Source: Bacillota bacterium (GTDB lineage Bacteria > Bacillota > Limnochordia > Darwinibacteriales > Darwinibacteriaceae). From it: DNA of 49,141 nt. The DNA is taken from NCBI GenBank assembly GCA_012837925.1, contig DUQE01000087.1, forward strand, positions 1 through 49,141, read 5' to 3'. Shown here one piece after another: positions 1 to 49,141 of the stretch; the first letter of the stretch is position 1; every line of letters starts with the position of its first letter. The notes under the pieces are model-generated. The model was given only the letters and a program-made list of their open reading frames with translations, ran no database searches and had not been told where the DNA came from. The position numbers and the translations under genes are program-made.

Positions 1-732
1 GGCCAGATCCTCATTTTCTCCAATAGCATACATCGCCTCGCCAGACCAGGTCAGAGCCAGGACTGCTTCACCAGCAACCATTTTGTCCTTTCCTTCATCC
101 ACAACATAGGCCAGGACTAAAGGCTTTTGCTGTTTGAGAAGTTCACCAGCCTCGGCCAGTTCCCCGAGATCCGAGGTGTTGATGGAGTAGCCCAACCTGA
201 GCAGGGCTGCCCCAATCGAGTCGCGCTGGCTGTCGAGCATAAGAATCTCCTTGGAGTACTTGGGATCCCAGAGCACATCCCAACTGTCGATTTCCTCGTC
301 CACCATGGTCGTGTTGTAGAGAATTCCCAGCGTTCCCCATAGATAAGGCAGAGAGTACTCGTTGTTGGGGTCATATTTCGTGCCCATCAGGCGTTTATCC
401 AGATGCTTGTGGTTGGGAATCTTGTTTAGGTCAATCTTCTCCAGCATGTCTTCTTCCAGCATCCTAGTGAGCATGTACTCCGACGGAAAGATCACATCAT
501 AGCTGCTTCCACCGGATTTGATCTTCACATACATGTCTTCGTTGGTGGAATAGGTGTCATAAACAACCTTCATATTGAACTCTTTTTCAAACTCCCCAAG
601 GACGTCTTCGTCAATATAGTCTCCCCAGTTATAGACATAGAGCGTTGGTTTTTCCTGTCCGCACCCGGTCAAAACGAGACTAAGCGTCACCAAACTTAGC
701 ATCAAAAGAACGAATCTGCTTTTTTGAACCAT
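1..732 (-). CDS. potD: PotD, spermidine/putrescine ABC transporter substrate-binding lipoprotein (partial, C-terminus outside window)
   Basis: The frame is open from about 732 down to base 1, so 244 residues are seen and the C-terminus is missing. The N-terminus is a lipoprotein signal: a basic start, a long Leu-rich stretch and the lipobox LTGC with Cys24, so the protein should be tethered to a membrane facing the periplasm. The mature part begins TLYVYNWGDYID, typical of PotD/PotF polyamine binders. Two starts are possible: ATG at 741, lying almost on the GGGAAGGA ribosome site, and ATG at 732, with about nine bases of spacing, which I prefer. It is the last gene of xre-potABCD. Its start overlaps the end of potC by about 53 bases, which is long for this operon type. 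Confidence 0.93.
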   Translation of the reverse strand, partial: MVQKSRFVLLMLSLVTLSLVLTGCGQEKPTLYVYNWGDYIDEDVLGEFEKEFNMKVVYDTYSTNEDMYVKIKSGGSSYDVIFPSEYMLTRMLEEDMLEKIDLNKIPNHKHLDKRLMGTKYDPNNEYSLPYLWGTLGILYNTTMVDEEIDSWDVLWDPKYSKEILMLDSQRDSIGAALLRLGYSINTSDLGELAEAGELLKQQKPLVLAYVVDEGKDKMVAGEAVLALTWSGEAMYAIGENEDLA

Positions 733-1519
733 GTCTACCATTCCTTCCCTTCTTTTCTTCCCGGGCTTGCCGGACATTGACGACAATCAAGAGCAAAAGC
801 ACAAACGTAAACATAATCGTCGACAAGGCATTGATCTTGGGGTTAATTCCCCGGCGGGCCATGGAGTAAATCGTGATGGAAAGAGTGGATACTCCCGAGC
901 CTGTTGTGAAGAAACTGATCACAAAATCATCAATCGAAAGGGTAAACGCTAAGAGCAATCCGGTGATAATTCCCGGCATGATCTCTGGAATGATCACCTT
1001 CCACAGAGCCTGAACCGGCGTCGACCCAAGATCCAAAGCCGCTTCATAAAGGTGCTTGTTGAGCTGCCGCAACTTTGGCAAAACCGACAAGATCACATAC
1101 GGAATGTTAAACGTGATATGAGCCAAGAGCAGTGTCAGGTAGCCCAGTCGCACGTTGGCAAAGACAAAAAGAATCATCAGCGAAATGGCGGTCACAATTT
1201 CCGGATTGAGCACAGGCAGATACGTGATGTTCATAATCAGCCTCTTTTGGATGCCCCTGGAGTTGTGAATACCAATGGCCGCCAGTGTTCCAATAATGGT
1301 GGCAATGATGGCCGAGGTGACACCAATGAACATGGTCGAGTAGAGCGAGCTCATAATCGTGCGATCCTGAAAGAGTTCCACGTACCAGCGCAGAGTGAAG
1401 CCTCCCCAGACACCGCGGGAGCGAGAGTCGTTAAAGGAGTACACCATCAAGACTGCGATGGGCATGTAGAGAAAGGCAAAGACGAGGTAGATGTAGCTTC
1501 TCTTTAGGAACCTTACCAT
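680..1519 (-). CDS. potC: PotC, spermidine/putrescine ABC transporter permease
   Basis: A 279-residue inner-membrane permease of the PotC/PotI type with about six hydrophobic helices. The EAA loop conserved in binding-protein-dependent permeases is visible as EAALDLGSTPVQALWKV around residues 160-175; it docks onto the PotA ATPase. With PotB it forms the polyamine channel. It overlaps potB by seven bases, so translation is probably coupled. The hydrophilic C-terminal tail (GRNGRHGSKKQIRSFD region) runs about 50 bases into potD in another frame. That tail may be a recent extension through loss of an earlier stop. Confidence 0.95.
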   Translation of the reverse strand: MVRFLKRSYIYLVFAFLYMPIAVLMVYSFNDSRSRGVWGGFTLRWYVELFQDRTIMSSLYSTMFIGVTSAIIATIIGTLAAIGIHNSRGIQKRLIMNITYLPVLNPEIVTAISLMILFVFANVRLGYLTLLLAHITFNIPYVILSVLPKLRQLNKHLYEAALDLGSTPVQALWKVIIPEIMPGIITGLLLAFTLSIDDFVISFFTTGSGVSTLSITIYSMARRGINPKINALSTIMFTFVLLLLIVVNVRQAREEKKGRNGRHGSKKQIRSFDAKFGDA

Positions 1520-2334
1520 AGCGCCACACTCTTTTCTTCCCCTTCAAAGAAGGACATTATGGCCATACTGAGCAGAATCAGAACAATCATCACAACAGAA
1601 ATTGCCGACCCAAACCCCCAGTCGCCTACAACAAGAAATTGCTGTTCAATCAGGTTACCAATCAGGGTAAACTGTCCACCGCCCAAGAGCCTTGAGATGA
1701 CAAACGTCGTCAGAGCCGGCATAAAGACCATGGTCACACCCGAGACAACCCCAGGAAGACTAAGGGGAAAGACCACCTTGGTGAAGACCCGAAAAGAGTT
1801 GGCCCCAAGATCGCCTGCGGCTTCGATGACCCCCTTGTCAATCTTGCTCAGCACGGAGTAAATGGGTAGAACCATAAAGGGCAAGAAATTGTACACCATA
1901 CCCAAGACAACAGCCGACTCGGTATAAAGAATGTTGAGCCGCGGAAGCCTGAGACTCGTGAGGAGTACATTGATGACGCCATTGCGTTCCAAAAGGGTCA
2001 GCCAGGCATAGGTTCGCAGAAGGAAGTTCATCCACATGGGAACCACGAAAAGCAACAAGATCACATTCTTACGGCTAAAGGCATTACCCGCCATTACCAT
2101 GGCAGCCGGATAGCCGATAACAAAGCAAATAACTGTACTAATCACCGCAAGACGCAGAGAACGTCCCAGTACACGCAAGTAGATGGGCTCGAAAAAGCGA
2201 TGAAAATTCTCCAAAGACCAGGTAGCTCCCGTATCTGTAGGAACAGTAAAGGCATAGTAGAGCACAAGGAACATGGGTACAACGATAAACAAGGTCATCC
2301 AGATCACATAAGGAAAGAGTGATGAGCGTTTCAT
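1513..2334 (-). CDS. potB: PotB, spermidine/putrescine ABC transporter permease
   Basis: A 273-residue permease with about six membrane helices, the partner of PotC in the polyamine importer. The EAA loop reads [20 protein letters not shown] near residues 171-190. The N-terminus ([24 protein letters not shown]) is the usual first helix of PotB/PotH proteins. The start ATG overlaps the TGA stop of potA as ATGA, the classic coupling arrangement. Length and order match the family, and nothing looks broken. Confidence 0.95.
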
Positions 2335-3380
2335 CCTGCGCTCACCTTCCTCATGATGTGAATGTCCATAGGTTCAAGACCTAGACCGACCCTGGTTCCT
2401 ACCGGTTCCATCAAGGTGGAGTGGACCAGCCAGGAGATTCCATCATCGGCTTCCACAAGCATCTCATAATGCACTCCCAAGAACGTCACCGAGCTCACGG
2501 TTCCGGTGAGTTTCGCATTCTCTGCCGGTATGAGCACCAAGTCTTCTGGACGAATCACGACATCAACAGGCTCGTCGGCTCCAAACCCCTTATCCACGCA
2601 GTCAAAGCTCGAGCCACCGAAGTCCACAAGAAAGTCTTTCCGCATGATTCCATCGACGATATTACTCTCTCCAATGAAATCGGCCACAAACGAGTTGGTG
2701 GGCTCGTTGTAAATGTCCACCGGTGTACCGATTTGCTGGATTCTTCCATCCTTCATCACAACCACAGTGTCAGACATGGAGAGCGCTTCTTCCTGATCAT
2801 GGGTCACAAAGACAAACGTAATTCCCAGCTGCTTTTGCATGCTCTTTAGTTCATGCTGCATTTCGCGGCGCAGTTTCAGATCAAGAGCAGCAAGCGGCTC
2901 GTCAAGAAGCAGGACTTCCGGCTCGTTAACCAGAGCTCTGGCAATAGCCACTCTCTGCTGCTGTCCGCCGCTGAGCGAGTTCACATCACGTTTTTCAAAA
3001 CCCGTGAGATTCACCTGCTCCAACATCTTGCCAACTTTTTCCTGAATGACCTTTTCGCTTAGTTTTTTGATGCGCAGGCCAAAGGCGATATTTTCAAATA
3101 CGTCGAGATGGGAGAACAAAGCGTACCGCTGAAACACGGTGTTCACACGACGTTTATAAGGCGGAAGGGTACTAATATCCTTACCTTCAAAAAGAATTTT
3201 GCCCTCTGTAGGCTGTTCAAAGCCGCCGATCAAGCGTAAGGTGGTCGTCTTTCCACAGCCGCTCGGACCCAAGAGGGTGACAAACTCATTCTTTCTAATA
3301 TACAAGTTGATGCCGTCGAGTGCCACGGTTTCGTCATAAACCTTGGACACCGATTTCAGGTCTACAATTATTTCGGACAA
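2331..3380 (-). CDS. potA: PotA, spermidine/putrescine ABC transporter ATP-binding protein
   Basis: A 349-residue cytoplasmic ATPase that powers polyamine uptake. Walker A is GPSGCGKTT (residues about 38-46), the signature is [15 protein letters not shown], Walker B is [12 protein letters not shown] and the switch histidine lies in [10 protein letters not shown]. The C-terminal part carries the TOBE-like regulatory domain (VVIRPEDL onward) usual in PotA/MalK ATPases. The start is TTG at 3380, with an AAGGGGG ribosome site about seven bases upstream. It begins only 21 bases after the xre regulator gene, so both are on one message. Confidence 0.95.
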
Positions 3381-3401
3381 CTCCAGTCCCCCTTCCGTAA
3401 A

Positions 3402-3941
3402 CTAGAAACTTGGTGGGGTAGAAACCCACAGTACACTAGCAGGCCGTTTGCTGCTGTTAGAAAGGTAGTGACCTTCCTGGGCCGGAAAATAAAACGCCTC
3501 TCCTGTGCGAACTTTGAACTTCTTTGACCCAATGTGCAAAAGCACTTGTCCTTTCAGCACATATCCGAACTCTTCCCCATCATGGGGATCGTCGTAGGGG
3601 GTTTCGCCCCCGGGCTCAATGTGCACTAAAATGGGTTCCATAGCGTTCTTCTGGGCATTTGGTACCAGCCAGCTCATTTCACTTTTCAATTCTGGATCGC
3701 TTTTCACGGCGACATCATCCTTGGTGAACACAACTTTCTCCGGTACTTCATGGTTGAAGAAATCCTGCAAGTTGGTACCCAGAGATTCCAGAATATCGAC
3801 CAGGGTAGCAATGGAAGGTGAAGTGAGTTCACGTTCTACCTGCGATATGAAACCCTTGGTCAGCTCTGCACGGTCCGCCAACTCTTCTTGCGTCAAGTTG
3901 TGCTGCATTCGCAAGAGCCTGATTTTCTCACCGATTTTCAC
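3402..3941 (-). CDS. XRE-family transcriptional regulator with C-terminal cupin domain
   Basis: A 179-residue regulator. Residues about 5-60 form an XRE helix-turn-helix (LTQEELADRAELTKGFISQVE). Residues about 105-175 form a cupin (HIEPGGETPYDDPHDGEEFG, then GEAFYFPAQEGHYLSN). Regulators of this architecture, such as PuuR, commonly sense a small ligand through the cupin and control amine or amino-acid genes. Leading the pot operon, it is probably its polyamine-responsive repressor (inference). The start is GTG at 3941 with GGGGGAG five to six bases upstream. A consensus promoter and three phased half-sites upstream suggest autoregulation. Confidence 0.93.
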   Translation of the reverse strand: MKIGEKIRLLRMQHNLTQEELADRAELTKGFISQVERELTSPSIATLVDILESLGTNLQDFFNHEVPEKVVFTKDDVAVKSDPELKSEMSWLVPNAQKNAMEPILVHIEPGGETPYDDPHDGEEFGYVLKGQVLLHIGSKKFKVRTGEAFYFPAQEGHYLSNSSKRPASVLWVSTPPSF

Positions 3942-3972
3942 ACATGCTCCCCCGTTCCAGAGTTTTGTAACA

Positions 3973-4000
3973 CTAAACCGTTAGTTTAGAACCACTAAAC
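3973..4000 (-). promoter_or_regulatory. Operator of three phased half-sites in front of xre-pot
   Basis: Three copies of one hexamer lie at 3973-3978 (CTAAAC), 3984-3989 (GTTTAG, inverted) and 3995-4000 (CTAAAC). Each is separated by exactly five bases, giving an 11-base period. They start six bases after the -10 box of the promoter at 4007-4035, so a bound protein would cover the transcription start. The dyad pattern fits a dimeric XRE regulator; that the pot regulator is the binder is inferred. Confidence 0.72.
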
Positions 4001-4006
4001 AAATGT

Positions 4007-4035
4007 ATTGTAACGAGTGGGGGCTAGCATGTCAA
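4007..4035 (-). promoter_or_regulatory. SigmaA promoter of the xre-potABCD operon
   Basis: Read on the minus strand, the -35 box TTGACA (4035-4030) and the -10 box TACAAT (4012-4007) are separated by exactly 17 bases. This is a near-perfect housekeeping promoter. It gives a leader of about 60 bases before the GTG start of xre, and the operator half-sites sit inside that leader. Confidence 0.85.
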
Positions 4036-4128
4036 TAGTCTTGACGAACATTTTGGCGCGAAAAAGCAAGATATTTTTGGAACGGGAAAAATAGGCTGTC
4101 AAGAGAGGCTATGAAGGGGTGAGATGAG

Positions 4129-4854
4129 GTGTGGGAACTAGGAAGGGTTGTGTTCTTAGGAGCCATGGCCGGCATACTGGGCACGGGTGCAGGAGGTCTC
4201 CTTCTATCGGTCGTGCGGCGTCCGAAGGGCTGGTTATTGAGCTTTCTACTCGCCTTCTCGGCTGGAATCATGCTGGCCGTGGTCTTTCAGGATCTGATCT
4301 TGGAGGCTCTGGCCCTCGGGGGACTCACAATCACCCTGCTCGGAGTGGCGTTGGGCGTGGCAGCACTCTTCTTTATGACTCTGACCGTCGGGGAGAAGCG
4401 CCTTTCTTCCACTGGACTGATCAAGACAGGTCTCCTACTTGGGTTTGGCATTGCCCTGCACAATCTCCCCGAAGGCCTTGCTATCGGTGCAGGTTACTTC
4501 GCATCACAGGATCTCGGCCTTTCCCTGGCTCTGGCCCTCTGCGTCCACAATATCCCTGAAGGCATGGCTATGGCTGCACCGCTCTTAGCAGGAGGTTATG
4601 ACCGAACGCAAGCGGTGCTTTTGACAATCCTGGCGGGAGTTCCCATGGGAATCGGAGCCTTGGCGGGAGGACTCTTGGGCACGCTCTCCCAGCGAACCTT
4701 GGCCGGTGTCTTGGGCTTTGCCGCGGGAGCCATGCTTTTTTTGGTCTTCCACGAACTCTTGCCCGAAGCGCAGGATGGAACGCACCATATAGCCGCTACT
4801 TTTGGGGCTATCACAGGCACCTTCGTTGGACTTATTTTCTTGGTACTTGTCTAA
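4129..4854 (+). CDS. ZIP family divalent metal transporter
   Basis: A 241-residue membrane protein with about eight hydrophobic segments, of the ZIP/GufA-ZupT type that moves Zn2+ or related divalent metals. The two metal-site helices are clear: HNLPEGLAIGAGYF at about residues 109-122 and HNIPEGMAMAAPL at about 140-152. FHELLPEA near residue 208 is also a family feature. The start is GTG at 4129; an ATG four bases earlier runs into a stop. It stands alone between the divergent pot operon and the flagellin gene, and its last codons overlap the flagellin promoter. Confidence 0.92.
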   Translation: MWELGRVVFLGAMAGILGTGAGGLLLSVVRRPKGWLLSFLLAFSAGIMLAVVFQDLILEALALGGLTITLLGVALGVAALFFMTLTVGEKRLSSTGLIKTGLLLGFGIALHNLPEGLAIGAGYFASQDLGLSLALALCVHNIPEGMAMAAPLLAGGYDRTQAVLLTILAGVPMGIGALAGGLLGTLSQRTLAGVLGFAAGAMLFLVFHELLPEAQDGTHHIAATFGAITGTFVGLIFLVLV

Positions 4855-4878
4855 AGATGAGGATTAAAAAACCGATAC
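4852..4878 (+). promoter_or_regulatory. Sigma28/sigmaD-type flagellar promoter of the flagellin gene
   Basis: TAAA at 4852-4855 (overlapping the TAA stop of the ZIP gene) is followed after 15 bases by ACCGATAC at 4871-4878. The known Bacillus sigmaD pattern is TAAA-N15-GCCGATAT, so the -35 is exact and the -10 matches six of eight positions. The start codon of flagellin lies about 25 bases downstream. Confidence 0.75.
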
Positions 4879-4903
4879 AGTAGTATGGGGGAGGTGGCAA
4901 AAT

Positions 4904-5743
4904 GTGAACGTGTTCTACCTAGCGGGGCTAAGAGCAGTAGGTGCTTTTCGAGCAGCGCAAGCGGATTACGTCCGAGCGATGGAACGCATTTCTACTGGCC
5001 TGCGCATTAACCGAGCCGCCGACGATCCTTCGGGTCTAGCTATCTCCGAGCGCATGCGAGCCCAAATCCGTGGTTTAAGGCAAGCGTCGAGAAATGCCCA
5101 AGACGCTATTTCCATGCTAAATGTGGCCGATGGTGCACTCAATGAGACACATGCCATCTTGCATCGTCTCAGAGAAATCGCCGTCTACTCCTCCACTGGC
5201 ACCCTCACGGAAGCGGAACGCAACGCGCTGCAACTGGAGTTTGACGAGTTGGTCAAAGCCATCGATGACATTGGGGGCAACACGCAGTTCAATACCATTC
5301 CACTTCTGAATGGCAGCCATGGTGAAGATGACCCCCTGATGATCCAGATCGGAGCCAACGCGGGGCAAAACATGGACATCAGCTTCGGTGATATGACAGC
5401 TTCGGGTTTAGGTCTCAGGGATGAAGAGGGTAACATTGTCTCTGTCAGTTCTCCGGAAGATGCCAGTGCAGCCATTGACATCGTCGATGAAGCCATCAAC
5501 AGGGTTTCCACGCAACGATCGTATATCGGTGCCAAGACAAGGCGTCTGGAGCATACCATCAACAATCTGGATAATACCGCTGTTAACCTTGCGGATGCCG
5601 AATCTAGAATCCGGGATGCAGACATTGCCGAAGAAATGATGAACCTTGTCAAGGCGCAAATCCGAATGCAAGCCTCTCTGGCCATGATCGCCCAGGCGAA
5701 TGTAAGCCAGCAAATGCTCCTCCAACTCCTCTGGCCACGCTAA
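4904..5743 (+). CDS. hag: Flagellin, short form
   Basis: A 279-residue flagellin made almost only of the conserved terminal D0/D1 regions. The N-terminal part has STGLRINRAADDPSGLAISE and the C-terminal part has ADAESRIRDADIAEEMMNL and QANVSQQMLLQLL; the variable surface domain is essentially absent. The first 20 residues (VFYLAGLRAVGAFRAAQADY) differ from the usual MRINHN-type start. The start is GTG at 4904 behind a strong GGGGGAGGTGG ribosome site; the ATG two bases earlier stops at once. No other flagellar gene is in the window. A sigma28-type promoter lies upstream and a hairpin terminator downstream. Confidence 0.95.
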   Translation: MNVFYLAGLRAVGAFRAAQADYVRAMERISTGLRINRAADDPSGLAISERMRAQIRGLRQASRNAQDAISMLNVADGALNETHAILHRLREIAVYSSTGTLTEAERNALQLEFDELVKAIDDIGGNTQFNTIPLLNGSHGEDDPLMIQIGANAGQNMDISFGDMTASGLGLRDEEGNIVSVSSPEDASAAIDIVDEAINRVSTQRSYIGAKTRRLEHTINNLDNTAVNLADAESRIRDADIAEEMMNLVKAQIRMQASLAMIAQANVSQQMLLQLLWPR

Positions 5744-5748
5744 ATGTT

Positions 5749-5798
5749 AGACTATTGTTAATGGGGTCTGTCCCCGTTAACAATAGTCTTCCTTTTTT
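5749..5798 (+). terminator. Terminator of flagellin built from a REP-like palindrome (copy A)
   Basis: An 18-pair stem with a five-base loop: AGACTATTGTTAA (5749-5761) pairs with TTAACAATAGTCT (5777-5789), and GGGG pairs with CCCC inside. A TTCCTTTTTT tract follows. It lies six bases after the flagellin stop. Its core is the palindrome also found at 31921, 31951, 40020, 40111 and 44182. Confidence 0.8.
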
Positions 5799-5874
5799 GG
5801 TGGCGAACGCGGAAAGGATTGGCGCCTTCCAGAAGCGAATATCTAGGGACAAGATTGCGAAAGGTGTGAGCGTT

Positions 5875-7314
5875 ATGGTGAAGTTTGGTACGGGTGGTTG
5901 GCGGGCTGTCATTGCTGAGGAGTTTACCTTTAATAATGTGCGCCGAGTAGCGCAGGCTGTAGCCCTTTACCTGGAAGAAATCGGACAGGCCCACAAGCCA
6001 GTGGTTGTCGGGCATGACTTGCGTTTCTTGTCGGGCCGTTTTTCGCGATCCCTTGCCGAGATCCTGGTCCATAATGGCATACAGGTCTGGTTCATCGAAC
6101 AAGTGGTGCCCACACCCATGCTCATGTACGCCGTAGACCAAGAAGGCCTGGCAATGGGAATCATGGTTACCGCATCGCACAACCCGTCTGAATATAATGG
6201 CCTCAAGATCATTGTGGAAGGCGGAAAGGACGCCCCCGTAGAGGTCACCAATCGCCTCGAGGAGATCTGCAGCACCATTCCAGACCTTCAGGCACCCCCC
6301 CTCTCCTTCACCGATGCCCTCGCACAGGGAAAAATCGTGGAGTACTCCAACAAAAACGAATACATCGACTCGCTGTTGGCACAAATAGACACACAAGCTG
6401 TACAGGCCCTAAACTTCAGGGTGCTTTTTAACCCCATGTTTGGCGTAGCCAAGGACATCATGGCCATGTGCCTGGCCTCACTGCGCTGCTCCGTCGATCT
6501 CATCAACGCTGGACGCGACACCATGTTCGGACAAAGGGCCCCAACCCCTTCCCGCGAATCGCTGCAGGACATGGAGTACATGATGAAGCAGGGACGTTAC
6601 CATATTGGAATCGCCACCGACGGCGATTCAGACCGTATTGGCCTTTATGACGAGAAAGGAAACTACATCGAAGCTAACGAGATCCTCAAGCTTCTTTACT
6701 ACTACCTCAAGGCCTACCGGGGCGAAAATGGTGGCCTTGTACGCAACGTAACGACAAGCCACGTCCTGGATCGCATCGCCCATTCCTTTGGAGAACCTGC
6801 CTACGAAGTGCCTGTAGGTTTCAAACACATCTCATCCAAGATGGACGAAGAAAACCTGCTCCTTGGAGGAGAAAGCAGTGGCGGTTTGAAGATCCGCGGT
6901 CATGTGAATGGAAAGGACGGAATCTTGGCAGCCCTTTTGGCCGTAGAAATGCTGGCCAAGACAGGTAAGAGCCTAAGCCAGCTTTTGGACGAAATTAACA
7001 AGCGCTATGGCACCCTGCACTTTGGCGAGGTCAATCTCCACTACCATCCCCAGGACAGAACGCGTCTTGATCAAATCCTGATCAAAGACAAGTACACACC
7101 GACTCTACCCTGGAAGGTGGAAAAGACGTCATACCAGGATGGAGTGAAGTTCTACTTTAACAATGACACCTGGTTTTCCATCCGCTTCTCAGGAACCGAA
7201 CCCATTTTGAGGCTGGCCTACGAGACCAACACGCCCCAAGAGGCAGAACAGCTCAAGGCCTCTGTCTTTAGCGACAGCTATCTCAATCTACCACCGCAAG
7301 AAGGAGCGATCTAA
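5875..7314 (+). CDS. Phosphoglucomutase/phosphomannomutase family protein
   Basis: A 479-residue alpha-D-phosphohexomutase that interconverts sugar 6- and 1-phosphates for polysaccharide precursors. The phosphoserine loop is TASHNPSEYNG, the Mg2+ loop is DGDSDRIG, the sugar loop GGESSGG and the phosphate-binding loop RFSGTEPILRL; all four domains are present. The frame is open further upstream into the palindrome at 5749, but ATG at 5875 with AAAGGTG upstream and the start MVKFGTGGWR fit the family. It is coupled to the nucleotidyltransferase that follows with no gap. The exact sugar cannot be told. Confidence 0.92.
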   Translation: MVKFGTGGWRAVIAEEFTFNNVRRVAQAVALYLEEIGQAHKPVVVGHDLRFLSGRFSRSLAEILVHNGIQVWFIEQVVPTPMLMYAVDQEGLAMGIMVTASHNPSEYNGLKIIVEGGKDAPVEVTNRLEEICSTIPDLQAPPLSFTDALAQGKIVEYSNKNEYIDSLLAQIDTQAVQALNFRVLFNPMFGVAKDIMAMCLASLRCSVDLINAGRDTMFGQRAPTPSRESLQDMEYMMKQGRYHIGIATDGDSDRIGLYDEKGNYIEANEILKLLYYYLKAYRGENGGLVRNVTTSHVLDRIAHSFGEPAYEVPVGFKHISSKMDEENLLLGGESSGGLKIRGHVNGKDGILAALLAVEMLAKTGKSLSQLLDEINKRYGTLHFGEVNLHYHPQDRTRLDQILIKDKYTPTLPWKVEKTSYQDGVKFYFNNDTWFSIRFSGTEPILRLAYETNTPQEAEQLKASVFSDSYLNLPPQEGAI

Positions 7315-8037
7315 TTGCTTGGAGTCATTCTAGCAGCCGGGAAAGGTACCCGCCTAAAGGAACTAGGCCAGGATATACCTAAGGCGCTTTTGCCCATTGG
7401 CAAGAAAACATGTCTGGAACACATTATTTTGGGAATGAAAGAGGCTGGCATACGCCGCTTTGGTATCGTGATCGGTCATTTAGGGGAGATGATCGAGGAG
7501 AGATACGGCTCAGGCGAATCACTCGGCGTGGAAATCAACTACCTCAAGCAAGACCTGAGTGTCTATGGAACAGGCAGGGCTGTGCTCTTGGCCAAAGAAC
7601 TTGCCGGTGACAGTCCCCTGATGGTGTCTTATGGAGACATCATCATTGAGCCTAGCAACTACCAAGCGATGCTCGAACTTGCCCGCCTGGAGCAAACCTG
7701 TGTAAGCTCGGTGAACTGGATGGACGATCCTTCTGCGGGTGCAGCCGTCTACTTTAATGAAGAGGGATTTCTGGAAGACATCATAGAAAAGCCTCCCAAA
7801 GGTTCTTCCACAACCAATTGGAACAACGCCGGAGTCTATGTCTTTCAGCCCATCATCTTTGATTATCTAGCCCAGCTCGGTGCGTCCAAAAGAGGCGAAT
7901 ATGAACTTTCAGGAGCCCTTCGCATGATGGTTCAAGCAAAGGTGCCGGTTAAGGCACACAAGATCACCGGGTACTGGAAGGATATCGGCACTCCAGAAGA
8001 CGTCATCGCTATACGGCATTTGCTCGGCGATAAGTAA
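7315..8037 (+). CDS. Sugar-phosphate nucleotidyltransferase
   Basis: A 240-residue NTP transferase of the RfbA/GlmU N-terminal fold. The signature VILAAGKGTRLKELGQDIPKALLPI fills the N-terminus; YGTGRAV and the YGDIII metal-site segment follow. It activates a hexose 1-phosphate to an NDP-sugar, probably the product of the mutase just upstream. The start is TTG at 7315, directly after the TAA of the mutase, with AAGGAG 10 bases upstream inside that gene. Length is normal for enzymes without a C-terminal acyltransferase domain. Confidence 0.9.
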   Translation: MLGVILAAGKGTRLKELGQDIPKALLPIGKKTCLEHIILGMKEAGIRRFGIVIGHLGEMIEERYGSGESLGVEINYLKQDLSVYGTGRAVLLAKELAGDSPLMVSYGDIIIEPSNYQAMLELARLEQTCVSSVNWMDDPSAGAAVYFNEEGFLEDIIEKPPKGSSTTNWNNAGVYVFQPIIFDYLAQLGASKRGEYELSGALRMMVQAKVPVKAHKITGYWKDIGTPEDVIAIRHLLGDK

Positions 8038-8039
8038 GA

Positions 8040-8067
8040 AAAAAGTCCGCCATCAGGTGGACTTTTT
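8040..8067. terminator. Bidirectional terminator between nucleotidyltransferase and Nudix genes
   Basis: AAAAAGTCCGCC (8040-8051) pairs with GGTGGACTTTTT (8056-8067) around a four-base loop, giving A and T runs on both sides so it can stop transcription from both converging genes. The TGA stop of the Nudix gene lies in the loop. Confidence 0.88.
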
Positions 8068-8541
8068 GCGTAGATACTTAAAAATCGAAATAATGGTCTT
8101 GGCATCATTGATGCCTCCGTTATCGATCATTTCTTCCACTTCACTTAGGGGCATCCAGCGTACCTTAATGTCCTCGCCATCATCGAGATTCTGTTCACCT
8201 TTCGTGATCTCACTGGCTAAGAACAGATACAAGATCTCATTGGTATAACCTGGCGTGGGATAAATATGCCCCAGAGTCTCCCAATGCTTGGCCGAATAAC
8301 CCGTCTCTTCTTGCAGTTCCCGCTGAGCACATTCGATGGGTGGTTCAGAGCGATCAATAGTTCCTGCTGGAATCTCAAGCATCAGGCGTCCTGCGGCCGG
8401 TCTATACTGCTCAACCAGGAGAACTTTATCATCCTGAACCACTAAAGTCGCGGCCGCTCCCGGATGATCCACCATCTTAAACTGCATGACCCTGTTTCCA
8501 ACCCACAAATCCTTTGTTATAAATCTAAACACAGCCATCAC
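8053..8541 (-). CDS. Nudix hydrolase, ADP-ribose pyrophosphatase-like
   Basis: A hydrolase of up to 162 residues. The Nudix box is complete: G-x5-E then REL-QEE-TGY (GTIDRSE ... RELQEETGY, residues about 61-83), the Mg2+ site that cleaves nucleoside diphosphates linked to another group. The segment VLLVEQYRPAAGRLMLEIPAG is typical of ADP-ribose/NudF-type members. The start is uncertain: GTG 8541, ATG 8538, or GTG 8532, the last with the best spacing to GAGGTG. It converges on the nucleotidyltransferase and shares its terminator. Confidence 0.9.
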   Translation of the reverse strand: MMAVFRFITKDLWVGNRVMQFKMVDHPGAAATLVVQDDKVLLVEQYRPAAGRLMLEIPAGTIDRSEPPIECAQRELQEETGYSAKHWETLGHIYPTPGYTNEILYLFLASEITKGEQNLDDGEDIKVRWMPLSEVEEMIDNGGINDAKTIISIFKYLRKKST

Positions 8542-8582
8542 CTCATGTCTCTAATTCTGGGAAAACCACCAGACTCCTGTTG

Positions 8583-10409
8583 TTAGGAATGCTTCTTTTG
8601 CCTTTCTCTGGCATGTCTATCCAAAATCAGTTTCCGTAGGCGAAGCGAACGGGGCGTAACCTCCAAACAGTCATCCTGCGCCAGATACGCCAAATGCTGT
8701 TCGAGACTGAGTTGTCTCGGGGTATTCAGCTTAATCAGGTCATCGGAACCTGCGGCCCGCATGTTCGTCATTTGCTTCTTGCGGGCAACATTGATCTCTA
8801 AATCTCCAGAACGGCTATGCTCACCGACAATCATTCCAGCATAAACCTCGGTTCCAGGACCAATAAAGAGTGTCCCCCGCTCTTCAGCAGTCTGGAGAGC
8901 GTAAGCTGTCGCCACTCCGGCCTCCCAGGCCACAAGGCTTCCCGTCTGCCTTTGCGTAATGGCACCAGCCCAAGGCCCAAAGTGGGAAAAGGCGTGGTGC
9001 ATAATGCCGTTACCCCTTGTTTCGGTCAAGAACTGTGAGGCAAAACCAATCAGCCCCCGGGCCGGAACCAAGAACTCCGCCCGCATCCGGTCTTCTCCCC
9101 CTTGGTTGGCCAACTGCAGCTCGCCCCGCCTTTGGCCGATCAACTCCATTACAGAGCCAAAGTAGTCTTGCGGAACGTCAATATGCAGACGCTCATAGGG
9201 TTCAAGAACCCCCTCGTCGGTATGCTGCAGGACAGGTTCGGGCTTCGTCACACAAAAACTGTAGCCCTCGCGCCGCATCGTCTCAATCAAGACGCTCAGG
9301 TGAAGTTCGCCCCGACCCGATACCCGAAATTGGTCCGGTGAATCCGTGTCCTCCACCTGGAGGGCCACATTGACTCTGGCTTCCCGAATCAGGCGATCCC
9401 TGAGTTGACGACTGGTTAGGTACTGGGCATCCTGACCGGCGAGCGGTCCATCATTGACCCGAAACACCATGGTTAGAGTGGGTTGATCAACGGATATAGC
9501 AGGCAGAGGCTTCGGATGATCGACCTGGTTGACTGTTTCCCCAATCTCGATATCCTCCACTCCGCTGAACGCTGCAATATCCCCTGCGGCCATCTTGTCC
9601 ACCGACACCATCTCCAAACCCTGGTACGTATAGACCTGGCTCACCTTGGCACGCCGCGCACTTGTCCTCTCGCTGTGGGTCAGCAGGATCTCCTGCCCAC
9701 TGAGAAGTACACCGCTCTGAATACGTCCCAGGGCAATCCGTCCCACATAATCGTTGTATTCAAGATTACTAATCATCATCTGCAGGGGCCCCTCCGTTTG
9801 AACGGTGGGCTCTGGAACATAATCCACCACGCCCTGCAAAAGAGGAAGGATGCTCCTAGCTCCCTCTGCTTCGCTCAGAAGTTCTTCCAAATCAGCGCTG
9901 GCCCGGCCTGTTAGGGCTGAGGCATAGAAGACAGGAAAGTCCAACTGTTCTTCGCTTGCATCTAAGGCTACAAAAAGGTCGAAGACCTCATCCACCACTC
10001 GATTCGGCTCCGCTGCCGGGCGGTCACATTTATTTACCACGACGATGGGAGACAGCCCTCGCATGAGCGCCTTGTGCAAGACAAAACGAGTCTGGGGCAT
10101 GGGCCCTTCGACGGCATCCACCACAAGGAGAGCTCCATCCACCATACTCAGAATTCGTTCTACTTCACCGCCAAAGTCCGCATGACCAGGCGTATCCACA
10201 ATGTTAATCTTCACATCTCCAAACTGCACCGAGACATTCTTAGCAAGGATCGTGATGCCACGCTCCTTTTCCAGAGCGTTCGAGTCCAGAATTCTGTCAT
10301 CGATTTTTTGGTTTGCTCGAAACACACCGCTTTGCCTCAAAAACGCATCGACCAGTGTCGTCTTGCCATGATCAACGTGGGCGATAATGGCCACATTTCT
10401 AATCTTCAT
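8583..10409 (-). CDS. typA: TypA/BipA ribosome-associated GTPase
   Basis: A 608-residue translational GTPase of the EF-G family that binds ribosomes and aids 50S assembly and stress adaptation. G1 is [10 protein letters not shown]3 is [16 protein letters not shown] and G4 is NKCD; the C-terminal TypA region ([19 protein letters not shown]) is clear. The frame is open to 10505, but ATG at 10409 ([16 protein letters not shown]) with AAAGGA upstream gives the normal family length. A TG-T-TATACT extended -10 lies 34 bases upstream of the start. Confidence 0.96.
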
Positions 10410-10442
10410 AAGGGTTAGTCCTTTCCAAATTTGACATCCATT

Positions 10443-10451
10443 AGTATAACA
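10443..10451 (-). promoter_or_regulatory. Candidate extended -10 element of typA
   Basis: On the minus strand the sequence TGTTATACT forms an extended -10 (TG-n-TATACT). I see no good -35 at 17 bases, which extended -10 promoters can tolerate. Confidence 0.4.
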
Positions 10452-10575
10452 CAAGTAGCGTCCAAGAAAAAAGCACCGCTGCATACTCCAACCAAAAAAA
10501 TGCAAAATGCAAGATACGAACCCCAGATGGTTATACTAAACCCAATCGTACCGTAATTTGGAAAGGGTGGTCGCT

Positions 10576-11043
10576 ATGAACGCGCAAGTCTTGCTCTACC
10601 CCATTCTCGTCCTAGTTCTAGCCATCTTTCTGCTGATCACAGTGCCCCGGGGTGCCTTGCGGTCTTTAATCCCCTACGGCCTCGCTCTTGGTGGTCTCTT
10701 CGACTTCATCTGGCACTGGCTCTTTGGTCACGTATTGGGGCTCTTTGCCTTCAAGAACCTCGGCATTTTCGACTTCAATGGCCACGTCTTTTTGGCTCCT
10801 CTGGCCTGGACACTCATTATCGTTTTTTACCTCTACTTCTGGCCTCGTGAAGGCACAAAGCTCGCTTACCTCTACGTCTTAACCTGGGCCTTGCTTGCCA
10901 CTGGCTTCGGCCAGGTGGTTAACGGAGTGGGTATGTTTGAATACGAGCCCTGGGTCTATCCTTTCCCCATGCTAATCCTGTTCTTAGGGCGATTTGCCCT
11001 GGTTGCCTGGATTGCCAAACCTTGGACAAATTCTTGGTCTTAA
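10576..11043 (+). CDS. Small integral membrane protein of unknown function
   Basis: A 155-residue, very hydrophobic protein with about five membrane helices joined by short loops. Charged residues are few; Trp, Phe and Gly are frequent (FDFIWHWLFGHVLGLF, APLAWTLIIVFYLYFWP). I do not recognise it with certainty. The pattern is reminiscent of small Bacillota membrane proteins of the CBO0543 type, but this is a weak guess. The frame opens at GTG 10558; ATG at 10576 with AAAGGGTGG upstream is the better start. It lies alone, divergent from typA and 69 bases before the serine hydrolase. Confidence 0.75.
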   Translation: MNAQVLLYPILVLVLAIFLLITVPRGALRSLIPYGLALGGLFDFIWHWLFGHVLGLFAFKNLGIFDFNGHVFLAPLAWTLIIVFYLYFWPREGTKLAYLYVLTWALLATGFGQVVNGVGMFEYEPWVYPFPMLILFLGRFALVAWIAKPWTNSWS

Positions 11044-11112
11044 TGGAAGGAACCACCCCTCACTTGGAGAAGTCTGTGATAGCTAGACTTAACTTCGCGA
11101 TGAGGTGAATTC

Positions 11113-13071
11113 ATGGAAAAAGTCCGTAACGTAAGACTGGTCTTGACATGTCTATTGTTGGTGTTTTTCATGATCATACCGCAGGTTTACGCTGCAACTT
11201 TAGAGAGCCCCGAAGAACTTGAGGCTTTTTTTGACGGGGCCTTGGCGATGCAGCTCAAGGAATACAAGATACCTGGCGCCACAGTGGCCGTAGTTAAAGA
11301 TGGCGAGATCGTCTTTAGTAAAGGATACGGCTTTGCTGATCTGCATAAGCAAACGCCAATGGATCCCGAAACAACCTTACATCGTCCTGGCTCCAACTCA
11401 AAAATCCTGGTCTGGACAGCCGTGATGCAATTGGTGGAGCAAGGTCGTTTGGATTTGCATACCGATATCAACGCCTACTTGGACTTTTCCATTCCGTCAA
11501 GAATCGACGGAAGAGAAGCTCCTCCCATCACGCTCCACCATCTCATGACCCATACCGCCGGTTTTGAAGACGAAGTGACGCAACTCTTCGTCAGCAGTCC
11601 CGAGCACATGAAGTCACTCGATCAATACGTGAAGAACCACATTCCTGAGCGAGTTTTTCAGGCCGGATCGGTGATGTCCTATTCCAATTACGGTACATCC
11701 CTGGCCGCTTATATTGTAGAACTTGTGAGTGGACAAGCCTTCAGCGCTTACGCCGAAGAACACATCCTCAAACCCCTGGAAATGCATTCCACAACATTCG
11801 AACAACCTCTTCCAGAACACCTCGCCTCACAGATGAGTGAGAGTTATCGCTATGAAGCCGGACGATACATACCCGGTTCCTTCGAATATGTGCAGTCCTA
11901 CCCAGCTGGTGCACTCAGCGCCACCACCCATGATATGGCTCGGCTCATCATGGCCCACCTTAATTTGGGTCTGGTTAAAGAAGAACGTATCGAAGAGGCA
12001 GAGAACGAGGACACTGAAAACGACGATGAAGCGAACGAGGCCACACAAGAAGTACGTATTCTCCGTGAAGAAACGGCCAAGTTCATGCAGTCACGCCAAC
12101 TCACGGGACATCCTGCACTGCCAGGAATGACCTATGGTTTTATTGAGGCCGATTACAACGGGCATCGAGTGCTACGACACGGTGGGGACACCTTACTGTT
12201 TACAACAGGCCTTTATTTCCTGCCCGAGGAGAATGTAGGACTCTATGTAGCATACAATTCCTCTGTGGGAGATGCTGCCCGGTGGACACTCTTTAGGGGG
12301 TTTATGGATCGCTATTTCCCAGAAACCGATTCTACGCATATGATACCTTGGGCAATTACCCCAGGCACAGCGGCAAACTACGTGGGAACATTCCACCTTG
12401 CCCGGGCGAATTTTTCGGGAGTCGAGTCCGTACTCAGACTCGTGCAGCCCATGTACCTCACGGTCGATGAGGATGGTTTCGTAAACGTGACCGTCTCTGG
12501 ACACACGACTCGTTTCGGCGAAGTAGGCCCCAACCTCTTCCAGGAGATCAACGGCACCGAGCAAATGGGCTTCACCTTTGACGGTGGTCGCGTAACGCGC
12601 ATTCACTTTGCTGGACCAATCACCTGGCTCCGCACAGTGTGGTATCAAACACCCGAATTTGTGGTCACTTTGTTGAGCATTTCGGTTCTATTTATGGTCG
12701 GTACAATACTAGGGTGGATTAGATCCCTGTTTCGGCCAGATCCAAGGCGGCCACGCTTTATCGCGCCAAAAGTCCTTGGTGTATTGTTCTTCCTGCTCTT
12801 TATTACCATAGCTGTGCTCTTCATCGATATCATCGGCTCCGTGCATCCCGCCTTCGGAGTGCCTAACGTGGTTCTTGAACCGTCTTCGACCCTTAACACC
12901 GTCTTGATTCTTACGAAAATTCTTGTGGGAATAGGAGGTCTCATGGTACTGACCAACGTCCATGTGATCGTAAGAACAAAGGGTAGTCGTTGGCAACGAG
13001 TGTATTTCACGCTGTTGACCCTGAGTAGTCTCAGCGTGGTTGCTGTGTTGTACCAGATGAATCTCTTCTAA
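11113..13071 (+). CDS. Membrane-anchored serine hydrolase of the beta-lactamase/PBP4* family
   Basis: A 652-residue exported protein with a signal peptide (residues about 8-28, cleavage near VYA). The beta-lactamase fold follows: SxxK is S94-N-S-K97, the YxN motif is Y190-S-N192, and HGG at 356-358 replaces the KTG triad as in class C relatives. Members act on D-amino-acid peptides or esters outside the membrane. An acidic insert rich in Glu, Asp and Asn spans residues about 290-312. The C-terminus (about 520-650) has three or four membrane helices, so the enzyme faces outward. The start ATG follows a GATGAGGTG ribosome site. Confidence 0.88.
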   Translation: MEKVRNVRLVLTCLLLVFFMIIPQVYAATLESPEELEAFFDGALAMQLKEYKIPGATVAVVKDGEIVFSKGYGFADLHKQTPMDPETTLHRPGSNSKILVWTAVMQLVEQGRLDLHTDINAYLDFSIPSRIDGREAPPITLHHLMTHTAGFEDEVTQLFVSSPEHMKSLDQYVKNHIPERVFQAGSVMSYSNYGTSLAAYIVELVSGQAFSAYAEEHILKPLEMHSTTFEQPLPEHLASQMSESYRYEAGRYIPGSFEYVQSYPAGALSATTHDMARLIMAHLNLGLVKEERIEEAENEDTENDDEANEATQEVRILREETAKFMQSRQLTGHPALPGMTYGFIEADYNGHRVLRHGGDTLLFTTGLYFLPEENVGLYVAYNSSVGDAARWTLFRGFMDRYFPETDSTHMIPWAITPGTAANYVGTFHLARANFSGVESVLRLVQPMYLTVDEDGFVNVTVSGHTTRFGEVGPNLFQEINGTEQMGFTFDGGRVTRIHFAGPITWLRTVWYQTPEFVVTLLSISVLFMVGTILGWIRSLFRPDPRRPRFIAPKVLGVLFFLLFITIAVLFIDIIGSVHPAFGVPNVVLEPSSTLNTVLILTKILVGIGGLMVLTNVHVIVRTKGSRWQRVYFTLLTLSSLSVVAVLYQMNLF

Positions 13072-13116
13072 AATCATCTGGGCAAGACGAATATTACTCA
13101 GAGATAGGAGAGCGCC

Positions 13117-14388
13117 ATGGCTTTGATCAGCGAGTTCATCGACGATTACAAAAGCAAGATGGGTCACTATGAACACCTAGCCCAAACCTGCGCTTGCCAA
13201 TGTGAGAGTGCACTAAAAAGACAAGGTCTACGAGCGTTAGTCACCTCACGGGCCAAGAAATTAGATAGTCTCGCCTCCAAAGTTGAAACAAGGGCCAAAG
13301 AAAAGGCCTACAAGAGTGTAGAAGAAATCTATGAAGATATTGTGGACCTAGCAGGGGTACGAATCGCCCTCTACTTTCCGGGAGATCGTGAAGAAGTCGA
13401 CCATTTCATCCGTTCCCATTTTAATGTGGATCATGTCAAGGACTTTCCGGAAGCCCTGCAGCATCCCGGAGCCTATCAAAAGAGATTCCTGGGCTATGTC
13501 GGTCGTCACTACCGCCTGCGGATGAAGCCCGAGACCTTATCTCCGGAGGATCAACATCTGGCCAACTATGTGATTGAGCTACAGGTAGGTTCGGTGCTGA
13601 TGCATGCCTGGGCCGAAGTGGAGCACGATCTCGTGTACAAGTCTACAGAGGGTTTCTTGTCACAAGACGAATACGCCATCTTAGATGAACTAAACGGACT
13701 CATGCATGCAGGGGAAATTGCCCTAGAACGCCTGCAAACGGCAGCAAAGCGACGGATTAATACAGAACGCCAGCCATTTTCCAATCATTATGAGCTATCA
13801 TCCTATTTATACGATTATACTCGAAAGGCTTCCCATCGCAATGACTATGAACCTTTCATCGGACGCACCGACGTTTTGTTCCACTTTCTCAAAGACATTG
13901 GTTTAAACTCGGTTCCTTCCCTCAAACCCATACTGCAAAGCTGTAACCTTGAATCGAAGGAACTACCGTTAGCCCAACAGATCGTCGACTACATCCTGCG
14001 GAAGAATCCTGATTATTACGGAGCGTACAATGACGCCCGCATTGCGGTTGGTCGCTCTGACCCGTATGGGGCTCCAGGCGAGTACGTGCCCTTCCTCTCT
14101 GACGATGCCAGTCTGGGTTCCTTTATGCGGCAATGGATTGCTTCAGAGAAACTGCTTGGAGATACGCTCAATACTGTCCTCAACGGATCAGCACATCAAG
14201 ACAGCGTCTTGGACAAAGAAACGGTCGACAAACTACAGGCCATCCGAAAACTGCGCAATGAAATTCTCTACGGAACAAACCTACCTAGCGAAAGTGACAT
14301 GATGGTCGCCCGAGAGTTCTTGCAGGAAATGATGGAGTTTTTGCGCCACAAGAACGACGGGGCGAAGCTGCAGGAAAGGGAAGCATAA
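13117..14388 (+). CDS. RelA/SpoT-domain protein (large stand-alone alarmone synthetase-like)
   Basis: A 423-residue cytoplasmic protein. Residues about 40-180 match the RelA/SpoT nucleotidyltransferase: SRAKKLDSLASK, then DLAGVRIALYF, a GYVGRHYRL segment in place of GYRSLH, and ELQVGSVLMHAWAEVEHDL. There is no HD hydrolase, TGS or ACT domain, so it is not the housekeeping Rel. The remaining 240 residues are helical and unfamiliar to me. The N-terminus has a CACQC cluster (residues about 26-30). It may make (p)ppGpp or a related alarmone, or act as a toxin-like synthetase; function is inferred. A lone gene with ATG start. Confidence 0.85.
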   Translation: MALISEFIDDYKSKMGHYEHLAQTCACQCESALKRQGLRALVTSRAKKLDSLASKVETRAKEKAYKSVEEIYEDIVDLAGVRIALYFPGDREEVDHFIRSHFNVDHVKDFPEALQHPGAYQKRFLGYVGRHYRLRMKPETLSPEDQHLANYVIELQVGSVLMHAWAEVEHDLVYKSTEGFLSQDEYAILDELNGLMHAGEIALERLQTAAKRRINTERQPFSNHYELSSYLYDYTRKASHRNDYEPFIGRTDVLFHFLKDIGLNSVPSLKPILQSCNLESKELPLAQQIVDYILRKNPDYYGAYNDARIAVGRSDPYGAPGEYVPFLSDDASLGSFMRQWIASEKLLGDTLNTVLNGSAHQDSVLDKETVDKLQAIRKLRNEILYGTNLPSESDMMVAREFLQEMMEFLRHKNDGAKLQEREA

Positions 14389-14495
14389 TTTTTTCACAAA
14401 GGATGTAGGAAACAAAGGGCAAGTGTGGAAGGAAGGAATCAAGATCATTATCCGATGTTCAAATGGATGAAGTATCAATACAAGGAGGAACGTAG

Positions 14496-15662
14496 ATGAA
14501 CATCTATGAAAGAGCCGTTGCAAAACATGAGCAGTGGCAAGGCAAGCTCGAAGTCGTAGCCAAAGCCAAGGTATCCAATGCCGACGAACTATCCCTCGCC
14601 TACTCCCCAGGAGTAGCCGAGCCCTGCAGAAGAATCGCAGAGAACAAGGAAAAGGTATGGGATTATACCTGGAAGGGTAATACCATTGCCGTTGTATCTG
14701 ACGGTTCCGCTGTTTTAGGTCTGGGCAACATTGGAGCAGAGGCTGCTCTACCCGTAATGGAAGGCAAATCCGTTTTGTTTAAGGAGTTTGGTGCAGTAAA
14801 CGCCATTCCACTCTGCGTGAATACCCAGGACGTGGATGAGATTGTTCGCATCGTCAAGGCCATCGAACCCACCATTGCAGGAGTTAACCTGGAGGACATC
14901 TCCTCCCCACGTTGCTTTGAGATCGAAGAGCGTTTGCGCAAAGAAACCGACATGTTCATTTTCCACGATGACCAGCATGGTACTGCTGTTGTCACCCTCG
15001 CCGGGCTGATTAATGCCCTTAGAGTTGTTGGAAAAGACAAGAGTGCTTCCATCGTGGTGAGCGGAATCGGAGCCGCAGGCGGAGCTATTGTGCGCCTCTT
15101 GCTGAAAGATGGCTACACGAATGTTGTCGGTTGCGGACGCAAAGGTCCACTGATTCCTGGCGATCCAACCAATAATGACATTAAAGAAGAAGTGGCCCGA
15201 CTCACCAATCCCGAAGGCAAAAAGATGAGCCTCCAGGAAGCCATGGAAGGTGCGGATGTATTTATCGGTGTTTCTGCCGCTAACACAGTTACGCAGGACA
15301 TGGTAAGAGGTATGGCTGACCAGCCCATTATCATGGCTTTGGCTAACCCCGAGCCCGAAATCGCTGTAGACCTGGCCCTCGAAGCTGGCGCCGCCATTGT
15401 GGCTACAGGACGTTCGGACTATCCAAACCAAATCAACAACGTGCTCGGCTTCCCCGGTATCTTCAGAGGGGCCTTGGATGTAAGAGCCCGAGACATTAAT
15501 GATGAAATGAAAATCGCCGCTGCCTACGCTATCGCCGATCTCATTGATAACCCAACAGCGGATTACATCATTCCTTCACCCTTTGACGAAAGAGTTGCTC
15601 CAGCCGTAGCCAAAGCCGTGGCTGAGACTGCTCGGAAAACAGGCGTGGCAAGGAAGGTGTAA
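14496..15662 (+). CDS. NAD(P)-dependent malic enzyme
   Basis: A 388-residue oxidative decarboxylase turning malate into pyruvate and CO2. It is the short bacterial form without a phosphotransacetylase tail. Motifs: LAYSPGVAEPC near the N-terminus, the malate/metal segment NLEDISSPRCFEIEERL, FHDDQHGTAVV, and the nucleotide-binding VSGIGAAGGAIVRLL. The start ATG has an excellent AAGGAGG site nine bases upstream. It is followed after two bases by the PatB gene, so both are cotranscribed. Confidence 0.95.
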   Translation: MNIYERAVAKHEQWQGKLEVVAKAKVSNADELSLAYSPGVAEPCRRIAENKEKVWDYTWKGNTIAVVSDGSAVLGLGNIGAEAALPVMEGKSVLFKEFGAVNAIPLCVNTQDVDEIVRIVKAIEPTIAGVNLEDISSPRCFEIEERLRKETDMFIFHDDQHGTAVVTLAGLINALRVVGKDKSASIVVSGIGAAGGAIVRLLLKDGYTNVVGCGRKGPLIPGDPTNNDIKEEVARLTNPEGKKMSLQEAMEGADVFIGVSAANTVTQDMVRGMADQPIIMALANPEPEIAVDLALEAGAAIVATGRSDYPNQINNVLGFPGIFRGALDVRARDINDEMKIAAAYAIADLIDNPTADYIIPSPFDERVAPAVAKAVAETARKTGVARKV

Positions 15663-15664
15663 CT

Positions 15665-16843
15665 ATGGGCTGTAAGTCGTTCGATCAGATTGTGGATCGC
15701 CGTAATACCCAGTGCGTAAAGTGGGATGGGGCCACAGAAGTATTCGGCAAGGAAGACCTGCTACCCATGTGGGTGGCCGATATGGACTTTTGCCCACCGC
15801 AAGCCGTAGTAGAGGCAGTCAAGGCACGTGCCGCCCATGGCATCTATGGCTATGAAATCAAGCCAGCCAGTCTCCATGAGGCTGTTCTCAACTGGCTAAA
15901 GACCCGCCATAACTGGGTTGTTGATCCTTCCTGGCTTAGCTACAGTCCAGGGGTCGTCTCTGGTCTGGCTACAGCGATCCTGGCCCTCACCGAACCTGGC
16001 GATCGGATCGTTATTCAGCCACCTGTTTACCCTCCGTTTTTTGCGGTGGGAGATCAAAACGACCGAGTGATCGTGGAAAATCCCCTTATCGAAGAAAACG
16101 GTCGCTACACCATGAATCTTCCTGAGCTCGAAGAGATCTTCCGCTCCGGCGTAAAGTTCTTTGTTCTCTGTAGCCCACACAATCCCGTAGGACGAGTGTG
16201 GACTCGATCAGAACTTCTCGCTCTGGCGGAGCTCTTTGTGAAGTACGAGGTTACGGTGCTGTCCGATGAGATCTGGTCTGACCTGGTCTTTCCTGGGCAC
16301 AAGCACACCCCTCTGGCCAGTCTGTCACCGGAAATCGCTGATCGGGTCATCACCTTTATGGCACCGAGCAAGACCTTTAACCTGGCAGGATTGTATTTGT
16401 CGGATGTCATCATCCCCAACCAGGGGCTCAGAGATAGGTTCACGAATCAAATGGAGCGTACGGCCCAAGTGCACCTTAATGTCTTTGCACCGGTTGCAGC
16501 TGAAGCAGCCTACCGAGAAGGACAAGAGTGGCTGGGTGAACTACTGACGTACTTAACTGAAAATGTTGCCTTTTTGAAGTCCGAATTGGCCAAGATAACA
16601 TCCAAGATTCGAGTCGTGCAATCCGAGGGAACCTTTGTGGTGTGGCTCGATTGTCGAGAGCTGGATATACCGGCGGAGGAGCTTAATAAGTTCTTTGTGG
16701 AGAAGGCTGGCATCGCGCTTAATGACGGAGCGATGTTTGGCTCCGCAGGCGTTGGCTTCCAGCGCATGAATATCGGCTGTCCGCGATCGGTCATCAAGGA
16801 CGCGGTGGAACGCATAGCGAAAGCCCTGCAAGATCACAAGTGA
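15665..16843 (+). CDS. patB: PatB/MalY-type PLP aminotransferase, probable cystathionine beta-lyase
   Basis: A 392-residue fold-type I PLP enzyme. The family start is visible (WVADMDFCPPQAVVEAV), with IYGYEI, the SPGVVSGLATAI segment and the PLP lysine in APSKTFNLAGL (residues about 236-246). PatB/MalY enzymes cleave cystathionine or cysteine to pyruvate, ammonia and a thiol. Two bases separate it from malic enzyme; both end in pyruvate, which may explain the pairing (inference). A clear terminator follows. Confidence 0.93.
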   Translation: MGCKSFDQIVDRRNTQCVKWDGATEVFGKEDLLPMWVADMDFCPPQAVVEAVKARAAHGIYGYEIKPASLHEAVLNWLKTRHNWVVDPSWLSYSPGVVSGLATAILALTEPGDRIVIQPPVYPPFFAVGDQNDRVIVENPLIEENGRYTMNLPELEEIFRSGVKFFVLCSPHNPVGRVWTRSELLALAELFVKYEVTVLSDEIWSDLVFPGHKHTPLASLSPEIADRVITFMAPSKTFNLAGLYLSDVIIPNQGLRDRFTNQMERTAQVHLNVFAPVAAEAAYREGQEWLGELLTYLTENVAFLKSELAKITSKIRVVQSEGTFVVWLDCRELDIPAEELNKFFVEKAGIALNDGAMFGSAGVGFQRMNIGCPRSVIKDAVERIAKALQDHK

Positions 16844-16856
16844 TCGTAACTACGCA

Positions 16857-16892
16857 AAAGCGCCTGGAGATACAAGTCCGGGCGCTTTTTTC
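16857..16892 (+). terminator. Terminator after patB
   Basis: AAAAGCGCC (16857-16865) pairs with GGCGCTTTT (16880-16888), followed by further T residues. It serves the malic enzyme-patB unit and abuts the stop of the converging S66 peptidase gene. Confidence 0.85.
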
Positions 16893-17939
16893 TTACAGTA
16901 CACCACCCTCTACGATTTGAAAGGATGCCGTCTCACAATCAATTTCCGCAAGAGCCCCATAGGGCAGAATCATCATGGGGGCGGTGTGTCCAAAGCTGGC
17001 ATTGTACAACACAGGCAAGTCGCCTCGCCCCACCTCAGCCAGAATCTTGCCAATCGACGTTTTGTACTCTTCGTAGTAGGTGTTGTTGTAGGGTTTGCCG
17101 ACGATGAGTCCCTTGATCTGCTGCAAAATGCCCTGGCTTCCGTAGTTGCGCAACCAATACTCAAGGTACATAGGTTTGGGTTGGTCTTCTGAGGTCTCTA
17201 GGAACAAGATCACATCGGACCAGTCTTGGCCCCTCGGCCACAGCTCCGTTTGCTTGGCCATCTCCAAGACCTCTACACATCCCCCGATTAGCCTTCCTTG
17301 CACAACACCCTCTCCCTGAAGCACTTCATAACCGGAGTTCGGCTGCATTTTCCGCATCGTGTCTTTGTTTTCTTCCAGCCAAGGCAAATACTCACTGGTC
17401 CAGCTCTCTGGAGCAGGTATGGGACCAATGGGTTCCCCTTGAAAGAGGACCTTTTCCACCCAATGTGCTGTATAGGGATACATCGCCACGTTCTCCGCGA
17501 ACTCGGCCAAGACCGAGGGTCCGTAGAAGGACGACAAACCGGCCTTTAGACAGATAAGATGTGTGATGGTTGTATCGGAGTAACCCAAAAACACCTTGGG
17601 GTTCTTACGAATCACACTAAAGTCAATAAAGGGAAGCATTCTGACACTGTCATCGCCGCCGATGCAGGCAAAAATACCTTTGATAGCCGGATCTGCAAAG
17701 GCAGCCATGAGGTCTTCTGCTCGTTTCTCCGGATGCTCATAGACAAACTGTGTACCCTTCAAGGTGTGGGGCATTTCCACAACTTCCAGGCCAAACTGTT
17801 CCTCCAGACGGCGTCTTCCCTGTTGGTACCTCCAGAGGATTTCTGCATCGCCGGCACCGCCCCAAGAGAGGCTGACAGTGGCTACGCGATCCCCTCGCCG
17901 CAAACGCGGTGGTTTCTGTAGTGCCTTCAATGCAGTCAT
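16893..17939 (-). CDS. S66 family peptidase, LD-carboxypeptidase/MccF-like
   Basis: A 348-residue serine peptidase. The nucleophile lies in LGYSDTT (residues about 118-124), the catalytic Glu in FLETSEDQ and the His in SFGHTAPM near the C-terminus, the known Ser-Glu-His layout of S66. The family includes LD-carboxypeptidases that trim tetrapeptides during murein recycling and MccF, which cleaves peptide-nucleotide antibiotics. The long form without a signal peptide and the sequence around ACIGGDDSVRML resemble the MccF side, so a cytoplasmic role is likely. The start ATG overlaps the TGA of the M20 gene by four bases. Confidence 0.9.
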   Translation of the reverse strand: MTALKALQKPPRLRRGDRVATVSLSWGGAGDAEILWRYQQGRRRLEEQFGLEVVEMPHTLKGTQFVYEHPEKRAEDLMAAFADPAIKGIFACIGGDDSVRMLPFIDFSVIRKNPKVFLGYSDTTITHLICLKAGLSSFYGPSVLAEFAENVAMYPYTAHWVEKVLFQGEPIGPIPAPESWTSEYLPWLEENKDTMRKMQPNSGYEVLQGEGVVQGRLIGGCVEVLEMAKQTELWPRGQDWSDVILFLETSEDQPKPMYLEYWLRNYGSQGILQQIKGLIVGKPYNNTYYEEYKTSIGKILAEVGRGDLPVLYNASFGHTAPMMILPYGALAEIDCETASFQIVEGGVL

Positions 17940-19081
17940 GATAAATACCCCTCCACAATGCTCGTGAGCGCTCTATGGCCTGTTTCTAATGTCCGTTCTG
18001 GCACCAAAAACCTCGCATGGTGCAGCTCATTCACACAACCTTCCTGCCCTGACCCGATCAGAAGCAAAACACCTGGCACTTCCTGCAAGAAGTAAGCCAT
18101 ATCTTCTCCAATCAAACTCGCCAGGCCCTGGGAGACAACAGGTACCTCCGGCATTGAAGCTGCAAAGAACCTCGCTAGTTCCTCCGCGCACAGAGCGTCA
18201 TTGATAACGGCTGGTACTCCTTTTTGATACTCCAAACTATACTCGCCACCATACAGATGGGCCCCCGCCTTGAAGGCTTGGTGGAGTTGCTTGATCATGC
18301 GCTCCTGATCCTCCGTGCGGATCGTGCGCACGGTACCCTCCACCACTACCTGCCTGGGAATCACGTTAAAGCTGGTTCCGCCTCGAATCACGCCAAAGGA
18401 CAAAGTCTGCGGAAACCGTGTATCAGCACCTCTCTGGGCCAGTGCAAAAGCATGTTGAATGCCGGCTGTAGCCATGGCGATGGGGTCGGTCGTCCTGTGT
18501 GGAAACGCCCCGTGGCCCCCTTCGCCCGAAAAGACCACTTTGAACCGGTCGGCATACGCCGTGATGGGTCCCTCCTGCAATCCTACGCTTCCTGCCGGCA
18601 GAGTAGGCCAATTGTGAATGCCCACAATACGATCGGGCTTGAGCGTAGAGAAGATCCCCTGCTCCAGCATGGCCTTTGCTCCCACCACATTCTCCTCCGC
18701 CGGTTGAAAAATGGCCAACAGGGTGCCCGCAAGACGCTCCTTGTTTCTGGCGGCATAGGAGCAGGTACCTAAGACCATGGCCATGTGACTATCATGGCCG
18801 CAAGCATGCATCACACCAGAGTTTAAAGATGCATAGGCAACACCTGTCTCCTCCTGAACAGGTAAAGCGTCCATGTCACAGCGGAGCGCCAGAACCCGAC
18901 CAGGGCGTGGGAACTGCAAAATCCCAACGACGCCTGTTCCTCCCACATTGATGCGCACCTCAAATCCAAGCAGGTCCAGTTCTCGAGCCACATATTCTGC
19001 TGTCCAGAATTCCGCCTCGCTGAGCTCTGGATGCCGATGAAGCGCTTCGTAGGTCTCCCGCATATACTGTCGGTCTGGCAT
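17936..19081 (-). CDS. M20 family metallopeptidase/amidohydrolase
   Basis: A 381-residue di-metal hydrolase of the N-acyl-amino-acid amidohydrolase/hippurate hydrolase group. Metal motifs: CDMDALPVQEE, the HACGHDSHMA segment, QPAEE with the catalytic Glu, and GHGAFPH. These enzymes remove acyl or amino-acid groups from small cytoplasmic substrates. The frame is open to 19159, but ATG at 19081 (MPDRQYMRETYEALHRHPEL) with GAGGGG upstream is the family start. It is translationally coupled to the S66 peptidase, suggesting joint peptide turnover. Confidence 0.92.
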   Translation of the reverse strand: MPDRQYMRETYEALHRHPELSEAEFWTAEYVARELDLLGFEVRINVGGTGVVGILQFPRPGRVLALRCDMDALPVQEETGVAYASLNSGVMHACGHDSHMAMVLGTCSYAARNKERLAGTLLAIFQPAEENVVGAKAMLEQGIFSTLKPDRIVGIHNWPTLPAGSVGLQEGPITAYADRFKVVFSGEGGHGAFPHRTTDPIAMATAGIQHAFALAQRGADTRFPQTLSFGVIRGGTSFNVIPRQVVVEGTVRTIRTEDQERMIKQLHQAFKAGAHLYGGEYSLEYQKGVPAVINDALCAEELARFFAASMPEVPVVSQGLASLIGEDMAYFLQEVPGVLLLIGSGQEGCVNELHHARFLVPERTLETGHRALTSIVEGYLS

Positions 19082-19149
19082 GGTACCCCTCTTTTCCGCA
19101 TGGTTTCCTATGTTTTCTGCTTGTTTCGGGTTTTTCCTTGTAAAGGGTG

Positions 19150-19181
19150 AAAAAACCACCCCGTCTCAAGGACTGGGGTGG
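19150..19181 (-). terminator. Terminator after tlp
   Basis: On the minus strand CCACCCC (19181-19175) pairs with GGGGTGG (19162-19156), followed by TTTTTT (19155-19150). It begins nine bases after the tlp stop. Confidence 0.85.
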
Positions 19182-19189
19182 CTTGGATG

Positions 19190-19423
19190 TCAGTCATCGC
19201 GCTTTTGCTGAAACGCATATTCGTCGCGGATTTCTTCCCGCTTGCCTGCGATAGCATGTCGTCTACGCTTGTTCTTCTCTCGAATCGCCTCCTTTTGCTC
19301 TTCCGGGAGGTCCATGTGTAGAGTGTCATGGGAAGCCTCAAGATTCTCGATGGTATTTACGACTTGTTCTCTGAGCTTTTCGACATTGTCGCTGCGATCG
19401 TCCGGTTTAGGCCCTCTGGGCAT
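19190..19423 (-). CDS. tlp: Tlp, small acid-soluble spore protein
   Basis: A 77-residue, highly charged protein. The N-terminal signature PKPDDRSDNVEKL and NTIENLE match the Tlp family of Bacillus and relatives, minor spore-core proteins made in the forespore. The C-terminal half is a basic/acidic helix (KNKRRRHAIAGKREEIRDEY). The start ATG has AAAGGAG about eight bases upstream. It is a single-gene unit with its own sigmaG-like promoter and terminator. Its presence is strong evidence that the organism forms endospores. Confidence 0.93.
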   Translation of the reverse strand: MPRGPKPDDRSDNVEKLREQVVNTIENLEASHDTLHMDLPEEQKEAIREKNKRRRHAIAGKREEIRDEYAFQQKRDD

Positions 19424-19462
19424 AGCTCAACTCCTTTCACAAAAGCAAAGTCGTTTCAAGCA

Positions 19463-19491
19463 TAGGATAACCTCGGCCCCGCCTTTTATGC
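19463..19491 (-). promoter_or_regulatory. SigmaG/sigmaF-like forespore promoter of tlp
   Basis: On the minus strand GCATA (19491-19487) and TATCCTA (19469-19463) are 17 bases apart. The known sigmaG pattern is GHATR at -35 and CATnHTA at -10 with a spacer near 18. The -35 fits fully and the -10 differs only at its first base. A CCTCGG/CCGAGG dyad spans the -35 region. Confidence 0.6.
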
Positions 19492-19628
19492 CCGAGGCCT
19501 TGCAGCACATCCAAACGCGCTCACTGCGGGCACTTGACGGGAAAAAGAAAGACGAATACACTGAACGCGACAGATAACGTCTACAAAGATATCGATTTTT
19601 CGAATACTGTAGTATACAAGGTGGTGTG

Positions 19629-21290
19629 ATGATGAACAGACAGCACAAAAGCCTGGGAAATCTGCTCCTCGTGGGGTTTTTGCTTGTAAGCATGCTTGTG
19701 ACACCGGCTGCTACATTGGCAGCTGAGCGGCCTTCCGTGGCTTTAGTCTTGGGCGGAGGATCTGCCCGGGGTTTTAGCCATATTGGGTTGATTCGTGCAC
19801 TCGAAGAAAACGGTATCCCCATTGACATGATTGTGGGAACCAGTATGGGAAGCATCGTGGCCGGTCTGTATGCCGGAGGTTTTTCGGTAGAGAACATGAC
19901 CGAGCTCATTACCAAGCTCGAGTTCGGATCGCTACTAGATATTCCCATGCCCCTAGGCGGAGGCATCGTTGACACAACGGGAATTGAGCATTACCTCGAC
20001 ATTCTGCTTCAGGGCAAGACATTCGAAGAGATGCCCATTCCCTTCCGAGCCGTTGTCGTGAACCTCGCGACAGGTAAAGAACTCGCCCTAGCTGAGGGCA
20101 AAGTGAGCAAAGGGATTCAAGCGAGCATGTCCATCCCGGGAATGTTCGTACCGGTACAAATCGGTGATCAGTTCTACGTCGATGGAGGACTGAAAAACCA
20201 GGTGCCAGCCAATGTGGCCGCTGACCTGGGAGCCGATGTAATTATCGCTGTTTCCTTAGAAAAGGACTATCATGACCCCAACTATAGACGTATTACTGAT
20301 AATCTACGCATGAGTCTTACAGCCATGATCGAGGGTTACACCGAGATCAATACGGCCATGGCCGACGTGTTAATTGTCCCCGATGTGGGGCTAGACTCTG
20401 CCATGGATTATCAACGAGGGCCTTATTTTATCGAGCAAGGATATGAAGCAGGGATTGAATACATGGAACAGATCAAGGCCGTCATTTTGGCTCAGGATCC
20501 GGCCTTTACCTTCATTCCCTACAAACAGCCGGGCTACTCGGGAGCCGAACTGAAGCAGCTTTCACAGAAGGCGCAGCGCGCCGTAATGCTTTTACCGAAG
20601 CGTTTTACCCTAAAGCCCGAAATTCAGTTTGACAGCGACTACAACTTCCTCAAAATGGGGGCTAAGTTCACCCACGGACCGCTCAGTCGGTTCGGAATCG
20701 GGTACCGGTATGGGTTTGATGACGATGACGGAGGGCATGAAGTCTTTGTTGATTGGGGCAATGACGCCTGGGGAGCCATCGATCTCTACGTACGTAGTAG
20801 CAAGAACCGTAGCGAACCTACCTTGGGCGGCTCGATTCGAGGTCCCAAAATTGCCCGCCTGATGCTCGAAGCAACCTATGTCTCCCAAGGCTACAAGGCT
20901 TGGCAGGTTTCGGCTTCCGACACAAAGATCCTGAACACACCCCATGGCTATGCCGGGCTGTCCTTACGTGTAACGGGTCTGCGGCCCGAAGACGAGGATA
21001 CACCCATTCAGGAAACTCTTTTGATGGCGGTGGCACCGCAAGTGCAAGTCTTCCCTTGGGGTGACAAACAGCTTCCCTTTACTATTGCCATGAACCGCCC
21101 CTATCTCTTGGCCGGAGTGACGCTGGAATCGCCCGTGACCAAGATCGATGTGCGACCCAAATTCCGCTTGGGAGTGGGCACGGAGATGAACCTCTTTGGT
21201 CTCTATCCCAGTGATATCTCCCTTGGCGCTGAACTCGATCATACAGGCAAGACCACCTGGAGATTCGGGATCAAAGGATTAAGGTTCTAA
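19629..21290 (+). CDS. Patatin-like phospholipase with C-terminal outer-membrane beta-barrel
   Basis: A 553-residue exported protein. After a signal peptide (cleavage near TLAAE), the patatin domain has the oxyanion loop GGGSARG, the nucleophile elbow GTSMG and the DGG of the Ser-Asp dyad, then a Surface-antigen-like strand-rich region from about residue 320. The last residues GIKGLRF end in Phe, as in barrels recognised by BamA. The layout matches RssA-type patatins with a BamA-like barrel (PlpD type), a lipid hydrolase carried to the surface. Start is ATG 19629 or 19632 after AAGGTGG; a GTG lies at 19626. It requires an outer membrane. Confidence 0.9.
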   Translation: MMNRQHKSLGNLLLVGFLLVSMLVTPAATLAAERPSVALVLGGGSARGFSHIGLIRALEENGIPIDMIVGTSMGSIVAGLYAGGFSVENMTELITKLEFGSLLDIPMPLGGGIVDTTGIEHYLDILLQGKTFEEMPIPFRAVVVNLATGKELALAEGKVSKGIQASMSIPGMFVPVQIGDQFYVDGGLKNQVPANVAADLGADVIIAVSLEKDYHDPNYRRITDNLRMSLTAMIEGYTEINTAMADVLIVPDVGLDSAMDYQRGPYFIEQGYEAGIEYMEQIKAVILAQDPAFTFIPYKQPGYSGAELKQLSQKAQRAVMLLPKRFTLKPEIQFDSDYNFLKMGAKFTHGPLSRFGIGYRYGFDDDDGGHEVFVDWGNDAWGAIDLYVRSSKNRSEPTLGGSIRGPKIARLMLEATYVSQGYKAWQVSASDTKILNTPHGYAGLSLRVTGLRPEDEDTPIQETLLMAVAPQVQVFPWGDKQLPFTIAMNRPYLLAGVTLESPVTKIDVRPKFRLGVGTEMNLFGLYPSDISLGAELDHTGKTTWRFGIKGLRF

Positions 21291-21302
21291 GACATTGGAT
21301 GC

Positions 21303-21342
21303 AGAAAGGCCCAAAGCATGTATGTTTTAGGCCTTTTCTAAA
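21303..21342 (+). terminator. Terminator after the patatin gene
   Basis: AGAAAGGCC (21303-21311) pairs with GGCCTTTTCT (21330-21339) with one bulged base, and the right arm supplies the T-rich tract. Confidence 0.65.
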
Positions 21343-21412
21343 CTGTGCGCCTAACGGGAATGAGCAACGCAGGAGTGATTGCGTTCCGTCTGCGCATGTC
21401 TGAACGTTGTGT

Positions 21413-22732
21413 TTAGAACCGATAGGTTACAGCGAGCTGCCCCTGTGTCCCCATGGACAGAAGGTCGTCTTTTCCGTAAGGCCGAATCAGGCTGAGCTGT
21501 AACTGAACGGAGTTGGGAAAACGATGGGTATACGCTGGACGAATGATGCCGCCCTTTTCACTGAATCCATGCAAGACCAAGACTTCCACCGAACTACCGG
21601 GGATAAAATCATAAGCCAGTCGTCCATAGAGATAATGGGCTCCTTCGATTTCCCCGGGCTCTACCGTCAAGGTAGCCAGATCAACATTGGGCATCACATA
21701 GGGCTCCAAGAGAGAACCCTGTCCCCGGTAGATGTACTGGCCTTGGGCCAAGAGACCGTTACCTACGGCGAACGTGTAGTCTCCACCCACCACGGCTTGC
21801 AGATATTTTTCGTTGATCGAGAGGGGCACTCTGGCCAGTTCCAAAGGATTCTCCGATTCGGCGAAAGGTTTGGGTCCGCCATAGGTTACCTCGCCCCACA
21901 CGCCTACAGGTCCGATTGTCCCAGTCACCGCCAGCCCCGCAAAGTGCTGCCTACGGTAGGTGCCTTCAAAACTTGTTTCCACGGGCGGAAGTGGGCCAAG
22001 ATCTAGTCCAAGTAGGGAGGGCTTTAGCACCATTTCAAGACCGGGCAAGGGCTCATATCCAGAGAAGAAGCTCGCTTGAATGTCAAAGCCGGCCAGTTGC
22101 GTTTCTGCCCGGATGGCCCACTCCGAGTTTTTCCCCAAGCCCCGGGGTTTCTTCGTATCCTCAATCGCCTGTACGATCAAGGCCGCGGCTGGATCGAGAT
22201 CCATCATCGCTTTCTTCATCGCATCATCGAGCGTCTGCGGCGTAAAGAACGGAACCACTACGCCTGTTACCGACCAGTTCGAACCATAATACGTGGCCTG
22301 ACCAGCCCACAGAGGATCGCCACTCATGTCGCCGCTCACCAGGGAATCCATACTCATGCGGGCAAAGTAGTTGGTGGGATTAAAACCATCGGCTGTTCCC
22401 CAACTGATTGCCTGGCGACCCACCTGAAAATCGAGATCACCCTGGTAGGCGCTGAACCACAGTTGATCAAGGGCCAAGCGTCCATCCTTTTGCTTCCAGT
22501 CCCACCAGCCCTTCGTGGAAAAGTGGAGTTTGCCGCCGAAGTCCAGTTCGTCTTCCAGCGCAAAACGAAAACCCGTCCGCGTGGAAGTATGCACGATTTT
22601 CTGCGTATCCTCATCCCATTCAACACCAATACTTCCTTTTAATTCACCTGTGGGTTCCAAGGCGAAAGCCGGTAACGCCGCCAAGAAAACGAGAAGAACC
22701 GCTATCACAAACCGAATCCGCTTACTCATCAT
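21413..22732 (-). CDS. Outer-membrane beta-barrel protein, DUF1302-like
   Basis: A 439-residue protein with a signal peptide (cleavage near AFA) and a body of alternating strands rich in Gly, Tyr and Trp. FQVGRQAISWGTADGFNPTN is the hallmark segment of DUF1302-type barrels found beside RND/MMPL exporters. The final residues AVTYRF end in Phe, a BamA signal. The start is ATG 22732 or 22729; GTG 22738 falls inside the GGAAGGG ribosome site. It follows the exporter gene after 29 bases and is probably the outer-membrane channel or lipid acceptor of that system. Confidence 0.85.
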   Translation of the reverse strand: MMSKRIRFVIAVLLVFLAALPAFALEPTGELKGSIGVEWDEDTQKIVHTSTRTGFRFALEDELDFGGKLHFSTKGWWDWKQKDGRLALDQLWFSAYQGDLDFQVGRQAISWGTADGFNPTNYFARMSMDSLVSGDMSGDPLWAGQATYYGSNWSVTGVVVPFFTPQTLDDAMKKAMMDLDPAAALIVQAIEDTKKPRGLGKNSEWAIRAETQLAGFDIQASFFSGYEPLPGLEMVLKPSLLGLDLGPLPPVETSFEGTYRRQHFAGLAVTGTIGPVGVWGEVTYGGPKPFAESENPLELARVPLSINEKYLQAVVGGDYTFAVGNGLLAQGQYIYRGQGSLLEPYVMPNVDLATLTVEPGEIEGAHYLYGRLAYDFIPGSSVEVLVLHGFSEKGGIIRPAYTHRFPNSVQLQLSLIRPYGKDDLLSMGTQGQLAVTYRF

Positions 22733-22761
22733 CTTCACCCTTCCAAGAGATTCTTCTAACT

Positions 22762-25700
22762 CTACCTTCTTAAGTTCCGTACTGTGAAGATGTCGTCACT
22801 GACATCTTCTTGATTCATCTCGATAATTTCCAAAATGGTCCTTGTGCCCTTCACATTATCAGCCATCACCAGATCGTGGGGAATCAACTCGCCTGACACA
22901 ACTTTGAAGTTGTCCATCGTAAGGGTCTTGGCTAAAGTATCGCCTCCCGTAAAGAACTGAATCTGCACCGGAACCATTTCGTCGATCCACACCCACATCT
23001 GAATCTTGGCATACAGCGCATCAGCCCCTGTAGCCGTCAGCTCCAACACATAACAGTCTACTCCTTGCACCCTTTCATTGGCCAAACGCTTTACCGTATA
23101 GTCGTCATCATAGTTGAAACCACCACCGATCTCATCATAGGTGAAGTCGGTTCCCATGAAAGAGTCACCGGTCATGTGGGAAGCAATGCGACGTTCTCGG
23201 CCCAAAGCCGGCATATAGAGCCACATTTGGCTTTCCTGGCCCTCCTCGTTAATGGAGAGAAATTTGGTGCCGCGTACATCTGCTGGTGCCAGGTATTCCA
23301 AAAACTGCTTATCCCCCGCATCATCGCTCTTCAAGTACACTCTGACCGAGAAATCACGCTGGGCTCCCCTGGCGTTTTCCGTTGTCATGGTCAACTCGGC
23401 AGTACCAGAGCCACTTAAAATGGTGTCGAAGTTCAAGGCATCGAGGATCTCCTGACCAGTGAGATCCTGAGCGTTAATCACGCTTCCAGCGGAAAATGTC
23501 AGAGTCAAAGCAAGCAAAAACACCAGTGTGCGTTTCATTTTTGTGCCCCTTTCTAATTTTCTCGTCTCGGTATAGCTAATCACCATGGGAATCACCAGCA
23601 ATGCTGCAAGTGAACTAACGATCATGGTGGCTGAAATCAGAAAACCAAAGACGGCGATGGCCCTGAAATGCGAGAATGCCAGAACCAAAAAGCCCAGAAT
23701 CAACGCTAGGGCGTTGAAGAAGATACCTCGCCCGGCTGTCGATCCCGCCCTGCGCAACGCTGTCTTCACATCGTAGCCATCGGCTAGTTCGAGGCGATAC
23801 CGACTGATGTAATGCACCGCGTAGTCAACGCCGATGCCAATGGCAATGCTGGCGATGATACTGGTCACGGCGTCCAAAGGCAGCGAGGCAAAGCCCATAA
23901 GACCAAAGTTGATCAATACAGTAAAGAGCAGTGGAACCAGGCTAGTGAGACCAAAGAACCAGGATTTCATCATGAGCGAGACGATAAGTCCTACTGTTAT
24001 GGAAGAGCTCACCAGGCTCGAAATTTGGGTTTGAACATAGCGGCTCATGAGTCGCATCATCACTTTGGGCGTGCCCGTGAGCCGGACTTTCAAATCGTCC
24101 CTCGAACCATAGCGCTCTTCCAGATAGCTCTCCACTTCGCTGATTACGTTGCCCATGGCTGTTGCATCGAGGGTCTTCATGCGAGCGGTAACCAAGGCCT
24201 GGCTGTAATCATAGGTGACCAGAGCATCCAGACCAGAACCGCCCTGCATTGTAAAGAGAAGGAGCTGCTGGGCTATTCCTTCGCGAGTATCCGGCACCGC
24301 ATAGAAGGCAGGATCGCCATCCCAGAGGGCCTGGTTGAGTTCTCTCACCACGTCGGCCATGGAGGTCGCTTTGTTAATCGTGTCCAAGGAGTTGAGGTAG
24401 TCCTGGATATGAATCAACTCTTGCACGAGCTGCGGGTCTTTCATGCCATCTTCTCGACCGGTGTCGACCACCACCGAGATCTGCATACTTCCCCCAAAGA
24501 CATCTTCAATCACTTGCGTTCCGCGTTTGACGGGACTGGAGTCACTGAAGTAGTTGACAATATTGCTCTCTAACGTCATCAACGTAGTGCCATAGGCAAA
24601 GGCTACGGTGATAATGAGAACACCAATCGCCAATTTGCGCGGGTGATCAATGGCCCAGCTACTTAGAGTGTTTAGAATCCGGGTCAAGAACCCATCGTGG
24701 CCTTGCGAGGTCTTCTCACGCCTAACCTCAGGTTCTTTAACCAGAATCAACAAGGCGGGAACAAAGCTCAAAGACAGGACCATGGCTAAGAAGACGCCAA
24801 TTGCAGTCAACACGCCAAACTCGCGCATGGGGTGCACGAAGGCCGTGATCAGCGAAGCAAAACCCGCCGATGTGGTGAGGGCGGCCATGGCCACGGGAGA
24901 TGTAATCACCCGAAACGTTTCCACAAGCGCCTCCCGCTTGGGTAGACCTGCGGCCAACGCCTCCTTATACTTGGTGAGAATATGAATACTTGAAGCAATT
25001 CCAACGGTCATGAGGATCACGGGCATCGCCATCGTGATCAGTGAAACGGGGATACCCTGCCAAATCATGATGGCGACGGTCCAAATCACACTGGCCCCCA
25101 CTGTGACCAATGGAATAACAACACCGAGCATGGAACGGAAAACCAAAAACAAGACAACCCCGATGACGACAACGACAAAGGGAACCAGAAGCAACATATC
25201 CTGTTTCATGGCTTGTTCGGTGTAGTACAGGATGTAGGAGTCGCCGACCATGTGAATGTTCTCTGGACCCTGAAAACCTGCGACCACATCCTCAATCTGG
25301 CCCAGTACGCCGTGGACATTATCCTGATCTTCCAGGTCAAGCAGGAGCGCCGCTCCATGTCCGTCCGCTGTGATCAACACACCCTCGTACGGACTACTGA
25401 GGATAAGGTCCTTGAACTGTTCGATCTCCTCTGCTGTTTGCGGGATCTGCTCCGTCATGGGGCCAATCTCGATACCGAAGAAACTACTCTCCACCATCTG
25501 GGCGTTAAAGGGACTTTGCACGTCCGCCACCCCGGGCAACGCTTGCAGTGCTGCTTCCAAATCGGCTATCTTGCGCAGTGTGGCCGGTGTAAACACGTTC
25601 TCACTCTCTATGGCTATAAAAAAGAGTTCTTGTGAACCAAACTCCTCCGAAACCGCTTGCAGGTCCAAGAGTACCGGATCATCGTCGGGAATCATGGCGT

Positions 25701-25818
25701 CAATGCTGGCATCAAACTGCATGCGAGGGAGAAAGGTCACAGCCAACACGGTGAGAAGCGTAACAGCCCCAATAACAATCCAGGGCCGATCTAAGACCAT
25801 TGCGATCCATCGTTTCAA
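22762..25818 (-). CDS. MMPL/RND superfamily exporter fused in frame to a LolA-like outer-membrane lipoprotein-sorting protein
   Basis: A continuous 1018-codon frame. Residues 1-760 are an MMPL-type RND exporter with two halves, each a membrane helix, a periplasmic loop and five or six helices (GIASSIHILTKYKEAL; GIGVDYAVHYISRYR). Residues 761-1018 are a separate module: MKRTLVFLLALTLTFSAGS is a signal peptide, followed by a LolA-like fold with GTKFLSINEEGQESQMWLYMPAL. Normally these are two genes. A strong GAAAGGGG ribosome site lies just before Met761 (ATG at 23538), so the second protein may also be made alone. Exports lipids or hydrophobic compounds (inference). Confidence 0.85.
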   Translation of the reverse strand: MKRWIAMVLDRPWIVIGAVTLLTVLAVTFLPRMQFDASIDAMIPDDDPVLLDLQAVSEEFGSQELFFIAIESENVFTPATLRKIADLEAALQALPGVADVQSPFNAQMVESSFFGIEIGPMTEQIPQTAEEIEQFKDLILSSPYEGVLITADGHGAALLLDLEDQDNVHGVLGQIEDVVAGFQGPENIHMVGDSYILYYTEQAMKQDMLLLVPFVVVVIGVVLFLVFRSMLGVVIPLVTVGASVIWTVAIMIWQGIPVSLITMAMPVILMTVGIASSIHILTKYKEALAAGLPKREALVETFRVITSPVAMAALTTSAGFASLITAFVHPMREFGVLTAIGVFLAMVLSLSFVPALLILVKEPEVRREKTSQGHDGFLTRILNTLSSWAIDHPRKLAIGVLIITVAFAYGTTLMTLESNIVNYFSDSSPVKRGTQVIEDVFGGSMQISVVVDTGREDGMKDPQLVQELIHIQDYLNSLDTINKATSMADVVRELNQALWDGDPAFYAVPDTREGIAQQLLLFTMQGGSGLDALVTYDYSQALVTARMKTLDATAMGNVISEVESYLEERYGSRDDLKVRLTGTPKVMMRLMSRYVQTQISSLVSSSITVGLIVSLMMKSWFFGLTSLVPLLFTVLINFGLMGFASLPLDAVTSIIASIAIGIGVDYAVHYISRYRLELADGYDVKTALRRAGSTAGRGIFFNALALILGFLVLAFSHFRAIAVFGFLISATMIVSSLAALLVIPMVISYTETRKLERGTKMKRTLVFLLALTLTFSAGSVINAQDLTGQEILDALNFDTILSGSGTAELTMTTENARGAQRDFSVRVYLKSDDAGDKQFLEYLAPADVRGTKFLSINEEGQESQMWLYMPALGRERRIASHMTGDSFMGTDFTYDEIGGGFNYDDDYTVKRLANERVQGVDCYVLELTATGADALYAKIQMWVWIDEMVPVQIQFFTGGDTLAKTLTMDNFKVVSGELIPHDLVMADNVKGTRTILEIIEMNQEDVSDDIFTVRNLRR

Positions 25819-26414
25819 GTCAACTCCACCTTTCCAACCCTAAAGATCACATTGAGCGCATCGAGGGAGCGTACAATCTTCTTGTCACCTGGTTCGAGGA
25901 GTGATTGCACGCCAATTCCAAAAATGCCACTGAAAAACAGACTGGACAGCGCTTCTGGACTATACTTCGAACCGAGTTTTCCAACCATCTCCTCCGTGAA
26001 AACACCCTCCGTGATCTGCGTTGTGATGCCTTCAAAGATTTCCCTCACCTGATCGCGCACGGGTTCCGACCACAACGCTAACCCCACTAGATCATAAAGC
26101 ACCCTGAAGAGACTGGGATCATCCTCTAGTACTTCCTGATAGAGCCGGATGAAGCACTCTCCCTTTTCGATAGGGGACATTTCGGGTTTGAGGTAGAGCT
26201 GCATGTAGTCGTAGTACTTGTTGGCCACCCTGCGTGCCACCGCCAGGAGCAAGCCTTCTTTGTTCTCAAAGTGATAACTAATCTGGCTTACGGCTACTTG
26301 GGCTTCCTGGGCAATCTGCCGCAAAGAGGTTCTAACATAGCCTTCCCGAGCGATCACAGTATACGCTGCGTCGAGGATCTTCTCTTGCTGGTTCTGCTGG
26401 TTCATATCCATCAT
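25815..26414 (-). CDS. TetR family transcriptional regulator
   Basis: A roughly 199-residue repressor. The N-terminal helix-turn-helix is ILDAAYTVIAREGYVRTSLRQIAQEA followed by VSQISYHFENKEGLL, the standard TetR pattern. The C-terminal ligand domain is unassigned. The frame opens at GTG 26426, inside the AAAGGGG ribosome site; ATG 26414 or 26411 is more likely. Its last bases overlap the start of the exporter gene as ATGA, so it is the first gene of tetR-exporter-barrel and probably represses that operon through the palindrome at 26431-26452. Confidence 0.92.
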   Translation of the reverse strand: MMDMNQQNQQEKILDAAYTVIAREGYVRTSLRQIAQEAQVAVSQISYHFENKEGLLLAVARRVANKYYDYMQLYLKPEMSPIEKGECFIRLYQEVLEDDPSLFRVLYDLVGLALWSEPVRDQVREIFEGITTQITEGVFTEEMVGKLGSKYSPEALSSLFFSGIFGIGVQSLLEPGDKKIVRSLDALNVIFRVGKVELT

Positions 26415-26430
26415 GACTTCTTTCACCCCT

Positions 26431-26452
26431 TTCGATCGGACGACCGTTCGAA
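26431..26452 (-). promoter_or_regulatory. Palindromic TetR operator
   Basis: A 22-base dyad with the symmetric pattern TTCGA-n-CGG-n-CG and its mirror; 18 of 22 positions are self-complementary. It sits between the -10 box at 26463-26468 and the tetR start, covering the expected transcription start, the usual place for a TetR repressor. Confidence 0.75.
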
Positions 26453-26462
26453 TTCTATGTCT

Positions 26463-26468
26463 ATTATA
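26463..26468 (-). promoter_or_regulatory. -10 box of the tetR-exporter operon
   Basis: A perfect TATAAT on the minus strand, with its downstream edge 10 bases before the TetR palindrome. The hexamer 17 bases upstream (ATGGTA) is a poor -35, so the promoter may be weak or activated. Confidence 0.55.
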
Positions 26469-26556
26469 TCACTTTTTGTAGTATATACCATCAGGATGGA
26501 AAAAAGGACTAATTTTGGTTTCCCCGAAGATACTAGCAAAAGAGGGGGAATGCTGC

Positions 26557-27057
26557 GTGGACTTTTTCTTAGGCATACGTCTACCAAGAGACTTCGAGGA
26601 GACCTGCGAGCGATATCGGCGCGCCTTTAAGGCACCAAAAACGGTCACCCACATTACGCTGGTACCCCCGTTTAGCTGGGATGAGCCAAAGGAAAAGCTC
26701 AAGGAACTTCTGGATTCGACTCTAGGCAAAACCCCTTCCTTTCGTGTCGCCGGAAGCGGCCTGGGCTCTTTTGGAACCAGGGTACTTTTTGTCAATGTAG
26801 ACTTGACTCCGGAGCTTTTGGCCTTGCATGAAGGGGCCACCGAAGCGTTACGACAGGCTGGAGTTGTGGTTGATACACGTCCGTACAATCCCCACATCAC
26901 CTTGGCGACACGCCTCGATGCAAAAACCTTCGCCAAATACAAAGCAGAACTGGGGGATTTCAGCCCAGAATATTCCTTCACCTGCTCCCATTTAAGCCTC
27001 TTCCACTTCACCCCCGAAAAGCGCTGGCACGAGTGGTATCGAGTTGCTTTGAAATAA
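26557..27057 (+). CDS. thpR: RNA 2',3'-cyclic phosphodiesterase (ThpR/LigT type)
   Basis: A 166-residue 2H phosphoesterase. The two catalytic motifs are HITLVPPF (residues about 33-40) and HITLATRL (about 116-123), the paired HxT tetrapeptides of the family. These enzymes open 2',3'-cyclic phosphates or join 2'-5' RNA ends. The start is GTG at 26557 with GAGGGGG eight bases upstream (V-DFFLGIRLP). The frame itself opens at TTG 26515, which would add 14 residues without family similarity. A single gene divergent from tetR. Confidence 0.88.
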   Translation: MDFFLGIRLPRDFEETCERYRRAFKAPKTVTHITLVPPFSWDEPKEKLKELLDSTLGKTPSFRVAGSGLGSFGTRVLFVNVDLTPELLALHEGATEALRQAGVVVDTRPYNPHITLATRLDAKTFAKYKAELGDFSPEYSFTCSHLSLFHFTPEKRWHEWYRVALK

Positions 27058-27082
27058 GCGGTAGCAAAAGCCTCAGTTGGTC

Positions 27083-27111
27083 TTGTATTCACAGGGTTAA
27101 TTTGGTATTAT
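27083..27111 (+). promoter_or_regulatory. Candidate sigmaA promoter of the flavodiiron gene
   Basis: TTGTAT (27083-27088) and TATTAT (27106-27111) are separated by exactly 17 bases. The start codon lies 29 bases downstream. Confidence 0.55.
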
Positions 27112-27140
27112 CTTACTAAGTAATGGAAGGGAGTGTTTTA

Positions 27141-28334
27141 ATGCAGGCCTCGAAACGATTGACCGAAAAAGTAACTTGGGTCGGTAAAGTTGACTGGGAG
27201 CTTGAAAAGTTTCACGGAGACGAGCTCTCCACCACTAGGGGTTCTTCCTACAACTCCTATCTGATTCGGGACGAGAAGGTTGTGCTCATCGATACAGTCT
27301 GGTTACCCTATGACAAAGAGTTTGTGAGAAACCTCAAGGACGAAATTGATCTTAAGAAGATCGATTATATCATCGTCCAACATGCTGAAATCGACCATAG
27401 TGGTGCCTTGCCTGAGCTGATGAGAGAAATTCCGGATACCCCCATCTATTGCACGAATAACGGGAAAAAGATCATCCAGGGACACCATCATGCAGACTGG
27501 AACTTCGTTACAGTAAAAACCGGAGACACCCTCAATATTGGCGAATCCACCCTTACCTTTGTCGAAGCACCGATGCTGCACTGGCCTGACACCATGTTCA
27601 CGTACATGAGCGGCGAGAACATCCTTTTCAGCAATGACGCATTTGGCCAGCACTACGCCACCGAGACGCTTTACAATGACAGAGCGGACAATTGCGAGCT
27701 GTATGAGGAAGCGCTAAAGTACTATGCCAATATCCTTACGCCCTTCAGTGCTCTGGTTACCAAGAAGATCAATGAGGTTTTGTCTTTTGAGCTTCCGGTG
27801 AACATGATTTGTACCAGTCACGGAGTAATCTGGAGAGACAATCCAGCGCAGATCATTGAGCAGTACTTAAAGTGGGCCGATAACTACCAGGAGAACCAGA
27901 TCACCATCGTCTATGATACGATGTGGCAGTCGACCCGTCTCATGGCCGAATCCATCGCTTATGGCATCCAGTTGGAAGACCCAACGGTAACGGTGAAGAT
28001 TCAGAATGTGGCAAAACAAGATAAGAACGACATTGTCTCCGAAATCTTCAAGTCGAAGGCCATTTTAGCTGGCTCGGCCACCGTTAATAACAGATATCTC
28101 TCTGGAATGGGCGCCTTGCTGGAGATGATCAAGGGATTGAAGTTCAAGAACAAGAAGGCTGCAGCTTTTGGTAGCTACGGCTGGAGCGGCGAAGGAAATA
28201 AACTTCTCACCGAGGACTTGAAGGAAGCCGGTTTTGAAATCGTCAATGATGGACACAGGACACTCTGGGTTCCTGATGACGAAGAACTTGCTGCCTGTGT
28301 CGAGTTCGGAAGGCAGTTTGTGCGCAGTCTATAA
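27141..28334 (+). CDS. fprA: Flavodiiron protein (FprA type)
   Basis: A 397-residue A-type flavoprotein that reduces O2 to water or NO to N2O in anaerobes. The N-terminal metallo-beta-lactamase half carries the diiron ligands: HAEIDHSG, HWPDTMF, SNDAFGQHYA and TSHG. The C-terminal half is a flavodoxin (ITIVYDTMWQSTRLMAESIA for the FMN phosphate, then FGSYGWSGEG). No rubredoxin tail is present, so a separate donor is needed. The start is ATG 27141 with GGAAGGGAG upstream; the ATG at 27123 overlaps that ribosome site. It stands alone between its promoter and a strong terminator. Confidence 0.95.
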   Translation: MQASKRLTEKVTWVGKVDWELEKFHGDELSTTRGSSYNSYLIRDEKVVLIDTVWLPYDKEFVRNLKDEIDLKKIDYIIVQHAEIDHSGALPELMREIPDTPIYCTNNGKKIIQGHHHADWNFVTVKTGDTLNIGESTLTFVEAPMLHWPDTMFTYMSGENILFSNDAFGQHYATETLYNDRADNCELYEEALKYYANILTPFSALVTKKINEVLSFELPVNMICTSHGVIWRDNPAQIIEQYLKWADNYQENQITIVYDTMWQSTRLMAESIAYGIQLEDPTVTVKIQNVAKQDKNDIVSEIFKSKAILAGSATVNNRYLSGMGALLEMIKGLKFKNKKAAAFGSYGWSGEGNKLLTEDLKEAGFEIVNDGHRTLWVPDDEELAACVEFGRQFVRSL

Positions 28335-28381
28335 GGCGTTTGAAAGGCGGCTATAGGTCGTCTGCAATCAACGTAATAAGA

Positions 28382-28414
28382 GAAGTGCACCCACAGCGGG
28401 TGCACTTCTTTTTT
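28382..28414. terminator. Strong bidirectional terminator
   Basis: A perfect 11-pair stem: GAAGTGCACCC (28382-28392) and GGGTGCACTTC (28398-28408), five-base loop, then TTTTTT. It lies between the flavodiiron gene and the converging YeiH-type gene and can serve both. Confidence 0.92.
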
Positions 28415-28420
28415 GGTCCC

Positions 28421-29437
28421 CTATAAGAGACCGAAGATCTGTTGTACGGCAAGCGCTACGATGACGACAATGGCAGAGACGATGAAACCCAAGAGCATAG
28501 GGCTCCAGCCTGCCACTTTGAGTTTACTCATGTCAGTATTCAGGCCAATGGCCCCTAGAGCAACTGTCATCAAGAAACGGCTGGTGACTTTTAGCCCGGC
28601 ACCAAGCTCGGTTGGGATGAAACCCAGACTGTTAATGGCGGCCAAGACTAGGAACCAGAGGATGAACCAAGGCACTGCGGCCTTGAGATAGCCTTTCTCT
28701 TGGGTCTTTGCCTGCCGGGTCGATCCGTACACCGAAAACAGTAGCACGATGGGGATGATGGACAGCGTCCTGGTCAACTTTACGATGGTGGCAAAGTCAC
28801 CTGCCGCTTCGCTGAAGGCGTATCCGGCGGCCACCACACTGGAGGTATCGTTTACCGCTGTTCCGGTCCAAAGTCCATAGGCCAAGTCCGAAAGACCCAT
28901 TGCCCTACCCATGATGGGAAACAAAATGATCATGGCAATATCAAAAATGAAGGTAGCGGCGATGGAATAGGTAACATCACTGTCGTCCGCGTCGATCACG
29001 GGTGACAGAGCGGCAATGGCTGAACCACCACAAACGCCTGTGCCAGCCGAGATCAAACTGCTCATTTTCCAATTGATGTTGAGGAAATGACCGAAGATAT
29101 ACCCGGACCCGAAGGCGGCTGCTAAGGTGAAGATCATGACTAATAGAGAATAACGTCCGACTTCGAAGATCTCACCGACGCTCAGCGTGGATCCGAGCAG
29201 TATGATTGCGAGGCGCAAGACGGTCTTCGAACTAAAGCGCAGGCCGGCTGTGAGCCGACTTCTGTCTTGCGGCAGTAAGAGGTTGAGCGCTAACCCCAAG
29301 CCTAGGGCCATGACGCTGGAGCCAATCAGGGACATGGCTTCTCCCAAAAACCATGAAACGATAGCAACAAAAAGTGACAACAATAATCCTGGAAATAATT
29401 TCGTAAGCAAGTACTCATTCCTTTCCTTGCTTAACAT
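28421..29437 (-). CDS. YeiH/YadS family putative sulfate exporter
   Basis: A 338-residue membrane protein with about ten helices, of the UPF0324/PSE family. GTGVCGGSAIAALSPVI in the middle and WTGTAVNDTSSVVAAGYAF are diagnostic. Proteins of this family are described as putative sulfate or sulfonate exporters. The start is uncertain: ATG 29437 has no good ribosome site, whereas TTG 29410 has GGAAAGGA eight bases upstream and would begin LTKLFPGLLL. It is a single gene. Confidence 0.88.
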   Translation of the reverse strand: MLSKERNEYLLTKLFPGLLLSLFVAIVSWFLGEAMSLIGSSVMALGLGLALNLLLPQDRSRLTAGLRFSSKTVLRLAIILLGSTLSVGEIFEVGRYSLLVMIFTLAAAFGSGYIFGHFLNINWKMSSLISAGTGVCGGSAIAALSPVIDADDSDVTYSIAATFIFDIAMIILFPIMGRAMGLSDLAYGLWTGTAVNDTSSVVAAGYAFSEAAGDFATIVKLTRTLSIIPIVLLFSVYGSTRQAKTQEKGYLKAAVPWFILWFLVLAAINSLGFIPTELGAGLKVTSRFLMTVALGAIGLNTDMSKLKVAGWSPMLLGFIVSAIVVIVALAVQQIFGLL

Positions 29438-29495
29438 ATCATAATGGTCCCCGAAAGTGAAGTAGACAGAAATTGAGAGGCGAACGAGGAACGCG

Positions 29496-29533
29496 AAAAA
29501 CCCCAGCGGAACTTACTATTGCTCCACCGGGGT
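29496..29533 (-). terminator. Terminator of the rubrerythrin-membrane protein unit
   Basis: On the minus strand ACCCCGGTGGAGC pairs with GTTCCGCTGGGGT over 13 pairs including three G-T wobbles, followed by TTTTT (29500-29496). It begins 16 bases after the stop of the 223-codon ORF. Confidence 0.75.
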
Positions 29534-29548
29534 GTGCATTCGCCAAGG

Positions 29549-30220
29549 CTATTTGTGATCGCCAAAAATGGCGAACAGCAGAACCCCCTCCTCCAGGGCA
29601 TTCAACACCTGACCATTGATGCCCGCAGCATGCAGCTTGAAGTTGTTGGAACCCTGCATTTGGAACTGCATTTTCAACGTCGCAGGCTTGTTCTTGTAGG
29701 TGACCCCGCCTTCTACCTGTACATAGGTCTCCCCATCCGTACCCACAAAGGAAGTCCATTTAGGGTTGGACAGGTATTTATCCAAAGCCGGGCCGATCTT
29801 CTTTTTCGGGTAACCACTGAACTCTCCCGCCCGCACCGTCATGATCGTGGGGGAAAAACCCATACCAAAGTCCAGTCCGGTCTTCTGCAGGATGTAACCT
29901 ACAGGCCCGAACACAAGCAGGGCGAAGGTAACGCACCAGACTATGGCGTATGTCATGGACTGCTTCAAGAGCCTGGCGCGCTTGGCCATATAAACGGGAA
30001 CCAGGGCATAGAATCCAAGCTTACTCGGATCGTAACCAGCCTTCCTCAGTTTGTACGCGTCGACTTCAATAAAGAAGATATGGATGCCTGCGGTGATGAG
30101 CCAAAGCCTTTTCACCCCGCCCTGGGTCATGACGGCCGCTAGGTTTTCTAGCACCGCACCCACCAAGGGGGCAAAAGCCAGCCACCAGATCCAGCGGTTG
30201 TCCACAGCTGAACTGCTCAA
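29549..30220 (-). CDS. Membrane protein of unknown function, probable C-terminal part of a GYF_2-domain protein
   Basis: A 223-residue frame with at least three membrane helices in the first 115 residues (WIWWLAFAPLVGAVLENL, LWLITAGIHIFFIEVDAY, AIVWCVTFALLVFGPVGYIL) and a soluble C-terminal domain of about 100 residues. The pattern VDNRWIWWLAFAPLVG after a proline-rich stretch resembles proteins whose N-terminus is a GYF_2 (DUF4339) domain. Such a domain is encoded directly upstream but in another frame. The only nearby start is TTG 30220, whose TTGA overlaps the stop of that upstream ORF. Either two coupled proteins or one gene broken by a frameshift. Confidence 0.7.
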   Translation of the reverse strand: MSSSAVDNRWIWWLAFAPLVGAVLENLAAVMTQGGVKRLWLITAGIHIFFIEVDAYKLRKAGYDPSKLGFYALVPVYMAKRARLLKQSMTYAIVWCVTFALLVFGPVGYILQKTGLDFGMGFSPTIMTVRAGEFSGYPKKKIGPALDKYLSNPKWTSFVGTDGETYVQVEGGVTYKNKPATLKMQFQMQGSNNFKLHAAGINGQVLNALEEGVLLFAIFGDHK

Positions 30221-30390
30221 GGGCGGAGGGGTTTGGTCACTTTACCTTCTGCAATCAAAGCTACGAGGGCATCTCTCGTCACAGGGCCTTTACGTTCGCC
30301 TTTGACTTCATAATGCCATTCTTCTACCATTTCTTCTGCTACGTCTGCTACGTGGGCCACGTTCTCTCTGTGCCCGTCATCAAACTGCAA
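30217..30390 (-). CDS. Short GYF_2-like ORF upstream of the membrane protein
   Basis: A 57-residue frame too short to be noticed easily. It begins with TTG at 30390, with GGGAGG seven bases upstream, and reads through EEWHYEVKGERKGPVTRDAL then VALIAEGKV, the W-x-Y...G-x-x-x-GP...L-x-x-LI-x-x-G pattern of the GYF_2 (DUF4339) protein-interaction domain. It stops at TGA 30219-30217, where the domain would normally continue, and the downstream membrane frame starts on the overlapping TTG. It follows rubrerythrin by 34 bases. Confidence 0.6.
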   Translation of the reverse strand: MQFDDGHRENVAHVADVAEEMVEEWHYEVKGERKGPVTRDALVALIAEGKVTKPLRP

Positions 30391-30424
30391 CTCCGTACCT
30401 CCCTGTTATGTTTCCCCTTATGTC

Positions 30425-30958
30425 TTAGTAGTTTTCTGCGTATTCCTCATAGTGTGCACGAGGATGAGCACAAGCTGGGCAAATCTCTGGAGCTTCTTTG
30501 CCTGTATGAACGTATCCGCAGTTGCGGCATTTCCAGCGAATGGGCTCTTCTCTGGTGAAAACGGTGCCCGCTTCGACTCTGGCGAGGAGCGCTAAGTAAC
30601 GTTTTTCATGCTCCTCTTCGACTTCTGCGATTTCCTGGAATACTTCAGCGATCTCATGGAAGCCTTCCTCTTTGGCGGTCTCTGCGAATTCTCTGTACAT
30701 GCTTGTCCATTCGTAGTTCTCGCCGGCTGCTGCATCCTTGAGATTCTCCGACGTGCTCTTAACGATTCCCAAGAACTTGCCTAAACGCTTAGCATGTTCT
30801 TTCTCGTGAAGGGCTGTTTCTTCGAAAATACCGGAAATCTGGTTATAGCCTTCTTTTTTGGCGGCACTGGCATACCAATCGTACTTGTTGCGTGCCATCG
30901 ATTCACCGGAAATGGCCGCCCATAAGTTCTTCTCTGTTTGTGTACCTTTAAGATTCAT
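30425..30958 (-). CDS. rbr: Rubrerythrin
   Basis: A 177-residue peroxide reductase of anaerobes. The N-terminal four-helix part has the two diiron ExxH motifs ([14 protein letters not shown] and [14 protein letters not shown]) with partner glutamates in [14 protein letters not shown] and [16 protein letters not shown]. The C-terminal rubredoxin-like domain has [12 protein letters not shown] and CPACAH, the four Fe ligands. The start ATG has a strong AAAGGAGG site. Together with the flavodiiron protein it suggests defence against O2 and peroxide. The short GYF-like ORF and the membrane protein follow on the same strand. Confidence 0.96.
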
Positions 30959-31131
30959 AGTAGTCCTCCTTTTGTTGATGTACTCTAATTCCTTCGTCTA
31001 AAGGAAAGGAGTTCCTTCTACAAAGTTGGGTCTTTACATATAAATAGTGATAACCCTTAACGTTAATGCAGGAAAATCTAGGGCAGATCAAGAATTCAGG
31101 CCTCAATTGTGCTTTTCGATGGAGGACGGTC

Positions 31132-31920
31132 ATGCAAAACGGGAAACGAGGGGTCGGTTCCTCGATAATCGTACTTTTGCTTCTTCTGGCGTTCATGATG
31201 CCTGCGGATGCCAGCCAATATTACATAAACGAACTCTTGGAGGCCAACCCGCCTCCCCAAGTGTTGAAAGAAGGGCCTGTTGTCCGAGTTAAGCAACCCG
31301 GTGTGCAGAAGCAGACGCCCGATGAGGGATCTACCGAAGTGGAGGAGGAAAAACCTCTGCGCAAGGTGGCTTTGACTTTTGATGACGGCCCGGAAGCTCA
31401 CTACACGTCGAGGATTCTCGATATTCTACAGGTCGAAGGGGTATCGGCGACCTTCTTTGTGGTGGGCGAGTTCGTGGCGCGTTATCCAAAACTTGTGCAG
31501 CGCATGTATGATGATGGCCATTTGATTGCCAACCACTCTCATACCCATGGCGATCTAAGTCTCTTGACGAACGAGGAGATCATCGCCCTAGAACTCGCGC
31601 CAACCTCGCGGGCCGTGGAAAAACTGACGGGTTTTTATCCCATGATTATGCGTCCTCCCTACGGTTCGCTGCGCGATGACTCTGTACGATACTTGAAGGA
31701 AAACGGATGGAAGATCGTGCGCTGGTCGCTGGACACCTTTGACTGGGACAGTCGACGCAATAAACCCGAGCAAATCATCACCCGTATCCAAACGCAGCAC
31801 CATCCTGGAGCCATCGTCCTGATGCACTGTAATGGTCCAGCCACCACGAGGGTCTTACCGGACATCATCAAAACCCTGCGCGAACTAGGCTATCAATTCG
31901 TCACCGTCACCCAGCTTTAA
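31132..31920 (+). CDS. Polysaccharide deacetylase (NodB domain, CE4), exported
   Basis: A 262-residue secreted or anchored enzyme. A signal peptide (SSIIVLLLLLAFMMPADA) is followed by a low-complexity linker and, from about residue 75, a NodB domain: ALTFDDGPEAHYT with the metal Asp, NHSHTHGDLS with the two metal His, and RPPYGSLRDD. CE4 enzymes remove acetyl groups from peptidoglycan, chitin or xylan. The frame is open to 31066, but ATG 31132 has GGAGG seven bases upstream and puts the signal peptide at the N-terminus. Closely related to the spore and wall deacetylases of Bacillota. Confidence 0.92.
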   Translation: MQNGKRGVGSSIIVLLLLLAFMMPADASQYYINELLEANPPPQVLKEGPVVRVKQPGVQKQTPDEGSTEVEEEKPLRKVALTFDDGPEAHYTSRILDILQVEGVSATFFVVGEFVARYPKLVQRMYDDGHLIANHSHTHGDLSLLTNEEIIALELAPTSRAVEKLTGFYPMIMRPPYGSLRDDSVRYLKENGWKIVRWSLDTFDWDSRRNKPEQIITRIQTQHHPGAIVLMHCNGPATTRVLPDIIKTLRELGYQFVTVTQL

Positions 31921-31978
31921 TTGTTAAAGGGGTCTGTCCCCGTTAACAAATGTTAACGGGGACAGACCCTCTTAACAA
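31921..31978. repeat. REP-like palindrome pair (copies B1 and B2) after the deacetylase
   Basis: Two palindromes lie head to head at 31921-31949 and 31951-31978. Each has TTAA, a G/C run, the loop TCTGT or ACAGA, and the mirror. Because they are inverted to each other, the whole 58 bases also form one larger hairpin. It starts directly after the stop codon and probably ends transcription of the deacetylase gene. Confidence 0.85.
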
Positions 31979-32007
31979 ACCCACACACTGAGATGGAGGT
32001 TCTATTG

Positions 32008-33639
32008 ATGACTACACTAATCGAACCAACGCAAGTGTTTTATAACGCCACGATCATTACGCTCGATCCATCCAAGCCGCGGGCAGAAGCCATGGCGCTG
32101 GTAGGAGGAAAAATCGTGGCTGTTGGTAAGAACGAGGGGATCAAGGCCCTAGCCTGCGACCAAACCGAGATGCATGATCTACAGGGGCAAGTAGTGGTGC
32201 CAGGATTTAACGACAGTCATATGCACCTGATTAACCTGGGGCAAAGCATGGACGGAGTTGACTTGACCAAAGCCCGTTCCGTCGCCGATATGATTAGCCT
32301 CGGTCAAGACTTTGTAGCCGAAAACCCATCCCATGCCTGGATTCTAGGAAGAGGTTTCAACGATGAAACCTTCGACCAAAAAGTGCTGCCCACAAGGTTC
32401 GATCTCGACCAAATCTCCCAAGACAAACCGGTCTTCTTTACCCGCGTCTGTGGACATATCGCCATCGCAAGCGCCAAGGCCCTTGAGCTGGCAGGAATCG
32501 ATGCAAACATGCAGGATCCTCCTGGCGGAAGCGTCGATCGAGACCCCGAAACAGGGCAACCCACAGGTGTTCTTCGGGAGAACGCCATTGACCTAATCAG
32601 GAGGCTCATTCCTTCCCCAAGCGTGGACGACCTGAAGCGTGTTATCCGTATGGCCAGTCACAAAGCGGCTTCCCTTGGCCTAACGACCGTCCAGAGTAAT
32701 GATCTGCATGGAACCAGAACGCTTATCAACCGGCTCGAAGCCTATCGGCAACTATCGGAATCCGGTGAACTTCCCATCAGGGTCGAACTGCAATCCACCA
32801 TGCCAACGATCGACGAGCTCAAGACCTACTTAGAAGTCAAAAAGATCCATCCAAAGCTAGGTTCCCATGTCACTTTGGGACCTTTGAAACTCTTTTCCGA
32901 CGGGTCCCTAGGAGGGCGCACCGCAGCCCTCACCTTCCCCTATGCCGATGATCCCACGACATCAGGGATGGCAATTCACAAGCAGGAAGAACTCAATGAA
33001 CTCGTTCTTCTGGCAGCAGAAGCCAATTTACAGGTCGCCGTGCATGCCATTGGTGATCGAGCGATTGATATGGTTATTGACAGCTACGAGCAGGCAAAAA
33101 ACAAAGTGTCTGGCTGGACGGCCCGTCCGCGCATCATTCACGCCCAGATTACCAGGCCCGATCAACTCCAACGTATGGCCAAGCTCGGCATCGTCTGTGA
33201 CATTCAACCCATCTTTGTTCCCACCGATCTGCACTTTGTCGAAACCAGAGTTGGAACCGAGGCAGCGCAGAGCACCTATGCGTGGAAGACAATGCAAGAA
33301 CTAGGCATCCATACAGCCGGAGGCTCCGACAGCCCTGTGGAATCCTGCAATCCCTTATGGGGAATGCACGCCGCGATAACTCGTCAAGACCACAATAGCT
33401 ACCCCACAGAAGGCTGGCATCCCAAGGAACGCCTGACGGGGCTCGAAGCCCTCGCCCTCTTCACCACCGGTTCTGCTTATGCGGCGCAGGAAGAAGACAT
33501 CAAGGGTACATTGAGTCCCGGAAAACTCGCCGACTTCGTTGTTCTTCCCAAAGATCCAACCCAGGTGGAACCAGAAGAACTCTTGGAAATGAAAGTGACG
33601 GCTACCTACGTGGGAGGTCAGCAAGTCTTCGCACGTTAA
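32008..33639 (+). CDS. YtcJ-like metal-dependent amidohydrolase
   Basis: A 543-residue amidohydrolase superfamily protein (amidohydrolase_3, the YtcJ/AepA/exoenzyme-regulation type). Motifs: VVPGFNDSHMHLINLG near residue 65, QVAVHAIGDRAIDMVID near 340, and AGGSDSPVESCNPLWGMHAAITR near 435. Metal ligands are the HxH in DSHMH, the His residues in HAIGD and IIHAQ, and the Asp of GGSDSP. The substrate is unknown; relatives hydrolyse N-substituted amides. ATG 32008 has GGAGG eight bases upstream; the ATG at 31993 lies inside that site. A terminator follows. Confidence 0.9.
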   Translation: MTTLIEPTQVFYNATIITLDPSKPRAEAMALVGGKIVAVGKNEGIKALACDQTEMHDLQGQVVVPGFNDSHMHLINLGQSMDGVDLTKARSVADMISLGQDFVAENPSHAWILGRGFNDETFDQKVLPTRFDLDQISQDKPVFFTRVCGHIAIASAKALELAGIDANMQDPPGGSVDRDPETGQPTGVLRENAIDLIRRLIPSPSVDDLKRVIRMASHKAASLGLTTVQSNDLHGTRTLINRLEAYRQLSESGELPIRVELQSTMPTIDELKTYLEVKKIHPKLGSHVTLGPLKLFSDGSLGGRTAALTFPYADDPTTSGMAIHKQEELNELVLLAAEANLQVAVHAIGDRAIDMVIDSYEQAKNKVSGWTARPRIIHAQITRPDQLQRMAKLGIVCDIQPIFVPTDLHFVETRVGTEAAQSTYAWKTMQELGIHTAGGSDSPVESCNPLWGMHAAITRQDHNSYPTEGWHPKERLTGLEALALFTTGSAYAAQEEDIKGTLSPGKLADFVVLPKDPTQVEPEELLEMKVTATYVGGQQVFAR

Positions 33640-33651
33640 CGCTACACAAGT

Positions 33652-33685
33652 ACGGCCCCTGATCCTGGATCGGGGGCCGTTTTTC
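33652..33685 (+). terminator. Terminator after the amidohydrolase gene
   Basis: ACGGCCCC (33652-33659) pairs with GGGGCCGT (33673-33680), with a GATCC/GGATC inner stem, followed by TTTTC. Confidence 0.85.
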
Positions 33686-33707
33686 GTGCATCGTATGCGT
33701 GCTTATT

Positions 33708-35690
33708 TCATCGGCGCACAATTTTGTAGTACATCCTGGCTGTTATGGTGTAGACAACAGCATAGAACAGGGTAAAGATCAGGAGCGTTCCCACTGTGCA
33801 CCACGCGAACAAAGCAGTGTTGGTTAGGCTGAAGATGCCCAGGAGCTTTGTCATGAACGGAAAGGCAACAGCAATGTGGACGGCCGATGCAATCATGGGC
33901 AAAAAGAAGACGGTCAGTACCTGCGTTTGAATCGACTTCTTTACTTCCTCATTACTCATACCCACTTTTTGCATGATCTCGAAGCGCTGCTTATCCTCGT
34001 AACCCTCAGTAATCTGCTTGTAGTAGATGATCAGCACCGTTCCCATAATGAACAGGGCTCCCAGGAACAACCCGAGAAAGAACATGCCACCATACAGGGA
34101 GTAAAACGCCTCCCGCACAGTTTCCGCCGTTTCCACTACAACACTGGCATCACCCTCAGGAATATTGGCCCGAAGGTCCCGGTACACTCTGACAAGCTCA
34201 TCACCTGACACAGGCAGATCAAAGCCCCAGTAGTGAGCGAGTTGCGATCCATACTCACCGTAAACTTCTGCCTGGGCCTCATAGATCGCTTCCACAACCC
34301 CCATGTCTTTCACGATCACATAGTGATTGCCTGTGATCGCGGCCAAATTCGACGCTCCTGCAAACTGACTAAGCTTTTCCTTGACGGTGAACGTGCGTTC
34401 CAGCACAGTCAGAGTGTCAGAGGGAAAATCCGCTCCTTCCGAGTATATCAGCACCTCGTTCTCCGCCAGAGTCAAAGTCTTGCCGGTTATGCGACTGTAG
34501 TCTTCTCCCGGGATAAAAAGCAAAGTCCGTAGCCTTCCAGGCAGCCCATTGACCACACTTCGATCCGTAATAAAATCGCTTCCCTGCTGCGATGCCACAA
34601 AGGCCAGCATGCGGCAGTCCATAACGTTGGTCTGCTCCAAACCGTGTTTCTCGAGCACGCCCGAGACATGAGTCCGGAGCTGGGCGATGTATTCGTCCGT
34701 AACGCGATGCGAAGAGATCGTGATGTCCTTAGGATAACGGGTCTTGAGCACATCCTCGACTCCGACGTATAAGGATACGGTGGTGGACAAGGTAACGAGC
34801 ACCATCGAAGACAGGATGCAGATGTTAGCGAGTCCCACCGCATTTCGCTTCATACGGTACATCAATCCAGAAACAGTGGTAAAATGGTTCGCCTTGTAAT
34901 AATAGCGCTTGTTCTTGCGCATCAGCTTTAAAAGCGTGATACTTCCCGAGGTAAAGAGCAGGTACGTTCCTACAATCACCAGCATGACCGCGATAAAGAA
35001 CATCGTTAAGGCCGCGATCGGCGATTCGGTAGTCAGGGCCAAATAGTAGCCACTTCCCAGAGTGACCAGACCGAACAGAGTCATCAGCCACTTCGTCTTG
35101 GGTTCCCGTTCTCCCACCTGTCCACCCTTCAAGAGCTCAATGGGCTTTGCCAGATGAATCTGCCGCAAATTGCCCAGCAAAGTCAGAAAGAAGATCCCTC
35201 CAAACAAGGTGAGTGCCATGACCATGGACGATCCCGAAATCTCAAAGCCCATCTGCACGTCAAACCGAAGGAGTCTCAGCAAAAGCAAGAACATGAGCTT
35301 GGAAAGAACGACTCCTCCAACTAAGCCGACTGCAATGCTGATCACGCCAATGTACATCGTCTCATAGGTCATGATCCTGGCAATGTGTTTCTTTTCCAGC
35401 CCTAGAACATTAAACAGACCAAACTCTTTTTTGCGCCTCTTGATTAAGAAACTGTTGGTATAAAGCAGGAAGATTACCGAAAAGAACCCCACAATGATCG
35501 TGCCAAAATCGAGCATCATTCGTATGCTGGTACCGCCGACCATTTTACCCAGACCCACATTCTGGGAAAGGGCGTGCATGATGTAGTACATCGTCACGGC
35601 TGCTGCGCTTGTCAACATATACGGAAGATATGTCTGGGCGTTCTTTCGGATGTTCTCGACAGCCAGTTTCGAATAGAAGAATCTAGTCAC
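33708..35690 (-). CDS. BceB-type ABC transporter permease (FtsX family)
   Basis: A 660-residue permease with the ten-helix layout of BceB: one helix, a three-helix FtsX block (GFFSVIFLLYTNSFLIKRRKKEFGLFNVLG), two helices, a large extracellular domain of about 200 residues after helix VII, and a final three-helix block. BceAB transporters recognise peptide antibiotics bound to cell-wall lipids and signal to their kinase. The frame opens at GTG 35702, but GTG 35690 (TRFFYSKLAVENIRKNAQTY) has AGGTGG eight bases upstream and overlaps the TAG of the ATPase gene as GTGACTAG. Confidence 0.9.
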   Translation of the reverse strand: MTRFFYSKLAVENIRKNAQTYLPYMLTSAAAVTMYYIMHALSQNVGLGKMVGGTSIRMMLDFGTIIVGFFSVIFLLYTNSFLIKRRKKEFGLFNVLGLEKKHIARIMTYETMYIGVISIAVGLVGGVVLSKLMFLLLLRLLRFDVQMGFEISGSSMVMALTLFGGIFFLTLLGNLRQIHLAKPIELLKGGQVGEREPKTKWLMTLFGLVTLGSGYYLALTTESPIAALTMFFIAVMLVIVGTYLLFTSGSITLLKLMRKNKRYYYKANHFTTVSGLMYRMKRNAVGLANICILSSMVLVTLSTTVSLYVGVEDVLKTRYPKDITISSHRVTDEYIAQLRTHVSGVLEKHGLEQTNVMDCRMLAFVASQQGSDFITDRSVVNGLPGRLRTLLFIPGEDYSRITGKTLTLAENEVLIYSEGADFPSDTLTVLERTFTVKEKLSQFAGASNLAAITGNHYVIVKDMGVVEAIYEAQAEVYGEYGSQLAHYWGFDLPVSGDELVRVYRDLRANIPEGDASVVVETAETVREAFYSLYGGMFFLGLFLGALFIMGTVLIIYYKQITEGYEDKQRFEIMQKVGMSNEEVKKSIQTQVLTVFFLPMIASAVHIAVAFPFMTKLLGIFSLTNTALFAWCTVGTLLIFTLFYAVVYTITARMYYKIVRR

Positions 35691-36450
35691 GGCGAGCACC
35701 ACCTGTGGCGATCATGGTCAAGGTGTCCGCAATCTTTTGGTACATTTCTTCTTCTGACGAAACACCCTTGTAAAGCTGGTGAAAGATCTCGCCGTCTTTG
35801 ATAAACAGCACACGCTTGGCGAAACTCGCCGCCTTGGTGCTGTGGGTGACCATGAGTATGGTCTGCCCTTCCTCGTTAATATCTCGGAACAAACGCAACA
35901 GACTATCGGTGGATCGAGAATCCAAGGCGCCCGTGGGCTCGTCGGCCAAAATAAGTTGCGGTTCTGTAATCAAAGCTCTGGCAATGGCCGTTCTTTGCTT
36001 TTCACCACCCGACACTTCATAGGGATACTTGGCCAGAATTGGTTCGATCCCCAACTTACGGGCAATCGGCCGAATGCGGATCTCCATTTCCTCGTAGGAC
36101 TTGCGGGCCAGGACCAAGGGCAAAAAGATGTTGTCTTGAATCGAGAATGTGTCCAATAGGTTGAAGTCCTGGAAAACGAAACCAAGGTTATCTCTGCGAA
36201 AGGCTGCAATTTCCTTTTGTGGAATGGAACCTATACTACGTCCGCTGAGCAGAACCTCACCGGATGTGGGTTTATCCAAGGCGGCCAGAATGTTCAGGAG
36301 CGTCGTCTTTCCTGAACCCGATTCGCCCATGATGGCCACGTATTCGCCCTTTTCCACCGAGAACGAAACATCAGACAGGGCCTGCACATGGTTTCCCCCA
36401 AAGCGAGTGGTATACACTTTTTTCACGTTTTTCACGTCAAGCATCTTCAT
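35683..36450 (-). CDS. BceA-type ABC transporter ATP-binding protein
   Basis: A 255-residue ATPase. Walker A is GESGSGKTTLLN, the Q-loop is in GFVFQDFNLLDTF, the signature is VSGGEKQRTAIARAL and Walker B is LILADEPTGALD, the pattern of LolD/MacB/BceA ATPases. The start ATG has GGAGG about nine bases upstream. It is coupled to the permease and lies downstream of a promoter-like element with an imperfect dyad, as expected for a regulator-controlled bceAB pair. All catalytic motifs are intact. Confidence 0.94.
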   Translation of the reverse strand: MKMLDVKNVKKVYTTRFGGNHVQALSDVSFSVEKGEYVAIMGESGSGKTTLLNILAALDKPTSGEVLLSGRSIGSIPQKEIAAFRRDNLGFVFQDFNLLDTFSIQDNIFLPLVLARKSYEEMEIRIRPIARKLGIEPILAKYPYEVSGGEKQRTAIARALITEPQLILADEPTGALDSRSTDSLLRLFRDINEEGQTILMVTHSTKAASFAKRVLFIKDGEIFHQLYKGVSSEEEMYQKIADTLTMIATGGARRD

Positions 36451-36478
36451 GGCTTATTCCTCCTTCACCTTGGGCCCA

Positions 36479-36517
36479 GTATAGCAAAGGGGGGAAATGC
36501 GCTGCCATAGCTTTGGC
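36479..36517 (-). promoter_or_regulatory. Candidate BceR-type operator and promoter of the bceAB-like genes
   Basis: On the minus strand an extended -10, TGCTATACT (36487-36479), has no good -35. In that place lies an imperfect palindrome, GCCAAAGCTATGGC (36517-36504; 12 of 14 positions symmetric). In known Bce systems the response regulator binds a dyad just upstream of the bceA promoter and activates it, so this arrangement fits; binding is inferred. Confidence 0.5.
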
Positions 36518-36537
36518 TTACACTTCCCCGCCCAATC

Positions 36538-37563
36538 TTACATTTCGGTAAGGTTTCTGTATGGATCGAAGGTTTCGACCATATCGAGTCCAATTTTCAC
36601 TCGAGTTCCCCGACCCACTTCCGATTCTAGAGTAATGGTGTGGGAAAGTTTGTCCAGAATGCGCTTGCACAGGTACAGCCCAATTCCGGTGGAACTCTTC
36701 TCCATTCTGCCAGCATATCCCGTGAATCCCTGTTCAAAGACTCGGGGCAGATCTTCCGGAGCAATGCCAATTCAAGTGTCTTCGATCACCAGCGTCTTCT
36801 TCGCCCGGTCCTCCATATAGACGGAAATTGTTCCCTCTTTGGTGTACTTTAGAGCATTCGAGAAGATTTGACCGATCACAAAGACGAGCCACTTTTCGTC
36901 GGTCAGAACCTCACAGTCCAGTTCCTTAAAATCCAGCCCGATTTTCTTACGGATAAACAGTTTGGCATAGCGGTGTACCGCCTGCCGCACGATATCATCG
37001 AGGCTGTAACGCTTGAGTACAAAGTCTGTGGAAGGGCTTTCCACCCTAAGATATTGCAGAACCATGTCTGCATACTGCTCAATTTTGAAGAGCTCCATGA
37101 GCAGTTCCACGGAGTCTTCGTCGTTCTTCGACTGCAGAGCCAGACGCATAGCAGCAATGGGCGTCTTGATCTGGTAAGCCCACAAGGTGTAATACTCCAC
37201 AAGTTCCCTGCGCTTTTGCTCGGCAGAGGAGGTCAGTTCCCTCTTTTCCTCCGATAAAAGACGAAGGAGCTGTTGATAATCCTGCTCGATCAAGTCCTTG
37301 GACATGGGGAGTTCCAATTCACCATGGGTAATACTCTTGATCAGGGCTGCAAGGTTTTTGTGCTTGCGCGTGAAGGCATAAAAATCGGCGACTGAGACGA
37401 TGCCTCCGATGGACAAACAGAGGACAAGTGCATACCATAGAGGTTCTGTAGGCAATCTGTAGAGCAAAAAGACGACGAAAAAAACAAGGAAGAAGGCGAC
37501 AAAGAGAGTGAACGTCTTTCTGCGCTTTTTCAGATAGGGCAAAAACACCTGACCTCTACTCAT
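36538..37563 (-). pseudogene. BceS-type intramembrane-sensing histidine kinase with in-frame TGA and missing phosphoacceptor His
   Basis: The frame runs 341 codons, interrupted by TGA at 36774-36772 (codon 264). The N-terminus has two helices with almost no outside loop (FVAFFLVFFVVFLLY; ALVLCLSIGGIVSVADFY), the BceS hallmark. The dimerisation box reads LWAYQIKTPIAAMRL, where the family normally has His in WxHQIKTPI; here Tyr130 is encoded by TAC. After VIEDT the TGA replaces the Gly codon of the G1 box, and translation would resume with IGIAPEDLPRVFEQGF, STGIGLYLCK and GRGTRVKI. If not read through, residues 1-263 lack most of the ATP site. It overlaps the regulator gene by four bases. Confidence 0.88.
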
Positions 37564-38231
37564 TTGACCTCATACCCCATACCTTTTTTCGTTGTGATGA
37601 ACTCGGCGAGACCTACGGCTTCGAGCTTACGGCGAAGCCTTGTGACATTGACCGTCAGTGTGTTGTCGTCGACATAACTGTCTGTTTCCCAGAGCATGGT
37701 CATCAGTGCTTCCCTTGGGACCACGTTTCCACTGTTTTCCATGAGCATTTTAAGGATCTTGTATTCGTTACGCGTTAAGTCGATCTGCTCACCGTTATAG
37801 GTTAGAGTGGCGTCACTGGTGTTGAGGATAGCTCCGTGGTGTTCCATGAGATTGGTTTGGCCGGCGAAGTCATAGGTGCGACGCAACATCGCCTGGACTT
37901 TGGCGGTCAAAACGGATAGGTCGAAGGGTTTGGCGATGAAATCGTCCCCACCCATGTTCATGGCCATGACGATGTTCATGTTATCCGCAGCAGAAGAAAT
38001 AAAGATGATGGGCACTTTGGAAAGCTTGCGGATTTCGTTACACCAATGATAGCCGTTGTAAAAGGGGAGGGAAATATCCAAGAGAACCAGTTGAGGATTG
38101 AAGGCAACAAAGTGGGAGAGTACGTCCTCGAAATCAGTAGCGCACTCTACCTCATAGCCCCAGCTCTTGATGTGTTTCTCTATCGTCTTAGCAATGACCG
38201 CGTCGTCCTCAACGATTAGGATACGGTACAT
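37560..38231 (-). CDS. BceR-type response regulator, OmpR family
   Basis: A 223-residue regulator. The receiver has ILIVEDD, the phosphorylated Asp in LVLLDISLPFYNGY and Lys in DDFIAKPFD. The winged-helix domain ends with DDNTLTVNVTRLRRKLE and TTKKGMGYEV, typical of OmpR/BceR proteins. All key residues are present, unlike its partner kinase. The start ATG has GGGGAGG upstream. It follows the threonine aldolase gene by 21 bases and overlaps the kinase gene by four. Confidence 0.94.
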   Translation of the reverse strand: MYRILIVEDDAVIAKTIEKHIKSWGYEVECATDFEDVLSHFVAFNPQLVLLDISLPFYNGYHWCNEIRKLSKVPIIFISSAADNMNIVMAMNMGGDDFIAKPFDLSVLTAKVQAMLRRTYDFAGQTNLMEHHGAILNTSDATLTYNGEQIDLTRNEYKILKMLMENSGNVVPREALMTMLWETDSYVDDNTLTVNVTRLRRKLEAVGLAEFITTKKGMGYEVK

Positions 38232-38252
38232 AAACAGTCCTCCCCATGCTCT

Positions 38253-39278
38253 TTACCAGAGCTTTTTGAGATCGTCGATAAACTCGTCCACCGCATGTTC
38301 TTTGGTCGCCCAGGACGTGACAAGACGAATCATGGAATGGTCTGCGTCCACTCGTTTTTGGATCTCGAAGGAATAGGTTTCGGCCAGTTTCCCTATTAGA
38401 TCATTGGGCATGATGGGGAAAATCTGGTTCGATGGCGAGTGCAGCAAGAGTGGACAACCGATTTCGCAAAGGGCGTCTTGCATCTTGGCGGCCATGGCGT
38501 TGGCATGGCGAGCAAGTTCGAAGAACAAATCGTCGCGGAAGAGTTCCCTGAATTGGACTCCCAAAAGGCGTCCTTTAGCCAGCAGGGCTCCCTTTTGCTT
38601 GATGTGAAAGCGGAAGTCTTCTTTCAGACTTTCATTGCAGATGACGAGGGCTTCCCCGATGAAGGCCCCGTTTTTTGTTCCGCCAATGTAAAAGGCGTCC
38701 ACTAAGCCCGCTATATCCCCCAGGGTGAGATCGTTTTGCGATGAGGTCAAGGCCGACCCCAATCTGGCTCCATCCATGAAAAGCAGTAGGTTGTGATCCC
38801 GGCAGAAGGTGCTTAGTGCGGTAAGTTCGGACTTGTTATAGATCGATCCAACCTCGGTGGCATTGGAAATGTACACGAGTCGTGGTTTGACCATATGCTC
38901 GTCTGTGTGGAAGTCCATTGCTTCCTGTACGTCTATTGGAGTGAGTTTGCCTTCGGTTCCCACTTTGGTAATGATCTTATGCCCGGTGGCCTCGATGGCT
39001 CCCGTTTCATGCACTTCCACATGACCGGTCAAAGGAGCGATGACGGCTTCGTGGGGCCTTAGAAATGCCGAAATAGCGATCAGGTTGGTTTGGGTTCCCC
39101 CTGGTATGAGGTGAATATCCACGTCGTTGCGTCCAATTTTCTTCTTGATCAGCTCTGCTGCTTCAAGGCAAAACCTGTCCTCTCCGTAGCCAATGGTCTG
39201 TTCTAAGTTGGTTTCCACCATGGCCTTGAGGATATCGGGGTGTGCCCCTTCACTGTAATCGTTCCTAAAGCTGTACAT
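38253..39278 (-). CDS. ltaE: Low-specificity L-threonine aldolase
   Basis: A 341-residue fold-type I PLP enzyme that splits threonine or allo-threonine to glycine and acetaldehyde. Motifs: NDYSEGAHPDIL at the N-terminus, GGTQTNLIAISAFL, HVEVHETGAIE, the Asp of FMDGARLGSAL, and the PLP Lys in YIGGTKNGA (residues about 200-208). The start ATG has GGAGG 11 bases upstream. It is the first gene ahead of the Bce-type module with only 21 bases between, so it is probably cotranscribed with the regulator, although the functions are not obviously linked. Confidence 0.93.
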   Translation of the reverse strand: MYSFRNDYSEGAHPDILKAMVETNLEQTIGYGEDRFCLEAAELIKKKIGRNDVDIHLIPGGTQTNLIAISAFLRPHEAVIAPLTGHVEVHETGAIEATGHKIITKVGTEGKLTPIDVQEAMDFHTDEHMVKPRLVYISNATEVGSIYNKSELTALSTFCRDHNLLLFMDGARLGSALTSSQNDLTLGDIAGLVDAFYIGGTKNGAFIGEALVICNESLKEDFRFHIKQKGALLAKGRLLGVQFRELFRDDLFFELARHANAMAAKMQDALCEIGCPLLLHSPSNQIFPIMPNDLIGKLAETYSFEIQKRVDADHSMIRLVTSWATKEHAVDEFIDDLKKLW

Positions 39279-39336
39279 GTTATTGAATACCTCCAGTTAA
39301 AGTAATCGTTTGAAAGGACATGAATGCAAGCGACAA

Positions 39337-39999
39337 TTAGAGCACGGCCACAAAAAGTTGAATCAGGCCATTATACACGCCGTGGGTAATGATCAGGGAA
39401 AGTGTCGTGTAATCTTCAATTTTCTCTCTAAACAGACAGAAGATTACTCCCAAACCCGCCGTCATGAACACCTGCAGGACATCTCCACTGAATGCATGGG
39501 AGATTCCAAAAATCACAGACGATATGATGATAGCAAACCAGCGACAATCACGAATCTCCAACAGCTTATGAAAGATGTAGCCTCGAAAGACGATCTCTTC
39601 CGCAAGGGCGACTCCAACGATCATGTAGAAAAAGGTATAGATAAACTGCCATGCTTCCGTATACGAAGTACTTCCCACCAGGTCTCGAAATCCCGAGAGA
39701 ATCGGCAAGACAGTAAGGACGAGTGACAGACCCAGAGCAGCCAAGACTCCCAATATGATCTGTTTGGGAACTCGTACTTTGCGAAAGCCTATGTCACGGA
39801 TGTTGTCCTTCCGGGTCAGCATTAAAAGACCCGGGACCAGAACAAGGAACCACTGGGTGACAATCATCAGCACCATGCGCGAGTGTAACGAGAAGGACAT
39901 CAAGAGATGTCTGTTAAACAAAACGAGCCCATACATGGCAACAAAGATGCCCACCAGAGCTACAGCAAGTTCGACAACGGGCTTTCGTGCATTCGTCAT
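39337..39999 (-). CDS. CPBP family intramembrane metalloprotease
   Basis: A 220-residue membrane protein with six to seven helices. The catalytic pattern of the CAAX-protease/bacteriocin-processing (Abi) family is present: AEEIVFRGYIF (EExxxR, residues about 135-145), FGISHAF (about 170-176) and a third His in IITHGVYN. Such proteins process prenylated or small membrane peptides or protect against bacteriocins. The frame is open to 40014; ATG 39999 with GGAGG seven bases upstream is better. Copies C and D of the palindromic repeat lie just upstream. Confidence 0.9.
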   Translation of the reverse strand: MTNARKPVVELAVALVGIFVAMYGLVLFNRHLLMSFSLHSRMVLMIVTQWFLVLVPGLLMLTRKDNIRDIGFRKVRVPKQIILGVLAALGLSLVLTVLPILSGFRDLVGSTSYTEAWQFIYTFFYMIVGVALAEEIVFRGYIFHKLLEIRDCRWFAIIISSVIFGISHAFSGDVLQVFMTAGLGVIFCLFREKIEDYTTLSLIITHGVYNGLIQLFVAVL

Positions 40000-40019
40000 A
40001 GAGACCTCCATCATTATTA

Positions 40020-40057
40020 AGAAAATGTTACGGGGGCCAGACCCCCTTAACGTTTTC
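40020..40057. repeat. REP-like palindrome, copy C
   Basis: An 11-pair outer stem (AGAAAATGTTA with TAACGTTTTCT, one G-T wobble) encloses GGGGG, the loop CCAGA and CCCCC. It lies between the CPBP gene start and ymaF and may sit in the CPBP promoter region. Confidence 0.8.
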
Positions 40058-40110
40058 TACAATGGCAGGTACAATCCTGCACCTGCGTAGGGCGAGCATT
40101 GTTAACGAAG

Positions 40111-40137
40111 TGTTATCGGGGTCTGGCCCCCTTAACA
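40111..40137. repeat. REP-like palindrome, copy D, with trailing TTAAC units
   Basis: TGTTATCGGGG, the loop TCTGG and CCCCCTTAACA form the repeat. It is followed by several irregular TTAAC units at about 40131-40153, as if repeat arms had been duplicated. A GTTAAC lies just upstream at 40101. Confidence 0.72.
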
Positions 40138-40248
40138 AACTTAACAACCTTAACGACCTGAACGTTTGGGCTATTTTGTACCGCTGCGATCGCCAGAAAT
40201 CCTAAGGTGCATATACTGGTACAAAGTATGTAATAGGGAGGGATTACA

Positions 40249-40596
40249 CTGAGAAGCAACAACGTTGGTACAACGCAGCAACTCGTGTCGACCCAAACAC
40301 ATGTCCACGAAGTACAGGGCAGCACCACCATTTTTGAAGGGATTCCACACAACCATCGTTTTTCGGGAATGACAGGCCAAGTTATTCCTGTCGGCAACGA
40401 CCATATCCATGTATTTCAGGCGGACACCGATTTTACCCTTCTTCATCTGCATGAGGTCGGAGGAACTACTGGCTTATCTATTCCTGTCGGAAATGGCCGG
40501 CACGTCCATGCCATGTCCGGAATAACTACCCTTAACCGCGATCATGTGCATCAGTTTGTGTTTGCTACCCTAATCGATGATCCATTGCGAATGTAA
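40249..40596 (+). CDS. ymaF: YmaF family histidine-rich protein
   Basis: A short soluble protein of the YmaF family (Pfam YmaF), with many His pairs: THVHEVQGSTT, PHNHRFSGMTG, HIHVF, HLHEVGGTTG, GRHVHAMSGITT and DHVHQFVFAT. The repeating H-x-H-E/F ... T-G units suggest a beta-rich metal-binding or coat-like protein; function is not known. The first conventional start is GTG 40285 (103 residues), which has no ribosome site. CTG 40249, in frame, has GGGAGGG about six bases upstream and would give 115 residues, so a rare CTG start is possible. It stands alone. Confidence 0.82.
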   Translation: MRSNNVGTTQQLVSTQTHVHEVQGSTTIFEGIPHNHRFSGMTGQVIPVGNDHIHVFQADTDFTLLHLHEVGGTTGLSIPVGNGRHVHAMSGITTLNRDHVHQFVFATLIDDPLRM

Positions 40597-40713
40597 CAAA
40601 ACGAAGAATCCCAAGCAGAGATGGTCGCCTCTGTTTGGGATTTCCAATAACTACGATAATGCAAACGGCACAAATGCCACAGACGGAGGTTACCCCCAGT
40701 CCACGTTCCTGCC

Positions 40714-42018
40714 TTAAATGAGAAGCAACTCTTCCTGCCGGCCATCAACAAAGTCTACAGTTCCATCCTTGTAGACGACTTCTTCTAAGTACATATAGAC
40801 AAGCTGATCGCCCCAGGCGTGGATCTGGTCAGCCGCATTGAGTTCCAACGCATGACAGGTCTTGTTTTCAACGGGACGTTCACCAGTCACCGGAACAAAG
40901 GCCTGCTGGTCATATTTTCCGATAGTAGGACCCGCCCCGTGACCGAAGGTTCCGAGCGGATGGGTATAGACCATGGCCCGAATGCCCTCGGCTTCCGCCG
41001 TTTTCACCGATTCCAAAAACGCATCATTTCCGGTCCTGGACGTACTCATCTTGTCCATCACGATATCCTGCAACCTTTGTGCCTGGGCAAAAAGAGCTGC
41101 GAACTCGGCAGGCGCCGCTTCTTCCCCCTCGTTGAGAACATAGGCCATCCACTGCATGTCCGTGTGAAGCTGGATATACGTGCTCTTCAGACCGATGTCG
41201 CAATGAAGGAGATCCCCAGGCAGAATTACCGCATTTGTCATCATCGTGTCGGTACTTCCTTTCCGTTGCAGGTTCACATCGGGTCCAAACCAAAAGTGAA
41301 AACCCAAACGATTGATGACATCCCGCATGAACCATTCCACATCCGTTGTCGTAGTATAACCCACTCGAATGAACTGTCTCGAAAAGGAGTACTTGATAAT
41401 GCTATGGGTCACGTCAGAGAGTGCCTTCATGACCTCTTTCTCCAAAGGCGAGACCCTTTGCAACCAACGCAGTACGAGCCCTTCCCCATCATGGAGTTTT
41501 TCAGAACTTTCACCCAGAGCTTCCCGAAGCTGCTCGAACATCGTGGAAGAAAGCCCATCACAGAAACCATCGATCCTGCTTCTATTAACAGCGATCTTAC
41601 TGGGGTTGATTTCGTCTACGATTCGTCCGATGGCCTGCCAAATGTCTTCCTCCGGCTGTTGGACGTTCTCATAGATATCCCTCATCACGGGAGAGTAACG
41701 ACCAATCACCATCTTACGGATGGCGCCTGTTTCCATATCCCTGTAAAACGCCAAGATTCCATGCCTTCTCACGTCGATCATGTCCCAGGGGTAGAGGGTT
41801 TTCAAGACTGGATCCATGCAGTTTTCCCGGGCAGGAATGATCCAACAGTCAAACCCCGACTCTTCCATGGCCCAAGGCAAAACGACATCCAGTCTCTCTT
41901 TGAGGATCCGCGTGCTTAACTCAGCCTGCTCTCGCAGGGGCATAATCCCCGCCGCGGCGAGTTTCTCTTCGATCTGTTTGATCAAAGAATCATGTGTGTA
42001 GACCAAGCTGTTGTCCAT
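40714..42018 (-). CDS. M24 family metallopeptidase (Xaa-Pro aminopeptidase-like)
   Basis: A 434-residue pita-bread protein. The N-terminal creatinase-like domain is followed from about residue 190 by the catalytic domain. Expected metal ligands are seen: the Asp of LHCDIGLK, the Asp of LHTDMQW, the His of GTFGHGAGP, the Glu of CHALELNA and the Glu of YLEEVVYKDG. The family removes an N-terminal residue before proline or splits related bonds. ATG 42018 follows AAGTGAGG; the GTG at 42030 lies inside that site and overlaps the stop of the acetyltransferase gene, so the two are coupled. Confidence 0.88.
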   Translation of the reverse strand: MDNSLVYTHDSLIKQIEEKLAAAGIMPLREQAELSTRILKERLDVVLPWAMEESGFDCWIIPARENCMDPVLKTLYPWDMIDVRRHGILAFYRDMETGAIRKMVIGRYSPVMRDIYENVQQPEEDIWQAIGRIVDEINPSKIAVNRSRIDGFCDGLSSTMFEQLREALGESSEKLHDGEGLVLRWLQRVSPLEKEVMKALSDVTHSIIKYSFSRQFIRVGYTTTTDVEWFMRDVINRLGFHFWFGPDVNLQRKGSTDTMMTNAVILPGDLLHCDIGLKSTYIQLHTDMQWMAYVLNEGEEAAPAEFAALFAQAQRLQDIVMDKMSTSRTGNDAFLESVKTAEAEGIRAMVYTHPLGTFGHGAGPTIGKYDQQAFVPVTGERPVENKTCHALELNAADQIHAWGDQLVYMYLEEVVYKDGTVDFVDGRQEELLLI

Positions 42019-42026
42019 GTTGTGCC

Positions 42027-42665
42027 TCACTTCCTAATCTGATTATCAGCTAGAATCTCAGGTTTGTGCACCATGCTGTCCGCCTCGGTGATTTCTCGGA
42101 TCACTCTCGCTGGGTTTCCCGCTGCAAAACTGTTCGCTGGAATGTCTTTCACAACCACGCTGCCAGCTCCGATGACGCAGTTATCTCCGATAGTTACCCC
42201 TGGACAGACAACCACATTGGCACCGAGCCAACAGTCATTTCCAATACGAACCGGTTTGGCGTAACACATGTGCGTGACCACTCCGTCCTTATCCATAATC
42301 CCCCGACGCTCATCTGGAAGCATGGGATGGATGGGAGTCACAATCGTCACATTGGGGCCAAAGCTGCAGTGATCGCCAATTTCCACATGGGTGTCATCTT
42401 GAATGGTGAGATTAAAGTTGCCAAAGAAGTGCTTGCCAATTTTCGTATGGATTCCATAGTGAATATACATGGGACCTTGAATAAAACTGTGCTCACCAAA
42501 GTCAGCAAAAATCTCGGAAATCAACTTGGCCCTGCGTTCCGTATCATCCTCAAACGTAATATTGTATTCGGAACAAAGATTATGTGTCCTGAGCTTAATC
42601 TCCCTCAGACTCTGATCACCGGGCGCAAACAAGACACCGGCGAAGATTTTCTCCTCTTCACGCAT
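42027..42665 (-). CDS. maa: Maltose/galactoside O-acetyltransferase-like hexapeptide transferase
   Basis: A 212-residue left-handed beta-helix acetyltransferase using acetyl-CoA. The N-terminal Mac domain (ELRTHNLCSEYN equivalent: IKLRTHNLCSEYNITFEDD) is followed by hexapeptide repeats: FGPNVTIVTPIHPMLPDERR with the catalytic His, RIGNDCWLGANVVVCPGVTIGDNCVIGAGSVV in the last coils, and the family end AGNPARVIREI. It acetylates sugars or thio-galactosides; the true acceptor is unknown. The start ATG has GGGAGG upstream. First of two genes with the M24 peptidase. Confidence 0.92.
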   Translation of the reverse strand: MREEEKIFAGVLFAPGDQSLREIKLRTHNLCSEYNITFEDDTERRAKLISEIFADFGEHSFIQGPMYIHYGIHTKIGKHFFGNFNLTIQDDTHVEIGDHCSFGPNVTIVTPIHPMLPDERRGIMDKDGVVTHMCYAKPVRIGNDCWLGANVVVCPGVTIGDNCVIGAGSVVVKDIPANSFAAGNPARVIREITEADSMVHKPEILADNQIRK

Positions 42666-42774
42666 ATTGCTTCCTCCCTACTCTGTGCTTGCTTACTCTA
42701 TGCTTGGCCACGCAGGAAAAAGCCTGCCCCTTGCCGACACACACCACATGTCTAACACGAAAGAAGGGGTTCAT

Positions 42775-43104
42775 GTGCTAAAAATCGCCATGATTGGTGC
42801 TTGGCATGTTCATGCACCGGATTATGCCGCGGAGCTTCGTGCCCACCCAGAAACGGAAATTGCTGTAGTTTGGGACAATGATCTGGCGCGAGGACAAGAG
42901 TCTAAGGGGAAACGTAGTGGCTGGATTCAGCCGAGCCAGCTTCCCAAAGCATTACCTTCAGCCCTGGAGCAGTGGGTTGGGGCGATTTTGCGTGATGAAC
43001 CCAACCGCTTCGATATTGACTGTGCTGTGTCGCTGACAGAGCTCATGGATGGGGCCTATCGTTCGCATGATCTAGGCCAGCAGGTTATGTTCCCCCTTGA
43101 CTGA
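42775..43104 (+). pseudogene. Internally deleted Gfo/Idh/MocA family oxidoreductase
   Basis: The frame of 109 residues joins two ends of a larger enzyme. Residues 1-45 (V-LKIAMIGAWHVHAPDYAAEL, then ETEIAVVWDND) are the first beta-alpha-beta unit of the NAD(P)-binding fold. Residues about 46-109 (ALEQWVGAILRDEPNRFDID then LTELMDGAYRSHDLGQQVMF) look like the C-terminal helix region where these proteins end. Normal members have 330-390 residues, so about 230-270 are missing. Starts at GTG 42775 after AAGGGG. Its stop abuts the stop of the converging amidohydrolase. Probably not functional. Confidence 0.72.
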
Positions 43105-44163
43105 CTACAAGCCGAGTCTTTCGGCGTTCTTATAGTAGACCTTCTCTAAGATGGTATCGTCCAAACCGATGCCATAGATTTTCCACCTTCCTTGACCTGG
43201 AGTTTCCGAGAGCGAGTAATCAAAGTACTCGTTCCAGGTTTCGAGAAACTCGAAATAGGGCTGGTAACCTAGTGGATATCCGGCGGTTGCGTCGATTCCA
43301 AATAGGATGCGATCTTGGTGTTTTTCGAAGAACTTGCGCGCCGTATAAGGTTGCCGTCCAAATTCCCCGAGGCGCGCTGCTATATCTATGTACATATTGG
43401 GATATTGTTCGAGCCACTGACTGACACATCCGAGGTTTTCCGAATACGAGCCTCCGTGGGCGATGATAAAGGTTGTGAAAGGGTTGTCTCGGATCAAGTT
43501 TTCTTGCTGCCTCATCAACTGTTCGAAGGTGTATAGAGCAGGATGATGGAAGGACCATTCGGGAAATCGCTGCAGTTCTTCAATGCGTTCGTTGTACTGA
43601 TCAATAGGTCGAAAGAAGGCTACGGGGTCGGCTACATGAAGCAGGACAATAAGGCCAAACTCGGCTGCGGTTTCCCAAATCACTTTGAGCCTAGGATCGT
43701 CAATAGCAATATACTGATCGTCGGCGTCCTTTAGCGAAAGGCCAAGGTCCTTCCAAAACTTCAAGCCCCGGACACCTTTTTCCTTGGCTTCTCTAAGCGT
43801 GCTGCGGACATAGGATTCAAACTTCGGTTCCGCCATCTTCGTGACATCGACCGAACTGAAGGTCGTAATAAATTCCTCGTAGGGGTGAATTTTCCGTAAG
43901 AGTCGATCGAGCTCCTCACCCCACACTACCTCCAGGTTCACAACCCGCTTGATTCCAGCCTCCTTGAAGCGTTCCACTTCTCTCGCTGTATCGTAACGCT
44001 CGGTATAGTTTGGACCCAAAACCAAGGGGCCGAAATGCGTATGGGTGTCGATGACAGGAAACTTCGGTTTGGTCACGTTTACCCTCTCTACCACCAGTTC
44101 ACTTCGGGGCACAAAGTCCGCCAAGTTTAGGCTCTTCGTGGTCCTGTCAGACGCACTCGTCAC
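43105..44163 (-). CDS. Amidohydrolase family protein (amidohydrolase_2)
   Basis: A 352-residue TIM-barrel metal hydrolase. Motifs: VIDTHTHFGPL (HxH, residues about 37-47), VLLHVADP with a metal His, FIIAHGGSYSENL and LFGIDATAGYPLGY with the catalytic Asp. The family covers decarboxylases and lactone or amide hydrolases; the substrate is unknown. The frame opens at GTG 44178, but GTG 44163 has GGAGG eight bases upstream. Its neighbour is the remnant oxidoreductase, a family often paired with amidohydrolases in sugar or inositol pathways, so the pathway may be decaying (inference). Confidence 0.87.
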   Translation of the reverse strand: MTSASDRTTKSLNLADFVPRSELVVERVNVTKPKFPVIDTHTHFGPLVLGPNYTERYDTAREVERFKEAGIKRVVNLEVVWGEELDRLLRKIHPYEEFITTFSSVDVTKMAEPKFESYVRSTLREAKEKGVRGLKFWKDLGLSLKDADDQYIAIDDPRLKVIWETAAEFGLIVLLHVADPVAFFRPIDQYNERIEELQRFPEWSFHHPALYTFEQLMRQQENLIRDNPFTTFIIAHGGSYSENLGCVSQWLEQYPNMYIDIAARLGEFGRQPYTARKFFEKHQDRILFGIDATAGYPLGYQPYFEFLETWNEYFDYSLSETPGQGRWKIYGIGLDDTILEKVYYKNAERLGL

Positions 44164-44181
44164 GTTCTCCACCTCCACATT

Positions 44182-44208
44182 TGTTAAGGGGGACAGACCC
44201 CCTTAACA
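44182..44208. repeat. REP-like palindrome, copy E
   Basis: A perfect 11-pair stem: TGTTAAGGGGG (44182-44192) and CCCCCTTAACA (44198-44208) around the loop ACAGA. It lies between the response regulator stop and the amidohydrolase start and may end transcription of the regulator gene. Confidence 0.88.
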
Positions 44209-44228
44209 TTCTTAACAACATGTTCTCC

Positions 44229-44849
44229 TTACGTTCTCACGAGATAAAAGACCGCTAGCTGGGTTCTGTCCCTGAGCTCGAGTTTATCCAAAATGACGCT
44301 GATGTAGTTGCGGACGGTGCCTTCGCCGAGGTACAGAGTCTCGGCGATTTCCTTGTTACTAAGTCCCTGAGCCACAAGGGCAATAATGCTCTCTTCCCTC
44401 TCACTTATGCCCAGACCCTTTAGCTTAGGTTTTTCTTCGCCTTTCATGAGCTCAGGCATTTTCGCAACAATCGCATCACCAAAGACACTTTGCCCCGCCT
44501 GAACCGCCTTTAAGGCAGGCAGGATACTCTCGAAGTCCTGTTTCAGTATGTATCCCTTTGCACCTAAGCGCAGTGCTTGCATGATGTACTCATCATGGCA
44601 AAAGGTTGTCAAGAACAGAATCTTCGCATCAGGAAACTCCCCTAGGATTGTGGTTGCGGCTTCAATGCCGGTCATCGTTTCCATGCGGATATCCATCAAA
44701 AGTACATCGGGCCTCAGACTTCTATACAAACGTACCGCCGTCTCACCGTCATGCCCTACATCAAGGACATCGATGCCCCCACCCGACTGGAGAATCGTTC
44801 GAAGCGACTCGGCCACAATGGGATCATCATCAATGATAAGCACTCTCAT
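44229..44849 (-). CDS. NarL/LuxR-family response regulator (LnrK-like)
   Basis: A 206-residue regulator. The receiver has IIDDDPIVAESL, the phosphorylated Asp in VLLMDIRMETMTGIEA and Lys in KGYILKQDF. The C-terminal LuxR helix-turn-helix is GISEREESIIALVAQGLSNKEIAETLYLGEGTVRNYI. It overlaps its kinase gene by 20 bases. With the divergent ABC genes the set matches the layout of the B. subtilis lnrJKLMN linearmycin-resistance locus (family knowledge), so it probably activates that exporter. Confidence 0.93.
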   Translation of the reverse strand: MRVLIIDDDPIVAESLRTILQSGGGIDVLDVGHDGETAVRLYRSLRPDVLLMDIRMETMTGIEAATTILGEFPDAKILFLTTFCHDEYIMQALRLGAKGYILKQDFESILPALKAVQAGQSVFGDAIVAKMPELMKGEEKPKLKGLGISEREESIIALVAQGLSNKEIAETLYLGEGTVRNYISVILDKLELRDRTQLAVFYLVRT

Positions 44850-45930
44850 GAGACGCCCTCCCTTTAGGAATTGAAATGAACAATCGAAAGCCTCCGGCGT
44901 GTTCTGCCCTAAACCGTCCGCCTAAGCTCTCGACTCGATCCGTCATACTCTGAAGACCAAGACCTCGACCTGCCATCTCCGAACCTCGTGTACCATTGTC
45001 CTGCATCACCAATTGGTACAAACCAGGGTGTTCCAGCAAAGTCAGAGTAACCAACGTGGCGTTGGAGTGACGGACAATATTGTTCAAACCCTCTTTGATA
45101 ATAGCTACAAAGCAACTTTCCACTTCTTTATCAGGATTTTGCTCCAGTTTATAATCAAGTCGAATGGGGCAGAAGCTAAACTCCCCCACCAAACCCTCAA
45201 CCTGGGTTCGCAAGTCTAGAGACTCCTCATACAGGCCATGAACACTAGCTCTGATCCGGTCCATAGCATGCGATAGAGTGTCCTTAATCGACGACAGGTT
45301 CTGCTTTGTGGCCGCATCCTCCACGCTCACCAACACTGCGCCAACCTGCAATATGCAACGAGACAGCAGATGCCCCACATGGTCGTGGATTTCCCGAGCA
45401 ATCCGGCTCCTCTCCTGCAGCCTCGCCATACGTACCCCATAATCTTGCTTTTCGATCAGCTCTCGATTCTGTTTCTTGAGGAGCGTAGTCAGTTCCCAGC
45501 TATCATCCCGCAGGATTTTTGCTTCCCTGCGACTCGTTTCCAAATCGACCCCTCTTTGGGCGAGAACATAACCAATGGCTGCAATCAGACCCGTCACGAT
45601 GAAAAGGCTGACCGGAAGCTTCATTGCGATCACAAGGAGAGGAACTAGCATAGTCACAAATAGTCTCTTACCAGGCCCTCTATGCCCCACCACAAACAGG
45701 TCATAAAGAACAAGGGGAAGAAAGAAAGCAAACTCCTTCCAAACAAACGCGACCACGCTGTAACCAAGGACGGATACCACAAGAATCGTGAGCGACCGAT
45801 GATAACCATTGAGCGCACTAACCGTGATCGCAAGTAAGACCGCCAAGACGGCGTAGACACCGTTGGATTGCCACAGCAAGACGACAAAGCAACAACTAAG
45901 AAGCAAAAGCCTATCTACCAGCCCGTACAT
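44830..45930 (-). CDS. NarL-type sensor histidine kinase (LnrJ-like, HisKA_3)
   Basis: A 366-residue kinase. The N-terminal half is membrane-embedded with five or six helices and little outside sequence, as in DesK/LnrJ sensors. A coiled linker precedes the HisKA_3 box SRIAREIHDHVGHLLSR with the phosphoacceptor His. The ATPase domain has EGLNNIVRHSNAT (N box) and QDNG ... GLGLQSMTDRVESLGG (G boxes), all intact. The frame is open to 46002, but ATG 45930 with GGAGGGG upstream is the start. It senses membrane-level stress or an amphipathic antibiotic (inference). Confidence 0.91.
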   Translation of the reverse strand: MYGLVDRLLLLSCCFVVLLWQSNGVYAVLAVLLAITVSALNGYHRSLTILVVSVLGYSVVAFVWKEFAFFLPLVLYDLFVVGHRGPGKRLFVTMLVPLLVIAMKLPVSLFIVTGLIAAIGYVLAQRGVDLETSRREAKILRDDSWELTTLLKKQNRELIEKQDYGVRMARLQERSRIAREIHDHVGHLLSRCILQVGAVLVSVEDAATKQNLSSIKDTLSHAMDRIRASVHGLYEESLDLRTQVEGLVGEFSFCPIRLDYKLEQNPDKEVESCFVAIIKEGLNNIVRHSNATLVTLTLLEHPGLYQLVMQDNGTRGSEMAGRGLGLQSMTDRVESLGGRFRAEHAGGFRLFISIPKGRASHESAYH

Positions 45931-45966
45931 GACAGCCCCTCCTTGGCACAAGTTTACCATAGGAAT

Positions 45967-45980
45967 GTGACAATTGTCAC
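45967..45980. promoter_or_regulatory. Perfect 14-base palindrome between the divergent kinase and ABC genes
   Basis: GTGACAATTGTCAC is fully self-complementary. It lies 36 bases upstream of the kinase start and 78 bases upstream of the ATPase start. TTGAGA (45981-45986), a possible -35 of the ABC genes, directly abuts it. A LuxR-type regulator dimer is the likely binder (inference). Confidence 0.65.
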
Positions 45981-46058
45981 TTGAGATCCTGATTTGTGGC
46001 ACTTATTTCCACACAAGAAAGAAATTATGCTGTATATAGCAAGAAATGGAGGGATCGT

Positions 46059-46991
46059 ATGCTGGTTCGAGTTGAGAATTTGGTGAAACGCTACGGCGAT
46101 CTTGTGGCTCTGGACCATTTCAATCTGGAGGTCCAAGAAGGTGAAATCGTAGGACTTTTGGGCCCTAATGGTTCTGGAAAAACAACCGCCATTAACTGTA
46201 TCCTGGCTCTCTTGAAGTATGACAAGGGAACCATTGATGTCTTTGGTCATCCCATGAAACCGGATGCCTATGAGAGCAAGCAAAACATCGGAATCGTCAT
46301 GCAAAATGTTGCCGTGTTCAGGGAGCTTACGGTGTATGAAAACATCGATTATTTCTGTGGTTTATATGTGGAAGACGCCAAGAAGCGAAAGGAGTACGTG
46401 GCCGAAGCTATTGACTTTGTAGGTCTCGGGGACTTTCAGACCTTCTTCCCCCACAAACTCTCCGGAGGGCTCCTTCGGCGCTTAAATATCGCCTGCGGTA
46501 TTGCCCATAAACCAAAGCTTCTCATCTTAGATGAGCCCACGGTGGCTGTCGATCCACAAAGTCGCAACAAGATCTTGGAGGGAATCCGCGAGTTAAACCG
46601 TCAGGGTACCACTATTATTTATACAAGCCACTACATGGAAGAGGTGGAACAACTCTGCACTCGCATTGTGATCATTGATCAAGGACGAACTATAGCAGAG
46701 GGCACAACGACCGAACTCAAGAGCATGATTAACGGAGGAGAGACAATCAGTGTGGAAATCTACCTCCTGGAGTCGGAGAGACTTGCCGAAATCCGTCAGC
46801 TTCCCCATGTAAACCGGGCGCACTATGCAGACCATTTGCTGACCGTGCACTATGACGGAGGCGAACATAACCTCCTTGGTCTTTTGGATTATCTGAAGTC
46901 GCACGAAATTGCCTTTAACAAGGTGTTTTCTGAACAACCTACGTTGAATGATGTATTTTTGGAAATAACCGGCAAACAGCTGCGGGATTAG
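46059..46991 (+). CDS. ABC transporter ATP-binding protein (LnrL-like)
   Basis: A 310-residue ATPase of the drug/lipid exporter (DRA) class. Walker A is GPNGSGKTTAIN, the Q-loop is IGIVMQNVAVF, the signature reads LSGGLLRRLNIACGIA, Walker B is LLILDEPTVAVDPQSR and the switch His is in YTSHYMEEVEQL. The C-terminal 90 residues are the usual DUF4162-like tail. The frame is open to 45996, but ATG 46059 with GGAGGG upstream is the start. First of three exporter genes; 12 bases separate its stop from the next start. Confidence 0.94.
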   Translation: MLVRVENLVKRYGDLVALDHFNLEVQEGEIVGLLGPNGSGKTTAINCILALLKYDKGTIDVFGHPMKPDAYESKQNIGIVMQNVAVFRELTVYENIDYFCGLYVEDAKKRKEYVAEAIDFVGLGDFQTFFPHKLSGGLLRRLNIACGIAHKPKLLILDEPTVAVDPQSRNKILEGIRELNRQGTTIIYTSHYMEEVEQLCTRIVIIDQGRTIAEGTTTELKSMINGGETISVEIYLLESERLAEIRQLPHVNRAHYADHLLTVHYDGGEHNLLGLLDYLKSHEIAFNKVFSEQPTLNDVFLEITGKQLRD

Positions 46992-47003
46992 GAGGTGAGT
47001 CGC

Positions 47004-48128
47004 ATGTTCTGGCATGTTTTCAAGTATCGCCTAAAATGTCTGTTGCGCGATCGCATCACTCTGTTCTGGACTCTCATTTTTCCCTTAGTCTTGGGCACCC
47101 TTTTCCACTTCACTTTCGGGCATCTTACATCGGATGCCGAAGGGTTCGAAGCGATAAAAACCGCCGTCATCGATGACGAGGCCTATCGAGGGAATACCCC
47201 GTTTCAAGAGGTTCTGCAAGCCTTGGCGGAACCAGGTCGCGACCAATTCCTGGATTTAGTGATTGTCCCTGCAGAGGAAGCGGAAAGACTCCTTGATGAG
47301 GGTTCCGTTGTGGGAGTGATTCGAGTCGGCGAAGACATGGAGCTTATGGTGCGACGGAGGGGTATCCGCCAAAGTATCCTCAAGAGTTTCTTGGATACGT
47401 ACAGTCAAACGATGAACACAGCCCAGGCCATCGCGGTGGAAAATCCTGCCGCGAGCTTCGAGCCTCGCCTGTCCTTCACGGAGGAGATCTCCTTTTCAGG
47501 TGCTAAACCAGATACCAATTTGGGATACTTCTATGCGCTGATTGCCATGACCTGCGTTTACGGTTCCTATTGGGGAATCCGAAATACCATGCACTTACAG
47601 GCCGATCAGTCGCCCCAAGGTGCCAGACGCAGTATTGCACCTACCCGCAAGACCAGAATCGTCCTATCCGATACCTTAGCCGCCTTGGTGATTACTCTTG
47701 GCGAAGTGTCGCTTCTGCTCACCTATGTTCACTTCGCCTTTGGCATCAGCTTCGGCGATCAGCTCGGTTTGATCCTCCTGACGTCACTTGTCGGGTCAGC
47801 GTCCGGTGTTGCTCTAGGCAACGTTGTGGGAACCTCGGTGCGCGGCGATGAGAACTTGAAGTACGTCGTTCTCCTCATAGCCAATCTGACTCTGAGTTTT
47901 CTCGCGGGTCTTATGTGGGCACCCATGAAGGATATGGTTTCGCAGCGGTTTCCACTCCTTGGCTATCTTAATCCCGCCGCCTTGATCGCTGATTGCTTTT
48001 ACAGCCTTCATATTTACAGCACTCTCCAGCGCTTTTGGATCAACATTGGAGTACTTTGCTTGATTACAGTTGTTCTCAGTCTGGTCAGTGCCATTCATCT
48101 AAGGAGGGAAAGGTATGCAAGTCTTTAG
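47004..48128 (+). CDS. ABC-2 type permease (LnrM-like)
   Basis: A 374-residue permease with one N-terminal helix (LFWTLIFPLVLGTLFHFTFG), an extracellular domain of about 150 residues, and five or six C-terminal helices from about residue 175. This is the YhgE/ABC2_membrane_3 layout of drug exporters. ATG 47004 has GGAGG eight bases upstream; the GTG at 46995 lies inside that site. It overlaps the next permease gene by 14 bases. Confidence 0.9.
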   Translation: MFWHVFKYRLKCLLRDRITLFWTLIFPLVLGTLFHFTFGHLTSDAEGFEAIKTAVIDDEAYRGNTPFQEVLQALAEPGRDQFLDLVIVPAEEAERLLDEGSVVGVIRVGEDMELMVRRRGIRQSILKSFLDTYSQTMNTAQAIAVENPAASFEPRLSFTEEISFSGAKPDTNLGYFYALIAMTCVYGSYWGIRNTMHLQADQSPQGARRSIAPTRKTRIVLSDTLAALVITLGEVSLLLTYVHFAFGISFGDQLGLILLTSLVGSASGVALGNVVGTSVRGDENLKYVVLLIANLTLSFLAGLMWAPMKDMVSQRFPLLGYLNPAALIADCFYSLHIYSTLQRFWINIGVLCLITVVLSLVSAIHLRRERYASL

Positions 48129-49141
48129 ATCCTATTTCAAGATTCTGCGCTCTAACAGGGTGGCTATCCTCTGGAATCTAGGTGTCTTTATGGTCTTGGC
48201 TGTCTTTTTCTCCACAACAGCACCGGAAACCAATGAAGACATGTTCGAACCGACAAGGACCCGCATCGCTGTGATTAATCGAGACCCGGGAGGTGTCCTC
48301 GCCGAGGGTTTGGAGAAGTACTTGGAACAAGTGGGGCAAAGGGTGTTCTTGAATGATGATGAAGAGGAGCTTCAGGACGCTCTCTTTTACCGGAGAGTGC
48401 AGTACATCGCCATCATTCCTGAAGGCTTTTCCCAAGACTTTATGGAAGGAAACGAGGGAAAGGTGGAGACTGTGGTCATCCCGAACTCGACGATGAGTTA
48501 TTACATGGACATGAGTGTGGATGCGTTTCTAAACACAGCTCGCCTTCATAATGTGCATGGCCGCAGTCACACGCAAACCGATCTTGTGCGACTCGTCTTG
48601 TCTGACCTGGATACCCACACAAGGGTTGTGATGAAGCAATCTGGTGTATCGACGGACAGTGAGCCCAACTATCAATATTTCTTCAACTACTGTGCCTACG
48701 CTCTTTTGGCCATGATTGTGAGCGGAATCAGCTCGACTATGATTGCTTTTAACCGGCCCGATCTTTACATGCGTAATCGTTGCGCCCCCATACCCCAGAG
48801 GAAGGTGAGTCTACAAATTTTGGCCGGTCACGGGATCTTCGCCTTGGCTTGCTGGTCGCTACTCATGATTCTAGCGATGCTGCTTTATGGACGGAGTCTG
48901 TCCGGTTCTGGCCTGACCCTCCTCTATTTCGGAAACACCTTGGCGTTCACCATGGTTTGCCTGAGTATTGGCTTTTTGCTGGGCGATATCATCAAGAATC
49001 ACAATGCCCAAACAGGTGCAGTGCAAGTGATTACCCTAGGTCTGAACTTTCTCGGAGGAGTGTTTGTTCCGCAGGAAGTCATGAGTCAGTCGGTTTTGGC
49101 CGTGGCCAGATTTTTGCCCAGCTTTTGGTTCGTGCAGGCAA
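48115..49141 (+). CDS. ABC-2 type permease (LnrN-like), partial at the right edge
   Basis: The frame is open from ATG 48115 to the end of the window (342 codons seen). AAGGAGGGAAAGGT lies just before the start. The N-terminus is one helix (ILWNLGVFMVLAVFFST), followed by an extracellular domain of about 160 residues and then helices from about residue 200 (YALLAMIVSGISSTMIAF; ILAGHGIFALACWSLLMIL). The segment GVFVPQEVM ... VARFLPSFW is the family's conserved re-entrant region. It is the second half of a heterodimeric exporter with the previous permease. Only a few tens of residues should be missing. Confidence 0.9.
   Translation, partial: MQVFRSYFKILRSNRVAILWNLGVFMVLAVFFSTTAPETNEDMFEPTRTRIAVINRDPGGVLAEGLEKYLEQVGQRVFLNDDEEELQDALFYRRVQYIAIIPEGFSQDFMEGNEGKVETVVIPNSTMSYYMDMSVDAFLNTARLHNVHGRSHTQTDLVRLVLSDLDTHTRVVMKQSGVSTDSEPNYQYFFNYCAYALLAMIVSGISSTMIAFNRPDLYMRNRCAPIPQRKVSLQILAGHGIFALACWSLLMILAMLLYGRSLSGSGLTLLYFGNTLAFTMVCLSIGFLLGDIIKNHNAQTGAVQVITLGLNFLGGVFVPQEVMSQSVLAVARFLPSFWFVQA

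Follow-up and report, generated by a model that had tools for sequence, protein, structure and literature searches.

The locus raises the question of whether a sensor kinase gene with two apparently inactivating changes, lying beside an intact regulator and transporter, is a gene in early decay, a maintained pseudokinase or a product of the assembly. It is located in the window, the whole stretch of DNA that was analysed (49,141 nucleotides, contig DUQE01000087.1 of assembly GCA_012837925.1, from an uncultured Bacillota bacterium of the family Darwinibacteriaceae). The cluster is ordered as a threonine aldolase-like gene, a regulator, the kinase, an ATPase and a permease, the last four being adjacent and in a single orientation, with the following features.

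38253 to 39278, minus strand: threonine aldolase-like gene, 21 bp upstream of the regulator, named from a reading of its own sequence
37560 to 38231, minus strand: OmpR-family response regulator (bceR-like), intact
36538 to 37563, minus strand: bceS-like intramembrane-sensing histidine kinase gene, disrupted, 341 codons plus stop
37174 to 37176, minus strand: TAC (Tyr130) at the phosphoacceptor His position, aligned with BceS His124
36772 to 36774, minus strand: premature TGA at codon 264, where relatives have the first Gly of their G1 box (EDT-G-IGIAPEDLP)
36541 to 36771, minus strand: rest of the kinase frame after the stop, open, 74-85% identity, as conserved as in congeners
36491 to 36529, minus strand: inverted repeat of 39 bp, conserved in the genus (also in the congener loci L031-L037), with a TATACT box downstream
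35683 to 36450, minus strand: bceA-like ABC ATPase, intact
33708 to 35702, minus strand: bceB-like FtsX-type permease, intact, with an FtsX Pfam match

Judged by its sequence, the cluster is a Bce-type peptide-antibiotic sensing and resistance module, sharing with BceRS-BceAB of B. subtilis the set and the order of response regulator, histidine kinase, ABC ATPase and permease. The stop codon TGA of the regulator shares bases with the kinase ATG in an ATGA overlap. The kinase has two N-terminal hydrophobic segments (residues 14-42 and 40-65) with almost no loop between them, resembling the two membrane segments and very short loop of B. subtilis BceS, and it matches BceS (PDB chain 8g3a_D) in phmmer with an E value of 1.4e-10; it differs from BceS in having Tyr in place of the phosphoacceptor His and in stopping at codon 263 of 341. 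The permease is full length (664 amino acids) with ~217 residues between hydrophobic segments (315-532), a likeness to the FtsX permease of BceRS-BceAB with its long stretch between hydrophobic segments, and it probably contains the long extracellular domain of ~200 residues, set between membrane helices, that marks the Bce type. Walker A, signature and Walker B motifs are all present in the ATPase, and the regulator keeps its acidic pocket, the Asp in LLDISLP (D52) and the Lys in AKPF (K101). The claim of the initial annotation that the regulator (with its Asp), the ATPase and the permease are intact is borne out by D52, the three ATPase motifs and the length of the permease. The same cluster order is found in six of seven congeners, in three of these with a permease cut off where the examined stretch ends, and neither the kinase nor a close regulator was found in the congener G004. 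The threonine aldolase-like gene adjoins the regulator upstream also in the six module-bearing congeners, and the two genes may be co-transcribed.

The kinase frame (37563-36538, minus strand) has 263 codons up to the TGA at 36774-36772 and continues open to a TAA at 36540-36538. Translation and homologues confirm what had been proposed from the letters alone, that the TGA stands at the first Gly of the G1 box and that the frame then runs to a normal end; the boxes of the CA domain are still present in the untranslated frame past the TGA. The second change, Tyr130, lies in the context LWAYQIKTPIAAM and corresponds in a phmmer alignment (8g3a_D) to the phosphoacceptor of B. subtilis BceS, His124, a residue thought to be autophosphorylated in trans (PMC10314905). 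In DivL an H to Y change abrogates kinase activity (PMC4211667). Of the features of an active BceS-type kinase, the H-box His is thus absent and a complete CA domain (G1, F and G2 boxes) is not translated.

Both positions are invariant in relatives. The six gene-bearing congeners and G013 have CAC or CAT at codon 130 and a Gly codon at 264. Among the homologous loci, some of which duplicate one another, His stands at position 130 in 51/51 and Gly at position 264 in 50/50 of those reaching it. An alignment with BceS homologues including the congeners, proposed at the outset as a check, leaves His130 and Gly264 unchanged throughout with Tyr kept in no relative, and the initial reading of Tyr130 (TAC) where BceS-like kinases have His is confirmed. 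An H-box DNA pattern allowing His or Tyr gives 47 matches in 398 Bacillota genomes (45 His and 2 Tyr), and the sole other Tyr match, in G077, belongs to a gene that frameshifts and stops have already broken up. G077 was for this reason rejected as a maintained Tyr variant, and G018 contig 2 was rejected as a Tyr-variant kinase, being a chance match. No intact Bce-type Tyr kinase was found among the candidates followed up from class-wide and phylum-wide pattern searches, and of all the species covered (congeners and more distant genomes) this genome is the only one to combine Tyr130 with the stop. Two of the loci, L033 in G013 and L034 in G003, encode identical kinase proteins in genomes assigned to different genera, which suggests a shared or misbinned contig.

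The age of the changes was examined with a codon model (GY94-like, F3x4, own implementation) across seven genomes of the genus, with the branch of this genome, G000, set against the background. Omega for kinase residues 1-263 is 0.100 on the G000 branch compared with 0.125 for the background, and for residues 265-338 it is 0.064 compared with 0.080. The corresponding values are 0.020 and 0.042 for the regulator, 0.036 and 0.060 for the ATPase, and 0.067 and 0.117 for the permease. Relaxed selection in the G000 lineage is not seen by this model before or after the stop, nor in the regulator, ATPase or permease. For kinase residues 110-338 the profile likelihood gives an upper 95% bound of omega of ~0.10 (background 0.077), so that, if neutral omega is 1, at most ~3% of the long G000 branch would have been neutral, an age bound made coarse by nearly saturated synonymous divergence. 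Of 179 otherwise invariant sites, 13 are changed, a number that fits the length of the branch, judged against the other congeners. The lack of relaxed selection, together with changes that fit the branch length, indicates that the kinase gene was functional through almost the whole time since its lineage separated, and an older decay of the kinase was rejected because relaxed selection is not seen. The relaxed selection characteristic of a pseudogene is thus missing, as a very recent loss would predict.

The element between the kinase and ATPase genes has the form GGGGAAGTGTAAGCCA-N6-TGGCA-N3-CATTTCCCC followed by a TATACT-like box and is nearly invariant across the genus in spite of the near saturation of synonymous sites. 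It would serve as the promoter/operator of the transporter genes and is likely a binding site for the regulator. The genome contains no second copy within 3 mismatches, and a regulon extending beyond the kinase locus was rejected since the element is single-copy at that threshold. An RNA hairpin at the element is stable but not clearly above shuffles (z -1.25), and the element is therefore read as a DNA site; no binding-site motif of a Bce regulator matching it was found in the literature.

The lesions being real in the deposited sequence, the partners intact and selection not relaxed, two readings are left: a loss of very recent date, or a draft assembly with alleles or errors at the two sites. 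The probable explanation is the first, a Bce-type module of a single draft genome in which kinase function has very recently been lost and all else is intact. In relatives, by analogy with BceRS-BceAB of B. subtilis, the permease/ATPase complex would activate the kinase, which would autophosphorylate on His and serve as phosphate donor to the regulator; the regulator would in turn switch on the transporter genes from the element between the kinase and ATPase genes. Here the acceptor His is replaced by Tyr and translation would stop short of the latter half of the ATP-binding domain, and either change alone should abolish autophosphorylation. The kinase has presumably lost its activity, which would leave the regulator without its own kinase and the transporter at basal expression, with no induction. 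The locus looks like an ordinary young case of loss of function and not like new signalling.

That the lesions do not represent the population is unlikely. The consensus would then join minority or strain-specific alleles, or carry one or two errors, with most cells having a working kinase, and the draft state of the assembly (202 contigs, 94.5% complete, 3.8% contamination) is compatible with this, as is the lack of relaxed selection anywhere in the kinase gene, which a working gene would also show. It is opposed by the presence of two independent substitutions in the same gene, both inactivating, and by a survey of two domain families in the assembly: none of the 78 ABC_tran matches has an internal stop, and among the 17 HATPase_c matches only the kinase has one, the other 16 being free of them. 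The initial argument that two lesions speak against one sequencing error is a fair point, but in a draft of 202 contigs both could be alleles of a mixed population or, less likely, consensus errors. The same survey of the two families, taken with neighbouring genes that end in TGA, makes general noise and recoding unlikely. Recoding or readthrough, in which the TGA is read as an amino acid to give a full-length kinase, is barely credible and was rejected: the frame is open to a normal end and its post-stop part is conserved, as this would require, but TGA is the stop codon of several intact genes in the window, the adjacent upstream regulator among them, no internal TGA occurs in the other HATPase_c and ABC_tran matches of the genome, and Tyr130 would still leave the kinase inactive.

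Retention of the 263-residue product as a non-catalytic partner, binding the transporter and regulator via its membrane and DHp parts, is rather improbable; in its variants the product would act as a brake on the transporter or skew how a non-cognate kinase phosphorylates the regulator. One precedent is ChrS of C. glutamicum, in which a CA-domain frameshift arising in laboratory evolution removes catalysis and yields a pseudokinase that increases expression of the exporter by way of the paralogue HrrS; the same experiment also produced a nonsense mutation in the CA domain (PMC9491836). The two cases are alike in the loss of the catalytic domain with the membrane and DHp parts kept, and in the intact regulator and ABC exporter alongside (PMC9491836). 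ChrS differs in having an intact His and HrrS to phosphorylate its regulator, whereas a search of this genome found no second Bce-type kinase or permease to act as HrrS does; other, non-Bce-type kinases occur. DivL of Caulobacter offers a natural replacement of the phosphoacceptor His by Tyr (PMC4211667), but the DivL Tyr is conserved across orthologues and its CA domain is complete, whereas here just one genome has the Tyr, and the CA domain is truncated. BceS is reported to restrain BceAB by lowering its basal ATPase activity (PMC10314905), which is consistent with a role for a retained product, as is the constraint on residues before the stop. The residues after the stop, which would be free to drift if only the 263-residue product were kept, are equally constrained, and Tyr is kept in no relative. 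A functional pseudokinase of the DivL or ChrS type is recognized by an inactivating change maintained across orthologues or strains, and this change is present in one genome among the species examined. Of the two outcomes offered by the initial annotation, early decay is favoured by the post-stop constraint and by there being only two inactivating changes; a regulator driven by another kinase gains no positive support, there being no Bce-type paralogue, no relative with Tyr, and a dead gene around the other Tyr.

One of the two changes falls exactly at the catalytic residue, an outcome of only 6 of 2223 possible missense changes, a figure tempered by codon 130 having been noticed because of its importance. 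A catalytic-site missense among few changes is atypical of random decay and leaves room for selection on kinase loss. Selection for the loss, with the 263-residue product surviving in a non-catalytic role beside the transporter and regulator and the module decoupled from drug sensing, is a long shot; if true, it would constitute a naturally occurring Bce-type pseudokinase.

The recent loss of kinase function, if real, provides a snapshot of two-component decay as it starts, with the sensor kinase going first and the regulator, transporter and promoter element still whole. The case reveals no new mechanism by itself, and it cautions that the presence of the genes alone does not imply a working resistance response. 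Broken Bce-type kinases recur across Bacillota genomes, and disrupted genes in G018, G113 and G077 were met without a targeted search. On G018 contig 1 (L082 5320-6277), from the same family as this genome, the kinase is without its first ~150 residues and the ATPase has 95 amino acids, with no regulator or permease found in 12 kb. In G077 (L131 ~8840-9410) the remains of a Bce-type kinase have Tyr at the His position along with many stops and frameshifts. Decay in both is far more advanced than here, whereas the kinase on G113 contig 46 (L116) has its His and is interrupted by a single in-frame TAG just before the N-box, the frame being otherwise intact. The existence of several independent broken kinases indicates that kinase loss is a recurring, ordinary event.
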